Assembly (NCBI RefSeq): GCF_009898475.1
Contig: NZ_QURE01000010.1
Coordinates: forward strand, 1 to 53,516
Source: Nitrososphaera sp. AFS
Lineage (GTDB): Archaea > Thermoproteota > Nitrososphaeria > Nitrososphaerales > Nitrososphaeraceae
Direction of reading: 5' to 3'
DNA length: 53,516 nt
Under the pieces are notes generated by a model. That model was not told the DNA's origin. It did not search any database and saw only the letters and a list, made by a program, of their open reading frames with translations. Of the stretch, positions 1 to 53,516 are shown piece by piece. The translations under genes were made by a program, and so were the position numbers. Numbering within the stretch: position 1 is the stretch's first letter; each line of letters starts with the position of its first letter.

Positions 1-552
1 AAGAATTTGTCTCTTTAGCATAACTACAAAAGAAATAGAGAGAAGTACAGCGATTGATAGCGAAGATATTATGGTTGCATTTTGTATCATGTTAGCTGCA
101 GTTGCTAACGTTGGGAAAATCATACGAAAATTCTCAAACAGACCCACAGGTAATAAGATAACGACCATTCCGACAAGGAATAAAGATGAATTCTCGCCGA
201 TGAAAGATACAACCCTTCCTTCTTGGTTAACTTTTCCTCTAATCTCACTTTCGCCTTCACCTTCATTTTCACTTGTATCAAAGGAGGCCTCTTCATTCCT
301 ATACTTTGCAGGTTCTGAAGATCTGCCGTCATGTTCACGGAGTATTTGCAAGCCTCCTTCGGTTATGGTATAATGTTTTGAATTCTTATTGATGTAAGTA
401 CCCATCCTTTCTAGATGGTAGTAAATTGATCCAGTTGATAGGCCAGTCGCGTCTCTGATCTCCGTAAAGCACGCTGATCCGTTCTTGTCTGCTATCGCCC
501 GCAAGATTTTGATTCTAGTGCGTCTAGCGCGAAGTTGAGTCTCTCCAGTCAA
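1..552 (-). CDS. membrane-anchored winged-helix transcriptional regulator (3' truncated by window edge)
   Basis: Reading the minus strand from a TTG at 550-552, directly after an in-frame stop, gives 184 codons open to the window edge. The N-terminal ~70 residues read as a winged helix-turn-helix (FTEIRDATGLSTGSIYYHLE, then a wing with KHYTITEGG). A charged low-complexity linker rich in Glu follows, then two hydrophobic segments (around SLFLVGMVVILLPVGLF and TIISSLSIAVLLSISFVV). This N-terminal HTH plus two C-terminal membrane helices is a recurring archaeal design for membrane-tethered regulators. An AT-rich stretch just upstream could be the TATA box. The ligand and target genes are unknown. 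The TTG start is my choice because no ATG or GTG lies upstream. Confidence 0.75.
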   Translation of the reverse strand, partial: MTGETQLRARRTRIKILRAIADKNGSACFTEIRDATGLSTGSIYYHLERMGTYINKNSKHYTITEGGLQILREHDGRSSEPAKYRNEEASFDTSENEGEGESEIRGKVNQEGRVVSFIGENSSLFLVGMVVILLPVGLFENFRMIFPTLATAANMIQNATIISSLSIAVLLSISFVVMLKRQIL

Positions 553-734
553 TGTCGATTATAGACTCCAAAATTATTTATCTCTTTCTCAGTGAGCCAG
601 AAGCTATGTGCAATCCTTTTTAACTCTAGTTATACTACCTTACGTACTCGCAAGACTTATACACATAACTTATGTTACCATAGAGGATGTCAAAGTGGGG
701 TCGTAGCGAAGCCAGGCATCGCAACGGGCTCCAG

Positions 735-760
735 ATCTAAGATCAGGGCTAGTTGAAGAG
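735..760 (+). other. tRNA-Trp intron 1 (canonical position 37/38)
   Basis: 26 nt between G734 (tRNA position 37) and A761 (position 38). Removing it restores a 7-nt anticodon loop and a 5-bp anticodon stem. This is the commonest archaeal intron site, cut by the tRNA-splicing endonuclease. Confidence 0.85.
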
Positions 761-780
761 ACCCGTGGGTCAAGGGTTCA

Positions 781-810
781 ATTGACTATAGTCAGCACTC
801 AGTCAGGACA
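781..810 (+). other. tRNA-Trp intron 2 in the T loop (non-canonical)
   Basis: About 30 nt within the T loop. Removal joins TTCA with AAT to restore a standard TTCAAAT loop closed by AAGGG/CCCTT. Inside the insert, TGACT (783-787) can pair with AGTCA (801-805), giving a short central helix as expected of a bulge-helix-bulge substrate. Boundaries can slide by 1-2 nt. Confidence 0.75.
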
Positions 811-854
811 AATCCCTTCGACCCCACTTTAACTGGGCATTTGATGAGTAGTAT

Positions 855-1163
855 TTATCGAGTCTGTTGAATACACTTTGTCAGTTCCGAATATGACCCG
901 AAAGTATTTTTTGCTTCAGGAATATGCTTTTCGATTGCTTTGTATGCGGAATCCACAAAGACTCTAGTAGGATCCTCTTTTCTCACAAACTTTAAGATCT
1001 TCTTTGCTGTAGAACCTAACTTTCCAAAATAGATGACAGAACTTTCTTCAATGATTGAATCTGCATCTGCACACGTAACACCAAACTTGAGAAGATGAGC
1101 TTCTAATTTACCTGCGCAGTGGGCAAAATGCACAGAGTATGCGCTACTATCATATTCAGTCAC
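855..1163 (-). CDS. small hypothetical protein, 102 aa
   Basis: An ATG-initiated ORF of 102 codons with balanced composition and two Cys near the N-terminus (HFAHCAGK and GVTCADAD). No family recognised. It looks mainly helical with a basic second half (KKILKFVRKEDP). It is the only sensible ORF in this stretch, and an AT-rich TTAAAAAGG element lies about 40 nt upstream of the start. It lies just after tRNA-Trp on the opposite strand. Function unknown; I consider it a real gene from its length and composition only. Confidence 0.55.
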   Translation of the reverse strand: MTEYDSSAYSVHFAHCAGKLEAHLLKFGVTCADADSIIEESSVIYFGKLGSTAKKILKFVRKEDPTRVFVDSAYKAIEKHIPEAKNTFGSYSELTKCIQQTR

Positions 1164-1268
1164 TCAGACTTCACCTGACCCAATAAATAGGCTATAACTA
1201 CCTTTTTAACATTCCACCATAGCTATGCGCTAGTGGTGATTGGTTTGGCCGATTCGCTTTATACAAAA

Positions 1269-1547
1269 TCAATTCCCCTTAACATTTTGTCTGGATCTAA
1301 ATTCATACCATGTGCCGAATCGAATTATTGCTACTCCTACCGCGATTACCCCTATTGAAATTGCCAGCAGATTTGGTTTAACCAATGTATTCAATGGATT
1401 TGGCGCTGACGAAGCCAAGGTACAATTGTGATCATGACAGTCATTTATAATAGGATATGCTAATAGGACAACGGAAATAATCACTAGCATTATCGCTCCT
1501 ATGGAAGATAGGATTGCACCTGACTTTATGAAAACCTTTACGTCCAA
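1269..1547 (-). CDS. small two-helix membrane protein, 92 aa
   Basis: A 92-residue protein with a first hydrophobic helix at about residues 10-32 (ILSSIGAIMLVIISVVLLAY), a polar loop of ~25 residues holding the only two Cys and a His-Asp-His cluster (NDCHDHNCT), and a second helix at about 60-78 (LLAISIGVIAVGVAIIRF). The Cys and His residues sit in one loop on the same side of the membrane, so a disulfide or metal contact there is possible but unproven. Family not recognised; small two-helix proteins of this type are frequent in thaumarchaea. Confidence 0.6.
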   Translation of the reverse strand: MDVKVFIKSGAILSSIGAIMLVIISVVLLAYPIINDCHDHNCTLASSAPNPLNTLVKPNLLAISIGVIAVGVAIIRFGTWYEFRSRQNVKGN

Positions 1548-1592
1548 TGGAGACTAATCAATGAGTTATACAATTAATTGTTGGTAATGATG

Positions 1593-2192
1593 TCAACGGA
1601 TTTGATTTACATCGATAGTAACAAATCGATAAGTGTTGTCCTTTGAGACTTTTCTAAATTGCTCATTATAGTAAATATATGGTAGTTCCTTGTTAATGTG
1701 ATGATCCCAAAGCTCATGGATTGAATCAAAGTACTCCTTTCTTTTTTTACCCCTCATGCGAAGTATCTCGTGGCATAAGACATGGGAAAGCTTCGCGCAG
1801 TTTATATCGGCATAAAATCTTACGCGCTTAGATTCTGAACTTTCTGATTCCAGTCTTTTCCAGTAGATCATTCCGAAATTATCCGAGGAGTACCCTTCTG
1901 TCCGGCAATCTGTCCAAAATGGTTTAAAGTTTGCTAGATAGAAATGGTAGACCGACTTGCCACGCTCAATGTGATCCCTAGCTAGATAGCTGATGGACAT
2001 TCTATCGAATATTCTTCCAGGAACGACTGGCAAGATATCAGCCTCAACGTTAAAATCCAGATCAAAATTGCGTTTTATCCACCATCTATAAAACCTCGTC
2101 ATCGACGTAACATAGTCCCAATCATCCTTCTGTCTTGACACCCATTCATCGTTCCTTGCAACGTAGATGAAGAACAGTTTTGAAGGATACAT
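1593..2192 (-). CDS. hypothetical protein, 199 aa, His-rich C-terminal half
   Basis: A 199-residue, aromatic-rich soluble protein starting MYPSKLFFIYVARNDEW. Features I can see: a segment LSHVLCHEILRMRG around residues 132-145 and a later IHELWDHHINKE around 158-169. Both carry His-Glu pairs, but neither fits the zincin HExxH pattern exactly (CHEILRM lacks the second His; HELWDH is HExxxH). The N-terminal part with several Trp/Tyr and an invariant-looking WDY resembles no family I can name. A metal-dependent hydrolase is conceivable but is inference. It is monocistronic, with its promoter side facing the divergent VOC gene. Confidence 0.6.
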   Translation of the reverse strand: MYPSKLFFIYVARNDEWVSRQKDDWDYVTSMTRFYRWWIKRNFDLDFNVEADILPVVPGRIFDRMSISYLARDHIERGKSVYHFYLANFKPFWTDCRTEGYSSDNFGMIYWKRLESESSESKRVRFYADINCAKLSHVLCHEILRMRGKKRKEYFDSIHELWDHHINKELPYIYYNEQFRKVSKDNTYRFVTIDVNQIR

Positions 2193-2331
2193 GATGGTGA
2201 TACCCTTCTTGAGATATATATTATAATAAACAACTACTTAATTGGTAGACTGCATCTCCCTTTAATTGGTTTATCACCCTTATCGATAGATTCTTAATGC
2301 GGCTAAATTAAGACCCATACGGGGTGAAATA

Positions 2332-2733
2332 ATGGTGCTCACCAGATTGGGAACAATAATTCTTTTGGTGGCAGATATGAAAAGATCAATAGAGTTTTAC
2401 AAAGACCTGATTGGGCTTCCGTTGAGGCAACAATCCTCCGAATGGACTGAATTTTTCGATGGTGGCACTACTTTGGCATTACACCCAGCAAAGAGGAAGG
2501 ACAAGATAAATGCCTCTCCTACAATATTAGTTGGTTTTATGGTCAATGACCTAGACAATACAGTTAAGCGACTGAAAGAGAAGGGAGTGAAATTCTTTAA
2601 AGAACCAAGACAAGAGCCATTTGGCAAACACACTATATTTCAAGACCCTGATGAGCATTTAATTTCAGTTGTTCAACTCGAAACCAAGTCGGCCGAAGGG
2701 TTCGACCTGTTAGGATTGATAGGTGCTGAATAA
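2332..2733 (+). CDS. VOC (glyoxalase/bleomycin resistance/dioxygenase) superfamily protein
   Basis: A 133-aa single-module vicinal-oxygen-chelate protein. The first half follows the typical pattern: a strand TIILLVADMKRSIEFYKDLIGLPL, a variable strand with WTEFFDGGTTLALHP, then the second module with VGFMVNDLDNTVKRLKEKGVKF and QDPDEHLISVVQLE. Candidate metal positions are Glu in WTEFFDGG, His in LALHP and Glu/His near DPDEH. Such proteins act as glyoxalases, epimerases or resistance proteins, and substrate cannot be read from sequence. The start is clear: a GGGGTGA ribosome site lies 4-5 nt before the ATG. The gene stands alone before the 5S rRNA. Confidence 0.85.
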   Translation: MVLTRLGTIILLVADMKRSIEFYKDLIGLPLRQQSSEWTEFFDGGTTLALHPAKRKDKINASPTILVGFMVNDLDNTVKRLKEKGVKFFKEPRQEPFGKHTIFQDPDEHLISVVQLETKSAEGFDLLGLIGAE

Positions 2734-2790
2734 CTCGTGGTCATCATACTGATAGCAAGGTTAATTTGACCCTTGTACGATAAGTTGAAT

Positions 2791-2907
2791 TAGCCGGCCA
2801 TAGGGGCAGGGCGCGACCCGGTCCCATTCCGAACCCGGAAGTCAAACCTGTCGTCGCTGCTGTATTACTTACCTGCGTGAGCGGTTGGGAAGCAGCAGTG
2901 CTGGCAC
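2791..2907 (+). rRNA. 5S ribosomal RNA
   Basis: About 117 nt carrying the conserved loop B/C signature CCCATTCCGAACCCGGAAGT, and terminal helix strands GCCGGC (2793-2798) and GCTGGC (2900-2905) that pair with one G-U. It is a lone 5S gene with no 16S/23S nearby, normal for thaumarchaea, where 5S is often unlinked. The exact ends are approximate. Confidence 0.93.
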
Positions 2908-2919
2908 TTAATTTGGTAT

Positions 2920-2936
2920 TCTATCTAGAAGATAGA
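2920..2936 (+). terminator. hairpin just downstream of 5S rRNA
   Basis: A perfect 7-bp stem TCTATCT/AGATAGA with a 3-nt loop, 13 nt after the 5S end. It may mark 3' processing or termination of the 5S transcript. There is no long T run, so the role is inferred. Confidence 0.4.
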
Positions 2937-2975
2937 TGGGAGGCCATCTCACTTAAAAAGGACTTGAATATCTGA

Positions 2976-3001
2976 ATTACTCCCATAACAGAGTGAGTAA
3001 T
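2976..3001. terminator. inverted repeat between convergent 5S rRNA and pepA
   Basis: ATTACTC (2976-2982) and GAGTAAT (2995-3001) form a 7-bp stem with a 12-nt loop, located between two convergent genes. The position suggests a bidirectional terminator; this is inference. Confidence 0.3.
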
Positions 3002-3018
3002 GCAGACATATTTGGATA

Positions 3019-4508
3019 TTAGACTTGTCCGTTCGATCGGTCAATGAGAAATTTTATCAAGGTACGAACTCCGAATCCTGTTGCTCCTTTGGGATTGTAG
3101 CTCTTTTCATATGTTCCGTCTTGAGTCCAAGCTGTTCCTGCAATATCTAAGTGTATCCACGGAACTTCACTTGTGAAATTGGAAAGAAATGCCGCCGCTG
3201 TGATAGCCCCTCCAGGTCTGCCCCCAATATTTTTAATGTCCGCTATACTACTTTTTATCTGTTCATGATGTTCTTCAAACAATGGCAATTCCCAAATTTT
3301 TTCTCCGGTTTTTTTAGATATCTGAATTAACTTTGCTATAAGCTGTTCGTCCGATCCAACGAGCGCAGCAACGTTGGCACCGAGGGCAATAATAGCTGCC
3401 CCTGTCAGAGTTGCTAGATCTATGATTGCTTTAGGTTGATACTTTGAAATACCATATGCGATCGCATCTGCAAGGATGATTCTTCCTTCAGCGTCGGTGT
3501 TCAGCACCTCCACGGTTTTGCCGTTATACATGGTTATGATCTCTCCCGGTTTATACGAGCTACTGGAAGGCATATTTTCGACAGAAGGAATGATACCTAT
3601 TACATTTAACTTGAGACCTAATAATGCAACTGCTTTGAGTATACCTAGCACTGCACAACCGCCACACTTGTCATATTTCATCTCATCCATTTTATCGCCG
3701 GGTTTCAAAGAAATTCCGCCCGTGTCGAAGGTAACTGCCTTACCAACCAAAAGATATGGTTTTTGGCTGTTTGAACCACCGCTGTGTTTTAGAACTATCA
3801 ATTTGGGTGGGTTATTGCTTCCTTTGCCTACGGACACTATTCCATTCAATCCTATCGACTCCATCTCATATCGTTCCAATATCGTCACTTTAATTCCGAA
3901 CTCCTCTAGAGCTAAGGCAAGTTTGGCAATTTGTGCAGGAGGACATTCATTGGGCGGGAGGTTACACATGTCCCGAGTAGAGTTGACTGCCTCGGAAGTT
4001 AAATGGGTCTTGTCCGCAATCATTTGGAATCTCTCAGAGTCTGATTCGACCAAAATAGTGGCCAGCACAGGTCCAAAGTTTGAGGACGTACGATTTGTTT
4101 TATACCTTTGGAAGGAGTATAAGGAGAGATGCATACCTTCAACAATAGCTTCTATTAGCGAGTCATCAACTGTACTAAAAGGTAATACAGCTAACTCTTC
4201 AACGTTTGACTCCCTTGCATCCAGAACTGCTTTGCCTGCAATAAGTCTAGCTTTTTCGTCTGTAAATTTCTCCCTCTCTCCTAGACCAATTAGCATAATT
4301 TTTCTGATTGTACCATTTCCCATTAGCCTGAACATCATACGTGAACCAAAATTCCCTTTGAATTCATTATTTTCGATTACGTCGATTATTGCAGCTTTAA
4401 CTGTTTCGTCAATAAACTTTGATTCTAAAATATCAGAAATACACCTATAACTAACTCCGCGGTTTGTATTTTATCCGAAAGAGATTCTCTTACCTCAATC
4501 CTGATCAT
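3019..4508 (-). CDS. pepA: leucyl aminopeptidase, M17 family, interrupted by a frameshift
   Basis: The main frame (439 aa from 4338) holds the M17 catalytic core: VTFDTGGISLKPGDKMDEMK with metal and catalytic Lys/Asp residues, and the signature NTDAEGRIILADA. It releases N-terminal residues from peptides with a di-metal centre in the cytoplasm. The normal N-terminal domain is found upstream in another frame: ATG at 4506-4508 starts MIRIEVRESLSDKIQTAELV, then runs into a stop. The correct frame resumes as SDILESKFIDETVKAAIIDV. One extra base in the A3 run at 4437-4439 would restore a single 496-aa protein, the usual M17 length. Either a consensus error or a recent mutation; internal initiation at the ATG pair 4333-4338 would give a truncated enzyme. 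Confidence 0.9.
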
Positions 4509-4680
4509 GGTTTAGCGTAACTCTTTAATTATTTTAAATTATCTGGCCGGTAATTTGGCTAAAGTTGATCCTACGTTTTCATTGCTTTAAGTCTGTAAGT
4601 ATATCTTTTTATTTTCCTTGCCCAGCTCTTCTTATGATCTGATTAGAGACGAAATGAGATGACAAGAGGTCGTGATAAAT

Positions 4681-6318
4681 ATGGGTTTTAGGATGCGCTA
4701 TCTTGATCTTAAGAGGAAGATATGTGATATACGTATGTTGGCAATCAGCGGTATTGCAGAAGCTGGCTCAGGCCATCCAGGTGCTTCATTTTCTGCCGCT
4801 GAGATTATGGGTGTTCTCTATCTTCGAAAGATGCGTCATTTACCTGACAAACCAGATTGGGAGGACAGAGATTATTTTATCAACTCAAAGGGACACTCTG
4901 CTCCTGGATTCTTCGCAACATTGGCAACTGCTGGGTATTTTCCGCCAGAAGAAATGGAAACTCTACGCAAGCTAGGGAGCCGGCTACAAGGTCATCCAGT
5001 AAGATACACTCCTAACGAGGTTCAAAGTGTGCCTGGCATCGAATTTTCGGGAGGGTCTGAAGGGATCGGTCTTTCTGTCTCGATAGGCATAGCTCTAGCA
5101 AATAGGTTAGACGGAAGAAAGAATCGCGTCTTTACCTTAATTGGCGACGGTGAGTCCAACGAAGGCCAGATCTGGGAGGCAGCTATGGCAGCCGCCAAAT
5201 TCAAATTGCATAGGCTAGTCGTCCTGCTAGATCGTAACCGCATCCAACAAGATGGTTTCACAGAAGATGTCATGCCACTCGATCCTACTCGCGATAAATG
5301 GTCAGCCTTTAATTGGAACGTAATTGAAATCTGTGGTCACAACGTAGAACAGATAACCGACGCTTTGAACAAGGCTAATGAAATGAAAGATAGGCCTACC
5401 ATAATTATAGCAAATACCATTAAGGGGAACGGAGTCAAGCACATGACAAATAATCCTCAGTGGCACGGTAAAGCGCCCCCAAGAGAACATACTCCAATAT
5501 TGCTAGAAGAGTTGAGGAGTGAATGTTTTATTGCGCCTTCGATTATAGCGGGCCGACAAGAGAATTATGAAGAGAAGATTAAAAATGCAGAACGAGGAGG
5601 TGCTGACATCATCCATCTCGATATAATGGATGGTAAGTTCGTACCTAATACTACTTTCTTTTCTGATACAATTAAGCAGCTAAGACGTATTACCACACTA
5701 CCATTTGATGCCCACCTGATGATCGAAAATCCACTAGATCACATCCAAGATTATGTTGATGCCAGGTGTGATGTGATTACTGTTCATGCAGAAATGTGTA
5801 ATGAAAGTCAATTTTTACAAATTATCGACAAATTGCTTTCAAACGGAATCAGCCCAGGAATTGCTCTCAACCCATCTACAGATATTCCATCTTGGCTCTA
5901 TTCCCATCTGCATAATCTCGATGTGATTTTGATAATGTCGGTGAATCCAGGGTTCGCAGGCCAGAAGTTTATTCCTGGAATATTATTAAAAATCCACGAC
6001 ATTAATCAAAAGGTCCGCAAGCACGGATTCCGGGGTTATATTGAGGCTGATGGCGGGATTGATGCTACCATAGTACAAAAAGTGTACGAGGCTGGCGGCA
6101 GGATATTTGTGGCTGGAAATGCTGTTTATGGAAGCGGCGACATTCACGGTGCAATTATCCAGTTAAGACACAAGGTAAATGTAGCGCTTGAAAGAAAGCT
6201 ATTGGATGAAGCAAACGCGATAGGTATAAGGAATGATTGGTTGAAGACACGTAAACATATATTGATTCCACTAGCAAATGAGCTAGGCATAGAGGAGGAA
6301 TTGCATGCTCTTAAGTAA
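4681..6318 (+). CDS. transketolase N-terminal half fused to ribulose-phosphate 3-epimerase
   Basis: The first ~280 residues are the thiamine-diphosphate-binding half of transketolase (AGSGHPGAS, SKGHSAPG, ThDP motif GDG...N around GDGESNEGQIWEAA and LDRN). From about residue 286 the chain is a complete ribulose-5-phosphate 3-epimerase barrel: IAPSI, HLDIMDGKFVPNTTF, DAHLMI, MSVNPGFAGQKF, EADGGI, GNAVYG. A ~40-residue basic/helical tail follows. The open frame runs through with no stop, so this reads as one bifunctional protein coupling two steps of the non-oxidative pentose-phosphate pathway. I chose ATG 4681, with GAGGT about 10 nt upstream, over a GTG at 4672. It overlaps the transketolase C-half gene by 14 nt. 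Confidence 0.9.
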   Translation: MGFRMRYLDLKRKICDIRMLAISGIAEAGSGHPGASFSAAEIMGVLYLRKMRHLPDKPDWEDRDYFINSKGHSAPGFFATLATAGYFPPEEMETLRKLGSRLQGHPVRYTPNEVQSVPGIEFSGGSEGIGLSVSIGIALANRLDGRKNRVFTLIGDGESNEGQIWEAAMAAAKFKLHRLVVLLDRNRIQQDGFTEDVMPLDPTRDKWSAFNWNVIEICGHNVEQITDALNKANEMKDRPTIIIANTIKGNGVKHMTNNPQWHGKAPPREHTPILLEELRSECFIAPSIIAGRQENYEEKIKNAERGGADIIHLDIMDGKFVPNTTFFSDTIKQLRRITTLPFDAHLMIENPLDHIQDYVDARCDVITVHAEMCNESQFLQIIDKLLSNGISPGIALNPSTDIPSWLYSHLHNLDVILIMSVNPGFAGQKFIPGILLKIHDINQKVRKHGFRGYIEADGGIDATIVQKVYEAGGRIFVAGNAVYGSGDIHGAIIQLRHKVNVALERKLLDEANAIGIRNDWLKTRKHILIPLANELGIEEELHALK

Positions 6319-7276
6319 TGAACAAAAGAAATCTGATATGAGAGGTGCTTACGGAGATGCCCTTGTAGAATTGGGGGCTGAGAACCAAAATATAGTTTGT
6401 GTAGGAGGAGACACGACAGATTCACTCAAGATCAAGAAATTTGGAGACCATTTTCCAGACAGGCTCTTTAACGTGGGTATAGCTGAGGCAAACCTTGTTT
6501 CAATTGCTGCTGGACTTGCGATTGCTGGTAAAATTGCATTTGCGAGTACATACGCCGCCTTTCTGCCAGGGCGATGTCTCGATCAAATACGCAATGCTAT
6601 TTGCTATCCCAACCTTAACGTGAAACTCGTGGTTTCACATGCTGGTCTAACTGTTGGACCAGACGGTGCATCTCATCAGCAACTGGAGGATTTCTCGACT
6701 TTGAGAGCTATACCTAACATCCAAATAATTGTTCCTGCCGATGCGGTGGCTGCACGTTATTTGATCCGGTCGATTTCTATGATTAAAGGACCATTTTATG
6801 TCAGACTTGCAAGGCCTGCCAGTGAAGTGTTGTACGATGACAATGCTGTTTTCAGAGTAGGTTCAGGAAATATCTTGCTAGAAGGTTCCGATGCGACGAT
6901 TATTGCTTGTGGCTTAATGGTGTCAAGAGCTTTAAATGCTGCCAAATATTTGAAAGCTAATTATGGCCTGTCTTGCAGAGTGGTTGATATGTTTTCAATT
7001 AAACCTCTAGACGCTCATTTGGTAGCTAAATGTGCGAAGGACACAGGGACAATCATAACGGTAGAGGAACACAATTTGATTGGAGGACTAGGCTCGGCAG
7101 TTGCAGAGTCATCATCGGAATCTTGTCCAATCCCAATTAAAAGAGTTGGGGTGCGAGATACTTTTGGAGAATCGGCGAGGGACGGAGAAATCGATGCTTT
7201 ATTAGAAAAATATGGGTTGGCTACTAAAGATATCGCGCATGCAGTTATCGAATGTAGGAAAAGGAGTAAGAAATGA
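6305..7276 (+). CDS. transketolase C-terminal subunit
   Basis: A 323-aa protein with the pyrimidine-binding domain (MRGAYGDALVELGAENQNIV, then FNVGIAEANLVSIAAGLA with the catalytic Glu of the ThDP activation relay) and the C-terminal transketolase domain (VVDMFSIKPLD, EEHNLIGGLGSAVAE). It must pair with the ThDP-half encoded immediately upstream to form a split transketolase that moves two-carbon units between sugar phosphates. Its start overlaps the fusion gene by 14 nt and its end overlaps transaldolase by 4 nt (ATGA), so the three are translationally coupled. Split transketolases are standard in archaea. Confidence 0.93.
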   Translation: MLLSNEQKKSDMRGAYGDALVELGAENQNIVCVGGDTTDSLKIKKFGDHFPDRLFNVGIAEANLVSIAAGLAIAGKIAFASTYAAFLPGRCLDQIRNAICYPNLNVKLVVSHAGLTVGPDGASHQQLEDFSTLRAIPNIQIIVPADAVAARYLIRSISMIKGPFYVRLARPASEVLYDDNAVFRVGSGNILLEGSDATIIACGLMVSRALNAAKYLKANYGLSCRVVDMFSIKPLDAHLVAKCAKDTGTIITVEEHNLIGGLGSAVAESSSESCPIPIKRVGVRDTFGESARDGEIDALLEKYGLATKDIAHAVIECRKRSKK

Positions 7277-7938
7277 AGATTTTCCTGGATTCTGCCAATC
7301 TATTATTCATTAAAAAATATAACGATATGGGGATAATCGATGGTATCACGACCAACCCTACCTTACTGTCACGAGAAAGAGACAATCCGGCTATGTTAAT
7401 GCGAGAAATTGTTAGCATTGTTAAGGGTCCTGTGAGCTTGGAGGTGACTGCAACACAAACCGAGGAAATGGTGGAACAAGCCCATCGTCTGAGGAAGTAC
7501 GGTCAAAATGTCATCGTCAAAATTCCGATGATACCAGATGGGCTTAAGGCTGTTAGACAGCTCACGCATGAGGGCATCCCAACCAATGTAACACTTGTTT
7601 TTTCCGCTAACCAGGCGTTGCTAGCCGCAAAAGCTGGAGCATCATACGTTAGCCCATTTATTGGTAGGTTGGATGACATTGGTCAGGATGGGCTAGAAGT
7701 TATTAGGCAAATTGTTCAAATCTTTCGGAACTATGAGTTTGGAACAAAAGTTCTAGTTGCTAGTGTAAGACATCCACTTCATGTGATAGAGTCAGGAAGA
7801 ATTGGAGCCGACGTAGTTACTTTACCACCTGAAATCTTGGCTAAGCTAATATTTCATCCCCTAACAGACAACGGCCTCGCTTCATTTCTTAAAGACTGGG
7901 AGCAGCTGAAGAAAGAAACCCCGAACGTTGAAATCTAA
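7273..7938 (+). CDS. tal: transaldolase, small (TalC/MipB, fructose-6-phosphate aldolase-like) type
   Basis: A 221-aa TIM barrel of the short transaldolase class: MKIFLDSANL, DGITTNPTLL, the Schiff-base Lys83 in VIVKIPM, TNVTLVFSANQALLAAKAGA and VSPFIGRLDDIG. It transfers a three-carbon unit between sedoheptulose-7-phosphate and glyceraldehyde-3-phosphate, completing the operon's pentose-phosphate set together with transketolase and epimerase. Members of this class can also be fructose-6-phosphate aldolases, and sequence alone does not separate them; the operon favours transaldolase. It ends one base before the end of the convergent VWA gene, so no terminator fits between them. Confidence 0.9.
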   Translation: MKIFLDSANLLFIKKYNDMGIIDGITTNPTLLSRERDNPAMLMREIVSIVKGPVSLEVTATQTEEMVEQAHRLRKYGQNVIVKIPMIPDGLKAVRQLTHEGIPTNVTLVFSANQALLAAKAGASYVSPFIGRLDDIGQDGLEVIRQIVQIFRNYEFGTKVLVASVRHPLHVIESGRIGADVVTLPPEILAKLIFHPLTDNGLASFLKDWEQLKKETPNVEI

Positions 7939-9528
7939 CTAATCTCGCAGCAAATGTATCACTCTATTAGGTATGTCCTCCAATCTACTGACCGCAAGGC
8001 TCTTTTCATAGGTTAAGTACTTCAAATTTGAACCTATGCTAATAGCGTCGTTCAAATTCCTACCTAACCCCAGCGCGACCATGTGTATTCCCAATTTCCT
8101 GTATGATAGAACCATCTCACGGACGGCATCAAAATCCGAAGGCTCCCCGTCAGTTAGGGTCACCATGATATCTGGCTTGAATGATTTTACTATAGGATGT
8201 AACAAACCATACATTTCTGCGAGCGGAGTCCCTCCACTTGCACGTATCTGGGCGAGTCTACGAGCTCCAGTTGCCGACCACTTTACATTTTGCGGCTTTA
8301 TTATCCAACATCTCAACTGTGTTGATTCTGTACTGAAAGCGTAAACTGCAAATCTAATTCCTAGATAATGCAAAGCCTCGCACAGGGCAACTGTCGCCCG
8401 CTTGTACTCTATCTCCACCTGTTCTATGCTACTAGAATGGTCTAGCAGAATTGCAACTTTTGTTTTGAGCGTGAGTTTAAAATCGGTCAGAAAATTATGA
8501 GAGAGCATTTCAACGTAGCTCTCAGGATCAAATTCCTCCCCTGACTCTTCGTGTCTTTCTAGCCACCCTGTTTTCCAATCTCTGAATTTAGCCTTCACTT
8601 TCCTGATTAAATCTGTATCATAGATAGGCGACGGATCTATATTCATCGTCTCAGGGACGCTTAGTCCTAAGTTTTCCAAGCTTTCGTAGCCTTTGTTTTC
8701 AGTCCGTTTGCTTTCCTTTAGTAATGATTCGTACTCTCTGAGTACTTCATTTCCTTCAATAATTTCGCTTGAACTCTTCTCGATATCAGCCATCTTGCTA
8801 GTTCTTTTTACGATTTTTTCAATTTGCTTTACAAGGTCACTCTGGTTCATACCTAATCCTATTAGTCTTGTTCTAGGAGTCAGTATAGCTACCGAAGTGA
8901 GGGCATCCAACTCAAGCATTTTAATCAATCGGGGTATATGTTTCTCAATCCAGTCTGTGCTGTGGCGATTCTTGATCGCATCGTCTACTGTCTCATTAGC
9001 AAATATAGATGCCCTTTTTACTTTCTCCAAGTCATTCCCGTACAATTCACCTTTGAGGTAGCCTGTAAGGAAATACTGAGAAAAGGCCTCAAGAATTTTT
9101 GATTTTCCGTAAATCGAATTGAGCAAAGGACGCGAAAGCCAGGACATCCCTTCATTAAAAATGAGTTCTTTAATCATCCCTTCCCAATTTTGTAGTCCGA
9201 GGATTTCAACTCGTTTGATCTCCAATGTATTGAGCAGAAATCCAAATGCATGTTCATTGCTCAATGTTTTGGATGAAAAGTGCATTCTCATAGATTCATG
9301 CCATAGACCGACCCGCCACTGTCTGTATTGTTGGAAACCACTCCCCAGATAGTAAGTAAGGAGGGGTAGGAAGATTTGATTCTTGTCGATTTTTGTGAAC
9401 GGCATCTTGTCCTTGCTTAGTATTATGATTGCATTATCGTTGCCAGACCAGCGCCGAGTTAGAAATGTAGCGAGGTCAATTAAAACGTCGTTACGCAAAT
9501 GCGTGAAATCTATCTCAGACATTATCAT
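7939..9528 (-). CDS. VWA domain protein, NorD/CbbO-like
   Basis: 529 aa. A long N-terminal helical region (residues 1-350) is followed by a C-terminal von Willebrand A domain with MIDAS motif DHSSS (in VAILLDHSSSIEQ) and the distal TDGEPSD. This arrangement with a partner MoxR-class ATPase encoded just upstream (18 nt gap) is that of NorQ/NorD, CbbQ/CbbO and similar pairs, which remodel or load metal into target enzymes. It is the last gene of a four-gene operon (13414 down to 7939). The client protein is not identifiable from the window. The charged linker around residues 245-300 is probably flexible. Confidence 0.85.
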   Translation of the reverse strand: MIMSEIDFTHLRNDVLIDLATFLTRRWSGNDNAIIILSKDKMPFTKIDKNQIFLPLLTYYLGSGFQQYRQWRVGLWHESMRMHFSSKTLSNEHAFGFLLNTLEIKRVEILGLQNWEGMIKELIFNEGMSWLSRPLLNSIYGKSKILEAFSQYFLTGYLKGELYGNDLEKVKRASIFANETVDDAIKNRHSTDWIEKHIPRLIKMLELDALTSVAILTPRTRLIGLGMNQSDLVKQIEKIVKRTSKMADIEKSSSEIIEGNEVLREYESLLKESKRTENKGYESLENLGLSVPETMNIDPSPIYDTDLIRKVKAKFRDWKTGWLERHEESGEEFDPESYVEMLSHNFLTDFKLTLKTKVAILLDHSSSIEQVEIEYKRATVALCEALHYLGIRFAVYAFSTESTQLRCWIIKPQNVKWSATGARRLAQIRASGGTPLAEMYGLLHPIVKSFKPDIMVTLTDGEPSDFDAVREMVLSYRKLGIHMVALGLGRNLNDAISIGSNLKYLTYEKSLAVSRLEDIPNRVIHLLRD

Positions 9529-9546
9529 AGCGTGGGTTTACTCTAC

Positions 9547-10365
9547 CTATTCAACGAAGATAGATGTTATCATATCCATAACCTTTTGATATTCAACTTC
9601 TCCCCACTGATCGTATGCATTGGCATAAACTATCTCAGCAGCCTGTTTTGCATTACTCCCAGTGTTAAGAAGCTTTGCGAAGGCTATCGATTCCCTTAAA
9701 CTCGGGCTATAGTACAACTCCTCGATGGCGGCAGCTTCCCGTAAAATCTTTGCTAGCTTGATGGCATGACGTATATCTGTAATCTTGGATGAATCTACGG
9801 ACGTGTGGCGCCTCACAATTTCAAGCTCAATCTCTTCAGGAGGGTATTCTAAACGTAACCTAATTGGAAATCTACTTAGGAGTTGAGGAGGAAGTTCTTT
9901 GGTTCCCACGTGGGATAGCGGATTAATTGTTGCGATTACCGACCACTCATGATTAGCCTTAATAATCTGCCCTTCAGCCTCCTTTAAGATGATTTGCCTC
10001 CTATCATCTAAAGCTTCATCTAAACGTAACAATACATCTGGTTCTGCAGCATTTAATTCATCTAGGTACAGTAACCCTCCGTTTCGCATGGATTTGACTA
10101 ATATTCCTTCCACAAAGCCAACTTGTCCTTCTTCCAGGGTCTTAGATCCAACTAGGTGGGATTCTCTGGTTCGCAGACTGAAATTTACAGAGTACAGTTC
10201 CTTATTTAGCCCTGTGGCAAACTTCCTTACGAGGGTTGTTTTACCGGTTCCCTTTGGTCCAATAATTAATGCAAAAAGGCTGGCTTGGTATGCTTTGGTT
10301 AGAACTTCAAGGGCATTATTCCAATCCAGATAATCTATCTCCATCATGTTCCTCTCCATCACCAT
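9547..10365 (-). CDS. MoxR-type AAA+ ATPase, NorQ/CbbQ-like
   Basis: 272 aa, a minimal AAA+ module: Walker A GPKGTGKTT near residue 38, Walker B LLYLDELNAAEPDVLLRLDEAL, sensor 1 VIATINPLSHVGTKELPPQL and an arginine-finger region LLSRFPIRL. The short length and the motif LDELNAA place it in the CbbQ/NirQ/NorQ/GvpN subgroup, which works with VWA proteins. It is followed 18 nt later by such a VWA gene. It probably forms hexamers that use ATP to activate a metalloenzyme; the target is unknown. Confidence 0.88.
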   Translation of the reverse strand: MVMERNMMEIDYLDWNNALEVLTKAYQASLFALIIGPKGTGKTTLVRKFATGLNKELYSVNFSLRTRESHLVGSKTLEEGQVGFVEGILVKSMRNGGLLYLDELNAAEPDVLLRLDEALDDRRQIILKEAEGQIIKANHEWSVIATINPLSHVGTKELPPQLLSRFPIRLRLEYPPEEIELEIVRRHTSVDSSKITDIRHAIKLAKILREAAAIEELYYSPSLRESIAFAKLLNTGSNAKQAAEIVYANAYDQWGEVEYQKVMDMITSIFVE

Positions 10366-10415
10366 TTTGATAACCTCTTTGCTTAAAAAGCAATACTCAT
10401 GTCAGAATCTTCAAA

Positions 10416-11762
10416 TTAACATCTAGAACTCAAAACAGTTTTCTTGTTGCTAAGGTAGTCGGTCAGAAGTACTCTATCGAGTGTTGCAGGATTAATATAG
10501 TAAGACCTGCCTTTGACTCCTCTTTCAAAGTCGTTTATATATCCTAATAATGAATCTTCCTCACTAATCATAACTGTGTCGATTTGGACTTGATTCCTGC
10601 GACATTTTTTTGCTTCGGAAATTGTCTTCTCGCCTATATATTGGTCAACTTGTTTGTATCGATAGCATAAATAGACTATTTGGCCATTCCCATAATCGAA
10701 ATTGGAATTAAGCTTATCTTTGTCAGGTAAATAAAAATGAGAGTATGGCCTTTGGGCAAGAATTCTGTCTTTTTCGATACTGTCGTCTACAAAACATGCG
10801 CTGGGATGTCCATCTGTTATTAACACTATTCGCTTATTTTCGGCACCATCTTTGTGAAGTATCTTACTTGCCAATCTTAAAGCAGATTGATAGTTCGTGT
10901 AATGTAAGAAATCGGACCCAGGTTCAAAAGTCTTTAAATATGGTATATCCCTGGGTCTAACCTTGAAAGCTAGCGCTCCAAAACCTACTATGAAAATGGA
11001 ATCTGAAGGATAATATTTTTGATTCACCAAATAAAGCCCCCATAATGCTCTCTTCGCTGTTTCGATACGGCTCATATCGCCGAACATAGATGAATACCGC
11101 ATCGTTGAGCTCAGATCTATACAATACACTACCGATACTCTGACGTCGTCTAGCGTTTCGTGTTCTTCTAGATCTATCTCCTCTACTTCTAATGGAATCT
11201 CTACTGAAGCATTGCTCTTTAGTCTACGAACAGTATTTAACAGCGATTTGGGCACATTTACGAGTCTTATGTCATCACCGCGCTCATAGCTCCTGGTCGA
11301 ATCTAGAACTACCCCTCCTCTACCTAAATTCTTCGTTTCATGCGTTCCTAAGTCTCCTGCTTGCAGGGCTTTAGTAATGTCCTTCAAGATGTTCCTGCCT
11401 ATGTTCATAAAGGCTTTATCAGTGAGCCACCTGTCTGACTCCTTTAGATAGCCTTTTTGAATTAGCTGTGCAACTATAGACGCACCTGATAGAGTATTTT
11501 CCCCAGTGGTCTGCTGATTATGGCTCATGTTCTGCATATCTTGTTCATGATGAGCCTGGCTAGCCACTAAACCTTGTAGGGATCGCTTAAGATCTTCGAT
11601 AGATGGAGTTTTTTCCTTTAACGCTTCTCTCCCTATTAGCCTCAGCGTTTTGTCTAAAAATTCATTTGTTATTTCGCTTTGTTTCTGTTGAGTCTCCTTG
11701 TCGTCAACAGTAGCGGAGAAATATACGTATTCATTAGCATCTTTAGCATAACTAAGTGTCAT
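10416..11762 (-). CDS. VWA domain protein (BchD/MoxR-partner type)
   Basis: I place the start at ATG 11760-11762, which shares one base with the upstream gene's stop (TGATG) and gives 448 aa beginning MTLSYAKDANEYVYF; a start at 11816 would need a 55-nt overlap. The N-terminal ~190 residues are polar and helical. The VWA domain begins about residue 210 with MIDAS VYCIDLSST (DxSxT variant) and continues with ITDGHPSACF. The C-terminal part includes TVMISEEDSLLGYINDFE. Second gene of the operon and probable partner of the AAA+ ATPase encoded just upstream. Function is inferred from pairing only. Confidence 0.82.
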   Translation of the reverse strand: MTLSYAKDANEYVYFSATVDDKETQQKQSEITNEFLDKTLRLIGREALKEKTPSIEDLKRSLQGLVASQAHHEQDMQNMSHNQQTTGENTLSGASIVAQLIQKGYLKESDRWLTDKAFMNIGRNILKDITKALQAGDLGTHETKNLGRGGVVLDSTRSYERGDDIRLVNVPKSLLNTVRRLKSNASVEIPLEVEEIDLEEHETLDDVRVSVVYCIDLSSTMRYSSMFGDMSRIETAKRALWGLYLVNQKYYPSDSIFIVGFGALAFKVRPRDIPYLKTFEPGSDFLHYTNYQSALRLASKILHKDGAENKRIVLITDGHPSACFVDDSIEKDRILAQRPYSHFYLPDKDKLNSNFDYGNGQIVYLCYRYKQVDQYIGEKTISEAKKCRRNQVQIDTVMISEEDSLLGYINDFERGVKGRSYYINPATLDRVLLTDYLSNKKTVLSSRC

Positions 11763-13414
11763 CACGTCACTCCATAGCCATTTTGTGTCCTTGTTAAAAT
11801 TGGGGGATCGACCCACCTGAGGCCCTCTAAGGCGACCTCTATGATAGCTGCGGCAAATTCTGCCTCTGCACTGTTCCTCATCAGTACTATGTCATTTTTT
11901 ATGCCGAGCCTATGAGCAATTTCGGCAAATTCTTTTTGTTCTTTTCCAATGCACAATGACATATTAGATACGACTTTTTTCAAATCGGGAAATGTTTCCA
12001 GCTGTGATTGGTAATCCGCAGAATTGTGTTCGCTGTAACTGGGCGTAGTTTGGGATACAGTGAATGTCTTTCCATTGCTGAACTCATTTCTGAGCGCTGA
12101 TAGCTGTTCATTAGTTAGCTTTTCGATATATTGAAACGAGACTTCCTTTATTGCATCATTTATTATTGACTTGAGGACATTCATCCGATTGTCGCGATTG
12201 TCCTCAATCTCAGTTAGCTCAAACTTAACTGATTGGTGAATACTATGAATATCACAAAACCTTGGCACGCCGGTTATCAAATGGAATATTGACCTGGTTC
12301 GTTCAGTTTCGCTTATAAGTAACTCCATGGAATGAATTCCTACTCGCACGCTGACCCCTTTTTCCTGATTAATGTCGCGATGAGTCCTTGCTAATTCTGC
12401 AATTTTTGCTATTGTTTTCAATATAAATACAGGAATAAACACGTTCGCGCTATCTGCAATTTTTGCCTCCTGTAGGATAATGAGCATCTCATCAAGCTTA
12501 CTTTTAGGATAATGTGTGCTGATGTGACTACGCAATCTATCGAATAGTGGCTCGATTATTTTTCCGGAATGTGTATAATCGATTGGATTTGCAGTAGCCA
12601 TTACCTTTACATCGGGCTTGAAAACTACAGGATATGACCCAGTAGTAAATTTTCCTTCTTGCAAGACACTTAATAAGGCAACCTGTTTACGAGGATCTAA
12701 GACGGGAAGCTCATCGATACATAGTATTCCATGTCTTGCTTGTAATAACTGGCCAGATGTATATGACTGGATGTCATACAATTCCACGCCTTTCTTGGCA
12801 AGCTTCATCGCATCAATCTGTCCGACCAAATCCTTTACAGAAATGTCTGGAGTAGCCAAAACGTACCTATATCTATGGAAGCCCTCTAACCACTTGATTT
12901 TTGTATCCAGTTTATTATTTCTGATCGATTCTTCGGATTCCTTGGAGACTATAAATTCCGGTGTAGTCCGAATAACTTCGACGTCATTGAGGAGACTGAT
13001 TAGCTGTTCTTCGGGAATTGAGGTGGGAATGTCATTAGTAGTACTACCTTCGATAACCGGTATATGCGATAACAATGTCTGTGCGATTGATTCTACTATC
13101 TTGGTCTTTGCTTGTCCAATTTGTCCAACAAGGAGAATGTCATGTCCGGCCAAAATTGCTCTGTTAACAGCTGGGATGACTTCATCGCTGTAACCTATAA
13201 GTCCCCGATAAGGGAATTCATTCTTCTTTAATTTTGTCATCAGATTGCCGCGTAATTGCCGGTCGACAGACAGATGCTTGTAATTAACCTCCAACAGGTC
13301 TCGTAAAGTTCTGATTTGCCGATATTCTTCAGGAACTCCCACCATTATCTCTGCATAGGTCGGTTTAGAGGTGTATGAGTGGTGTACGAATTCCTCGGTT
13401 CCATTAGAACCCAT
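11762..13414 (-). CDS. AAA+ ATPase, magnesium-chelatase-I/MoxR-like
   Basis: 550 aa. Walker A GQIGQAKTK near residue 93; Walker B GILCIDELPVLDPRKQVALLSVLQEG; sensor region VMATANPIDYTHSGKIIEPL followed by LFDRLRSHI. This pattern (P-loop, long insert, then 'TANP...LFDR') is that of magnesium chelatase subunit I and related MoxR ATPases. The C-terminal 150 residues are unlike any domain I know. First gene of the four-gene AAA+/VWA operon; a leader of ~130 nt separates it from the end of the 4-hydroxybutyryl-CoA dehydratase gene. No chelatase H subunit is nearby, so true Mg chelation is unlikely. Confidence 0.85.
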   Translation of the reverse strand: MGSNGTEEFVHHSYTSKPTYAEIMVGVPEEYRQIRTLRDLLEVNYKHLSVDRQLRGNLMTKLKKNEFPYRGLIGYSDEVIPAVNRAILAGHDILLVGQIGQAKTKIVESIAQTLLSHIPVIEGSTTNDIPTSIPEEQLISLLNDVEVIRTTPEFIVSKESEESIRNNKLDTKIKWLEGFHRYRYVLATPDISVKDLVGQIDAMKLAKKGVELYDIQSYTSGQLLQARHGILCIDELPVLDPRKQVALLSVLQEGKFTTGSYPVVFKPDVKVMATANPIDYTHSGKIIEPLFDRLRSHISTHYPKSKLDEMLIILQEAKIADSANVFIPVFILKTIAKIAELARTHRDINQEKGVSVRVGIHSMELLISETERTRSIFHLITGVPRFCDIHSIHQSVKFELTEIEDNRDNRMNVLKSIINDAIKEVSFQYIEKLTNEQLSALRNEFSNGKTFTVSQTTPSYSEHNSADYQSQLETFPDLKKVVSNMSLCIGKEQKEFAEIAHRLGIKNDIVLMRNSAEAEFAAAIIEVALEGLRWVDPPILTRTQNGYGVT

Positions 13415-13548
13415 CGAAACTGAGGTATATGCGTAGGCAATTTAAACTGATGAGGCTAACCCACTTGATCTGCTTATTTAGTGAAAGGAATTGATACACA
13501 CTTGTTGTGTGGCTGCCAAAACCCTATGATGGCAAACCAAATTTCCCT

Positions 13549-15060
13549 CTATTCAGCTGAGAAAATCCTATTGAAATATTCTGATTGTTCTTGGGTCAAC
13601 TCATTCGATTCGCCTTCAACTACATTGGCTATATCTTTGGCTAATTTCTTTTTGTACTCAAGCTGCATCTGGCGGGCAATTTGAATTCGCTGAGCTTGTG
13701 GCGATCCCGCTCCGTGCATAGATTCCGTCAAATATCCTACAGCGTTTCTCCCAAGTGTCATATTTTCGATTAGTCTCAATATCCTCACCCTATTTTCAGT
13801 CGAGATTCCTTTCTTACCCTTGAGGTATTTTTCCAATATTGGACCTGTTTCGGGACTCCTGAAATCCTTTTCAGATGGCATGGTGACCATCAAACCGCCT
13901 GCAATATCCTGCGCAAGTCTTGCTATTTCATAGGGAAAACGTGTGACATTGTGTTTGCAAACATTTGCCAACATGTCATCATTTTGATAATTACCAGAAG
14001 CAGTTTTGTGTGCCTGATAAGAAGAAGCTATTCCTGCCGAAAAAATTGTCTCGTTAAGGTGAGTCATTTCGACTAGTTTGTCCTTAATGTGAGAAGCATT
14101 CGCTACCCCATTGTAATCGGCAATAGCAGCTGAAGCACCAATTAGAACATCGCCAAGACCAGTTTTGCATACATAGCTCCTCCTATGATAACACGTGAAT
14201 CGTTCCACGAGCATGGAAGCAAATTCTACTTCGCCTTGCATAAAGATTAATTCATTAGGGATAAAAACATTGTCTAGAATAATCATTGCTTCCTGACCAG
14301 AGAACTTTGCGTTTCCTGCATCCAGATCTCCTTCCATACTTCTTGTGTCACAAGACTGTCTTCCGTATATGTAAGTGATACCGTTCGCGTTGGTCGGGAT
14401 TGCGCCTACAATCGCATATTCTTTATCCTCCTGTCTAAGCCTCATGGTAGGCATCACTATGATCCAATGTGAATTTATGCATCCTGTTTGATGTGCCTTG
14501 GCCCCGCTAACGTAGATTCCATTTGAATCCCTTTTCACAACATGTACAAACATATCAGGATCTTCTTGCTGTGAAGGTGATAGACTTCTGTCTCCTTTCA
14601 CATCAGTCATCGCACCTCCTATCATCAAATTCTCCTCTTGGACCATCTTAATGAATTCAATCAGACGTTTATGATAATTAGTTTTGTATTTGGCATCTAT
14701 TTCGAACGTAGTAGAATACAATGAATTTAGAGCGTCCATTCCTACGCATCGTTGAAAACACGTTGCGGTTAGCTGGCCCAACTTTCTCTGCATTCTGTTT
14801 TGGTTTACCAAATCCATGGTATTTTCAGTGATATGTAAAAATCTATTCACTCTTATTCCACTAATCGAAGATTGCGCGGATGCAATTTCAAAATCTCTTT
14901 CCGCTATATCATAGGTTTCTGCAACTGCATTAATAGATGGTCTAATCATGGGATGGTCAACAGGCTCTTCCACTAGCTCACCAAAGAGGAAAACCCTTAA
15001 ACTTCTGCCCCTGAGACTTTGAATATATTCTGCCCCATTTCGGATAGGCATACCGATCAT
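13549..15060 (-). CDS. abfD: 4-hydroxybutyryl-CoA dehydratase / vinylacetyl-CoA delta-isomerase
   Basis: 503 aa, full length for the 4-hydroxyphenylacetate 3-hydroxylase/4-hydroxybutyryl-CoA dehydratase family. It converts 4-hydroxybutyryl-CoA to crotonyl-CoA by a ketyl-radical mechanism using FAD and a [4Fe-4S] cluster, and is the diagnostic enzyme of the thaumarchaeal 3HP/4HB carbon fixation cycle. The cluster ligands appear as Cys101 and Cys105 (CFQRC) and His292...Cys298 (HRRSYVC). Four ligands with this arrangement separate dehydratases from flavin hydroxylases. Spacing of the last pair is H-x5-C, whereas I recall H-x6-C in the clostridial enzyme. TATA-like AGATATAAAT lies 21-30 nt upstream of the start, so the mRNA is probably nearly leaderless. 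Confidence 0.92.
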   Translation of the reverse strand: MIGMPIRNGAEYIQSLRGRSLRVFLFGELVEEPVDHPMIRPSINAVAETYDIAERDFEIASAQSSISGIRVNRFLHITENTMDLVNQNRMQRKLGQLTATCFQRCVGMDALNSLYSTTFEIDAKYKTNYHKRLIEFIKMVQEENLMIGGAMTDVKGDRSLSPSQQEDPDMFVHVVKRDSNGIYVSGAKAHQTGCINSHWIIVMPTMRLRQEDKEYAIVGAIPTNANGITYIYGRQSCDTRSMEGDLDAGNAKFSGQEAMIILDNVFIPNELIFMQGEVEFASMLVERFTCYHRRSYVCKTGLGDVLIGASAAIADYNGVANASHIKDKLVEMTHLNETIFSAGIASSYQAHKTASGNYQNDDMLANVCKHNVTRFPYEIARLAQDIAGGLMVTMPSEKDFRSPETGPILEKYLKGKKGISTENRVRILRLIENMTLGRNAVGYLTESMHGAGSPQAQRIQIARQMQLEYKKKLAKDIANVVEGESNELTQEQSEYFNRIFSAE

Positions 15061-15080
15061 ATTAACATGTTCTTATTATT

Positions 15081-15090
15081 ATTTATATCT
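15081..15090 (-). promoter_or_regulatory. TATA box of 4-hydroxybutyryl-CoA dehydratase
   Basis: AGATATAAAT on the minus strand, 21-30 nt before the ATG at 15060. The distance matches archaeal TATA-to-start spacing with a near-leaderless transcript. Confidence 0.6.
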
Positions 15091-15371
15091 TGTTGGAAGT
15101 TTTTTGTTTAAAACCCTTGTATGTTGATAATTTTATATGGATATTTTTGAACTTCCCCTTTATCTATCGCTTCTCCAAGCAAAAAAAGAGACTATTCTTA
15201 ATTCAGCTCTTCAAAGTTTTATGTTTGCCCGCCTGCAAAAATCCCACTATCCGTCGTAATCTTTTGCCTATCATTGTTCATTCCTCGAATTATGGACTGA
15301 AGATAGCCTAATTACACACTAACCTGGATGTTAGGAGTAATTTTTTTTAGGGCAGTATGTAGGTAGGTTCT
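15091..15371. other. intergenic region between divergent abfD and apt
   Basis: AT-rich divergent spacer. It carries the upstream side of the abfD promoter and must hold the apt promoter (TTTTTTTAGGG near 15342-15352 directly before apt). A 73-codon plus-strand ORF here has a composition unlike a real protein; I see no RNA gene. Confidence 0.5.
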
Positions 15372-15908
15372 ATGGAACCAGAAAACATCAATTTGCTTAG
15401 CCTGATAAGAGACTGTCCAAATTTCCCAAAACCTGGCATCATGTTCAGAGACGTTAGTCCAGTGTATAGCAGCTATAAAGCTTTGAACTATGTTGCAGAT
15501 CAGTTTGAAAATATCTTGAGGGATAATACTTTCGATACAGTAGTAGGTATAGAGTCAAGAGGATTCGTTGTTGCCACACTCTTGGCATTGAGATTTAAAA
15601 AGGGTTTGACCATGGTTCGCAAAGCCGGGAAGCTGCCTCGAGACACAATTAAAAGGGCATATGATATCGAATATGGCTCAGCTATCATGGAGATACAGCG
15701 TGATGCCTTATCTGAAGGCCAAACAGTACTAGTAGTAGATGACTTGATAGCTACTGGTGGCACGGCTCGGGCTGCAGTGGAACTAGTAATTGAGGCAGGG
15801 GGTAAAATCGCAGCGCTTGCAATATTAGTGGAACTGGCTAACCTTCTTGGAGCTTCGAAGCTTAGGGATATTGGATATACAGTTCACTCTCTGGTGGTGT
15901 ATCAATAA
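15372..15908 (+). CDS. apt: adenine phosphoribosyltransferase
   Basis: 178 aa with the family's features: N-terminal IRDCPNFPKPGIMFRDVSPV, the VVGIESRGFV segment, and the PRPP-binding loop VLVVDDLIATGGTA. It converts adenine plus PRPP to AMP. It sits 3 nt before mtnP, which releases adenine from methylthioadenosine, so the pair forms a salvage unit: MtnP makes adenine and Apt recycles it. ATG start with a TAGG/GTAGG purine-rich stretch just upstream. Confidence 0.93.
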   Translation: MEPENINLLSLIRDCPNFPKPGIMFRDVSPVYSSYKALNYVADQFENILRDNTFDTVVGIESRGFVVATLLALRFKKGLTMVRKAGKLPRDTIKRAYDIEYGSAIMEIQRDALSEGQTVLVVDDLIATGGTARAAVELVIEAGGKIAALAILVELANLLGASKLRDIGYTVHSLVVYQ

Positions 15909-15911
15909 TAG

Positions 15912-16712
15912 ATGGATGCAAGTAACAAAGCTGAAATCGGAATCATTGGAGGTACGGGAGTCTATAGCGCAGATCTGTTTGGTGCCGACAAACTCGTGAA
16001 GATCTATACTCCGTTTGGCGAGCCATCTGATCTCATTAATATCGGTGAATATGCAGGACGAAAAATTGCGTTCATCCCACGTCATGGGAGAAATCATACA
16101 ATCCCCCCTCATCGCATTAATAACCGCGCAAACATTTGGGCCCTAAGAGACCTTGGAGTCACCAGAATAATTGCACCGTCTGCCGTAGGAAGCTTGAAAA
16201 GAGAATTCAAACCGGGAGATATAGCTATTCCACATCAATTCATCGACTTCACAAAGAGTAGAAGATACACTTTTTATGACGGCGGAGAAATATGCCACAT
16301 TTCTACGGCAGATCCATTTTGTAGTGATCTAAGCAGTTTAGTGAAGGATTGTAGCATACGATTAAACTACGTTGCTCATCCAGAGGTAACCTATCTATGT
16401 ATTGAAGGCCCGCGATTTTCTACTAGGGCTGAGTCACATCTGTTCAGAAATATGGGGGCTGATGTAATTGGTATGACAGTAGTTCCAGAATGTATTCTAG
16501 CGCGAGAAGCACAAATATGCTATGTTTCGATCTCTACAATAACTGATTATGACGTGTGGACAGAGTCACAAGTATCTTCCTCCGACATCTTGGAGGTATT
16601 GAAAAAAAATGTTGATAAGACAAGGCGTTTGATCAAGCAAATTATACCACTTGTACCTGATGAGCGACTTAACTGCAGCTGTGGACATGCTTTGGAGGGA
16701 TCATTGCTATAA
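15912..16712 (+). CDS. mtnP: S-methyl-5'-thioadenosine phosphorylase
   Basis: 266 aa purine nucleoside phosphorylase family. Motifs: GIIGGTGVYSADLF with phosphate-binding GTG, IPRHGRNHTIPPHRINNRAN, the central CIEGPRFSTRAES, and GMTVVPECILAREAQICY. It splits methylthioadenosine, a by-product of polyamine or related SAM-dependent synthesis, into adenine and methylthioribose-1-phosphate. It follows apt with a 3-nt gap. The Cys pair near the C-terminus (NCSCGHAL) is the C-x-C typical of archaeal MTAPs and is linked to disulfide stability in thermophile enzymes. Confidence 0.92.
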   Translation: MDASNKAEIGIIGGTGVYSADLFGADKLVKIYTPFGEPSDLINIGEYAGRKIAFIPRHGRNHTIPPHRINNRANIWALRDLGVTRIIAPSAVGSLKREFKPGDIAIPHQFIDFTKSRRYTFYDGGEICHISTADPFCSDLSSLVKDCSIRLNYVAHPEVTYLCIEGPRFSTRAESHLFRNMGADVIGMTVVPECILAREAQICYVSISTITDYDVWTESQVSSSDILEVLKKNVDKTRRLIKQIIPLVPDERLNCSCGHALEGSLL

Positions 16713-16715
16713 AAT

Positions 16716-17018
16716 CTATTCTTGGAGTTTGAGAGCCTTAGGAAGAACCACGTCGCCCTCAATTATCTTTCTTTGTACACTTAGATGTATTTCATCTGGA
16801 TCTAAACCTAATTTTCGAATTCGTTGTATCGTTTTCTTTGATAGATCTAAACTTATATTGTGACCCCCTATTCTTCCAAATGCTATAGCTCTAAATCTGA
16901 ACTCTTGATCACCTATCAGAAAATGACCATTCAATTTGCTTGCAATTTCGCCTCCTGTGGTGCTATGAACAAAAACTGTTAATTTTTCATTGTTTTCTGA
17001 CCACCTATGTCCCATCAT
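16716..17018 (-). CDS. hypothetical protein, 100 aa
   Basis: A 100-residue basic protein, no Cys, with predicted strand-rich middle (LTVFVHSTTGG, HFLIGDQEFRFRAIAFGRIGGHNISL) and a C-terminal helix-strand segment KKTIQRIRKLGLDPDEIHLSV. No family recognised. Its start overlaps the end of the upstream 139-aa gene by 4 nt (ATGA), so both are translated from one mRNA, probably together with the TrmB-like regulator gene further upstream. It ends 3 nt from the convergent mtnP stop. Confidence 0.6.
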   Translation of the reverse strand: MMGHRWSENNEKLTVFVHSTTGGEIASKLNGHFLIGDQEFRFRAIAFGRIGGHNISLDLSKKTIQRIRKLGLDPDEIHLSVQRKIIEGDVVLPKALKLQE

Positions 17019-17434
17019 TTTGCATCTTTCTCGCTTGTTATGTCGATATTGCGATTCACATTTTTTTCAACCAGAAAACTCCACCATTGATTATCTTTTA
17101 TTTTGTGTTCAGCTACATCTACCAGAATCTCCGAATCATTTGAATCTCTAAACGTAAAAATTCCTCCGTTGATCAACTTTATCAATCTCCATCTATCCTG
17201 ACCTTTTCGATCTCTGTTTATTGCAACGGCCCATTTTCTGTCTTTCTCGATCTTTGGCATCCCAATATTATCAGCAATTTCGAGGATCCCTAACCTTTTT
17301 TCTTCACAAAATAATTCCTTTGTAATCACACTCCGCCAAATATCGACGGCGCCAATAGTTTTTTGACCCTCATTTATGTTTATAACGCCAAAGTAAACCG
17401 CCTTGTCTTCGTTAGGAGGCTCTATAGACATCAA
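17015..17434 (-). CDS. hypothetical protein, 139 aa
   Basis: 139 aa, mixed alpha/beta, with VYFGVININEGQKTIGAVDIW near the start and a strand pair WAVAINRDRKGQDRWRLI then GGIFTFRDSNDSEILVDV. Rich in Trp and charged residues; no Cys motif beyond a single LFCEEK. No known family. Translationally coupled to the downstream 100-aa gene through an ATGA overlap and 21 nt after the TrmB-like gene, so it is likely one operon of three. Function unknown. Confidence 0.6.
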   Translation of the reverse strand: MMSIEPPNEDKAVYFGVININEGQKTIGAVDIWRSVITKELFCEEKRLGILEIADNIGMPKIEKDRKWAVAINRDRKGQDRWRLIKLINGGIFTFRDSNDSEILVDVAEHKIKDNQWWSFLVEKNVNRNIDITSEKDAK

Positions 17435-17455
17435 CCGTTCAAATTACAATCATTC

Positions 17456-17812
17456 CTATTTAGTTCTTGCATCTTCGAATGGTCGCTGCAATACTGTTCC
17501 TAAGCTGTCAATTAGTAGGTTCTTCTTGAACGGTAAGTTGTCATTTTGGCAAAGTCTTCTGTAGCGGTTTACAATGGCAAATTTTGGATGTAGTGATTCG
17601 TACTCAGCAGAGACGTTAATGATCATTCCCTTCTCAACTAATGATTCCAATGTATCAAGTACTTTATTTTTTGAACATTTTGATGATTCTGCAATTTTTT
17701 CCAAATTCGACTTACCGTTCTTAATGATGAAAAGAAAAGATTCTGACTCTTCGTCGGAAAGCTTCAACTCCGTTATAAGATATTTTTTAACATTTCTAAG
17801 ATTAATGACCAA
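17456..17812 (-). CDS. TrmB-like winged-helix transcriptional regulator, 118 aa
   Basis: Residues ~15-65 form a helix-turn-helix of the TrmB N-terminal type: LSDEESESFLFIIKNGKSN, LEKIAESSKCSKNKVLDTLESLVEKGMI, then the Tyr/His-Pro motif ESLHPKFAIVNRYR found at the end of TrmB DNA-binding domains. The sugar-binding C-terminal domain of full TrmB is absent; only ~45 residues follow. It heads the operon with two unknown genes and faces a divergently transcribed C2H2 protein across an AT-rich spacer, so it may control one or both. Target and signal unknown. Confidence 0.75.
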   Translation of the reverse strand: MVINLRNVKKYLITELKLSDEESESFLFIIKNGKSNLEKIAESSKCSKNKVLDTLESLVEKGMIINVSAEYESLHPKFAIVNRYRRLCQNDNLPFKKNLLIDSLGTVLQRPFEDARTK

Positions 17813-17936
17813 TGGTGTCGATGTATGAGATACATATGGGCCTAATAATTATATAATATTTAAAACAAACTTACATCTAGGCTTAAAACCTTATTATACA
17901 TTAGAGATAATTTTGACGTTGGTTGCTTTCGTAAAA

Positions 17937-18278
17937 ATGGTGGTCACTATCGATCTTACTTTCACTACCGACAGATTGAGAAATCTTATACAAAAGTCAA
18001 TTCGCCAGAATAGCCCCATAGACCAAAACGGGTATACGATAGTATTGCAAGATGAACCGAACTTGAAGTGGGTTAAAGCTAACTTAGAGAAGTTGCTAGA
18101 TGAAAATGATATATGGGATTTCGTCGTGGCAGAGAATACGGAAAAAGAAAATGAAATAGCCATTTTAAAGAAGGGAGATATAGAACAACTTGGGATTTAC
18201 CTTTGCACACATTGTGGCGTTTCATTCGAAAGCGAAATACAGCGTATAGTACATCAGCGTATACATTATCTTGGTTAG
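17937..18278 (+). CDS. small protein with C-terminal C2H2 zinc finger, 113 aa
   Basis: I choose ATG 17937 (MVVTIDLTFTTD) over a TTG at 17913, since a TATA-like TTATTATACA at 17891-17900 fits a near-leaderless start there. The first ~85 residues are an unknown alpha/beta domain ending in IAILKKGDIEQLG. The C-terminus is a canonical zinc finger: C-x2-C-x12-H-x3-H (CTHCGVSF...VHQRIH). Archaeal C2H2 proteins are usually tiny and their partners unknown; DNA, RNA or protein binding are all possible. Divergent from the TrmB-like gene. Confidence 0.75.
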   Translation: MVVTIDLTFTTDRLRNLIQKSIRQNSPIDQNGYTIVLQDEPNLKWVKANLEKLLDENDIWDFVVAENTEKENEIAILKKGDIEQLGIYLCTHCGVSFESEIQRIVHQRIHYLG

Positions 18279-18342
18279 TTTGATAAAAGACAGAACCGTG
18301 GTAAGGAAATCGTTCAATTCTCATGACCTTTTGCAATTAGTT

Positions 18343-18360
18343 AGATTCTTTTCAGAATCT
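18343..18360 (+). terminator. hairpin downstream of the C2H2 gene
   Basis: A perfect 7-bp stem AGATTCT/AGAATCT with loop TTTC, 64 nt after the C2H2 stop and followed by GAATTTTA. Plausible terminator; inferred from position. Confidence 0.35.
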
Positions 18361-18440
18361 GAATTTTACGCTTATTAACATATAATATATTCATATACTA
18401 TTGTTCAAATTCCAAAATTTGTATTATTAATCTGGAGATC

Positions 18441-18450
18441 TATAAATATA
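18441..18450 (+). promoter_or_regulatory. TATA box of the plastocyanin-like gene
   Basis: TATAAATATA, a strong archaeal TATA element, ending 34 nt before the ATG at 18485. It implies a short leader of roughly 10 nt or slightly less. Confidence 0.65.
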
Positions 18451-18484
18451 ATGCTATGAATCACTTATAATGTAGGCAGAAGTT

Positions 18485-18907
18485 ATGAACCGCATGTCTT
18501 CACAAAAGACTGTAATCTTAGCAATAATCGCGGCGACTGTCTTCTTATTGGGCACATTTCAGTACGCCTCGGTTTTAGCTCAGCAAGCAGCTGGCGACAG
18601 CGTTACTATAGTGCCTAATGCATCTACGATAACTCCTGGGACCAAAGCCTTTTCTCCAAATCCAATTAATGTGAAAGTAGGCGACACCGTTACTTGGACA
18701 AATAAAGATACTGTGGAACATACAGTCACATCGGGCACCGGCGCAAGTGACACAAATAAAGGAAAAGAATTTGATTCTGGACTGGCTGGTCCAACGGCCC
18801 TGACTGCTACCGGAAAAACATTCTCTCACAAATTTGCCGCAGCAGGAACGTTTCCATATTTCTGCCAACTACATCCAGCGATGATGGGAAAAGTTATCGT
18901 GGCTTAA
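18485..18907 (+). CDS. secreted plastocyanin-like blue copper protein
   Basis: 140 aa. Residues ~8-32 form a signal/anchor segment (TVILAIIAATVFLLGTF, then ...SVLAQQA as likely cleavage region). The mature part is a cupredoxin with type-1 copper ligands His79 (VEHTV), Cys127, His130 and Met133 (FCQLHPAMMG). It acts outside the membrane as a one-electron carrier; ammonia-oxidising archaea use many such proteins in place of cytochrome c. Monocistronic: own TATA box upstream and a T-rich stop signal right after. Its redox partner cannot be told from the sequence. Confidence 0.92.
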   Translation: MNRMSSQKTVILAIIAATVFLLGTFQYASVLAQQAAGDSVTIVPNASTITPGTKAFSPNPINVKVGDTVTWTNKDTVEHTVTSGTGASDTNKGKEFDSGLAGPTALTATGKTFSHKFAAAGTFPYFCQLHPAMMGKVIVA

Positions 18908-18914
18908 CCCTTCA

Positions 18915-18926
18915 TTTTTTTCTTTT
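18915..18926 (+). terminator. T-rich terminator after the plastocyanin-like gene
   Basis: TTTTTTTCTTTT starting 8 nt after the stop codon. Archaeal RNA polymerase stops at such T runs without needing a hairpin. Confidence 0.6.
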
Positions 18927-19098
18927 CTCGTTTGGTAATTAGATTTAAATTTCAAAGTGCAATAAATCGATACTATACCTTTATAATTAAATTCTCTCAG
19001 AATTATAGACTCTTATCCCAAAGTGAAAGGAGGTTTTCGTACCGTGAGGCTAATATCTGAATGATTACAAAGCCGCTGCCTTCCCTTAAGCATATTGG

Positions 19099-19108
19099 AT
19101 ATAAATAA
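19099..19108 (+). promoter_or_regulatory. TATA-like element upstream of ABCE1
   Basis: ATATAAATAA, 58 nt before the ABCE1 ATG; a good match to the archaeal TATA consensus. Confidence 0.45.
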
Positions 19109-19165
19109 AATCTGGCTAGCTTATCAATCACGAAGCTATATAATGGCTTGATGTAAACCCCTGCC

Positions 19166-20968
19166 ATGAGAGATGCTGCACACCCTACGCATAGGGTCGC
19201 TGTCTTGGATGAAGAGCTATGTCAACCCAAAAAATGTGGACTTGAATGCATTGTATATTGCCCTGTAAATAAAACAGGTGGCGAATGTATAGTACTTTCT
19301 GATGACCGCAAAAAGGCAGTAATCTCTGAGGAGCTTTGTACGGGTTGCGGAATATGTATCAAGAAGTGTCCTTTTGACGCGATTGTTATCGTTAATTTGG
19401 CCAAGGAACTTGGGTCAGAGAAGATACATCAGTACGGTATCAACTCGTTTAGACTCTACAAATTGCCAACTCTCAAGAGGGGACACGTAGTAGGACTATT
19501 GGGAAGGAATGGCATGGGCAAATCAACAATTGTTAATATCCTTGCGGGATCGATTAGGCCCAATTTAGGGAACTATGAGTCAAAAATAGAATGGGATCAA
19601 ATTATAAAGACTTTTCAAGGCACAGAGTTGCAATCCCACTTTGAAAAAATAGCAGCTGGCCAAATGCGTGTGTCAATCAAGCCTCAGTTGGTATATCTCA
19701 TCCAGGATGCTTTCAAGGGAACCGTGAAGGAGTTGATCAAAAAGTACGATGAGCGGAATGTGGCTGATCTTTTAGTAAACGACCTCGGTCTACATGGATT
19801 GCTTGACCGCCGCGTAGGGGAATTAAGTGGTGGGGAGCTACAAAGACTTGCAGTAGCTATCGCCTCAGCCAAAGACTCTGATTATTACTTTTTCGATGAA
19901 CCTTCATCTTATAACGATGTCCATCAGAGACTTGTAGTTGCAAAAGTGATTCGGGGACTCGCGGAGATGGGTAAGAGCGTAATGGTTGTTGAACATGATC
20001 TAACTTTGTTGGATTATCTTTCAGACTTTATACATATAGTATATGGCGAACCAGGTGCTTATGGCATTGTCTCGGGATTGCAAGCCACAAAATTGGGTAT
20101 AAACAATTTTCTAGAGGGATTCATACCCAGTGAGAATACCCGCTTCCGTGAGAAGGCCTTTAATTTTGGTACTACAAGCTCAACTGAGGATGTAATTGCT
20201 GATGCTTCAGTAGCGAATTACACGGATCTATCTAAAACGTTTCCATCATTTCGTTTGAAGGTATCGGCTGGTAGGATACGTCAAGGAGAGATAGTTGGGG
20301 TGGTAGGAGCTAATTCACTTGGTAAAACTACTTTCATGCGAATGCTTGCAGGTTTAATCAAACGAGACTCAGGTAAGATAGAGCTGCATGCCAGAATATC
20401 ATTCAAACCTCAATATCTCTCCCAAGATTATGATGGCACAGTATATGATTTACTTTGTACAGCATGCGATGGTGTCGCTGACTTGTCTTCCAAGGAGGAG
20501 CAGATACTATTTCCTATTGGAGTTAAGAAACTCTATGAAAAAAACGTCAAAAGTTTAAGTGGAGGAGAACTACAAAAGGTGGCGATAGCTGTAACTTTAG
20601 CGCGCTCAGCTAATATATATGCATTAGATGAGCCCTCAGCCTTTTTGGATGTGGAAGATAGAATTGCGCTCGCAAAATTTTTACAACGCTTTGTAAGGGC
20701 ATATGGCAAATCTGCTATTGTAATTGATCATGATATGCAGTTAATTGATCTCATTTCAGATTCTTTAGTTATATTTGACGGTAGACCAGGTATTGAAAGC
20801 TTAGCAAGTCAACCGTTTCAGAAGGAACAAGGTATGAATATGTTTCTAAGAGGACTTTCTATCACATATAGGAGAGATGAGAATACTGGAAGGCCAAGAA
20901 TTAATAAGGAAGGTAGCAGGTTAGACCGGTCGCAAAAAATGTCCGGAAATTATTATTACACCAAATAA
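19166..20968 (+). CDS. abcE1: ABCE1 / RNase L inhibitor homologue, ribosome-recycling ATPase
   Basis: 600 aa in the canonical order. An N-terminal domain binds two [4Fe-4S] clusters (CQPKKCGLECIVYCP and CTGCGICIKKCP). NBD1 has Walker A GLLGRNGMGKST, signature LSGGELQRL and Walker B FFDEPSS; NBD2 has GVVGANSLGKTT, LSGGELQKV and LDEPSAFLD. There are no membrane segments. It splits 70S ribosomes after termination, with aRF1 or Pelota. The C-terminal ~30 residues are a basic tail. Followed 13 nt later by trm5, so both are probably cotranscribed, joining two translation functions. Confidence 0.96.
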   Translation: MRDAAHPTHRVAVLDEELCQPKKCGLECIVYCPVNKTGGECIVLSDDRKKAVISEELCTGCGICIKKCPFDAIVIVNLAKELGSEKIHQYGINSFRLYKLPTLKRGHVVGLLGRNGMGKSTIVNILAGSIRPNLGNYESKIEWDQIIKTFQGTELQSHFEKIAAGQMRVSIKPQLVYLIQDAFKGTVKELIKKYDERNVADLLVNDLGLHGLLDRRVGELSGGELQRLAVAIASAKDSDYYFFDEPSSYNDVHQRLVVAKVIRGLAEMGKSVMVVEHDLTLLDYLSDFIHIVYGEPGAYGIVSGLQATKLGINNFLEGFIPSENTRFREKAFNFGTTSSTEDVIADASVANYTDLSKTFPSFRLKVSAGRIRQGEIVGVVGANSLGKTTFMRMLAGLIKRDSGKIELHARISFKPQYLSQDYDGTVYDLLCTACDGVADLSSKEEQILFPIGVKKLYEKNVKSLSGGELQKVAIAVTLARSANIYALDEPSAFLDVEDRIALAKFLQRFVRAYGKSAIVIDHDMQLIDLISDSLVIFDGRPGIESLASQPFQKEQGMNMFLRGLSITYRRDENTGRPRINKEGSRLDRSQKMSGNYYYTK

Positions 20969-20981
20969 ACTTCCTGATTCC

Positions 20982-21824
20982 ATGCCGCATATGCTGAAAG
21001 ATGCATTAGCCAGTCACCTGGTCCCATCAGAATTAGATATGATTTTCTCGGCGTTCGATATGATTGGGGACATCGTCATTTTAAAGATTCCAGATTGCCT
21101 ACTGAAAAAAAAAAATATCATTGGTGATACTATCCTTACGAAAGTTAAAACAGCAAAATCTGTCTTCCTTCAGACCTCCGCGGTCAAAGGGGATTTTAGA
21201 TTGCGCAATCTCGAATATCTTGCAGGAGAATATAAAACCGAGACAGAATACAAAGAACATGGCTGTCGATTCAAAGTAGATATTGCCAATGTCTATTTCT
21301 CTCCCAGATTGTCATCTGAACGGTTGAGAGTAGCACAATTGGTTCGAAATAATGAAGTAATAACAAATATGTTTGGAGGTATAGGAACGTTTTCCATTTT
21401 GATTGCAAAAATGAATAAAACATGTACAGTTTACAACATTGATTCGAATGTCCACGCAGCTAATCTGTGCAAATTTAATGCAAAACTCAACAAAGTTCAA
21501 GACAGAGTTATTTCGATCTTGGGCGATGCGGCGCACGTTGTAGAGACCGAGCTATCTGGGAGCTCTCACAGAGTCCTAATGCCTCTACCGGAGCGTGCCA
21601 GCGAATTTGTTTCCTCTGCGGTAGAGGCACTAACTGACCACAAAGGGATAATTCATTTTTTTTTTGCTCATGTTACTGCGAGGAATAAGAAACTTGGTTC
21701 CTCTGAAGGTGCTTTATCTGCAAAAAATGCATTCAAGAATTATGAGCATACTTTACTTCAAACGAAGGTAGTAAGAGAAGTAGGTCCAAGGCTGTATCAA
21801 ACTGTCTCCGACGTACAGCTTTAA
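20982..21824 (+). CDS. trm5: tRNA (guanine-37-N1)-methyltransferase, Trm5 family
   Basis: 280 aa. A class-I SAM methyltransferase with the Trm5/Met-10 pattern: a D2-like domain ending in VDIANVYFSPRLSSERLR, SAM loop NMFGGIGTFSI, acidic residue in VYNIDSN, and the catalytic segment MPLPERASEF (NPP-like variant). It methylates N1 of G37 next to the anticodon, preventing +1 frameshifts. It appears to lack the extra N-terminal D1 domain, as in the shorter archaeal Trm5 forms. Thirteen nt downstream of ABCE1. Start ATG 20982, with an in-frame ATG three codons later. Confidence 0.9.
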   Translation: MPHMLKDALASHLVPSELDMIFSAFDMIGDIVILKIPDCLLKKKNIIGDTILTKVKTAKSVFLQTSAVKGDFRLRNLEYLAGEYKTETEYKEHGCRFKVDIANVYFSPRLSSERLRVAQLVRNNEVITNMFGGIGTFSILIAKMNKTCTVYNIDSNVHAANLCKFNAKLNKVQDRVISILGDAAHVVETELSGSSHRVLMPLPERASEFVSSAVEALTDHKGIIHFFFAHVTARNKKLGSSEGALSAKNAFKNYEHTLLQTKVVREVGPRLYQTVSDVQL

Positions 21825-21827
21825 CGG

Positions 21828-22055
21828 CTATCCATGATCCTCGTTATTTCCTTGGCCTGGAGCAGTTGTCATTGTGTAACCTATCCATGCCATGACTGCC
21901 AGTAGCGCCCCTACTGCAACCACTATTGTTGCCTTCAAGACAATCAAGCTGTATGAGGTGGCGAAGATTATGTATGAATATATGATGAAAGCTATAATCG
22001 ATGCAGCAAGAAGCAATGTCCCAAGGAACCTTCCGCGTAATCTTCTGCCGTTCAT
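21828..22055 (-). CDS. small membrane protein, 75 aa, two transmembrane helices
   Basis: A basic N-terminus (MNGRRLRGRF) leads into helix 1 (GTLLLAASIIAFIIYSYIIF), a short turn, helix 2 (IVLKATIVVAVGALLAVMAWIGYTM) and a polar tail. The positive-inside rule puts the N-terminus in the cytoplasm. No Cys, no known family. It ends 3 nt from the convergent trm5 stop. Function unknown. Confidence 0.65.
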   Translation of the reverse strand: MNGRRLRGRFLGTLLLAASIIAFIIYSYIIFATSYSLIVLKATIVVAVGALLAVMAWIGYTMTTAPGQGNNEDHG

Positions 22056-22135
22056 CCCTCTTTGGACGCTTTTACTATCTTATTTACATATCTTTGGTAA
22101 ATGAAGGTGTTCAGATTGCTCTGTTGTAGACTGCA

Positions 22136-22615
22136 TCATGCAAATTCCAAAGCCATAAGATAGGCATCTTCCCCATCTCGATAATAAGTTCTAAGTCTTG
22201 ATTTTATTTGAAATCCTAGCCTTTCGTACATTCTAACGGCCGCTGTGTTACTGATCCTGACTTCTAAATAAATCTCATCAGTGTTTCTCGCAATAACGCC
22301 GTTAATTCCCTCAATCATTAAGGCATTCCCCAATCCCTGGTTCCTGTGTTCATTTAGTACCGCAACTGATACTACATGTCCCTTTTTTACGAAACCTAGC
22401 TTGCGAAAGTTAGAGAAGCCAAACTCAATCTTGCACATTATGTATCCTACTACTTTGCTATAAAGTTCAGCAACTATGAACGATTCAGGCAATTCGCTCA
22501 GGATTGATTCAAAAAAGTAGTCTGAATAATGTTCTGGAAGGGTGAGCATGTTGATGTCCATTACTGTGGGAAGGTCTGCCGTCTCGCACCGGCGAATTAT
22601 GTAGGGGCCCACCAT
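22136..22615 (-). CDS. GNAT N-acetyltransferase, RimI/Ard1-like
   Basis: About 159 aa from ATG 22615 (an upstream ATG at 22633 is possible). The GNAT fold is clear: a first strand IIRRCETADLPTVMDIN, the central VVSVAVLNEHRNQGLGNALM with the acetyl-CoA pyrophosphate loop (RNQGLGNA), and the C-terminal YLEVRISNTAAVRMYERLGF with YYRDGEDAYLMAL. This pattern is that of archaeal RimI/Ard1 enzymes, which acetylate protein N-termini including Alba and ribosomal proteins. Single gene between divergent units. Confidence 0.87.
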   Translation of the reverse strand: MVGPYIIRRCETADLPTVMDINMLTLPEHYSDYFFESILSELPESFIVAELYSKVVGYIMCKIEFGFSNFRKLGFVKKGHVVSVAVLNEHRNQGLGNALMIEGINGVIARNTDEIYLEVRISNTAAVRMYERLGFQIKSRLRTYYRDGEDAYLMALEFA

Positions 22616-22733
22616 ACGTAGAGCTGTCTGCAACTAGATACTGATCTACTTCCAAATTATTTAATCTTATCAGCGTTACGCTATTTGGGGTCAGCAGTGC
22701 CACTGAGACAATCACTTTTAAGTAGGTTAGGAA

Positions 22734-23543
22734 ATGGCTTTAGCATATATGGTTTGCGGCAAGGAGCTCCGAACTGCGAGGCTCTTGAAGGGCGGTAAGA
22801 TGCTTTGTGTTCCGATGGACCATGGAATCAGCAGTGGCCCCATTAGCGGGCTGGAAAATATTCATGGTATGATTTACCAATGCGAGAAAGCTGGACTTAC
22901 ATGCATTCTCGTCAACAAAGGTATTATCAAAACGATGCCTGCCCCCATAAGTATTGGCTTGATAGCTCACTTGTCAGGTAGCACAACTTTGAGTCCTAAT
23001 CCAAACAAAAAAGTTTTGATAGGAAGCGTTGAAGAGGCAGTGAGACTCGGTGCAGATGGCGTATCTGTTCACATTAACATTGGCGCAAAAGAAGAATCAG
23101 AAATGTTACATGATTTAGGTTCTATCTCTGACAAGTGTGATGAGTGGGGCATGCCTCTCATAGCTATGATGTATCCAAGGGGTGAAAATATCAAACACCC
23201 ATATGATCCACAAATCGTAGCTCATGCAGTAAGAATTGGTGCTGAGGCAGGAGCAGATTTGATCAAAGCTGTTTACACAGGGGATATTGATTCGTTCAAA
23301 CCGGTCGTAAAAAGTTGCCCAGTCCCAGTAGTAATAGCGGGCGGACCTAAATCAAAAACTGATCAGGATTTAATCGAAATGTGTGCTGGAGCAATGAAGG
23401 CGGGAGCTATCGGTGTCACTTTCGGCAGAAACATATTTCAGCATGTAAATCCACCAGCAATTATTCGTGCTCTGAGCGAAATTATTCTAAAAGGCAAAAA
23501 CGTTCAGGAGGCCACAATCCATCTTGATAGTTACAAAAAATAA
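22734..23543 (+). CDS. aroA': 2-amino-3,7-dideoxy-D-threo-hept-6-ulosonate synthase (ADTH synthase)
   Basis: 269 aa class-I (FBA-like) aldolase of the MJ0400 family: MLCVPMDHGISSGP near the start, IAMMYPRGENIK, DLIKAVYTGD with the Schiff-base Lys, and VVIAGGPKSKTDQDL plus GAIGVTFGRNIFQ binding phosphate. It condenses aspartate semialdehyde with a 6-deoxy-5-ketofructose phosphate, the first step of the archaeal route to dehydroquinate that bypasses DAHP synthase. It starts the aromatic supercluster and overlaps the next gene (DHQ synthase II) by 20 nt, which fits their consecutive reactions. Confidence 0.93.
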   Translation: MALAYMVCGKELRTARLLKGGKMLCVPMDHGISSGPISGLENIHGMIYQCEKAGLTCILVNKGIIKTMPAPISIGLIAHLSGSTTLSPNPNKKVLIGSVEEAVRLGADGVSVHINIGAKEESEMLHDLGSISDKCDEWGMPLIAMMYPRGENIKHPYDPQIVAHAVRIGAEAGADLIKAVYTGDIDSFKPVVKSCPVPVVIAGGPKSKTDQDLIEMCAGAMKAGAIGVTFGRNIFQHVNPPAIIRALSEIILKGKNVQEATIHLDSYKK

Positions 23544-24588
23544 AGAAATAATAGTTAACCCGACGGTCGATAAATCAAACCTGTCGACTTTCCTGTCGAA
23601 GCTAAAGAATATTAAAATTCTCAACATGGATCCGAAATTAGTTTCTGGTAGTGGATTCCAGACGATATTTGAATCAAGAGAAGCAGATATGACCATTTGC
23701 AAATCAGTCGATGAGATGACAAGTTTAAAGGCAATTAACAAGATCGCAGGTTTTTTTAAAAAAGTCTTAAGCAACGAAGACCTTGAGGAAGTTATTTTAG
23801 CTTCAGAATCAGGTGCAGATTTCGTTATCGTTGATTCGGAAAATTGGAAAATTATCCCATTAGAAAATATAATTTCTAGGCTGCATAAATCCGGCACAGT
23901 TGTTTACACGATGGCTAAAGGTCAAGCTGAAGTTAGAACTATGTTTGAGATTTTGGAATTAGGGGTCGATGGTGTTATTCTTTCAACAGACGATCCAAGC
24001 GTAGTAGAGGCGTCGCAAAGCCAACTACATAATACCGGGACTCTGGATCTCAAACCCATCAAGGTTTTGGAAGTTAAAGAGCTTGGCAGCGGAGAACGGG
24101 TATGTGTGGATACTGCATCTATGCTAAGTAAGGGAGAAGGAATGCTGGTGGGTAGCAAATCAAATTTTATGTTTTTTGTCCACAATGAATCAGAGGGCTC
24201 TGCATTCACATCTCCTAGACCATTTAGAATAAATGCTGGTGCAGTTTATTGTTATACTTTGATTCCGGGCGGTAAGACCAAATATTTATCGGAAATTGAA
24301 TCCGGAATGGAGATTCTTATATTAAACCAGCAGGGATTGCCTAGGCGTGCTATCGTCGGAAGAGCAAAGATAGAAACTCGACCTTTGAAGATGATCAAGG
24401 GAGTAATGAATGGGGAAATCGGTACAGTCATATTGCAAAATGCTGAAACGATAGCATTCATGACTACTGAATCCAAGTTGATACCTGTAACCGAGGTGAG
24501 GGTTGATGATGAATTACTTGGTTATGTTAGCCTCAAAGGTGGGCGCCATTTTGGAACAGAAGTTGACGAATACATTATCGAGAAGTGA
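23524..24588 (+). CDS. aroB': 3-dehydroquinate synthase, type II (MJ1249 family)
   Basis: 354 aa, full length for the archaeal DHQ synthase II family, unrelated to bacterial AroB. It oxidatively deaminates and cyclises ADTH to 3-dehydroquinate using NAD. Recognisable stretches: ESGADFVIVDSENWKIIPLENI, EILELGVDGVILSTDDP, GLLVG-type MLVGSKSNFMFFVHNES, RPFRINAGAVYCY and YVSLKGGRHFGTEVDEYIIEK at the C-terminus. TTG start inside the end of ADTH synthase (20-nt overlap). Confidence 0.93.
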   Translation: MIVTKNKEIIVNPTVDKSNLSTFLSKLKNIKILNMDPKLVSGSGFQTIFESREADMTICKSVDEMTSLKAINKIAGFFKKVLSNEDLEEVILASESGADFVIVDSENWKIIPLENIISRLHKSGTVVYTMAKGQAEVRTMFEILELGVDGVILSTDDPSVVEASQSQLHNTGTLDLKPIKVLEVKELGSGERVCVDTASMLSKGEGMLVGSKSNFMFFVHNESEGSAFTSPRPFRINAGAVYCYTLIPGGKTKYLSEIESGMEILILNQQGLPRRAIVGRAKIETRPLKMIKGVMNGEIGTVILQNAETIAFMTTESKLIPVTEVRVDDELLGYVSLKGGRHFGTEVDEYIIEK

Positions 24589-24682
24589 TCAACACCGGGA
24601 TTATTTGGCGAATATTTTTTTAATCTGAAAGTCGATTATTTTAGAGTATTTAGGATATGGATATATAGACAAATTATCATGG

Positions 24683-25561
24683 ATGCAGGTACAACGAAAT
24701 CTAGAGAATATCATTATTGGAGGCAACTGCAAGGAGGCGTTGAAGAAAATTCCTCAAAATTCAATTCAATTGACTATTACCTCTCCACCGTATAGGAATG
24801 CAATTGATTATGGGATGCATGTGAGTGGAAATGGTGAATATTATCGTGGGCGAGGCAATATTGAGACAGGAGAGTATCTCGATGAAATGGTTGAAATTTT
24901 CAATGATAGGATCTTCCGGGTTACTAAGGACGGCGGATATTGCTGCATCGTCATTGCCAATGAAGTGGTTAACGGGACTATCCTGCCACTTCCGCACATA
25001 CTTTTATCTAGGCTCGTCCGGACGCCGGGCAAATGGAACCTACATGAGGAAATTATTTGGCATAAAGTGACTGGTGGTACCAATAGATATGGTTCTTTTG
25101 TAATTAACCCTTACCCAAAGTATTATAGAGCCAATATTATGCATGAATTCATTCTAGTGCTACGAAAGGGAGATGTAAAGACTGGGCGAACTCAACGTGA
25201 CGGAGCTCTTCCTGCAACCCACGAAGAATGGACTAAAGAGATAGCAAATTCAGTTTGGCACATTGCTCCAGTACCGCCAGGATATATCACACACCCTTGC
25301 CCCTTTCCTGAAGAAATACCATACCGGCTCATGAAATTATATTCTTACGAAGGAGATGTAGTTCTGGATCCCTTCAACGGGAGCGGTCAGACCACAAAAG
25401 TGGCCTCCCACTTCAACAGAAGGTACATTGGGATCGAAATAGTAGATGAGTATGTGCAGTTAGCAACTACTAGGCTCACTGAAGAGAAATTGCATATAAG
25501 ACCGCAAGCGCTAATTGCAAATTGGAAAAAAATTCCCTCACACTATTCAGATTATACATAG
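24683..25561 (+). CDS. orphan site-specific DNA methyltransferase (beta class, TSPPY)
   Basis: 292 aa. Catalytic motif TSPPY at about residues 33-37 comes before the SAM-binding motif DPFNGSGQTT near residue 233, the order of class-beta methylases. TSPPY suggests N4-methylcytosine, but some adenine methylases share it. A long middle region (residues 60-200) should hold the target-recognition domain. No restriction endonuclease gene is adjacent. It lies inside the aromatic biosynthesis cluster between DHQ synthase and DHQ dehydratase, in the same direction. Either a housekeeping orphan methylase or an insertion; base composition does not differ from its neighbours. Confidence 0.88.
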   Translation: MQVQRNLENIIIGGNCKEALKKIPQNSIQLTITSPPYRNAIDYGMHVSGNGEYYRGRGNIETGEYLDEMVEIFNDRIFRVTKDGGYCCIVIANEVVNGTILPLPHILLSRLVRTPGKWNLHEEIIWHKVTGGTNRYGSFVINPYPKYYRANIMHEFILVLRKGDVKTGRTQRDGALPATHEEWTKEIANSVWHIAPVPPGYITHPCPFPEEIPYRLMKLYSYEGDVVLDPFNGSGQTTKVASHFNRRYIGIEIVDEYVQLATTRLTEEKLHIRPQALIANWKKIPSHYSDYT

Positions 25562-25607
25562 GATTATCATCTTTAATTAGTTGTGGGACTATAATATTTA
25601 ACGAGAA

Positions 25608-25757
25608 ATGGCCGCATCTATTCCATCAAACATAAAGTCTTCTAAACCCCATCGTTGTAGTCGATGCGGTCGGATGTTCGAGACGGTGGAAGCTCTGAGT
25701 GCGCACGAGAGGATGGAGCATGACAAGCATAGTCACCCTCCTGCTGGAGTTGGCTAG
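25608..25757 (+). CDS. mini C2H2 zinc finger protein, 49 aa
   Basis: ATG at 25608 gives a 49-residue protein that is little more than one zinc finger: C-x2-C-x12-H-x4-H (CSRCGRMF...AHERMEH), with a flexible N-terminus (MAASIPSNIKSSKPHR) and a short His/Pro-rich tail. An AT-rich TATAATATTTA lies just upstream. It sits between the DNA methyltransferase and aroD in the aromatic cluster. Single C2H2 fingers rarely bind DNA specifically alone, so dimerisation or a protein partner is likely. Confidence 0.75.
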   Translation: MAASIPSNIKSSKPHRCSRCGRMFETVEALSAHERMEHDKHSHPPAGVG

Positions 25758-25785
25758 CTATAATCAGACTTAAGATGACCTATCA

Positions 25786-26460
25786 TTGAAGATCTGTACA
25801 ACAATTGCCTCCTCTTCCTCTCTAGATCTGGAGAAGCAGATAAAGCAAGCCTTCGCAGACGGTACTAATTTCGTTGAAATTCGATTTGATTATTTGCCAT
25901 TGTCCGAGATGCAAGAATCTCTAAGGATAGCAAACAGTTTTAGAAATAAAGCCGTCTTCACTCTCAGGCCTGATTCTCAGAAGGGCAAATTCTCAGGGAG
26001 TGCTCACGAAAGAGTCAATTGGCTAAAAGAACTTTCGTTATCTCGGCCAATGCTGCTTGATGTAGAATACGATACGCTAATAAATCATGAAGAGTTGGTT
26101 GATTTTCTAACGGATCATAAGGCCCGAATACTGGTCTCTTGGCATGACTTTGAGAGGACACCCGCAAATGAATCACTTCTAGACCTTATAGGGCAAATGA
26201 GAATATATGGCAACTTTCTAAAGATTGTTACTACTGCTGAGCACATACAGGACTGTATCAGATTGCTCGATTTCTATAAGGTGGTGACGAATCTAGATCT
26301 AATATTGTTTGCAATGGGAGAATTAGGTGTGCTATCCCGCATTTTGTGCACTATTTATGGGAACGCACCTTTTACCTATGCCTCCCTAGGAAAATCGGTG
26401 GTCCCAGGTCAACTCACTCTCCTTGAAATGAGAAAGCTGTATGAGGGAATGATTCTGTGA
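25786..26460 (+). CDS. aroD: 3-dehydroquinate dehydratase, type I
   Basis: 224 aa TIM barrel. Key residues: FVEIRFDYL near the start, catalytic His in LVSWHDFERT (~residue 121), Schiff-base Lys in FLKIVTTAEH (~residue 147), and the C-terminal ASLGKSVVPGQLTL. It converts 3-dehydroquinate to 3-dehydroshikimate. TTG start at 25786 fits the MKICTTIAS opening of this family. It overlaps aroE by 4 nt, so translation is coupled. Confidence 0.93.
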   Translation: MKICTTIASSSSLDLEKQIKQAFADGTNFVEIRFDYLPLSEMQESLRIANSFRNKAVFTLRPDSQKGKFSGSAHERVNWLKELSLSRPMLLDVEYDTLINHEELVDFLTDHKARILVSWHDFERTPANESLLDLIGQMRIYGNFLKIVTTAEHIQDCIRLLDFYKVVTNLDLILFAMGELGVLSRILCTIYGNAPFTYASLGKSVVPGQLTLLEMRKLYEGMIL

Positions 26461-27314
26461 TAGAATCTTCTGAAAATCCAATTGAGACGTATTGCATAAT
26501 AGGTGATCCAATTGATCGCTCGCTTTCACCTGTAATGTTTAATACGGCCTTTAATTCTATTGGCCGAAGATCTACCTATATTGCATTTCGAGTGCCCAAA
26601 GGCGAATTACAAAGTTCGCTTCACTCACTCAAGGTTACAAAAATATCTGGCTTTAATGTAACAATACCACATAAGGTGGATATTTTACCATACATGGAAA
26701 TATTGCATTCGGCAGCCAGAAAGGCAAATGCTGTTAACACGGTTCGGAACGTTGAGGGCAGATTCGAGGGCTATAATACTGATGTTCAAGGATTTATTGA
26801 ACCTCTGAACCGGCGACATATAAGCTTGAACGGGATGAACATTCTCCTGATTGGATCAGGGGGAGCTGCTCGGGCAATAGTTACCGCTCTTTCGGATAAA
26901 GGTGGGATCTCACAATTAGTAATTGTTAATAGGACCCCTGTCAATGCTATGGATCTCCTTACATTGGCTTCCAATGTGGGATTGAAAGCTAAAACTGCGA
27001 CCTTTGAGAATCTGGGTGCACTTGCTCTCAATTCCGACTTGATTATTAATTCTACGCCTCCAGGATCCGATTTTACTAAATCTCAATTAGATCACGAGCA
27101 TATCCGTAGGGATAGTGTTGTGTATGATATAGTGTATGTACCAATGGTGACAAACCTACTAGAGCAGGCGAGAATCGCACAAGCTTCAATAATTTATGGA
27201 TATGAAATGCTGTTAGCACAGGGCGCTAAAGCATTCGAAATCTGGACAGGTTTAGATGCTCCAGTAGGAGTGATGAAAAAGGCGCTTCTGGGTCCTTTCG
27301 GAGAGCCTTCGTGA
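26457..27314 (+). CDS. aroE: shikimate dehydrogenase
   Basis: 285 aa. Shikimate-binding DRSLSPVMFNTAF, catalytic Lys in NVTIPHKVD, NTDVQGF, and the NADP Rossmann loop LLIGSGGAARAIV followed by the cofactor-selecting NRTPVNA; near the C-terminus GYEMLLAQGAKAFEIWTG. Reduces 3-dehydroshikimate to shikimate with NADPH. GTG start overlaps the aroD stop (GTGA), and its own end overlaps the shikimate kinase start by 4 nt. Full family length. Confidence 0.95.
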   Translation: MIESSENPIETYCIIGDPIDRSLSPVMFNTAFNSIGRRSTYIAFRVPKGELQSSLHSLKVTKISGFNVTIPHKVDILPYMEILHSAARKANAVNTVRNVEGRFEGYNTDVQGFIEPLNRRHISLNGMNILLIGSGGAARAIVTALSDKGGISQLVIVNRTPVNAMDLLTLASNVGLKAKTATFENLGALALNSDLIINSTPPGSDFTKSQLDHEHIRRDSVVYDIVYVPMVTNLLEQARIAQASIIYGYEMLLAQGAKAFEIWTGLDAPVGVMKKALLGPFGEPS

Positions 27315-28165
27315 TAATAAGGAGAACACGTGCAACTATACATGGCGCTATCTCGATTGTGAATGCACTAGCAACCTTCCGGGGATCAGCATTAGGAATT
27401 TCTCTTCAAGTTGTCGCTGAGGCAGAGCTAAGATCTGGAGTCGGAAAATCCGGTCCTAGTTACAACTACGGAAAACTCATCCGGAATATTATCTATAACA
27501 CAATACCTAAACAAGTGCTTGAGAAGCATTCAGTCCATATAAAAGTAGAATCCGAAATCCCTATTGGTTTTGGCCTAAAAAGCTCTAGTGCAGTTTCTAA
27601 TGCAGTTGCTTTGGCGTGTAGTACTCTTGTAAAAGAAAAAGCAGATGATCGCGCGGTGTTGGATGTAGCCACGCGAGCCTCTCTCGACGCTGGAGTGACT
27701 ATAACCGGGGCTTACGATGATTCCTCTGCTTGTTATTACGGTGGGTTCGTAATCACTGATAACCGCGTAAATGAGCTCATTTTACATGAGAAGGCTCCAG
27801 ATGATCTCTTCGCAGTGATTTTTATTCCTAATCACAGGAGAGGAAACCTGACAAAACTGAGTACTATGTCAGAGCAGTTCGAAGAAGCCTTCAAATTGGC
27901 CACTTCAGGCGATTACTGGAAGGCAATGAATCTTAATGGAAAACTTCTGGCGACTGCCCTATGTACTGAATATGAACCCATGATGGATGCAATACACGCA
28001 GGGGCGCTGGGAGCAAGTATATCGGGCAATGGGCCTGCGATCGCTGCCGTTTCGTATGAAAGAAAAATAGCGGAGATTAGGGATGTGTTTAGTAAATTTG
28101 ATGGCAGTATAATAGTTTCTAAAGTTAATAATGAAAAGGCCAAAGTGGATATCATAATTGGTTAG
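27311..28165 (+). CDS. aroK: shikimate kinase, archaeal GHMP type
   Basis: 284 aa GHMP kinase, not related to bacterial AroK. ATP loop PIGFGLKSSSAVSNAVALA (the GHMP 'GLxSSSA' motif), N-terminal TIHGAISIVNALATFRGSALGI typical of archaeal shikimate kinase, and the C-terminal GALGASISGNGPAIAAVS glycine-rich motif. Phosphorylates shikimate at O3. GTG start overlapping aroE by 4 nt; its end overlaps aroA by 8 nt. Its place between aroE and aroA supports the substrate assignment over homoserine or mevalonate kinases. Confidence 0.94.
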   Translation: MIIRRTRATIHGAISIVNALATFRGSALGISLQVVAEAELRSGVGKSGPSYNYGKLIRNIIYNTIPKQVLEKHSVHIKVESEIPIGFGLKSSSAVSNAVALACSTLVKEKADDRAVLDVATRASLDAGVTITGAYDDSSACYYGGFVITDNRVNELILHEKAPDDLFAVIFIPNHRRGNLTKLSTMSEQFEEAFKLATSGDYWKAMNLNGKLLATALCTEYEPMMDAIHAGALGASISGNGPAIAAVSYERKIAEIRDVFSKFDGSIIVSKVNNEKAKVDIIIG

Positions 28166-29456
28166 GATTCAAAGCGCAAAATCACGAATCAAAGGAATTA
28201 TTAGGTGTCCATCAAGTAAAAGTTACAGCCATAGAGCCTTAGCTATATCTTCTCTAGTCGAAGGAGAATCAATTATTAAAAACCCCTTGTATTCGAGGGA
28301 CACCCTAGCGACTGTTTCATCATGTAAGGCAATGGGTGTTAAAATTATCCAAGACAACGATATGGTATATGTCAATGGAAGGCATACTTTCGAATCTCCA
28401 GATGATGTACTTAATGCAGAGAATTCTGGAACCACCATCAGATTAATGACATCTATTGCTTCTCTAGTAAAGTACGGTTCTACGGTGTTGACTGGAGATG
28501 AAAGTCTACGTAAGAGACCCATGCAGCCCCTGTTGGATTCTCTTAAGAACTTGGGTGTAAAGGCCTTTTCCACGAAAATGGATGGTGCACCTCCAATTGT
28601 CGTCACGGGAGGCGGAATAAAGGGAGGATCGACTATTTTAGATGGCAGTGTCTCAAGTCAATTCGTCTCTTCACTTCTAATCTCATGTGTTTACGCTGAT
28701 TCTAATGTAGAGATACAAATCAAGGGAATCCAAGTTTCAAAGCCTTACATCGAGTCCACCATTGAGACGATGAAGGCTTTTGGCGTCAGGGTGGCAAATG
28801 ATGATTTCAAACAGTACTCATTGCAACCTGCTCGATACAAGCCTACCGTTTTTAATGTTCCGGCCGATCTATCAAGCGCAGCTTTAATTCTAAGCGCAGG
28901 TATTCTGATCGGCGATGATGTAAAGGTCATTGGGATTGATTTCAGTTTACCTCAGGCTGACTTGGGTATTGTAAAAATTATTGAGGAAATGGGTGGACGA
29001 ATCAAGGCTGACCACCAAAAAGGCGAAATTCGAGTCCAGGGAACAGAACAGTTGAGTGGTGGTGAGTTCAACCTTTCAGATAGCCCTGACCTGCTTCCTG
29101 TTGTGGCTGTCATGGCTTTAAAGGCAAGATCCCCTGTAACAATATCCGGCATAGCTCATGCTCGCTTGAAGGAAACAGATAGAATAGCAAATATTGCTTC
29201 GCAGTTAACCAAATTCGGCGCGACTATCAAAGAAGAGAAGGATCATCTAATAATAAGTTCTCCTAAGACATTGAAGAATGCGTCTCTTGACTCATTTAAT
29301 GACCACAGGCTTTTTATGGCATTCACTGTTGCGACATTGTTAACAAATAAATCTACAGTGGCAGGTGTTGAATCAGTCGAGGTGTCATACCCAAATTTTA
29401 TTCAAGATCTTACAACACTTGGGGCCAGACTTAGGCCGTCAGTAGACCGAGAGTAA
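28158..29456 (+). CDS. aroA: 3-phosphoshikimate 1-carboxyvinyltransferase (EPSP synthase)
   Basis: 432 aa, two-domain inside-out barrel. Motifs: GIIRCPSSKSYSHRALAIS at the N-terminus (PEP/S3P-binding Lys and Arg), NAENSGTTIRLMTSI, DESLRKRPMQPLLDSL, GSVSSQFVSSLL, LKETDRIANIA and the C-terminal FNDHRLFMAF. Transfers the enolpyruvyl group from PEP to shikimate-3-phosphate. TTG start within the end of aroK (8-nt overlap). An 85-nt spacer separates it from aroC. Confidence 0.95.
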   Translation: MVRIQSAKSRIKGIIRCPSSKSYSHRALAISSLVEGESIIKNPLYSRDTLATVSSCKAMGVKIIQDNDMVYVNGRHTFESPDDVLNAENSGTTIRLMTSIASLVKYGSTVLTGDESLRKRPMQPLLDSLKNLGVKAFSTKMDGAPPIVVTGGGIKGGSTILDGSVSSQFVSSLLISCVYADSNVEIQIKGIQVSKPYIESTIETMKAFGVRVANDDFKQYSLQPARYKPTVFNVPADLSSAALILSAGILIGDDVKVIGIDFSLPQADLGIVKIIEEMGGRIKADHQKGEIRVQGTEQLSGGEFNLSDSPDLLPVVAVMALKARSPVTISGIAHARLKETDRIANIASQLTKFGATIKEEKDHLIISSPKTLKNASLDSFNDHRLFMAFTVATLLTNKSTVAGVESVEVSYPNFIQDLTTLGARLRPSVDRE

Positions 29457-29541
29457 GTTAAGATTACTACTGTATTTACTATTTTCCATTACTTTAAAAA
29501 GCTAATACATATAGAACATAAGTAAGTCGTGACTAGAAGAA

Positions 29542-30642
29542 ATGCCAGGAAATACACTCGGCGAACGATTTGTAACGATGAGTTTCGGTGAAAGCCATGG
29601 GAGATGCCTTGGGATGGTGCTAGATGGTTGCCCGGCAGGTTTGCCTCTTCAGGAATCAGATATCCAGCCACAGCTCGATCGAAGAAGACCTGGTACTTCA
29701 GTTGTCACGACACAAAGAAAGGAACAGGACAAAGTGGATATAATTTCAGGGACTTACAATGGTTTCACTACCGGTGCTCCTATTTGCGCCATTCTCTGGA
29801 ACCAGGATCAAAATTCAGCACATTATGAATTGATCAAAAGTAATCCCAGGCCTGGACATGCCGATTATCCTGCCATGATAAAGTACGGTGGTTTTACTGA
29901 TCATAGGGGTGGTGGCAGATTTTCAGGCAGACTTACAGCAACCTTGGTAATGGCAGGATCAATAGCTCAGAAGCTACTTGGATATTCGTTAGGAGTAGAG
30001 ACGACGGCTTATACTACAGCTATTGGCGACATCAGAGCAGAGCAAGTAGATCTGATTACGGCTAAAAAAAATAGATACACAAATGATGTAAGATGCCCTG
30101 ACGTTGCTAAAGCAGAAGAAATGAAATCGGCGATTATGCGAGCGAAAAAGGTCGGGGACTCGCTGGGGGGGATTGTAGAATGTATAACTACAGGAGTTCC
30201 TGTAGGGATTGGAGAGCCAATATTTTCGTCATTAGAATCTGATTTAAGCAAAGCTCTATTCAGTATTCCTGCAGTCAAAGCGGTAGAATTCGGCTCAGGT
30301 TTTAATGGCACTCGCATGAGAGGTTCAGAAAACAATGATCCTTACTTCAAACAAAATGACAAGATCGTAACTACAACCAATAATTCTGGGGGCATTCTAG
30401 GAGGGCTGTCAAATGGGATGCCTATTGAATTAAGGGTCGGGTTTAAACCTGCCTCATCTATCGCGAAAACTCAGAAAACTATTAATCTTATCACGGGAGA
30501 ACAAACTGATCTTAGCGTACCTGGCAGACATGATCCATGTGTAGTTCCAAGGGCTCCTCCAATAGTGGAATGTGTTGTATCAATGGTGTTAGCGGACCTT
30601 GCTCTTAGGGGAGGATTTATTCCACCAATATTGCGTAGGTGA
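29542..30642 (+). CDS. aroC: chorismate synthase
   Basis: 366 aa with the family signatures: SFGESHGRCLGMVLDGCPAG (sig. 1), DHRGGGRFSGRLTATLVMAG (sig. 2 region with GGRFSGR) and the C-terminal RHDPCVVPRAPPIVECV (sig. 3). Converts EPSP to chorismate using reduced FMN. Preceded by its own AT-rich spacer (TACTTTAAAAAGC) that could be an internal promoter. Its stop codon directly abuts the TTG start of the next gene. Confidence 0.96.
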   Translation: MPGNTLGERFVTMSFGESHGRCLGMVLDGCPAGLPLQESDIQPQLDRRRPGTSVVTTQRKEQDKVDIISGTYNGFTTGAPICAILWNQDQNSAHYELIKSNPRPGHADYPAMIKYGGFTDHRGGGRFSGRLTATLVMAGSIAQKLLGYSLGVETTAYTTAIGDIRAEQVDLITAKKNRYTNDVRCPDVAKAEEMKSAIMRAKKVGDSLGGIVECITTGVPVGIGEPIFSSLESDLSKALFSIPAVKAVEFGSGFNGTRMRGSENNDPYFKQNDKIVTTTNNSGGILGGLSNGMPIELRVGFKPASSIAKTQKTINLITGEQTDLSVPGRHDPCVVPRAPPIVECVVSMVLADLALRGGFIPPILRR

Positions 30643-32031
30643 TTGAAGATTAGTGCACCAGAAGAATTAGACGAAATCCGATCTGAGATACGTAATATCA
30701 CTTCAGATATCATTCGTAAAGTACAGAAAAGAAACGAGCTCTGCAAACAAGTTGGCGAGATCAAAAACAGGCTAAAAATTGATGTCAGGGATGAAAAAGT
30801 TGAACAGGAAATAAGGCTGCTTGTTTCAAATTTATCTAACGAAATTGGGATAAGTCCGGATTTTACAGGGAGGCTTCTAAATATCCTACTCACAGAGTCT
30901 GTAAGATTACAATTGAAGGAGCAACGTGACCAGACCAGGTTTGAAAATCATTTAACCATATTTTCAAAAGCTAAAGAGCTCGAGGCTGCTGGTAAAAAAA
31001 TCATCCACATGGAAGTTGGAGAACCAGATTATAGTCCTCCTGAGCCTGTAAAGTCGGCCCTTTCTAGCATTTTTGAATTGAAAAGGTATCATTACACCGA
31101 AACCAAAGGCATAATGCAGCTACGTACGTCAATAGCTCGAATGAGCAGTAACGGTTTAAATCCGAACAATGTAATAATCACCCCTGGCGGAAGGTTTGCT
31201 GTATTTGCGGCCATCTCATCATTATTGGTGCCAGGAGATGAACTTATCTGCATTGAACCTGCCTGGCCAGCTTATGCAGAGTGTGCCTGCTTACTTGGCT
31301 CTACAGTCAGCTCGTTGCGAACAACTCTCGAAGACGGTTGGAGTCCAGATCTAGGGAAGCTTGCGAACATGATTAACCCTAATACCAAAATGATTGCGTT
31401 GAATTATCCAAACAATCCGACAGGAAAAATTCTTGAAAAGAAGATCCTTAATCAAATTGTGTCAATAGCTAAAGATCACAAATTGTATATTCTAAGCGAT
31501 GAGGTGTATCGTGATTATGCCTTCACTAAATTCGTAAGTATAATGGAATATGGATATGAAAGAAGCATAATGGTCTCTTCCTTTTCAAAAGGCCATGCTA
31601 TGACGGGTTTCAGAGTAGGTTATGCGATTGCGAAGGAGAATATTATAGATAGAATGGCCAAAGTTCAGGCAACAGCGCTTACAAGTGTTGCTGAGCCTAT
31701 GCAGTACGCCGCCCTTGCTGCTGCCGAAATTAGCCCAGCAGAAAATACAGACCGTATGAAGAGGCGACTGGACTTGATTTGCGAAAAACTACACGAGATG
31801 TCCCTTTGCTTTGCAAAGCCTGACGGCGCATTATATGTGTTCCCTAAATTGTGGGACGGACTATCCGATCATAAAGTAGTACAAAGAGCTCTCAATCTAG
31901 GTGTGGCTGTGGCGCCAGGAAGTGGATTTGGTGGTCAATATGGTCAATTTATTAGAATCTCTGCTTGCCAGAGCAATGATAAGCTAGAAGAGGGATTGGA
32001 CTTGTTAAACGCCGTCTTACGCTCAAATTAA
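30643..32031 (+). CDS. chorismate mutase - aromatic aminotransferase fusion
   Basis: 462 aa. Residues 1-95 are an AroQ-type all-helical chorismate mutase (ELDEIRSEIRNITSDIIRKV, RNELCKQVGEIK, then helix 3). Residues 100-462 are a class-I/II fold-type-I aminotransferase with EVGEPDYSPP, ITPGGRFAVFAA, NYPNNPTGKIL, SDEVYRDYAF, PLP Lys316 in SSFSKGHAMTGFRVGY and FIRISACQSN. The fusion should make prephenate and then transaminate an aromatic keto acid or prephenate. TTG start directly after the aroC stop with no gap. Fusion of AroQ to an aminotransferase, adjacent to TyrA, argues for a dedicated Tyr/Phe branch. Confidence 0.9.
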   Translation: MKISAPEELDEIRSEIRNITSDIIRKVQKRNELCKQVGEIKNRLKIDVRDEKVEQEIRLLVSNLSNEIGISPDFTGRLLNILLTESVRLQLKEQRDQTRFENHLTIFSKAKELEAAGKKIIHMEVGEPDYSPPEPVKSALSSIFELKRYHYTETKGIMQLRTSIARMSSNGLNPNNVIITPGGRFAVFAAISSLLVPGDELICIEPAWPAYAECACLLGSTVSSLRTTLEDGWSPDLGKLANMINPNTKMIALNYPNNPTGKILEKKILNQIVSIAKDHKLYILSDEVYRDYAFTKFVSIMEYGYERSIMVSSFSKGHAMTGFRVGYAIAKENIIDRMAKVQATALTSVAEPMQYAALAAAEISPAENTDRMKRRLDLICEKLHEMSLCFAKPDGALYVFPKLWDGLSDHKVVQRALNLGVAVAPGSGFGGQYGQFIRISACQSNDKLEEGLDLLNAVLRSN

Positions 32032-32038
32032 TAGAGCT

Positions 32039-32902
32039 ATGCTTAAACAGATTGCAATTATAGGTGCCGGCGGCAGGATGGGTATTTGGTTTTCCAGATA
32101 CCTGAAAGGGAAAGCAGTCACGCTTTTGCTCCATGATATCAATTCGAGCTGTCTAAAGCAGTCCAAAAATGTGGTTGTATGTGACAATTTAGAAAAATGT
32201 GTCCGAAATGCTGATCTAGTGTTGGTTTGCGTCCCAATTTCAGAGATGTCTGATACTCTTAAAAAATGTACATTTAGCATGAAAGCCGGTGCTATCCTCG
32301 CTGAGATTTCATCACTGAAAGGCAAATCATTTAAGCAGCTCAAAAAGGCTTCTAAAGCTGTTCAGCCTTTATGCATTCATCCCATGTTTGGTCCAGCTGT
32401 CAACAATTTAGGCTTAATGAAGATTATATTGGTTCCTGTCATAGATGAATCCGTTGAGTTGCGAATTTTAGAAGAATTATTCAAAGGTGCTACTATTGGA
32501 ATTATAAGAGATCCAAAGCTTCACGATAAGCTGATGGCAACTATACTAGGCCTTACATATTTCACTAATCTAGCATTCGCTAACTTTATATCAAAACAAG
32601 ATTATCGATCGCTAAAAAAATTCTCCGGCACAACTTTTAGGATCCAGTCTATGCTATCTATGAGTGTCTTAATCGACGATCCTGATCTAATTTTTTCTCT
32701 TTTATCAGAGAACTATATGGTCAGTGACCACATTCACAAATTTATGATTGAAGCTGGTAAGCTGGAAGGGTATCTTGTTCAGAAGGATCGGAAGAAAGTC
32801 AGGTCATTACTTGAAGAGATAAGATCAATGTATCAAAGAAATAACCTTGAAGAGTCTTATGCCAATATTTATCGTATGATGTCGTCTCTGAACAAAAAAT
32901 GA
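32039..32902 (+). CDS. tyrA: prephenate dehydrogenase family protein
   Basis: 287 aa. N-terminal Rossmann domain IAIIGAGGRMGIWFSRYLK, LVLVCVPISEM, GAILAEISSLKG, then the prephenate-binding HPMFGPAVNNL and an all-helical dimerisation domain. It oxidatively decarboxylates prephenate (or arogenate) to the tyrosine precursor. Last gene of the aromatic supercluster, 7 nt after the mutase-aminotransferase fusion. The C-terminal ~50 residues are a basic helical extension. No ACT domain is present, so feedback control by tyrosine is not visible here. Confidence 0.9.
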   Translation: MLKQIAIIGAGGRMGIWFSRYLKGKAVTLLLHDINSSCLKQSKNVVVCDNLEKCVRNADLVLVCVPISEMSDTLKKCTFSMKAGAILAEISSLKGKSFKQLKKASKAVQPLCIHPMFGPAVNNLGLMKIILVPVIDESVELRILEELFKGATIGIIRDPKLHDKLMATILGLTYFTNLAFANFISKQDYRSLKKFSGTTFRIQSMLSMSVLIDDPDLIFSLLSENYMVSDHIHKFMIEAGKLEGYLVQKDRKKVRSLLEEIRSMYQRNNLEESYANIYRMMSSLNKK

Positions 32903-32914
32903 GGGCATTGTTGT

Positions 32915-33059
32915 ATGAATACTTACCTTACCGATGAAGGCTCTATTGAATTGAGCGTGATACATTGTGACCAAGTAATTACCAGAGTAGTAATTTTCGG
33001 ATAAGTACGTGATAGTGGACGGTAAGTATTACCGTTATTACGTGGTGGAAAATGTTTAG
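32915..33059 (+). CDS. possible small frameshifted ORF downstream of tyrA
   Basis: ATG 32915 reads 29 codons (MNTYLTDEGSIELSVIHCDQ, then VITRVVIFG) to a stop. In the next frame the sequence continues as DKYVIVDGKYYRYYVVENV to a stop at 33057-33059. Removing one T from the T4 run near 33009 minus ~13 would join them into a ~47-aa strand-rich protein. Weak evidence: no homologue known to me. A 10-bp inverted repeat lies inside it. Confidence 0.25.
32919..33030. repeat. 10-bp perfect inverted repeat
   Basis: AATACTTACC at 32919-32928 and its complement GGTAAGTATT at 33021-33030, about 92 nt apart, just after the aromatic cluster. It could be the ends of a miniature element remnant, an RNA stem, or chance. 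Confidence 0.35.
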
Positions 33060-33300
33060 AGAAAATTTTCGATTGTTTGTTTCTTTGGCAAGTTAGTTTT
33101 TTGATTTTTTTATTCACATGACTATTATCATTTTATCCAGAAAATGACCAAACGACCAGAATTTGTGAAACTTCACATTCAGATTATATAGATCTGGAAG
33201 TTTCTGTTCTTTATAGTAAGTATGGGGCTTGGAATTTCGAACAACTCTATAATTTAATCATAATATCAATAAATAGCATGAATCATCATCTGGTACTAAA
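33060..33300. other. AT-rich spacer before the YyaL-like gene
   Basis: Contains two T runs at 33097-33102 and 33105-33111 (TTTTTTGATTTTTTT) that probably end the aromatic operon transcript, and AT-rich sequence (TAATTTAATCATAATATC near 33250-33267) suited to a promoter for the next gene. Confidence 0.5.
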
Positions 33301-35405
33301 ATGGAGTCACGCAGTACTGACAATCACAATCCTAGTAAAGCGGAGCCAAATAAACTAATTGAAGAGACCAGCCCATATCTGCTTCAACATGCATATAATC
33401 CGGTCAAATGGTATCCATGGAGCAAAGAATCAATTCTGAAAGCACAAACTGAGGATAAGCCTATCTTCCTTAGTATAGGCTATAGTGCATGCCACTGGTG
33501 TCATGTGATGGCTCATGAGTCATTTGAGGATCCGGCAATTGCAAAAATAATGAACGAGAATTTCGTGAATATAAAAGTTGACAGAGAAGAAAGGCCTGAT
33601 GTAGACGACATATATCAAAGGGTTTGTCAGCTCGTGACTGGGACTGGAGGCTGGCCACTCTCTGTGTTTTTGACTCCTGACCAGAAGCCATTCTACGTGG
33701 GCACATATTTCCCCAAAAATGCTAGATACGGTACCCCGGGTTTCGGTACAATCCTTAGTCAGCTGGCAAATGCGTATAAGGACAAGAGAAAAGAAATTGA
33801 CACTGCTACAGTGGAGTTCTTGCAGGCATTGGAAAGCTCGAGCAGAGACGCGATACAATCAAGTGGTGTCACAATTGATCAATCAACTTTGGATGAAGCT
33901 GCAATTGGGTTGTTACAAATTGGTGACCCTGTTTATGGTGGATTTGGACATGCGCCAAAATTTCCAAATCCGTCGAATTTACTATTCTTACTGCGTTGCT
34001 ACGATATATCTGGGATCAATAAATACAAGGATTTTGTCATCCTCACGGCAGATAGAATGGCAGCAGGCGGAATTTACGATCATATCGGTGGTGGATTCGC
34101 ACGATATTCCACAGACCAAAAATGGCTTGTTCCACATTTTGAAAAGATGCTTTACGATAACGCACTGCTCGCGCAAGTATATTCAGAGATATATCAGGTC
34201 ACCAGGGATGACAAATATTTGGATGTCCTGACGAAGACCTTGGATTACGTGTTGCGTGAGATGATGTCTCCTGATTATGGATTTTATTCTGCACAAGACG
34301 CAGACTCGGAAGGAGAAGAGGGAAAATACTACGTTTGGTCAAAACAAGAGATCGTCGATTCTCTTTCTAATGAAATGATTTCTAATATTTTTTGTGATTA
34401 TTATGGTGTTTCGCAATTTGGCAATTTTGAGGGCGAGAACATTCTCAATGTGAGAACCAGTGTTTATGAGCTGTCGCGAAAGTACGGTCAACAGCCGGAA
34501 ACTGTAAAGCGAATGATTAGTGAAGCAGCTTCGAAACTATTCAAGATAAGGGAGCAACGAGTCAAACCGGGCCTAGATGATAAAATTCTGACAGCCTGGA
34601 ATGGCCTAATGATCTCTGGATTTGCAAAAGGATACAGAGTAACGAATAACAGACGATATCTTGAAATGCGGTTGAATTTATACAAACTAGACTAAGTAAT
34701 TCTGAAAGTAGATTGTTTAGGACATTTAAGAATGGCGAATCTAAACTCAACGGATATCTTGATGACTATGCATTCTATGTAAATGCGTTATTGGATGTAT
34801 TTGAGCTCAATCCAAACCATCTATATCTTGAACAAGCTATAAAACATACTGATTTCATGCTTGAACATTTCTGGGACGCAGTCGATCGCAATCTTTTTTT
34901 CACCACTGACGACCACGAGAAACTTATTGTTAGGACCAAGAGCTTGTATGACCTTGCACTCCCAAGCGGCAATTCAGTTGCTGCCTCAAACCTGCTGAGA
35001 TTACACGTATTGACCCAAAATTCTAACTACCTTGAAAAAGCCGAGCAGATTATGGAAAGCGGATCCAAAGCATCAATTCAAAATCCCTTTGGATTTGGAC
35101 AATTATTGATAGCCATATATATGTACTTGAAAAAGCCTATTGAAATAACGATCAGAGCAGAAAATAAGACCGGCGAAGGCGAAAACATGGCGGAGTGGCT
35201 GAATAAGCAGTTTATCCCAAACGCAGTAACTATATTCGTAGGCAATAATTCACAATTAAGTAGTCTACAAAAATACTCTTTTTTTAGGGAAACCAGTTTA
35301 ACCGGTAAAAAACAAGACTTTGCTGTGATTTGCAAAAACTCCGCATGTTCATTGCCTCTTTATTCGTTAGCTTCAATGCAACAGAAGCTGAAGTCATTGC
35401 TATGA
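33301..35405 (+). CDS. thioredoxin-domain protein YyaL/DUF255 (SPATA20-like), split by a frameshift
   Basis: Two ORFs (33301-34695, 464 aa; 34713-35405, 230 aa) together give the family's usual ~690 residues. The first part has the N-terminal thioredoxin-like domain ([21 protein letters not shown] motif in [28 protein letters not shown]) and the first half of the (alpha/alpha)6 barrel ([34 protein letters not shown]). After RYLE, the proper frame continues as [18 protein letters not shown] into the second ORF ([27 protein letters not shown]). Adding one A to the A3 run at 34664-34666 restores a single protein. Biochemical role in prokaryotes is unclear. Confidence 0.9.
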
Positions 35406-35432
35406 AAGATGACGTTATTAGGTGCTATGCGG

Positions 35433-35756
35433 CTATGTCTTTCGAATGTCTATTGAGATTTTGTCGCCGACCCTAGGGCTTCCAATATTCTCATAGCGTC
35501 TTCTAGGCATAGTAATTTGAACTATGGTTTCCGCGTAGGTTTTTACTACAGTCTGTGGTTGCGAATTCAATATCGCCTCTAAGATTGGTCGTACTTGGTT
35601 CTTCACCTCATTGTCTGTAATCACTCGATCAATAGATTCTAGCATCAATTGTTGTTGCGAGACTGCTTCAAGCTCTACGTCCTCGCTTAGAGTGAGCGCC
35701 ACATTAACACCGGTATCAACTATTTGATTGATTCTATAGCGTGCAGAATCTTCCAA
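35433..35756 (-). CDS. hypothetical protein, 107 aa
   Basis: 107 aa without Cys. Helical N-terminal two-thirds (RYRINQIVDTGVNVALTLSE, QQLMLESIDRVITDNEVKNQV) and a strand-rich C-terminus ending GSPRVGDKISIDIRKT. No family recognised. Convergent with the YyaL-like gene; good codon structure and an ATG start support a real gene. Composition suggests a soluble cytoplasmic protein. Confidence 0.6.
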   Translation of the reverse strand: MEDSARYRINQIVDTGVNVALTLSEDVELEAVSQQQLMLESIDRVITDNEVKNQVRPILEAILNSQPQTVVKTYAETIVQITMPRRRYENIGSPRVGDKISIDIRKT

Positions 35757-35891
35757 TTCAAATTACTACAATTAAATAAGCTTAATAATACTTATCGATG
35801 ATTTGTGACTGTTCGATCAAGAATCGCCGCTCAATAACAGAATTTGCTAACCGCAGGGATATAGAAAGTAACTGTTGGACATGGCATTTAA

Positions 35892-36863
35892 TTATTTTCT
35901 AAGATGAATTTTAGCGATTCCGTTAAGATAGTTGATATGTTCCACTGTAGGATTATTTGCAGAGTCTGGTAACTTGGCAAATAATTCATATCTTCTAGAG
36001 CCCGTGGTAGAAATGCGGACTCTCTTGCCCTCGGTTTCATACGCTGCATGAATCTCTTCAGGAGATGAAATACCGTGTATGTGTGCTATGATTTCAAAAA
36101 AATCATCTCCTTCAATCACCTCGGGCTCAAGAGAGTATCCAGGATCCTCTATCTTTGGTCTTATCTTTTGCATCTTTCTGACGGGCTGAGCCAATGACGG
36201 TTCTCGGTGGCTCATCAAGTACTTCCAAGCATACCCTGTTCCAACTCCTGCAATAAATCCTCCAATGTGCGCCAGATAGGCTACTCCACCCGATTGACCA
36301 ATTAAACTAAATATTATTTGTAAAATAAACCAAAAAGGAAGAAACGCCAATGCAGGTATGCGTACGGTAGTTATAATAAATGCGACTACTACAGTGTAAA
36401 TTCTGGCCCGAGGGAATAAAATTAGGTACGTTCCAAGTACTCCTGAGATTGCGCCGGAAGCACCTATAGCTGGAATATCTGCCATTCCAGTTGCCAATGC
36501 ATAAGTGCTATGAATAAGAGCGGCGAAGATCCCCCACATGATATAAAGAGCCAAGTATTTAATATGACCAAATCTATCTTCTACGTTATCTCCAAAGACA
36601 TATAGGAAAATCATGTTTCCTGCGATGTGCAATATTCCTCCATGGATGAACATTGATGTGACGATACGTGGAATGTCTCCTTGAAGAACTAATCTTGGTA
36701 TTGCTCCATATTCTAGGTAAATTTCGGCTGTGGATCGTCCACTAATAAAATTGTTGGTCACCAATACCTCCCATGTAAATACGGCAGCGTTGAGTACTAT
36801 GAGACTATAGTTGACATATGGCCTGCCTTGAGTGCGCCCAGCATCATCATGGATAGGGAACAT
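35892..36863 (-). CDS. rhomboid intramembrane serine protease with C-terminal Hsp20-like domain
   Basis: 323 aa. Residues 15-215 are a six-helix rhomboid: NYSLIVLNAAVF, IVTSMFIHGGILHIAGNMIF, nucleophile Ser136 in IGASGAISGVLG, and catalytic His199 in AYLAHIGGFIAG. After a basic linker, residues ~250-323 look like an alpha-crystallin/Hsp20 (CS-fold) domain: DDFFEIIAHIHGISSPEEI, RVRISTTGSRRYELFAKLPD and the terminal NGIAKIHLRK. The protease cuts membrane-embedded substrates; the tail, on the cytosolic side, may capture unfolded clients or substrates. The second domain assignment is by pattern only. Confidence 0.85.
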   Translation of the reverse strand: MFPIHDDAGRTQGRPYVNYSLIVLNAAVFTWEVLVTNNFISGRSTAEIYLEYGAIPRLVLQGDIPRIVTSMFIHGGILHIAGNMIFLYVFGDNVEDRFGHIKYLALYIMWGIFAALIHSTYALATGMADIPAIGASGAISGVLGTYLILFPRARIYTVVVAFIITTVRIPALAFLPFWFILQIIFSLIGQSGGVAYLAHIGGFIAGVGTGYAWKYLMSHREPSLAQPVRKMQKIRPKIEDPGYSLEPEVIEGDDFFEIIAHIHGISSPEEIHAAYETEGKRVRISTTGSRRYELFAKLPDSANNPTVEHINYLNGIAKIHLRK

Positions 36864-36913
36864 AATTCGAATCCTTTAAAGCGGCTATTTGTAAGATTTC
36901 TATAAAATTAGCT

Positions 36914-37084
36914 TCAGAATCCAAATGGGTTCCTGTTCGGCATTTCACCATCGCCTTTCTCGCTATGTGCTTTTCTTGAGTGCCTATTCAAGCGTTCCTT
37001 GTCTTCAAATTGTAAATTACAGTACTTACACTTGAAGACTTTACTATTAGTTTCTTTCTTTTTGAATAAGTCTATCTTAAACAT
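36914..37084 (-). CDS. mini C2H2 zinc finger protein, 56 aa
   Basis: ATG at 37082-37084 gives 56 residues: a basic N-terminus (MFKIDLFKKKETNSKVF), one C2H2 finger C-x2-C-x12-H-x4-H (CKYCNLQF...RHSRKAH), and a short tail ending NPFGF. It lies between the rhomboid gene and the Lrp-like gene on the same strand. The short length and single finger match the other tiny zinc finger proteins in this window. Function unknown. Confidence 0.75.
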   Translation of the reverse strand: MFKIDLFKKKETNSKVFKCKYCNLQFEDKERLNRHSRKAHSEKGDGEMPNRNPFGF

Positions 37085-37190
37085 TACTTAATAATTCTAA
37101 TAATTCATTATAAATTAATCTTACGATAATACAAAAACGCCTCTAAGTTGCGAAATGATCAAGTAGGCAAAATCACTTCGATCTGATGAT

Positions 37191-37421
37191 TTAATCCATA
37201 ACGATCATAGTTAGAGTAGATTTTACCCCGTTAAGTTTGCGAAGTTTCCACGTTATCGTTTCCTTGACTCTTTCCATCGTGTTCGCTTCAACTTGGGCAA
37301 CTATATCATAAACCCCATAAACTTGATAAACCTCCTTCACTCCATCAAGCTTTTTTAGCTCGTTCACAATCGAGTCCTCGCTTCCTAGCTCAGCATTCAT
37401 CAGTACAAAGGCCTTAGGCAT
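37191..37421 (-). CDS. stand-alone Lrp/AsnC ligand-binding (RAM) domain protein
   Basis: 76 aa consisting only of the RAM/AsnC C-terminal domain: AFVLMNAELGSEDSIVNELKK, DGVKEVYQVYGVYDIVAQVEA, VKETITWKLRKLNGVKSTLTMIV. No DNA-binding domain is present. Such proteins form dimers to octamers and bind amino acids; they may modify full-length Lrp regulators or act as sensors. Fifteen nt of coding context gives no partner. Single gene with its own upstream region. Confidence 0.88.
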   Translation of the reverse strand: MPKAFVLMNAELGSEDSIVNELKKLDGVKEVYQVYGVYDIVAQVEANTMERVKETITWKLRKLNGVKSTLTMIVMD

Positions 37422-37480
37422 ATGAGCCTATTCTATTGTGAAATATAAAAATGTGATGTGATTACTCGGTCTAATCTAAT

Positions 37481-37508
37481 CAGTAGCAACTAGTGGCAAC
37501 TGCTACTG
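37481..37508. repeat. inverted repeat in the spacer before the GcvH-TusA-like gene
   Basis: CAGTAGCA (37481-37488) and TGCTACTG (37501-37508) are perfect 8-bp arms around a 12-nt centre. Between the divergent Lrp-like and GcvH-TusA-like genes, it could be an operator; inferred. Confidence 0.35.
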
Positions 37509-37724
37509 AGTAGAAATATTATATGCCTGACTTAGGCAAAAATCGGTTGTAAAAATTTTCAATCCCACATCAAATTGTATGGCGGCTTAATCAAGGTACT
37601 TAAGCGGTTGACCTGCCTAGATTACTGGAAGTAAGAGTAGTTTTCAATGTGATCACGGAGCTAATCAAGTTTAGTTTCATTTCTAAAAGACTAAAGGTGT
37701 GTAATCTAACATATTTTACTTAGA
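37509..37724. other. rest of the divergent spacer 37422-37724
   Basis: AT-rich spacer between divergent genes. Apart from the inverted repeat at 37481-37508 I see only TATA-like patches (ATATTATATG near 37518, AACATATTTTACTT at 37708-37721 just before the start). No RNA gene or ORF of note. Confidence 0.4.
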
Positions 37725-38423
37725 ATGAAAATCAGCCATTGTGACTTTCCTGAGGATCTCCTTTACGATGCAGAAAACTTTGTTTGGTGTAAGACAAACA
37801 CTGAGAGTGGAATGATGACTATTGGCATCATAAATTGCCTTGGCTATATCAGTGGTAAATTGTCCAATATTAATTTGAAACCTATTGGTATTACTGTGGA
37901 ACGCGGAAAAAGTATAGGCACCATCGAGAGCTCGCGATATTTTGGTGTGGTAAGATCTCCTGTAAGTGGTAAGATTATCGAAATTAACTCATCTCTTTCG
38001 CAGTTGCCAGAGCTCGCAAATAAGTATCCGTATACACAAGGTTGGTTTGCGAGATTAAAAGTCACCAAGATTGATGAGGGAATAAAGAGCCTGAAGAACA
38101 TAAAGAGCTGTAGCGATGAAATTGCGGCACTAATTCAAAGGCACCACATCATTTGCTTTGATGCTTTTCCAGACTTTGAGTTGTTCGAAATAGGAGTGGA
38201 ATGTGCTGCTACACTAGCGAAGCTTGACGAATTATTAGAAAAAATCGCAGTTGGTAGTGTAGTTCATTTGGTCTCAGATGATCCAACTGCAGATTTGGAG
38301 ATGATTAGATGGTCTGAACAAACTGGACAATCATTATTGGATTCAAGAAGGGAAGGAAACTTGTTCCATTTCACGGTCAAGAAAACGCAAGGCGAGATAG
38401 CTGAATATGATTTGAATCGGTGA
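37725..38423 (+). CDS. fusion of a GcvH-like domain (no lipoyl lysine) and a TusA-like domain
   Basis: 232 aa. Residues 12-118 match glycine-cleavage H protein (FVWCKTNTESGMMTIGI, GTIESSRYFGVVRSPVSG, PELANKYPYTQGWFARLKV). At the lipoylation site, where H protein has ESVKA, this protein has ESSRY, so Arg71 replaces the Lys and lipoylation is not possible there. Residues 150-222 resemble TusA/SirA: the Cys of the CPxP motif is kept at 160 (VECAATLAKL) but the prolines are gone; the rest (GSVVHLVSDDPTADLEMIRW, TGQSLLDSRREGNLFHFTVKK) fits well. A sulfur-relay or scaffold role is inference. Confidence 0.8.
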   Translation: MKISHCDFPEDLLYDAENFVWCKTNTESGMMTIGIINCLGYISGKLSNINLKPIGITVERGKSIGTIESSRYFGVVRSPVSGKIIEINSSLSQLPELANKYPYTQGWFARLKVTKIDEGIKSLKNIKSCSDEIAALIQRHHIICFDAFPDFELFEIGVECAATLAKLDELLEKIAVGSVVHLVSDDPTADLEMIRWSEQTGQSLLDSRREGNLFHFTVKKTQGEIAEYDLNR

Positions 38424-38500
38424 CCTTTATATTTCAAACAAAAGCTATTAAGTATAGGTTGGCAATTTCTTTCATTCATAATTGTTGAAAAGCCTTATGT

Positions 38501-39430
38501 TTGACTTGTGGGATCATTTTACCGTCAATCAAAGAATTGTCACTATCTGGATTAGTTATCGCAGTAACAGCTAGCCGAAGGGCAGAGGAGCTTGCGAGAA
38601 TCATTAGATCTTTTGGGGGCGTCCCCTATCTCGTTCCAACCGTCGGAATTGAGGTGAATCCGCGTCTAAATAAAGAGACTGTTCTTACTACCATTAAGAG
38701 ATTTAAAGAAAAAGTAGATTATGCGGTTTTCATGACAGGACCAGGGGTTTATTCTTTAATGTCCTCCGCTAGGGATCTTAAATTAGAGGGAGATCTGCTC
38801 CGAATGCTACAGGAGGTACAGGTTATAGCTAGGAGTGCTAAGCCCAAGGAAGCCTTAGCCACTTGCGGGCTAAAGGCCAAGATCACTATACCAAACGACA
38901 ATACTTTTGAAGGAATTGGCAAGTTATTGGTCTCTATGGGAGTGAGTGGAAAGAAGGTCTATATCTTCTGGCATGGCTCACACTCATCTTATTTGAGACA
39001 AACACTCGAGGATCAAGGGGCATTAGTCTTTGAAACTCATACATATACGTATTCGACTGACGTTAACGAAGGTGGGGCAGAAATTCTCAAAATGATGGGA
39101 TATGAATATGTGAATCCAAATGAAGCCAGAGTGATAAAGTTTATCGAAGACATTTTTGCTTCTAAGGTGGACGTAATAACTTTTACAAGTCCGCCTGCCG
39201 TAAGCCAACTTTTTACGATAGCCTCAAAACATGGACTAGTCGATTCTCTGGTAAAAGCGCTCAATAAGAGCGTGATTGTGGTTGCAATTGGTCCTGCGAC
39301 GCTGAAAGTTTTGAAGGAAAATGATGTGTATGTCGACGTTTTACCAGAATATTATAAGATGGGATTTATGATTAAGGCTCTGGCTAACTTTGTAGGGACT
39401 AGTGACGGCATGACGAAGGCAAAAAAATAA
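38501..39430 (+). CDS. hemD: uroporphyrinogen-III synthase
   Basis: 309 aa, two-lobed HemD. Recognisable: LVIAVTASRRAEELARIIRSFGG, FMTGPGVYSLM, ARSAKPKEALATCGL, then lobe 2 VITFTSPPAVSQLF, VVVAIGPATLKVLKENDVYVDVLPEYYKMGFMI. Closes and inverts ring D of hydroxymethylbilane to form uroporphyrinogen III, the precursor of heme, siroheme and cobalamin. A loop inserted around residues 185-215 is longer than usual. TTG start at 38501. The other tetrapyrrole genes are not nearby. Confidence 0.88.
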   Translation: MTCGIILPSIKELSLSGLVIAVTASRRAEELARIIRSFGGVPYLVPTVGIEVNPRLNKETVLTTIKRFKEKVDYAVFMTGPGVYSLMSSARDLKLEGDLLRMLQEVQVIARSAKPKEALATCGLKAKITIPNDNTFEGIGKLLVSMGVSGKKVYIFWHGSHSSYLRQTLEDQGALVFETHTYTYSTDVNEGGAEILKMMGYEYVNPNEARVIKFIEDIFASKVDVITFTSPPAVSQLFTIASKHGLVDSLVKALNKSVIVVAIGPATLKVLKENDVYVDVLPEYYKMGFMIKALANFVGTSDGMTKAKK

Positions 39431-39616
39431 AATTATCATACATGAACTCGGATGATTCTCTGGCTGGCTGTTAGATATTCAGAAATAGGTCCTTGAATTT
39501 TTGGGCATCTTCCCATGAGCCATACTTTAGCAATTCATTGAGGTGAGAATTCTAGAGAAAAGATGTGCTCCGTTGCGGTTTAAGATAAATTTGACTATTT
39601 GGGCTGCTTCTTGAAA

Positions 39617-40102
39617 TTAGTTCATGTCAGTTGGGGAGACTTCATTAGATAGTTGACTAGGACGAGAATACGCTGGACTTGGATGCATCCCATCTACTAC
39701 CGAGGGCTTTCTATTTATCTTATAGATCCATTCCCTGCCTCTCTTATTTCTGGACAATTTATTCTTCTCAGAATACCTAGAAAGGTAAGTCGAAACCACG
39801 CTCAAAACTATTGGTTCTTGGTATTCATCTTCATAGAGCTCTAAAATATCTGAAGTGGTGAATGTGCTATGCGGGAACTTCTGTTCTATTAAATTCCATA
39901 TTTTGGAGCCTACGGAGGTAAGGTTTTGCCTCTCATTTAATTTCTTAGTTTCATCTAGAGTACCACTGCCTTTAACCTCCAGGAGATCTAGAACCTCAAT
40001 AAATTTGATGATTTTATTCTTGGAAATATTGCCTTCTAGCGCAAGATCATATTTCCCTCCATCCTCATCCTCAAGCGAAATCTTGATTTTTTTTCTATTC
40101 AT
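39617..40102 (-). CDS. hypothetical protein with C-terminal winged-helix-like domain, 161 aa
   Basis: 161 aa. Residues 1-50 form a strand-rich segment (KKIKISLEDEDGGKYDLALEG) followed by a helix; residues ~65-130 look like a winged helix (IWNLIEQKFPHSTFTTSDIL, LSVVSTYLSRYSEKNKLSRNKRGREWIYKI). The tail is Pro/Ser-rich. It resembles small archaeal DNA-binding proteins, but no named family. Gene alone, divergent from the secreted protein gene. Possible transcription regulator. Confidence 0.65.
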   Translation of the reverse strand: MNRKKIKISLEDEDGGKYDLALEGNISKNKIIKFIEVLDLLEVKGSGTLDETKKLNERQNLTSVGSKIWNLIEQKFPHSTFTTSDILELYEDEYQEPIVLSVVSTYLSRYSEKNKLSRNKRGREWIYKINRKPSVVDGMHPSPAYSRPSQLSNEVSPTDMN

Positions 40103-40315
40103 TATTAATCTAAAGGGTTACAGTCATTTGTGCAACAACTCCCCGCTTTTTAATGGGACTTGTTATAATATTCGCAACAAACAGCTAAGCTTTTTTTAGC
40201 TTCTGTGTCGCTCTTCTATCATAAGGTATTGATAAGCGTCGGTGAAATAAACCATTCCCCAACGTCTAATAAATTAATTACATGACCTTAAATGCGGTTT
40301 GATTAGATCTGCATC

Positions 40316-40714
40316 ATGAATGTGAGTAAAAAGGAAGCTTTAGGATTTTCAATTTTGGTAGTGTTGGTGTCAACGTATTGGCTAGCCCATGTGTCCAGCC
40401 AATCTGCATTTGCGTCGGAATCTCGTGTCAGTAAACCACAATTTAGTATCACTTTGATAAGGAGCCCCGATCATATCGGGCCTGTGAATATATCTGTTAA
40501 TAATACTGTTGTGGCTACAGATATTGATACAAATCAAAAAAGTAAATTGGTTGTGCCGATAACGATTCCTGGCACTCTCCTGAATGGTGTTATAAGGGTT
40601 TGCGCTACTGGAGTCACGCCACCGGCGCCGCAGATTTGTACCAATATTCAGAATTTGAAGCAAGGGGATAAAAGTGTAGCAACGCTTGACATGTCAAAAG
40701 CTATATCTGGGTAG
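40316..40714 (+). CDS. secreted or membrane-anchored hypothetical protein, 132 aa
   Basis: N-terminal signal/anchor helix at residues 8-30 (ALGFSILVVLVSTYWLAHVSS, then AFA/SE as a plausible cleavage site). The extracellular part is strand-rich: PQFSITLIRSPDHIGPVNISV, VVATDIDTNQKSKLVVPITIPG and a Cys pair (VCATGV...QICTNI) likely forming a disulfide. Ig-like or pilin-like fold is possible but not established. Followed 64 nt later by a single-helix mini protein on the same strand, so they may share a transcript. Confidence 0.7.
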   Translation: MNVSKKEALGFSILVVLVSTYWLAHVSSQSAFASESRVSKPQFSITLIRSPDHIGPVNISVNNTVVATDIDTNQKSKLVVPITIPGTLLNGVIRVCATGVTPPAPQICTNIQNLKQGDKSVATLDMSKAISG

Positions 40715-40747
40715 TGCAATCATCGTGAGATTAACGCTGGGGTACCG

Positions 40748-40755
40748 TTTATATG
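40748..40755 (+). promoter_or_regulatory. TATA-like element of the 45-aa membrane protein
   Basis: TTTATATG, 24-31 nt before the TTG start at 40779, the usual distance for a leaderless archaeal gene. Confidence 0.4.
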
Positions 40756-40778
40756 TAATCTACGAGGACGTAAACTAG

Positions 40779-40916
40779 TTGGAAATAGATCGAACTGACA
40801 GAAATGATCCCAGTTTTAGGAAACAAAGGAAAACTACTAAGAAGGGTATTATCTTAACAGTAGCGATCGTTGCTGGGATCGTATTGGCAAGCTTTGTGGT
40901 TTACTTTATACCATAA
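40779..40916 (+). CDS. single-pass mini membrane protein, 45 aa
   Basis: TTG at 40779 starts 45 codons. A charged N-terminus of ~24 residues (EIDRTDRNDPSFRKQRKTTKK) is followed by one clean membrane helix (GIILTVAIVAGIVLASFVVYFI) and stops right after PRO. Cytoplasmic N-terminus is predicted from the Lys/Arg cluster. A TATA-like element sits 24-31 nt upstream. No family recognised; small C-tail-anchored proteins like this often serve as accessory subunits of membrane complexes. Confidence 0.6.
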   Translation: MEIDRTDRNDPSFRKQRKTTKKGIILTVAIVAGIVLASFVVYFIP

Positions 40917-41340
40917 GTGTAAATTTGGAATACCGCTAGTGGTTTTATCTGTAATCCAATGAATGCGTGCCGATTGAGTTTGAAAATAAGTTGATCTGAG
41001 TCCCACTTGGGATAACTTTGCCGTTGCGCGGTTGTGATAATTGCTTTAGATGTTTTGAGAATATATTCAAGATTCACTCATTCTCTCTTCAAGCAATAAT
41101 ATATGATGACCGATTTAGCCTATAATCAGTCAGAATTTCCAAAAACTCACCGCCACTTTTTCCCTCCCGACTGGCCAGTCCTCAGGCTCACTATAACTCT
41201 AGAAAAACGAGTGAAGAAGGTGGGATGATGATTCAAACAACATAACCTTCAAGTGTTCATGTCTGAGTTTACTATCAAAGATATTTTACTATAAGTTGAG
41301 ACTTTTGCGTTACTATGAATTCGTACTAGATTCAAGGTGC
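40917..41340. other. 424-nt region without a clear gene
   Basis: No RNA gene or convincing ORF. A plus-strand ORF 41103-41228 (41 codons, MMTDLAYNQSEFPKTHRHFF) exists, but its His/Phe/Pro-rich composition and lack of context leave it doubtful. Sequence 41040-41110 is AT-rich. Confidence 0.4.
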
Positions 41341-41682
41341 TTACACATGTTCTAAATTCCAGTGAGTTACAAATCTCTGCTGGTTATCCTTCAACTTGGA
41401 GTTCAAGTGAAGACTGAAATAAAGCATGAATCTCCAACCTATTTCGTCACATTCGCCGCAATTATGAATATAAGATGAGGAATAGTTATATGCTTCTCCT
41501 ACAATGCATTTTGATGCACGTTTAAGCTCGAAATACCAACGAATCCACGTAAGCGACATTGGTTTAGGTAGCTTCCCCGCGCATTCTTCGAACCTCTTTG
41601 CCCACGTTGGAGAAATATCGCTAAAAGACAAAGCCACTTCCTTCGGCTTAATTTGTTGAAAAGTGACTACATCTTGAATCAT
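41341..41682 (-). CDS. hypothetical protein, 113 aa, Trp/Cys-containing
   Basis: 113 aa with MIQDVVTFQQIKPKEVAL at the start, a helix with PTWAKRFEECAGKLPKPMSL, then TWIRWYFELKRASKCIVGEAY and a CGECDEIGW segment (C-x2-C) near residue 76. Two further Cys (C35, C59) could complete a metal site with the CxxC pair. No known family. Monocistronic. I consider it real from its amino-acid balance. Confidence 0.55.
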   Translation of the reverse strand: MIQDVVTFQQIKPKEVALSFSDISPTWAKRFEECAGKLPKPMSLTWIRWYFELKRASKCIVGEAYNYSSSYIHNCGECDEIGWRFMLYFSLHLNSKLKDNQQRFVTHWNLEHV

Positions 41683-41824
41683 TGATATTAAATGCCGTTT
41701 ATAGTATTTGAAAATTGTCGTTCCGATAAATCAAGATCGTCTATTTGTGTCTGGATTCGAACCTATTAGTATATTTATTGTTATGGTATTTCTTGATGCA
41801 GGGCTATCAGGTAAATCTTGATCT
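41683..41824. other. short spacer between two minus-strand ORFs
   Basis: No further gene seen; AT-rich and includes the promoter side of the 113-aa gene (TATTAAATGCCGTTTATAG near 41687-41705). Confidence 0.35.
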
Positions 41825-41959
41825 CTATCTTTGTCGCCGGTGTCTCTTTTCAATCTTTTCAAGAATTCTATATAATAAATAGACCTGTCTACTAGTTACT
41901 ACCTGAGTATCCGAGATATGTTTTACTTTGCTTTTTGTAAGGCCATCTGCGTACTGCAT
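41825..41959 (-). CDS. possible small winged-helix-like protein, 44 aa or longer
   Basis: ATG 41959 gives 44 codons (MQYADGLTKSKVKHISDTQV, VTSRQVYLLYRILEKIEKRH). The frame stays open upstream to 42016 as KRIAILPWVKGNKFLYHYM, which looks just as protein-like but has no start codon in frame; an ATG at 42015-42017 is one base out of frame. Either the short form is made or the 5' end carries a frameshift (MKRIAILPW...). Two helices with an HTH-like spacing. Low certainty. Confidence 0.4.
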   Translation of the reverse strand: MQYADGLTKSKVKHISDTQVVTSRQVYLLYRILEKIEKRHRRQR

Positions 41960-42116
41960 ATAATGGTACAGAAATTTGTTTCCCTTTACCCAGGGCAGAA
42001 TTGCAATCCTTTTACATTATTAGGCTAGCAGAACTATACTCACACACTTACCAACGTGCGCTAGATCTATCCAAGAAACATTATTTAAAAGCTCAAACAA
42101 AGAAGTTTGGGTTCTC

Positions 42117-42572
42117 ATGATCCAGACAGTTAAAGACATTTCGAAAAGGATAGTCGAGAAAACAGAGGAAACGACTTCGGTCAAGGAAATCGCAAATCGA
42201 ATGAAGGACAAAAATGTAAGTTCATTGGTCGTTGTCGATGAACTGGGGAAACCTGTGGGCTTGGTTACTGAACGCGATCTAGTCAGAAAGGTGTGTACCC
42301 TAGACGTACTTTCCAAGTCAGTGAGAATTGGAGAAATAATGTCGTCTCCTGTAATTACGATTGCTTCAGATAAGTCACCGTCAGATGCGGCCGATGTTAT
42401 GTTGCAAAAAGACGTAAGGCATTTACTGATTCTAGATAAAGATAAATCAAATGAATTTGTAGGCTTGATTACACCACTTGATTTTCTCAGGCCTCAACAA
42501 TCTATAGTAAGCGAAGACAAAGAAGCTATAGAGAAGGTTTTGGATACCTACGAGGCAATATCCTATTATTAG
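42117..42572 (+). CDS. tandem CBS domain protein
   Basis: 151 aa made of two CBS motifs. First: TTSVKEIANRMKDKNVSSLVVVDE, GKPVGLVTERDLVRKV. Second: GEIMSSPVITIASDKSPSDAADVM, VRHLLILDKDKSNEFVGLITPLDFL. CBS pairs bind adenosine nucleotides (AMP, ATP, SAM) and act as energy or metabolite sensors for a partner enzyme or channel that is not encoded next door. AT-rich ATTATTTAAAAG lies about 27-38 nt upstream of the ATG, so the message is near leaderless. Confidence 0.92.
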   Translation: MIQTVKDISKRIVEKTEETTSVKEIANRMKDKNVSSLVVVDELGKPVGLVTERDLVRKVCTLDVLSKSVRIGEIMSSPVITIASDKSPSDAADVMLQKDVRHLLILDKDKSNEFVGLITPLDFLRPQQSIVSEDKEAIEKVLDTYEAISYY

Positions 42573-42842
42573 TACATATCGAGTTTAAGGGTGGTAACAC
42601 CAATGGGGTAAGCCCACATAGGTCAGGCTGTCGCTTCATCATAATTCCACGAAGTCTACCTCAATATCCATGTGACTAGTATTACTGTGACTTTGGTTTA
42701 ATGTGGGAAAGTCAAAAATAGAACTATATACAGAGTAAATTAGGAATAAAGATGATGGATTGAATAATATAGCTTGTCCATTGCAATGGCTATTCAGTAT
42801 ATTAAAGCAGCCCACCAAGCAATCAATGTCTATTCAATCTAA

Positions 42843-43274
42843 TTAAATCCATTTAATTGACTCTGTGTAAGGCTTGGCTTCTCTTAATATCTTTTTGGCA
42901 CTTTTATACGTCAATTGATTGATAGCCAAGTCATATTCTTTCCACGAAAAGTCGCGATGCTCGAAGGAGAGCCGAACATCCCTTATGCAAGTCTTAGCAA
43001 GGTAGAAAGTAACAAATTTGTGAATAAGCTTACTTGATCGCTTGTAATAATATTCTATAGTGGATACGAACCCATCCACAAAAATAATCTCATTGATCCC
43101 TGTTTCTTCGAGTATTTCGCGGGTAGCTGTTTGTAATCCGTTTTCGCCAGTTTCAACGTTTCCCTTAGGAAAGTCCCAATGCCCTGAACTATAATTCAGT
43201 AGCAAATATTCTACTCTTCTAAGATCACTGTTAAATGAGCACAGTACCGCTCCTGCAGAAATTTCGTCAGCCAT
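42843..43274 (-). CDS. Nudix hydrolase (Ap4A/MutT-like)
   Basis: 143 aa. N-terminal SAGAVLCSFNSDLRRVEYLLL and WDFPKGNVETGE lead into the Nudix box GNVETGENGLQTATREILEETGI, an exact GX5EX7REUXEEXGU match. Opening with AGAVL...WDFPKG and the C-terminal WKEYDLAINQLTYKSAKKIL is typical of diadenosine tetraphosphate hydrolases of archaea. It cleaves nucleoside diphosphates linked to another moiety. Last of a small minus-strand group with uppS. Confidence 0.9.
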   Translation of the reverse strand: MADEISAGAVLCSFNSDLRRVEYLLLNYSSGHWDFPKGNVETGENGLQTATREILEETGINEIIFVDGFVSTIEYYYKRSSKLIHKFVTFYLAKTCIRDVRLSFEHRDFSWKEYDLAINQLTYKSAKKILREAKPYTESIKWI

Positions 43275-43340
43275 GTAATTCTATTTTCAAAACGCGCTCT
43301 TCAACTTTCCCTTAGGCTGTCTGGCTAGACATGTGCTTAA

Positions 43341-43544
43341 TTAATTCTTTTTGACAGTATCAGATGAATCGTCCGAGTCTTCTGCTATAAGGTAATTATG
43401 GATATCTTCCCACTCTTGTTGGGATAGCCATCTGCTACAATACCACTTCCGTAATATCGGATCATAATCTCCATGTTCTGGCACTAGGTGTTGATTAGCA
43501 TTTCTGCTAAATATACTTAAACTCAATGAAGTCTCATTTGCCAT
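43341..43544 (-). CDS. small hypothetical protein, 67 aa
   Basis: 67 aa, acidic C-terminus (AEDSDDSSDTVKKN), with a central segment DPILRKWYCSRWLSQQEWEDIHNYL that looks helical. Its ATG lies inside the end of uppS (11-nt overlap), so it is translationally coupled to it. No family recognised. Single Cys, no membrane helix. Confidence 0.65.
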   Translation of the reverse strand: MANETSLSLSIFSRNANQHLVPEHGDYDPILRKWYCSRWLSQQEWEDIHNYLIAEDSDDSSDTVKKN

Positions 43545-44343
43545 ATCTTCGCTTTCTTCTTTGGTATGTTCTAATTGCCCTCATCAAGTCTATTTTACGA
43601 AATTCCGGCCAGAATACGTCCATAAATACTAATTCGCTATAGGCGCTTTGCCAAATTAGAAACCCACTCAAACGTTTTTCCCCAGATGTTCTCAATATCA
43701 AATCAGGCTCAGGTTGTGGCAAGTGGGAAGTATATAAGCACGATTCGATTATCTTTTCATCAATATCTTCCACACAAAGTTCGCCCATTTTTGCCATTGA
43801 TGCTACTTTCTTAACAGCATCAACGAGCTCTTCCTGTCCGCCATAAGCTAAGGCAATGTTTAAAAACATAGAGTCGTAATCAGCCGTATTAGCTTCCAAT
43901 TTCCTCAATACCTCTTGGAGATCAGGCGGTAAAAGTTTGACGTTGCCTATTGCTTTGATTTTCATCCGACGCCGATGGATTCGAATATCGTTTAGAAGCC
44001 TTTCTAATTTGATTTGTAGCAGATGGTAGATGTTATCTACTTCGTCATCTTTTCTATCTAGATTTTCAGTAGATAATACATAAAGAGTCGTAATTCTAAT
44101 ACCTAAATCGTGTATCCAATTTAGTAATTCTTCAGCTTTGTCTGCACCCTTGAAATGACCTTTTCTTATTCCCATGAAGTTATATTTTGCCCATCTTCTG
44201 TTTCCATCAAGTATGATCGCAATGTGATTTGGTAGAGAGTTTTTGACAATTTGAGATTCTAGTCGCCTTTCATATAGGTTATACAGGCCACTATGCTTAA
44301 AGAAAGTCTCTGCGAGCGCTCTGCTGCCAATATCCTGTATCAC
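43534..44343 (-). CDS. uppS: cis-prenyltransferase (polyprenyl diphosphate synthase)
   Basis: 269 aa. Family motifs: HIAIILDGNRRWA (catalytic Asp and phosphate loop), GHFKGADKAEELLNW, TLYVLSTENLDR, NIALAYGGQEELVDAV and RTSGEKRLSGFLIWQSAYSEL (motif V). Adds isopentenyl units in cis to build the long-chain dolichyl-type phosphate carrier for archaeal protein glycosylation and S-layer sugars. Followed by a coupled 67-aa gene and the Nudix gene. The Asn-Phe-Met loop at 52-58 is normal. Confidence 0.93.
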   Translation of the reverse strand: MIQDIGSRALAETFFKHSGLYNLYERRLESQIVKNSLPNHIAIILDGNRRWAKYNFMGIRKGHFKGADKAEELLNWIHDLGIRITTLYVLSTENLDRKDDEVDNIYHLLQIKLERLLNDIRIHRRRMKIKAIGNVKLLPPDLQEVLRKLEANTADYDSMFLNIALAYGGQEELVDAVKKVASMAKMGELCVEDIDEKIIESCLYTSHLPQPEPDLILRTSGEKRLSGFLIWQSAYSELVFMDVFWPEFRKIDLMRAIRTYQRRKRRYGK

Positions 44344-44406
44344 GATCTATGTAATGCTACGTAGCCGATGATTTTACTGTTTTGTAGTTATTGAGACATT
44401 TGTAGA

Positions 44407-45591
44407 TCAATGCTTAAGAACCTCCCCACCCTTCCTATTCTTGAAATATTGGAATAAGAAAGTAGCTGCGACTAGAGTGACCGCCAAGCCTATCAACAAT
44501 GAGGAAATAAGATTAAAAGGATTTGTTCTTTCTATAAGAACTGAAGTAAATTGTAGTATAGGAATATACAATAACGCCAGTACCACGAGTCTCAAAATAT
44601 CAGACATTGTTAAGATGCTTCCTTTAAACCAGTTACTCAAAAGCGATCCTGCCAGTATTGTAGCGATACCTATCCACAATAACGTGATTGTCCCATGAAC
44701 GAAGCTGCCTACTATAATCCTATTCGTTATTATGTGCAATGCTCCCATGTTCGGCACGATTGCTTCGTTAGGAATACTTGACAGGCCGTTTGCGATGGAA
44801 ACGACGATGATTAGAATTCCGGCGAAGGTTGAAAAGATCCGAATAAAGCCTGTTGGAGTAGGTCTGCCAAGAGAACTTAGGGCTTTATCTATATCAAAAG
44901 CTCTAATGATGAAAGCTAAACCTAGGATACTGAACACTAGCGCTAAGGCTTCTTTTGTAAGTCCAAAAAAACTCGCTAGGCTAGTTGCTACCAAAAGAGC
45001 GCCTGGAACCCCCAAGAAGAATTTCGAATATCGGGGGTCATAGGCGAGCATTTTTAGATATCTTCCAAACACAGCATAAGAGTATTCGACGCTTCTGCTG
45101 TGTTTGATAATTATACGTTGAATGGAGATAACTGGAACTATGGTTTGGATAACTGGTACAACTGTCTCATCATCCTCGCCGTCGGATATAAGTACGGCAC
45201 CGTCAGCACGATACATACTCAGAACGTTTTGTATTTCTATGCCTATCTTCTCATCTGCCTCGATCCCGCGGTTAAATTTTCCTGCCACAAGAGCCACTTG
45301 TGAACTGTATCCTTTCGCGATGAGTTCTTCGTATGTTTTGATTGCTGCAAAGATCGCATTTGCGTCAGGATCTTCTGGATCCTCTATGGCTAACCTAACC
45401 CCTGCATTGATGCAAGGATCTCTCCCAACTACTGGGGTTTCGATGCCGCCTTTGGAGCCTATATCGTCGTCCCGATCTATGCATAAAACCAGGATTTTAC
45501 TATGCGTTGAAGACGGTGCAGTAGGTGACATTCTGGATAACCCTGCTCCATTTATTTTCGCCGGGGTATTGATATTAGCCACTATTGACAC
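44407..45591 (-). CDS. DUF373 family membrane protein
   Basis: 394 aa. Soluble N-terminal half with KILVLCIDRDDDIGSKGG, ETPVVGRDPCINAGVRLAIEDPEDPDANAIFAA, YSSQVALVAG and DGAVLISDGEDDETVVPVI, all hallmarks of DUF373, an archaeal family of unknown role. The C-terminal half (from about residue 200) has about six to seven membrane helices (GVPGALLVATSLASFFGL, LALVFSILGLAFIIRAFDI and others). Thus a cytoplasmic, Asp-rich (possibly metal- or nucleotide-binding) domain attached to a membrane domain. Located 63 nt upstream of uppS on the same strand; association with lipid-carrier synthesis is possible. Confidence 0.88.
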   Translation of the reverse strand: MSIVANINTPAKINGAGLSRMSPTAPSSTHSKILVLCIDRDDDIGSKGGIETPVVGRDPCINAGVRLAIEDPEDPDANAIFAAIKTYEELIAKGYSSQVALVAGKFNRGIEADEKIGIEIQNVLSMYRADGAVLISDGEDDETVVPVIQTIVPVISIQRIIIKHSRSVEYSYAVFGRYLKMLAYDPRYSKFFLGVPGALLVATSLASFFGLTKEALALVFSILGLAFIIRAFDIDKALSSLGRPTPTGFIRIFSTFAGILIIVVSIANGLSSIPNEAIVPNMGALHIITNRIIVGSFVHGTITLLWIGIATILAGSLLSNWFKGSILTMSDILRLVVLALLYIPILQFTSVLIERTNPFNLISSLLIGLAVTLVAATFLFQYFKNRKGGEVLKH

Positions 45592-45809
45592 CAGTTATTG
45601 TACAATCATGAAATGACCCTACCAGTTAATTAATTTTAGTCAGACTGAATAAATATTGGACTGGAAAGTTCGGTTGTGATGAAAAATAACAAAGTAGTTG
45701 AGTTGGGCTTATAGGTTTGCCACTTGATATACTAGTTGATATAGGGATTGCTGCGATGTAAAAATAGCTGTCGAATCTCCTCCCCAAGGTGCCAGTACCA
45801 CGTACGTAT

Positions 45810-46556
45810 TCAATGGTTAAGGGTTTCTCGTAACTGAGTTAGGGCCCTGACGGGTTCTTTTGACTGAATGATTGCCCGTCCAACGATAAAGTAATCGGTC
45901 CCACTAATTGATGCTTGTTTCGCATCGCCGCCTTGTACCCCTAGCCCTGGCGAATAAATTGGAATCTTGTCAGCTCTGCAGGAGACTTCTTTTAGGATAT
46001 GAGTCTGATTTGCACCTATAACCATTCCATCTACTTGACTTTTGATGGCATATTCGAGAAACCTTCTATAAATCGGAGTAACCTGATTATTGCCTTCAAA
46101 TAAATTGGCACCAAAACCGAAATGTGCTCCTACATGGCTCATATAAATTAAAGCAAGTATGCCGCACTCCAATCCATGAGCTTGTAGTACTGTAGCTTCT
46201 AAGCCATCTGGTCCAATAAACGGGTTTACGGTAAATGCATCAAATCCCATTTTTGCCAAATGAGCTATAGCAACCTCATTTGTGCTCGGGATATCATTTA
46301 ATTTGATGTCTGCGATGGATTGAAGGCCGTAGGAATGCGCTAGTCCATTTATTTGCAACAACTCTGAGCGTGATAATGGTAATATCAAATGAAAATTGAG
46401 CTTCACAGCACAAATATGCTCTTCTAGAGAAGATATTGTCCTTATTGCAGCTTGTAAATCAGGGCCATCTGTTAAGTCAACTGCCAAAATTATGCGGCTC
46501 CTTTTGAGCCTACATGCTTGACCCATCCTATTGATAAACACGAGTGAATCAGTCAC
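45810..46556 (-). CDS. pyrF: orotidine-5'-phosphate decarboxylase
   Basis: 248 aa. Catalytic motif SIADIKLNDIPSTN (Asp-x-Lys-x-x-Asp), substrate loop RIILAVDLTDG at the start, and YSPGLGVQGGDAKQAS with FIVGRAIIQSKEPV at the phosphate-binding end. Converts OMP to UMP, the last step of pyrimidine synthesis. The N-terminal extension of ~18 residues may mean that the true start is an internal codon. It overlaps the upstream 226-aa gene by 8 nt. Confidence 0.94.
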   Translation of the reverse strand: MTDSLVFINRMGQACRLKRSRIILAVDLTDGPDLQAAIRTISSLEEHICAVKLNFHLILPLSRSELLQINGLAHSYGLQSIADIKLNDIPSTNEVAIAHLAKMGFDAFTVNPFIGPDGLEATVLQAHGLECGILALIYMSHVGAHFGFGANLFEGNNQVTPIYRRFLEYAIKSQVDGMVIGANQTHILKEVSCRADKIPIYSPGLGVQGGDAKQASISGTDYFIVGRAIIQSKEPVRALTQLRETLNH

Positions 46557-47229
46557 TTATATCGACCAAAGGATGTTTTGAGGCGAGTCTTATCAGCTTC
46601 AAATAAATGTAACCATGTTCACCTATCCTATTACAAAAAGACGGTTGCTCTACTCTTTGACTAGAATATCGCAAAAATGAATCAGTTGGTTCCTCTTCTA
46701 GAACCAGATAATAAAAATAGGAGATACTATCGGCCTCTATAAAACTGATTGCGGAGCCAACCACAAACTTGTCCTTGTCCTTAAATGATAATAGAGGGAG
46801 AGGTGGCTCGTCGTACATCGTCTTGTATGCTGCAACCTTGGCTAAACTTGAAAGATCCCTCAATTTTATAGCTATGTAGCCTGATTTTTTATCCAGTCTT
46901 GCCTTTCTTGTTAGTGAAGAGGGAAATTTGTCTACATTTATTATAGGTGTATAAATAAAACTCGGGTTACCTACCGAGTCAACTATAGCTACTTCCTCCG
47001 TTGTACCAGTAAGTCGGTACGCCATATACTGACCGTAATTCTTTTCATCATTTTCTGCGAAATATATTACTGGCCTGCCATCTATGAAGTCGGTCTGAAC
47101 TGCGTAAACAAAACGTTCATTCAAAACTAGTGAGAATGCAGGCATTGGCGTGCGTTCTAATGCACAGACTAACCTACCAAAACTGTGCAAATCAAGCAAT
47201 TTCACATAGCATGGAGACTTTAGTCGCAA
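46549..47229 (-). CDS. hypothetical protein, 226 aa
   Basis: 226 aa, strand-rich with many aromatic residues: AFSLVLNERFVYAVQTDFIDGRPVIYFAEN, QYMAYRLTGTTEEVAIVD, then YIAIKLRDLSSLAKVA. No membrane helix, two Cys at distant sites. No family I recognise, but the composition is solid and it is coupled to pyrF through an 8-nt overlap. A linked function is possible, not shown. Confidence 0.7.
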   Translation of the reverse strand: MRLKSPCYVKLLDLHSFGRLVCALERTPMPAFSLVLNERFVYAVQTDFIDGRPVIYFAENDEKNYGQYMAYRLTGTTEEVAIVDSVGNPSFIYTPIINVDKFPSSLTRKARLDKKSGYIAIKLRDLSSLAKVAAYKTMYDEPPLPLLSFKDKDKFVVGSAISFIEADSISYFYYLVLEEEPTDSFLRYSSQRVEQPSFCNRIGEHGYIYLKLIRLASKHPLVDISD

Positions 47230-47339
47230 TTTTTACTACAGATACTATTTGTGCTATTAAAAGTCATTCGCAATCTCAAACATTACTATCTAATTGGCTG
47301 GCTGGCTATATTCAAAGGCTGAAAGATGTAGAAAGATAG
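47211..47339 (+). CDS. possible 42-aa protein, antisense-overlapping start
   Basis: ATG 47211 opens METLVAIFTTDTICAIKSHS, QSQTLLSNWLAGYIQRLKDVER. It reads like a short helical protein but overlaps the 5' end of the divergent 226-aa gene by 19 nt. Weak support. Confidence 0.25.
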   Translation: METLVAIFTTDTICAIKSHSQSQTLLSNWLAGYIQRLKDVER

Positions 47340-47456
47340 GCCATATATTGTGCAATCAGTTATACCAAAACCTTAGATATTCTCTCTTTGCCGTGAGCCT
47401 GCAGATGCATTATTACATTTCCAAAGATAGAGACCAGTTGCCATGAACAAGATTAC

Positions 47457-48461
47457 CTACGCCCTTCTATCGATTATCTGATCTAGTTCAGTCCCTGTTC
47501 CAAGAAGTACGACCTTAAGCCCGCTCTCTCTCTCCACATCTTCAACAAAATTTTTAGCATTTTGTGGTAACTTTGAGAAATCCGTTATACCTGCAGTCTC
47601 AGGAAACAGAATGTCTAACTTGGTAATTGCTATTTGGGTTGCTCCATTTAGTTTAATTGCTCTTCTAGCCAGTCCAGTATCAAACGGTGAGGCTCTTCTT
47701 TGCCTGCCAGTTACACTGCCGTATTCTAACCAACCTCTAGCTTTAGCGTCATCACTAGAAATCTCACCCTCCAACGGCCCTTTTCCTACTCGAGTAACGT
47801 AAGCCTTGAATACAATGAGGACGTCGTCAACCCTTTTGGGCCCAATTCCTATATCTGAACATATTCCAGAAGCAGTAACGTCTTTGGAGGTCACGTAAGG
47901 GTAGCCACCGTGATATAGAGAAAGAAAAGTCCCTTGAGTGCCCTCTACCAACACCTTTTCTCCATTATCGATAGCTTCATTAACAGCGCCGCTGACGTCT
48001 CCGATGTATGGGATCAATTCTGGTACATCTTTAGCAATTTTGAGCGATCGCAGAGCCCTGTCAGAGTTAGCAGGACCAGTGCCAGTTCCTGTTGTACCTA
48101 TATTGTTCTTTAAGTGCTCTGCTTCGATGTCTCTTTCGATATGGATTTTCTCAATAACTCCTGATTGTGAATCAATCAAAGTTCTATTTGAGGCACTGAA
48201 TTCGCTAATCTCATTTGACAGAATTTTAGGGTCGATCAAAACTCCTGCACCTATCATCAATCTGGTCGATGGATTAAGAGCCGCACTTGGTAACATCCTA
48301 ACTTTGTGAGTCTTGCCTTCGTACGAAAAAGTGTGGCCTGCATTCGGGCCAACTCCACCTCTCACTGCAATTAATGGACATTCTTTTTTGGCAAGGTAAG
48401 CAACAATCTTTCCCTTCCCCTCATCACCATAGAAGCCTCCAACTATCACAAGACAGGCCAT
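47457..48461 (-). CDS. purA: adenylosuccinate synthetase
   Basis: 334 aa, the short archaeal form (bacterial enzymes are ~430). GTP loop GGFYGDEGKGKIVAYLA, IMP/active-site GVGPNAGHTFSYEGK, GTTGTGTGPANSDRALR, VLVEGTQGTFLSLYHGGYPYVTSKD and GYGGTGRQRRASPFDT-type segment SVTGRQRRASPFDTGL. Joins IMP and aspartate with GTP hydrolysis to make adenylosuccinate for AMP synthesis. Single gene, with convergent and divergent neighbours unrelated to purines except apt at 15.4 kb. Confidence 0.95.
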   Translation of the reverse strand: MACLVIVGGFYGDEGKGKIVAYLAKKECPLIAVRGGVGPNAGHTFSYEGKTHKVRMLPSAALNPSTRLMIGAGVLIDPKILSNEISEFSASNRTLIDSQSGVIEKIHIERDIEAEHLKNNIGTTGTGTGPANSDRALRSLKIAKDVPELIPYIGDVSGAVNEAIDNGEKVLVEGTQGTFLSLYHGGYPYVTSKDVTASGICSDIGIGPKRVDDVLIVFKAYVTRVGKGPLEGEISSDDAKARGWLEYGSVTGRQRRASPFDTGLARRAIKLNGATQIAITKLDILFPETAGITDFSKLPQNAKNFVEDVERESGLKVVLLGTGTELDQIIDRRA

Positions 48462-48582
48462 ATGAGACTCTTCTAGGAGCTGACTATTTAAGCCTAGTTT
48501 ATGGGAATTGGACCGGGGGCGCGCTGAATGTTCGAATTTGGTTCATAGAATTAAATATTAGAACATCGACGTAAAGCCAGCG

Positions 48583-49044
48583 GTGAATTCGGTTTCTAAT
48601 GAAGCTGTGAGTATCATTCAGATATTGGCCAATTTGCATGAATTTGTACGAGAACCTACTCTTCGTAAAAAGTTAACAGAGTTTTACGAATTTAATGACT
48701 CTGAGATGCGTCAAACCATTTTTTTGGCATTAAATGCAGTATCTTCTATTGAGCCTGAGAAATTAACTGCGGTGGTAACTACATGGATGAAGGTTTTATC
48801 TGAATTTGATACTCCAAAAATTGTCTTAATGTTAAGGCTGTATTGCGAAGAGATTTACCGCGACCCACAAATAATAAACAAGCTAAATATAGGCAGTTTA
48901 ATCGGAGCATTTCTTGCCCTGAACGATTCCAAGCGAGAAAAGTTCATTATTTGCCTTAAGGAGGCAATACTAACATTGCCCAATGCAAATAAGTTCATAC
49001 AGAGAATACCGGGCGTTGCTTTGAATGTTCTGAAGATTAGCTGA
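48583..49044 (+). CDS. hypothetical all-helical protein, 153 aa
   Basis: 153 aa, nearly all helix: VSNEAVSIIQILANLHEFV, PTLRKKLTEFYEF, EKLTAVVTTWMKVLSEFDT, KIVLMLRLYCEEIYRDPQI, and so on, looking like HEAT-like or TPR-like repeats of about 35 residues. One Cys pair far apart. GTG start. No family recognised. Divergent from purA and convergent with the YggX-like gene. Possibly a protein-binding scaffold; function unknown. Confidence 0.65.
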   Translation: MNSVSNEAVSIIQILANLHEFVREPTLRKKLTEFYEFNDSEMRQTIFLALNAVSSIEPEKLTAVVTTWMKVLSEFDTPKIVLMLRLYCEEIYRDPQIINKLNIGSLIGAFLALNDSKREKFIICLKEAILTLPNANKFIQRIPGVALNVLKIS

Positions 49045-49070
49045 TGGGGTAATATCCAGCCAATAATTGG

Positions 49071-49328
49071 CTATTCTGGACGCTTGTCAGGATTCTTTTG
49101 GAGCTCACCTTGAGACTTTTCTAAACCAAAGAATGCCTTTTCGTACTTTCGAAGTGCCTTTCTATGCTCAGGAACTGACATATCAAGCCTCATTTCATTC
49201 ATTACCATGACTGCGTAATTGGTCCATTCTTTCCAGCAGTCAGGGCACGAAGGATATATTGTTGAGCTAGGATCGTCGACATGCTTCTCGTCAAATTCTT
49301 TTCCGCATTTAAGGCAGACTTTCATCAT
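49071..49328 (-). CDS. zinc ribbon + YggX-like (Fe(II)-trafficking) small protein, 85 aa
   Basis: 85 aa. N-terminus: two CxxC pairs, Cys5/Cys8 (VCLKCGKEF) and Cys28/Cys31 (SCPDCWKEW), likely a zinc or iron site. C-terminus (residues 32-72) matches bacterial YggX: WKEW, then VMNEMRLDMSVPEHRKALRKYEKAFF corresponds to the YggX core (NE.rL....EHRK.L......F). Bacterial YggX protects Fe-S enzymes from oxidative damage, and starts with a different Cys-containing segment. The homology is by pattern, and the ribbon is an added feature. Next to other Cys-rich small genes. Confidence 0.75.
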   Translation of the reverse strand: MMKVCLKCGKEFDEKHVDDPSSTIYPSCPDCWKEWTNYAVMVMNEMRLDMSVPEHRKALRKYEKAFFGLEKSQGELQKNPDKRPE

Positions 49329-49489
49329 TTTGCAAATGGATTGGGCACACTATTTTATTCTTTATGTCCCTCTAAATCTACATTCGACATAACTTAGGAG
49401 AAGTTGGCTTACACTACACTGATGTAATACCGCACAATCGAACAAACCAATGTCAGCGCATTTATGCGAATCGGTATAGTTAATTTAAT

Positions 49490-49693
49490 TTACTTATCGT
49501 TGTCTTTATTATAAGAATGAAACCGCTTCACATGATTACGCATTGCTTCCATACCTTCGACTTTGGTATTGCATTGTTTGCACTCATACGAGGTTCCAGT
49601 TCCGTGCATAATCTGAACGTGCTGCATAAGGAATTCAACTCTCCTAAACTTGGCGCCACATTCTTCACAAACGTGTTTCTTTAAAATTCCCAT
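49490..49693 (-). CDS. double C2H2 zinc finger protein, 67 aa
   Basis: 67 aa with two complete fingers: C-x2-C-x12-H-x4-H in CEECGAKF...QHVQIMH and CKQCNTKV...NHVKRFH, joined by GTGTSYE. No other domain. Two fingers may be enough for sequence-specific DNA or RNA contact. It lies 10 nt downstream of the triple zinc-repeat gene on the same strand, so both are likely one operon. Confidence 0.85.
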   Translation of the reverse strand: MGILKKHVCEECGAKFRRVEFLMQHVQIMHGTGTSYECKQCNTKVEGMEAMRNHVKRFHSYNKDNDK

Positions 49694-49703
49694 CTTGGTT
49701 TAA

Positions 49704-50153
49704 TTAGCGCTTTATCCGCTTTTGATCGTCCCAGCATGTTCTACATAACTGACCTTCTAAGTTCCACTTGGGTTTTGGATTATACCGTACAAATCCCAGG
49801 TGGCTATTACAGATACTACAATAATTAAGCCTTTTTTCATACTGTGAGGATTTCGTCTCAAAGCAGGCCTTGCAGAGTATGCTCCCACTTTCCATATTCC
49901 ATTGCCATCGTGCCTTATTCTTATCTGCTTCCTCAAGGATTTCTTTTCTGCAAAGACTGCAGTATTCAGGCTCCTGTTCTAGTCTAGTCTTCTCTTCTTG
50001 CTGTTTCAGAATAAATTCTTTAGTCATTTCCGTATGGCAACTACTACAGAAGGTTCCTTGGACATTCCATTCTCGGCGAGGTTTGTATCTATGATTTGGC
50101 AATTTACCACATCTGCTACACTGGGTTACATGCTTCTTCCTGAACAGATGCAA
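49704..50153 (-). CDS. triple zinc-ribbon-repeat protein, 149 aa
   Basis: 149 aa with three tandem modules of about 45 residues. Each has CxxC (CSRCG, CSLCR, CSICN), about 20 residues later a W-N motif (REWNVQG, RWQWNMESG, PKWNLEG) and then a second CxxC (FCSSCH, LCKACF, LCRTCW). So each module can bind one metal, three in total. The modules are joined by charged helices (KQQEEKTRLEQEPE). Family not recognised. The W-N-x(2)-G core is strikingly regular. Start ATG 50153; followed 10 nt later by the double C2H2 gene. Confidence 0.75.
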   Translation of the reverse strand: MHLFRKKHVTQCSRCGKLPNHRYKPRREWNVQGTFCSSCHTEMTKEFILKQQEEKTRLEQEPEYCSLCRKEILEEADKNKARWQWNMESGSILCKACFETKSSQYEKRLNYCSICNSHLGFVRYNPKPKWNLEGQLCRTCWDDQKRIKR

Positions 50154-50658
50154 ATTTGTCTACCCATTGTAGACTGGTAATCATAGGCACTAAATACTTG
50201 ACGGAATGTTGGAACAACACAAACTTAGAAAATAGGTAATTAGCTAGAAAATAGCAATTTTGCGCCCATCTGTCATTTAGGAGTCCTTCCATACACATAT
50301 GCCCCGATCTGTTCTTTGTAGGGAGCAACTATTTTTCAAATGGGTAGCTTCTCGCATCAAATCCCCCAAAACTCTTTTAGGTCTCAATAAGTACTTGCCG
50401 GACTTACGGTCAGTTAATAGAAAAGGCCTCGTTACTCCAGCGAACCACTTTATTTATCGATTAAAGTATTCATCTGGAGATGATGAATTAATCATTTTCA
50501 CCTAAATTAGGGAGCGGCTCGGCTCGAGGGAAACAACATTTAGACGCAAACCATATGATACGTATCGATTAAGCATGTACTATCAAATCCGAACTATGAG
50601 AATTCCTATTCATAATATTTTAATAAAACTGTGCTGATTCGAATTCTGATATATAATA
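50154..50658. other. 505-nt region with at most one weak ORF
   Basis: Divergent spacer between the triple-repeat gene and the PII-like gene. A plus-strand ORF 50299-50505 (68 codons, MPRSVLCREQLFFKWVASRI) has a basic, protein-like composition and could be real, but no start context or family supports it. TTTAATAAA at 50619-50627 is a good TATA candidate for the PII gene. Confidence 0.4.
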
Positions 50659-51003
50659 ATGAAAAAAATTGAAGCAGTCTTTCCACCAGCAAGATTGGTT
50701 AGAGCATTTGATGCGTTGGAAAAGGAAGAAATTGGCGGACTGACATATTTTGAATCTAAAGGCAGAGGACAGCTACCAAGGCCGATGCTTGCTTCGTCAA
50801 GAGGGACTTCTACCTTTACTCCAGAATTTAATGCGAATTCGACTATGTTAGTTGTGGTAAGGGACTCGCTTGTTGACAAGGTAGTGAATACTATACTCGA
50901 GGCAACGAGCACAGGCTTGGCAGGTGAAGGAAAAATCTTTATCTCAGATGTAGATGATGCGATAGATATTGGATCCAAAGCCCGTGGGGAATCAGCGATA
51001 TAA
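50659..51003 (+). CDS. PII-family (GlnB/GlnK-like) signalling protein
   Basis: 114 aa, full PII length. Begins MKKIEAVFPPARLVRAFDAL, has SKGRGQL before the T loop, and the conserved C-terminal TGLAGEGKIFISDVDDAIDIGSKARGE. The T loop (PRPMLASSRGTSTFTPEF) lacks the Tyr that bacterial GlnB uses for uridylylation, as expected in archaea. PII proteins bind ATP/ADP and 2-oxoglutarate and gate Amt transporters or enzymes. No amt or glnA is adjacent, so the partner is unknown. Confidence 0.88.
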   Translation: MKKIEAVFPPARLVRAFDALEKEEIGGLTYFESKGRGQLPRPMLASSRGTSTFTPEFNANSTMLVVVRDSLVDKVVNTILEATSTGLAGEGKIFISDVDDAIDIGSKARGESAI

Positions 51004-51097
51004 AAATGGCGGTATAGAAAATTACTATATTTATTCTGATTATTTCAAATCGCCATTAAAGGTTCACTAAGTTATATCAATTTCTAAAAATAGCGTC

Positions 51098-51658
51098 TTA
51101 CACTGAAATACCTGCAAGCTTTAAAGCGTTTAAAACAGCTATTGTTATAGCAACGCAAAGCATAGGTCTCCATGGCATTGCTGGCATTTTTGGTGCAGAT
51201 AGCTTAATCTGATGATTGTCGACAATGTTCGCAATATAATCTCTTACCTTGGCATTCCAGATTCTGTATTCTATCCTATGTTTTCTCAGGATGGATTCTA
51301 TTTCATAGATAACCGGTGCCCTGACTGAACGAATATGCTGTATGTACTTTCTGGAAATTTCAACTTCTGCCTGAATTGCTATTATCCCTTGTTGATGGAC
51401 TTCCAATAATCTAACATGTAGCTCCCATGGCTTGCTTAATTTCTTCGCGAACCCGCTTCCTATCTGAAAGGGCTTTTTGTTTTCGAATTTCACACGTCGG
51501 AAGCCCTCAGAAGTGAGAGTGTTTATAATTTCGTCCTTCTTTATCTTGACCATCAAGCTCAGGTGGTCAAATTGAATTTCCTCGTGATGTATGAAATCGT
51601 GCATACGACCTTTTACTACGCTTATCCGCCTTGGATATCTTGTCAGAAATTCCGACAT
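51098..51658 (-). CDS. hypothetical protein, 186 aa, C-terminal membrane helix
   Basis: 186 aa. A soluble N-terminal part (ISVVKGRMHDFIHHEEIQFDHLS, VKIKKDEIINTLTSEGFRRVKFENK, WELHVRLLEVHQQGIIAIQAEVEI) with repeated strands and a His-rich N-terminal loop, followed by EIESILRKHRIEYRIW and a final hydrophobic helix (PMLCVAITIAVLNALKL). Tail-anchored topology with the body in the cytoplasm is likely. No family recognised. Confidence 0.65.
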   Translation of the reverse strand: MSEFLTRYPRRISVVKGRMHDFIHHEEIQFDHLSLMVKIKKDEIINTLTSEGFRRVKFENKKPFQIGSGFAKKLSKPWELHVRLLEVHQQGIIAIQAEVEISRKYIQHIRSVRAPVIYEIESILRKHRIEYRIWNAKVRDYIANIVDNHQIKLSAPKMPAMPWRPMLCVAITIAVLNALKLAGISV

Positions 51659-51755
51659 GAGTTAGCAATCCCACATCTTCAGTATCTGGAGGTATTAAAA
51701 TGGCAAGAGATCATATAAATTGATCAGCAGAGAAAAATAGGTCGACCCAAAATTA

Positions 51756-51905
51756 CTATATCGAGGATTTAATTGCTGAATACTCGTAGCTTAAGTAGTG
51801 GCCTCCATTTCCCAACATATAAAGAGGCACCCAGCACCTATTTTTTCTCTTGCCTATTACATCGATAAGACGTTGAGGAGCTGCCGATACATCTTTCCCA
51901 TTCAT
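51756..51905 (-). CDS. possible small protein, 49 aa (downstream of a coupled 32-aa ORF)
   Basis: ATG 51905 gives MNGKDVSAAPQRLIDVIGKR, then NRCWVPLYMLGNGGHYLSYE to a stop at 51756. Its ATG overlaps the stop of the preceding small ORF by 4 nt (ATGA). The pair may be two coupled mini genes or one ~81-aa gene with a single-base frameshift. No homologue known to me. Confidence 0.4.
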   Translation of the reverse strand: MNGKDVSAAPQRLIDVIGKRKNRCWVPLYMLGNGGHYLSYEYSAIKSSI

Positions 51906-52000
51906 AGGCATTTCTCAACCCTGATTCTTGCTTGACTTCCGGGGTTAGTCTGCTTCGTCAGCTTCGTCACGCTCGGATCACCATACTCATGCTTCGGCAC
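51902..52000 (-). CDS. possible 32-aa ORF or 5' part of a frameshifted gene
   Basis: GTG 52000 gives MPKHEYGDPSVTKLTKQTNP, GSQARIRVEKCL. Basic and protein-like. Ends in the ATGA overlap with the 49-aa ORF. One base change would fuse both into ~81 aa. Confidence 0.35.
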   Translation of the reverse strand: MPKHEYGDPSVTKLTKQTNPGSQARIRVEKCL

Positions 52001-52345
52001 AAGTCATCGCCAGAATAAAAATAAATTCGATTTGATTAACTGGCCGTGGAGAAAAGCCGGGTGTGTTGTTTGCTTGGTACACGCTTTTAAGCGAGATAGT
52101 TTTGTTCTAGAACCTTTTTACATGTTTCTTGAACTCAGACGACCACAACCAAGAACAATCAGTTCAAGCGGTTGTTTATTGAGGCGATACCACCTGATTC
52201 AAATTCAAAACTAGCAAGGTAGACAGGCAACAAACAGTTTGTCAATTGCATGTTATTTCATACGAAAATTCAATATTCCAATCCGTCTGTGCAGCCATGA
52301 ATCGGTAGTAATATAGGGATATTTACTCTACTGTATTATTTCACA
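52001..52345. other. 345-nt spacer without a convincing gene
   Basis: Stop codons in all frames leave only short ORFs; the plus-strand 60-codon ORF at 52032 has an unlikely composition (Arg/Pro/Cys). I see no RNA gene. Possibly decayed coding sequence. Confidence 0.4.
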
Positions 52346-52627
52346 TCATACTAGCAATTCTGCAAATAGGTTAACCGGAACACCGTTCGCCCTGAGTCCA
52401 ACTCTGATCTTTCCTGGTTCATATTCAATATCTCCAATACTATCTCTAAATCCTCTTGACGCTAAATGGATTCGATTGCATTTTAAATTGATTGTACAAG
52501 TTCCATTCTCCTCGTTAAAAATCCCAGAAACAAACTGGATGTGTCCTGCACTAGCTAAATCATACAACTCCCTACAGACTGGTTTAATAACCGCCCAAGC
52601 TTCACTTTCGTTTAACTGTTTACTCAA
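52346..52627 (-). CDS. small hypothetical protein, 93 aa
   Basis: 93 aa: N-terminal helix SEAWAVIKPVCRELYDLASAG, then strands HIQFVSGIFNEENGTCTINLKCNRIHLASRG and a C-terminal GKIRVGLRANGVPVNLFAELL. Four Cys but no CxxC pattern. Looks like a compact alpha/beta protein. No family recognised. Confidence 0.6.
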   Translation of the reverse strand: MSKQLNESEAWAVIKPVCRELYDLASAGHIQFVSGIFNEENGTCTINLKCNRIHLASRGFRDSIGDIEYEPGKIRVGLRANGVPVNLFAELLV

Positions 52628-52985
52628 GCAGCCCGATAGTCACGTTATCCATAGATTAAGATATCCGTCTGCTTGAATCGTCAGGACTATCAGGTTCAAT
52701 CACAGCTACGAATCCAAACACGAATGCCATCTATTTCTTGCAATTAAGCAGAGTTGACGATTCCTCCTTGGAATGAAACGATTGAGCACTCGGGGAGGTA
52801 GATGTTCGGACCACTATTTATCGCTGATGTAGTTGATAGGTGTTTCATGCTTAATGTTAACTTAATGATAACGTCAAGAAAGTTGTACGTAACAAAATTT
52901 GGTGGCAGAGATATGTTTATTCGAGCATTAACCTTTCATTGACTTGATACCAAACATTCAAACACGAATAAAGTGGCTATTATTC
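52628..52985. other. 358-nt spacer between a small unknown gene and cofE
   Basis: AT-rich. A plus-strand ORF 52802-52942 (46 codons, MFGPLFIADVVDRCFMLNVN) is possible but weak. No RNA gene seen. Confidence 0.35.
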
Positions 52986-53516
52986 TCAATTACGTAATCC
53001 TCTCAAGTATAGATCTATCTCTGGGTCAATAGCCATATCCCTCCATGAGAGCTTTCTGTCAGTAGGCACTACAACTACCCCCCTCAATACAATAGCCGGG
53101 GTGGATTCGTTACTCTCACCCATCGCTGATACAGCCACTGTTGCCAAGCTATCCGCTACTGCCTTAAGGCTGACTCTGAGGGCCTTCCCAAATAGATCTC
53201 TAGACCCCCTAAGATCCTCTACAGGTTCGAATCCTGAACAAGCAATAGCGATTCCAACAGTGCCGATTCTCCCTGGCATTAATCGACTGTCTGCAACGAG
53301 TATTCTTATGTTAACACCCTTGTGAATTAGGAACTGTCTTCTTAGTTTGTGTGCTGTTTCGAATGGTCTATCTGGATATAAAACTACGTTGCCAAGAGGC
53401 ACATTGGATTTATCTATGCCTGCATTAGGCGCCAGAATGCCATCCTTGACTGAAAGCAAAAAGCCGGGTACACCTTTGAAAACGTAATCAGCCTCTCTTA
53501 AGACAATCTCAACTAT
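52986..53516 (-). CDS. cofE: coenzyme F420-0:L-glutamate ligase (5' truncated by window edge)
   Basis: The frame is open to the window edge (177 codons visible). Visible CofE features: ADYVFKGVPGFLLSVKDGIL, APNAGIDKSNVPLGNVVLYP, VNIRILVADSRLMPGRIGTVGIAIACSGFEP and DLFGKALRVSLKAVADSL. It adds glutamates to F420-0 with GTP, giving the polyglutamated F420 tail in the cytoplasm. The annotated internal TTG near 53459 is not the real start, since the family sequence continues upstream. Thaumarchaea make F420, so this fits. Confidence 0.93.
   Translation of the reverse strand: MVEIVLREADYVFKGVPGFLLSVKDGILAPNAGIDKSNVPLGNVVLYPDRPFETAHKLRRQFLIHKGVNIRILVADSRLMPGRIGTVGIAIACSGFEPVEDLRGSRDLFGKALRVSLKAVADSLATVAVSAMGESNESTPAIVLRGVVVVPTDRKLSWRDMAIDPEIDLYLRGLRN

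Follow-up and report, generated by a model that had tools for sequence, protein, structure and literature searches.

The stretch of DNA analysed here, 53,516 nucleotides of Nitrososphaera sp. AFS (the window), encodes a protein that, judged from its sequence, is a fusion of an LbpA-type domain with a TusA domain, and that probably (at about 60% in our estimate) acts as a rhodanese-fed carrier of sulfane sulfur on its own cysteines in place of lipoate. The protein combines two folds, three invariant cysteines and an N-terminal domain that belongs to a single clade of fused domains and is akin to LbpA rather than to GcvH. A two-domain rhodanese gene frequently adjoins the fusion gene, and the near-complete ammonia oxidisers which carry the fusion have neither the machinery for lipoate nor that for glycine cleavage and are essentially devoid of the CCG subunits of sHdr. 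The three invariant cysteines and the rhodanese are the decisive features; the invariant Cys6 and Cys144 and the adjacent rhodanese had been missed in an earlier interpretation made without database searches (the sequence-only reading). That reading knew of no description of such a protein, and indeed none of an LbpA-type–TusA fusion was found in the literature searched, nor was any sulfane-sulfur role of this kind in ammonia-oxidising archaea.

Domain architecture of the fusion protein

The sequence-only reading had proposed a GcvH-like and a TusA-like domain within one open reading frame, and the presence of both folds is borne out by Pfam, AlphaFold2 and Foldseek (Table 1). The Pfam TusA match, which falls within the residues 150-222 where this domain had been placed, has an E-value of 4.3e-7 and a score of 30.1 bits, just above the cut-off of 28.6, and the fusion scores below the NCBIfam gcvH cut-off. 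The AlphaFold2 model (mean pLDDT 93.2, pTM 0.82) matches solved GcvH structures (H-proteins) with TMt 0.91-0.94, as well as the E. coli TusA of the IscS-TusA complex, and found no match in a viral structure library.

Arg71 is in gap-free register with the lipoyl-lysine of H-proteins, and Cys160 aligns to the cysteine of a separate, CPEP-type TusA encoded in the same genome, so that the earlier placement of Arg71 at the lipoyl position and of a retained Cys160 in a TusA-like domain without the CPxP prolines is confirmed. The loop at Cys160 reads ECAAT, not CPxP. Cys144 lies 16 residues upstream of Cys160.

Table 1. Positions of the fusion gene, its domains and its key residues in the window.
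Feature	Position	Strand	Evidence
LbpA-type–TusA fusion gene, 232 aa	37725..38423	+	ATG ORF, translation, full-length homologues, dN/dS ~0.2
LbpA/GcvH-fold domain, residues 14-127	37764..38105	+	Pfam GCV_H 1.4e-23; Foldseek H-proteins; tree outside GcvH
Cys6, invariant	37740..37742	+	82/82 ORFs reaching the position; aligned to N-terminal Cys of Sulfolobaceae LbpA-type protein
Arg71, lipoyl-lysine position, variable in the family	37935..37937	+	Residue counts in column 71
Cys144, invariant, in linker before TusA domain	38154..38156	+	89/89 ORFs; aligned to C-terminal Cys of Sulfolobaceae LbpA-type protein
TusA-fold domain, residues 157-220, without CPxP prolines	38193..38384	+	Pfam TusA; Foldseek 3lvj_C TMt 0.87
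Cys160, invariant, TusA active-site position	38202..38204	+	90/90 ORFs; aligned to CPEP Cys of the genome's own TusA

Relationship to LbpA, GcvH and TusA

The LbpA proteins of sHdr, some archaeal ones excepted, possess two conserved cysteines that are absent from GcvH, one near the N-terminus and one near the C-terminus, and their lipoyl-lysine is strictly conserved (Cao et al. 2018, PMC6067878). Cys6 and Cys144 of the window protein correspond to these LbpA-specific cysteines. A stand-alone protein of family f35, which we take to be of Sulfolobaceae type, going by gene content and by Group II as described in PMC6067878, aligns with the window protein over 144 residues with both cysteines in register; its gene adjoins a lipoate ligase gene and lies near LipS1/LipS2. 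In a maximum-likelihood tree of 69 domains, which is unrooted and thus silent on the direction of descent, the fusion domains form a single clade (99/92) that is excluded from the GcvH clade (100/99), with Lbp-type proteins located between the two. The correspondence of the two cysteines with those of LbpA, together with the exclusion from GcvH in the tree, argues for an LbpA-type–TusA fusion. GcvH as the identity of the N-terminal domain is ruled out by the tree and by the missing GcvP. The earlier assignment of a GcvH-like domain is therefore right as to the fold and the Pfam match but not as to the type, while the suggested tie of the fused pair to the lipoate-binding proteins and TusA of the sHdr world is upheld by the LbpA-type cysteines and the TusA match.

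While the fusion resembles LbpA in its fold, in the register of its N- and C-terminal cysteines and in its placement on the Lbp side of the tree, it carries a TusA domain, has not kept the lipoyl-lysine and occurs in hosts that lack lipoate machinery and have essentially no sHdr CCG subunits. In addition, LbpA is encoded together with sHdr and lipoate-assembly genes, whereas the neighbours of the fusion are the rhodanese or unrelated genes. With TusA it shares the fold and the carrier cysteine; however, the prolines of CPxP are lost in the fusion family, the domain is fused, and the genome encodes a CPEP TusA separately. With GcvH it has in common the fold and the Pfam GCV_H match, whereas it lies outside the GcvH clade, its host genome has no GcvP, and its lipoyl-lysine is not conserved. 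The DsrE3A/TusA relay of Metallosphaera cuprina, located near an Hdr-like complex, is likewise archaeal and passes sulfur along to a final TusA cysteine, but it consists of separate proteins carrying thiosulfonate, and the abstract describing it (PMC4175335) mentions no rhodanese–fusion pair.

Two further loci (L205:357-848 and L210:413-898) encode stand-alone Lbp-type proteins with an N-terminal cysteine and the motif ESAK[YF], which are possibly unfused relatives of the fusion. The former also has a C-terminal cysteine and comes from a genome (G240) that carries the fusion too.

Family conservation and selection

A search for the two-domain architecture, as proposed in the sequence-only reading, returned conserved homologues across many archaeal families. 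Of 60 related genomes about half contain them, as do members of other families in the phylum, and scanning 84,980 species genomes with patterns that favour near relatives yielded 73 fusion loci (a set obtained with the narrower of two alignments, A1), all but one weak match being archaeal. The names of these loci, taken from record titles and not from checked taxonomy, comprise Nitrososphaeraceae, Nitrosocaldus, Nitrosocosmicus, Bathyarchaeota, Thermoplasmata and Euryarchaeota. No fusion turned up in four near-complete genomes from g12, a different genus within the same family. The window protein is 88% identical to the copy of a sister genome, with a dN/dS of 0.21 (Nei-Gojobori), and the value between two congeners is 0.15, indicating that the family is under purifying selection.

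In an alignment of 91 ORFs, which includes the window and three duplicate loci, Cys6, Cys144 and Cys160 never vary (Table 1), whereas column 71 holds K in 42, R in 36, N in 4, T in 3, S in 2, I in 1 and V in 1. Alignments of 55 and 49 fusion sequences agree with this picture. We read the contrast between invariant cysteines and a variable column as position 71 drifting, with the cysteines being what selection keeps. Since column 71 varies, Arg71 is not the functional novelty of the fusion, and a K-to-R exchange as a conserved or defining change, which the sequence-only reading had in mind, is ruled out. The loss of CPxP, on the other hand, is family-wide, with one proline at position 161 and none at position 163 in 90 ORFs. 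Of the earlier view that both functional motifs are altered, the part on CPxP thus stands, while the lipoyl position is merely variable; similarly, of the intact lysine and CPxP that were to be looked for in homologues as a sign of local decay, the lysine is often present but the CPxP motif never.

Rhodanese and gene context

Of 89 loci, 56 have a two-domain rhodanese directly next to the fusion; without three duplicates, judged as such from matching coordinates, the figure is 53 of 86. The rhodanese has a Pfam E-value of 9.8e-35, and its best NCBIfam match is 3-mercaptopyruvate sulfurtransferase, below the cut-off of that model; YCRIGER (the CRIGER loop) is present in all 53 adjacent full-length rhodaneses scored. 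By our reading, the rhodanese gene is convergent and downstream in 44 of the adjacent loci and co-directional and upstream in the other 12 (three of which were labelled 'downstream same strand' by the script, attributed to overlapping ORFs), with f30 and f45, both distant families, accounting for most of the co-directional cases. In four loci of Nitrosocaldus type (L108, L114, L116 and L117), about 4.3 kb separate the rhodanese from the fusion.

Within the family, the presence of a close rhodanese follows that of the fusion: among genomes that carry the fusion 28 of 29 have one, vs. 2 of 8 among those that do not, in a count by hand with a lower identity limit of about 68%, set after seeing the data; the Fisher p of 8e-5 and a binomial figure for this co-occurrence are only indicative, since kinship among the genomes makes the counts non-independent. 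Two observations count against the carrier reading: the rhodanese and fusion genes do not adjoin each other in the genus of the window, and the window's genome, 89.6% complete, offers no rhodanese closer than one of 61% identity. No neighbour besides the rhodanese is common to the fusion loci across lineages. HemD (38501-39430) was rejected as a functional partner, since its position next to the fusion is confined to the genus of the window. In f30 (L171 and L173), the rhodanese–fusion pair has genes for EtfA and a FixC-like flavoprotein upstream of it, a hint of a possible electron-transfer link.

Lipoate, glycine cleavage and sHdr in the host genomes

Five near-complete fusion-bearing genomes (G006, G017, G024, G037 and G053), which we infer to be ammonia oxidisers from their match to Nitrosocosmicus and Nitrosocaldus, contain no LipA over the cut-off, no LplA catalytic domain and no real LipS2, with LipS2 matches below 45 bits vs. 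209-243 bits for real ones. In these five and in G000, GcvP is absent, and so are the sHdr CCG subunits but for one weak match in G037. In G000, G017 and G037, the three genomes whose protein was checked, the single PF03099 gene encodes a biotin ligase, and this, together with the weak LipS2 matches, rules out lipoylation in the ammonia-oxidising hosts. Given the lack of LipA, LplA and real LipS2 and the essential absence of CCG, lipoate and sHdr, judged by gene content, cannot be involved in the working of the fusion in these near-complete hosts. The fusion of G053 (L025) carries Lys71, yet its host has no lipoate machinery. Other fusion hosts (G049, G075, G129, G156 and G274) have LipA and LplA, so that lipoylation is conceivable in part of the family.

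In one same-genus genome, a single contig (G005:C256, L200) carries a canonical GcvH, pieces of GcvP and LipA, unlike the relatives of that genome; this contig is possibly a contamination.

Proposed mechanism and alternative explanations

In the mechanism that we propose, Cys160 in the TusA-like domain would receive a persulfide from the rhodanese, a donor that gene linkage speaks for. From there the sulfur would pass to Cys144 in the linker and/or to Cys6 in the LbpA-like domain, in an order and by a chemistry that we infer, with the Cys6/Cys144 pair standing in for the lipoyl dithiol of sHdr-linked LbpA. The sulfur would finally be passed on to an acceptor, or be freed as sulfide when the cysteine pair closes to a disulfide. 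A persulfide carrier was among the roles suggested in the sequence-only reading, and it appears plausible to us. However, an sHdr complex that could take up the sulfur is missing from the ammonia oxidisers, and the loss of the TusA CPxP prolines could mean an altered chemistry; both count against a carrier. More tentatively, ammonia-oxidising and related archaea may possess a sulfane-sulfur system without lipoate or sHdr, in which the rhodanese and the thiols of the three-cysteine fusion do the job of TusA, lipoyl-LbpA and sHdr.

The invariant cysteines and the link to the rhodanese would also be compatible with a thiol/persulfide redox sensor, in which the TusA part receives sulfur and a reversible disulfide or polysulfide bridge between Cys6 and Cys144 reports the level of sulfane sulfur, regulating a partner without carrying flux. 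The lack of a conserved enzyme partner besides the rhodanese agrees with this idea; however, no DNA-binding or signalling domain is fused to the protein, no regulator is a conserved neighbour, and both domains derive from sulfur carriers, so we regard a sensor as rather unlikely. It is less likely again that the three invariant cysteines hold a metal ion and the domains form a scaffold: although such cysteines could bind a metal and the classical motifs are altered in both domains, Cys6 and Cys144 have their counterparts in LbpA, Cys160 matches the carrier cysteine of TusA, and the linkage to the rhodanese would be left unexplained.

Slightly more doubtful still is a lipoylated LbpA in an ordinary sHdr or glycine-cleavage role, at least in the lineages with Lys71. 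Lysine is the commonest residue of column 71 over the 91 ORFs, and some fusion hosts do have a lipoate ligase and LipA, but R, N, T, S, I or V stands there elsewhere, the near-complete ammonia oxidisers, including G053 with its Lys71, are without LipA, LplA and real LipS2, and the window protein with its Arg71 would not be accounted for. Finally, a decayed glycine-cleavage H protein, accidentally fused to TusA, can practically be dismissed: both textbook motifs are altered and one relative (L009) has an internal stop, but dN/dS is about 0.15-0.21 and the cysteines are invariant across 91 ORFs from many families, a conservation that refutes decay, including a merely local one.

The lipoate arm of LbpA is the proposed working part of sHdr sulfur oxidation, and the fusion family amounts to a natural experiment in which the lipoyl-lysine is not kept while both LbpA-type cysteines and the TusA cysteine are kept without exception. 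That the cysteines persist while the lysine is not retained throughout suggests that the LbpA-type cysteines have a function of their own, which would be testable in this family. The rhodanese-fed carrier reading also points to a putative sulfane-sulfur route not yet described in ammonia-oxidising archaea.

Other features of the window

At 33301-35405 (+), a YyaL/thioredoxin-domain-like gene is split into two ORFs (33301-34695 and 34713-35405), whereas its counterpart in L037 is one ORF of 704 aa; the window thus has a frameshift, either real or a sequencing error. At 4672-6318 (+), judged by eye from the translation, the N-terminal half of a transketolase is apparently fused to a ribulose-phosphate 3-epimerase-like segment.
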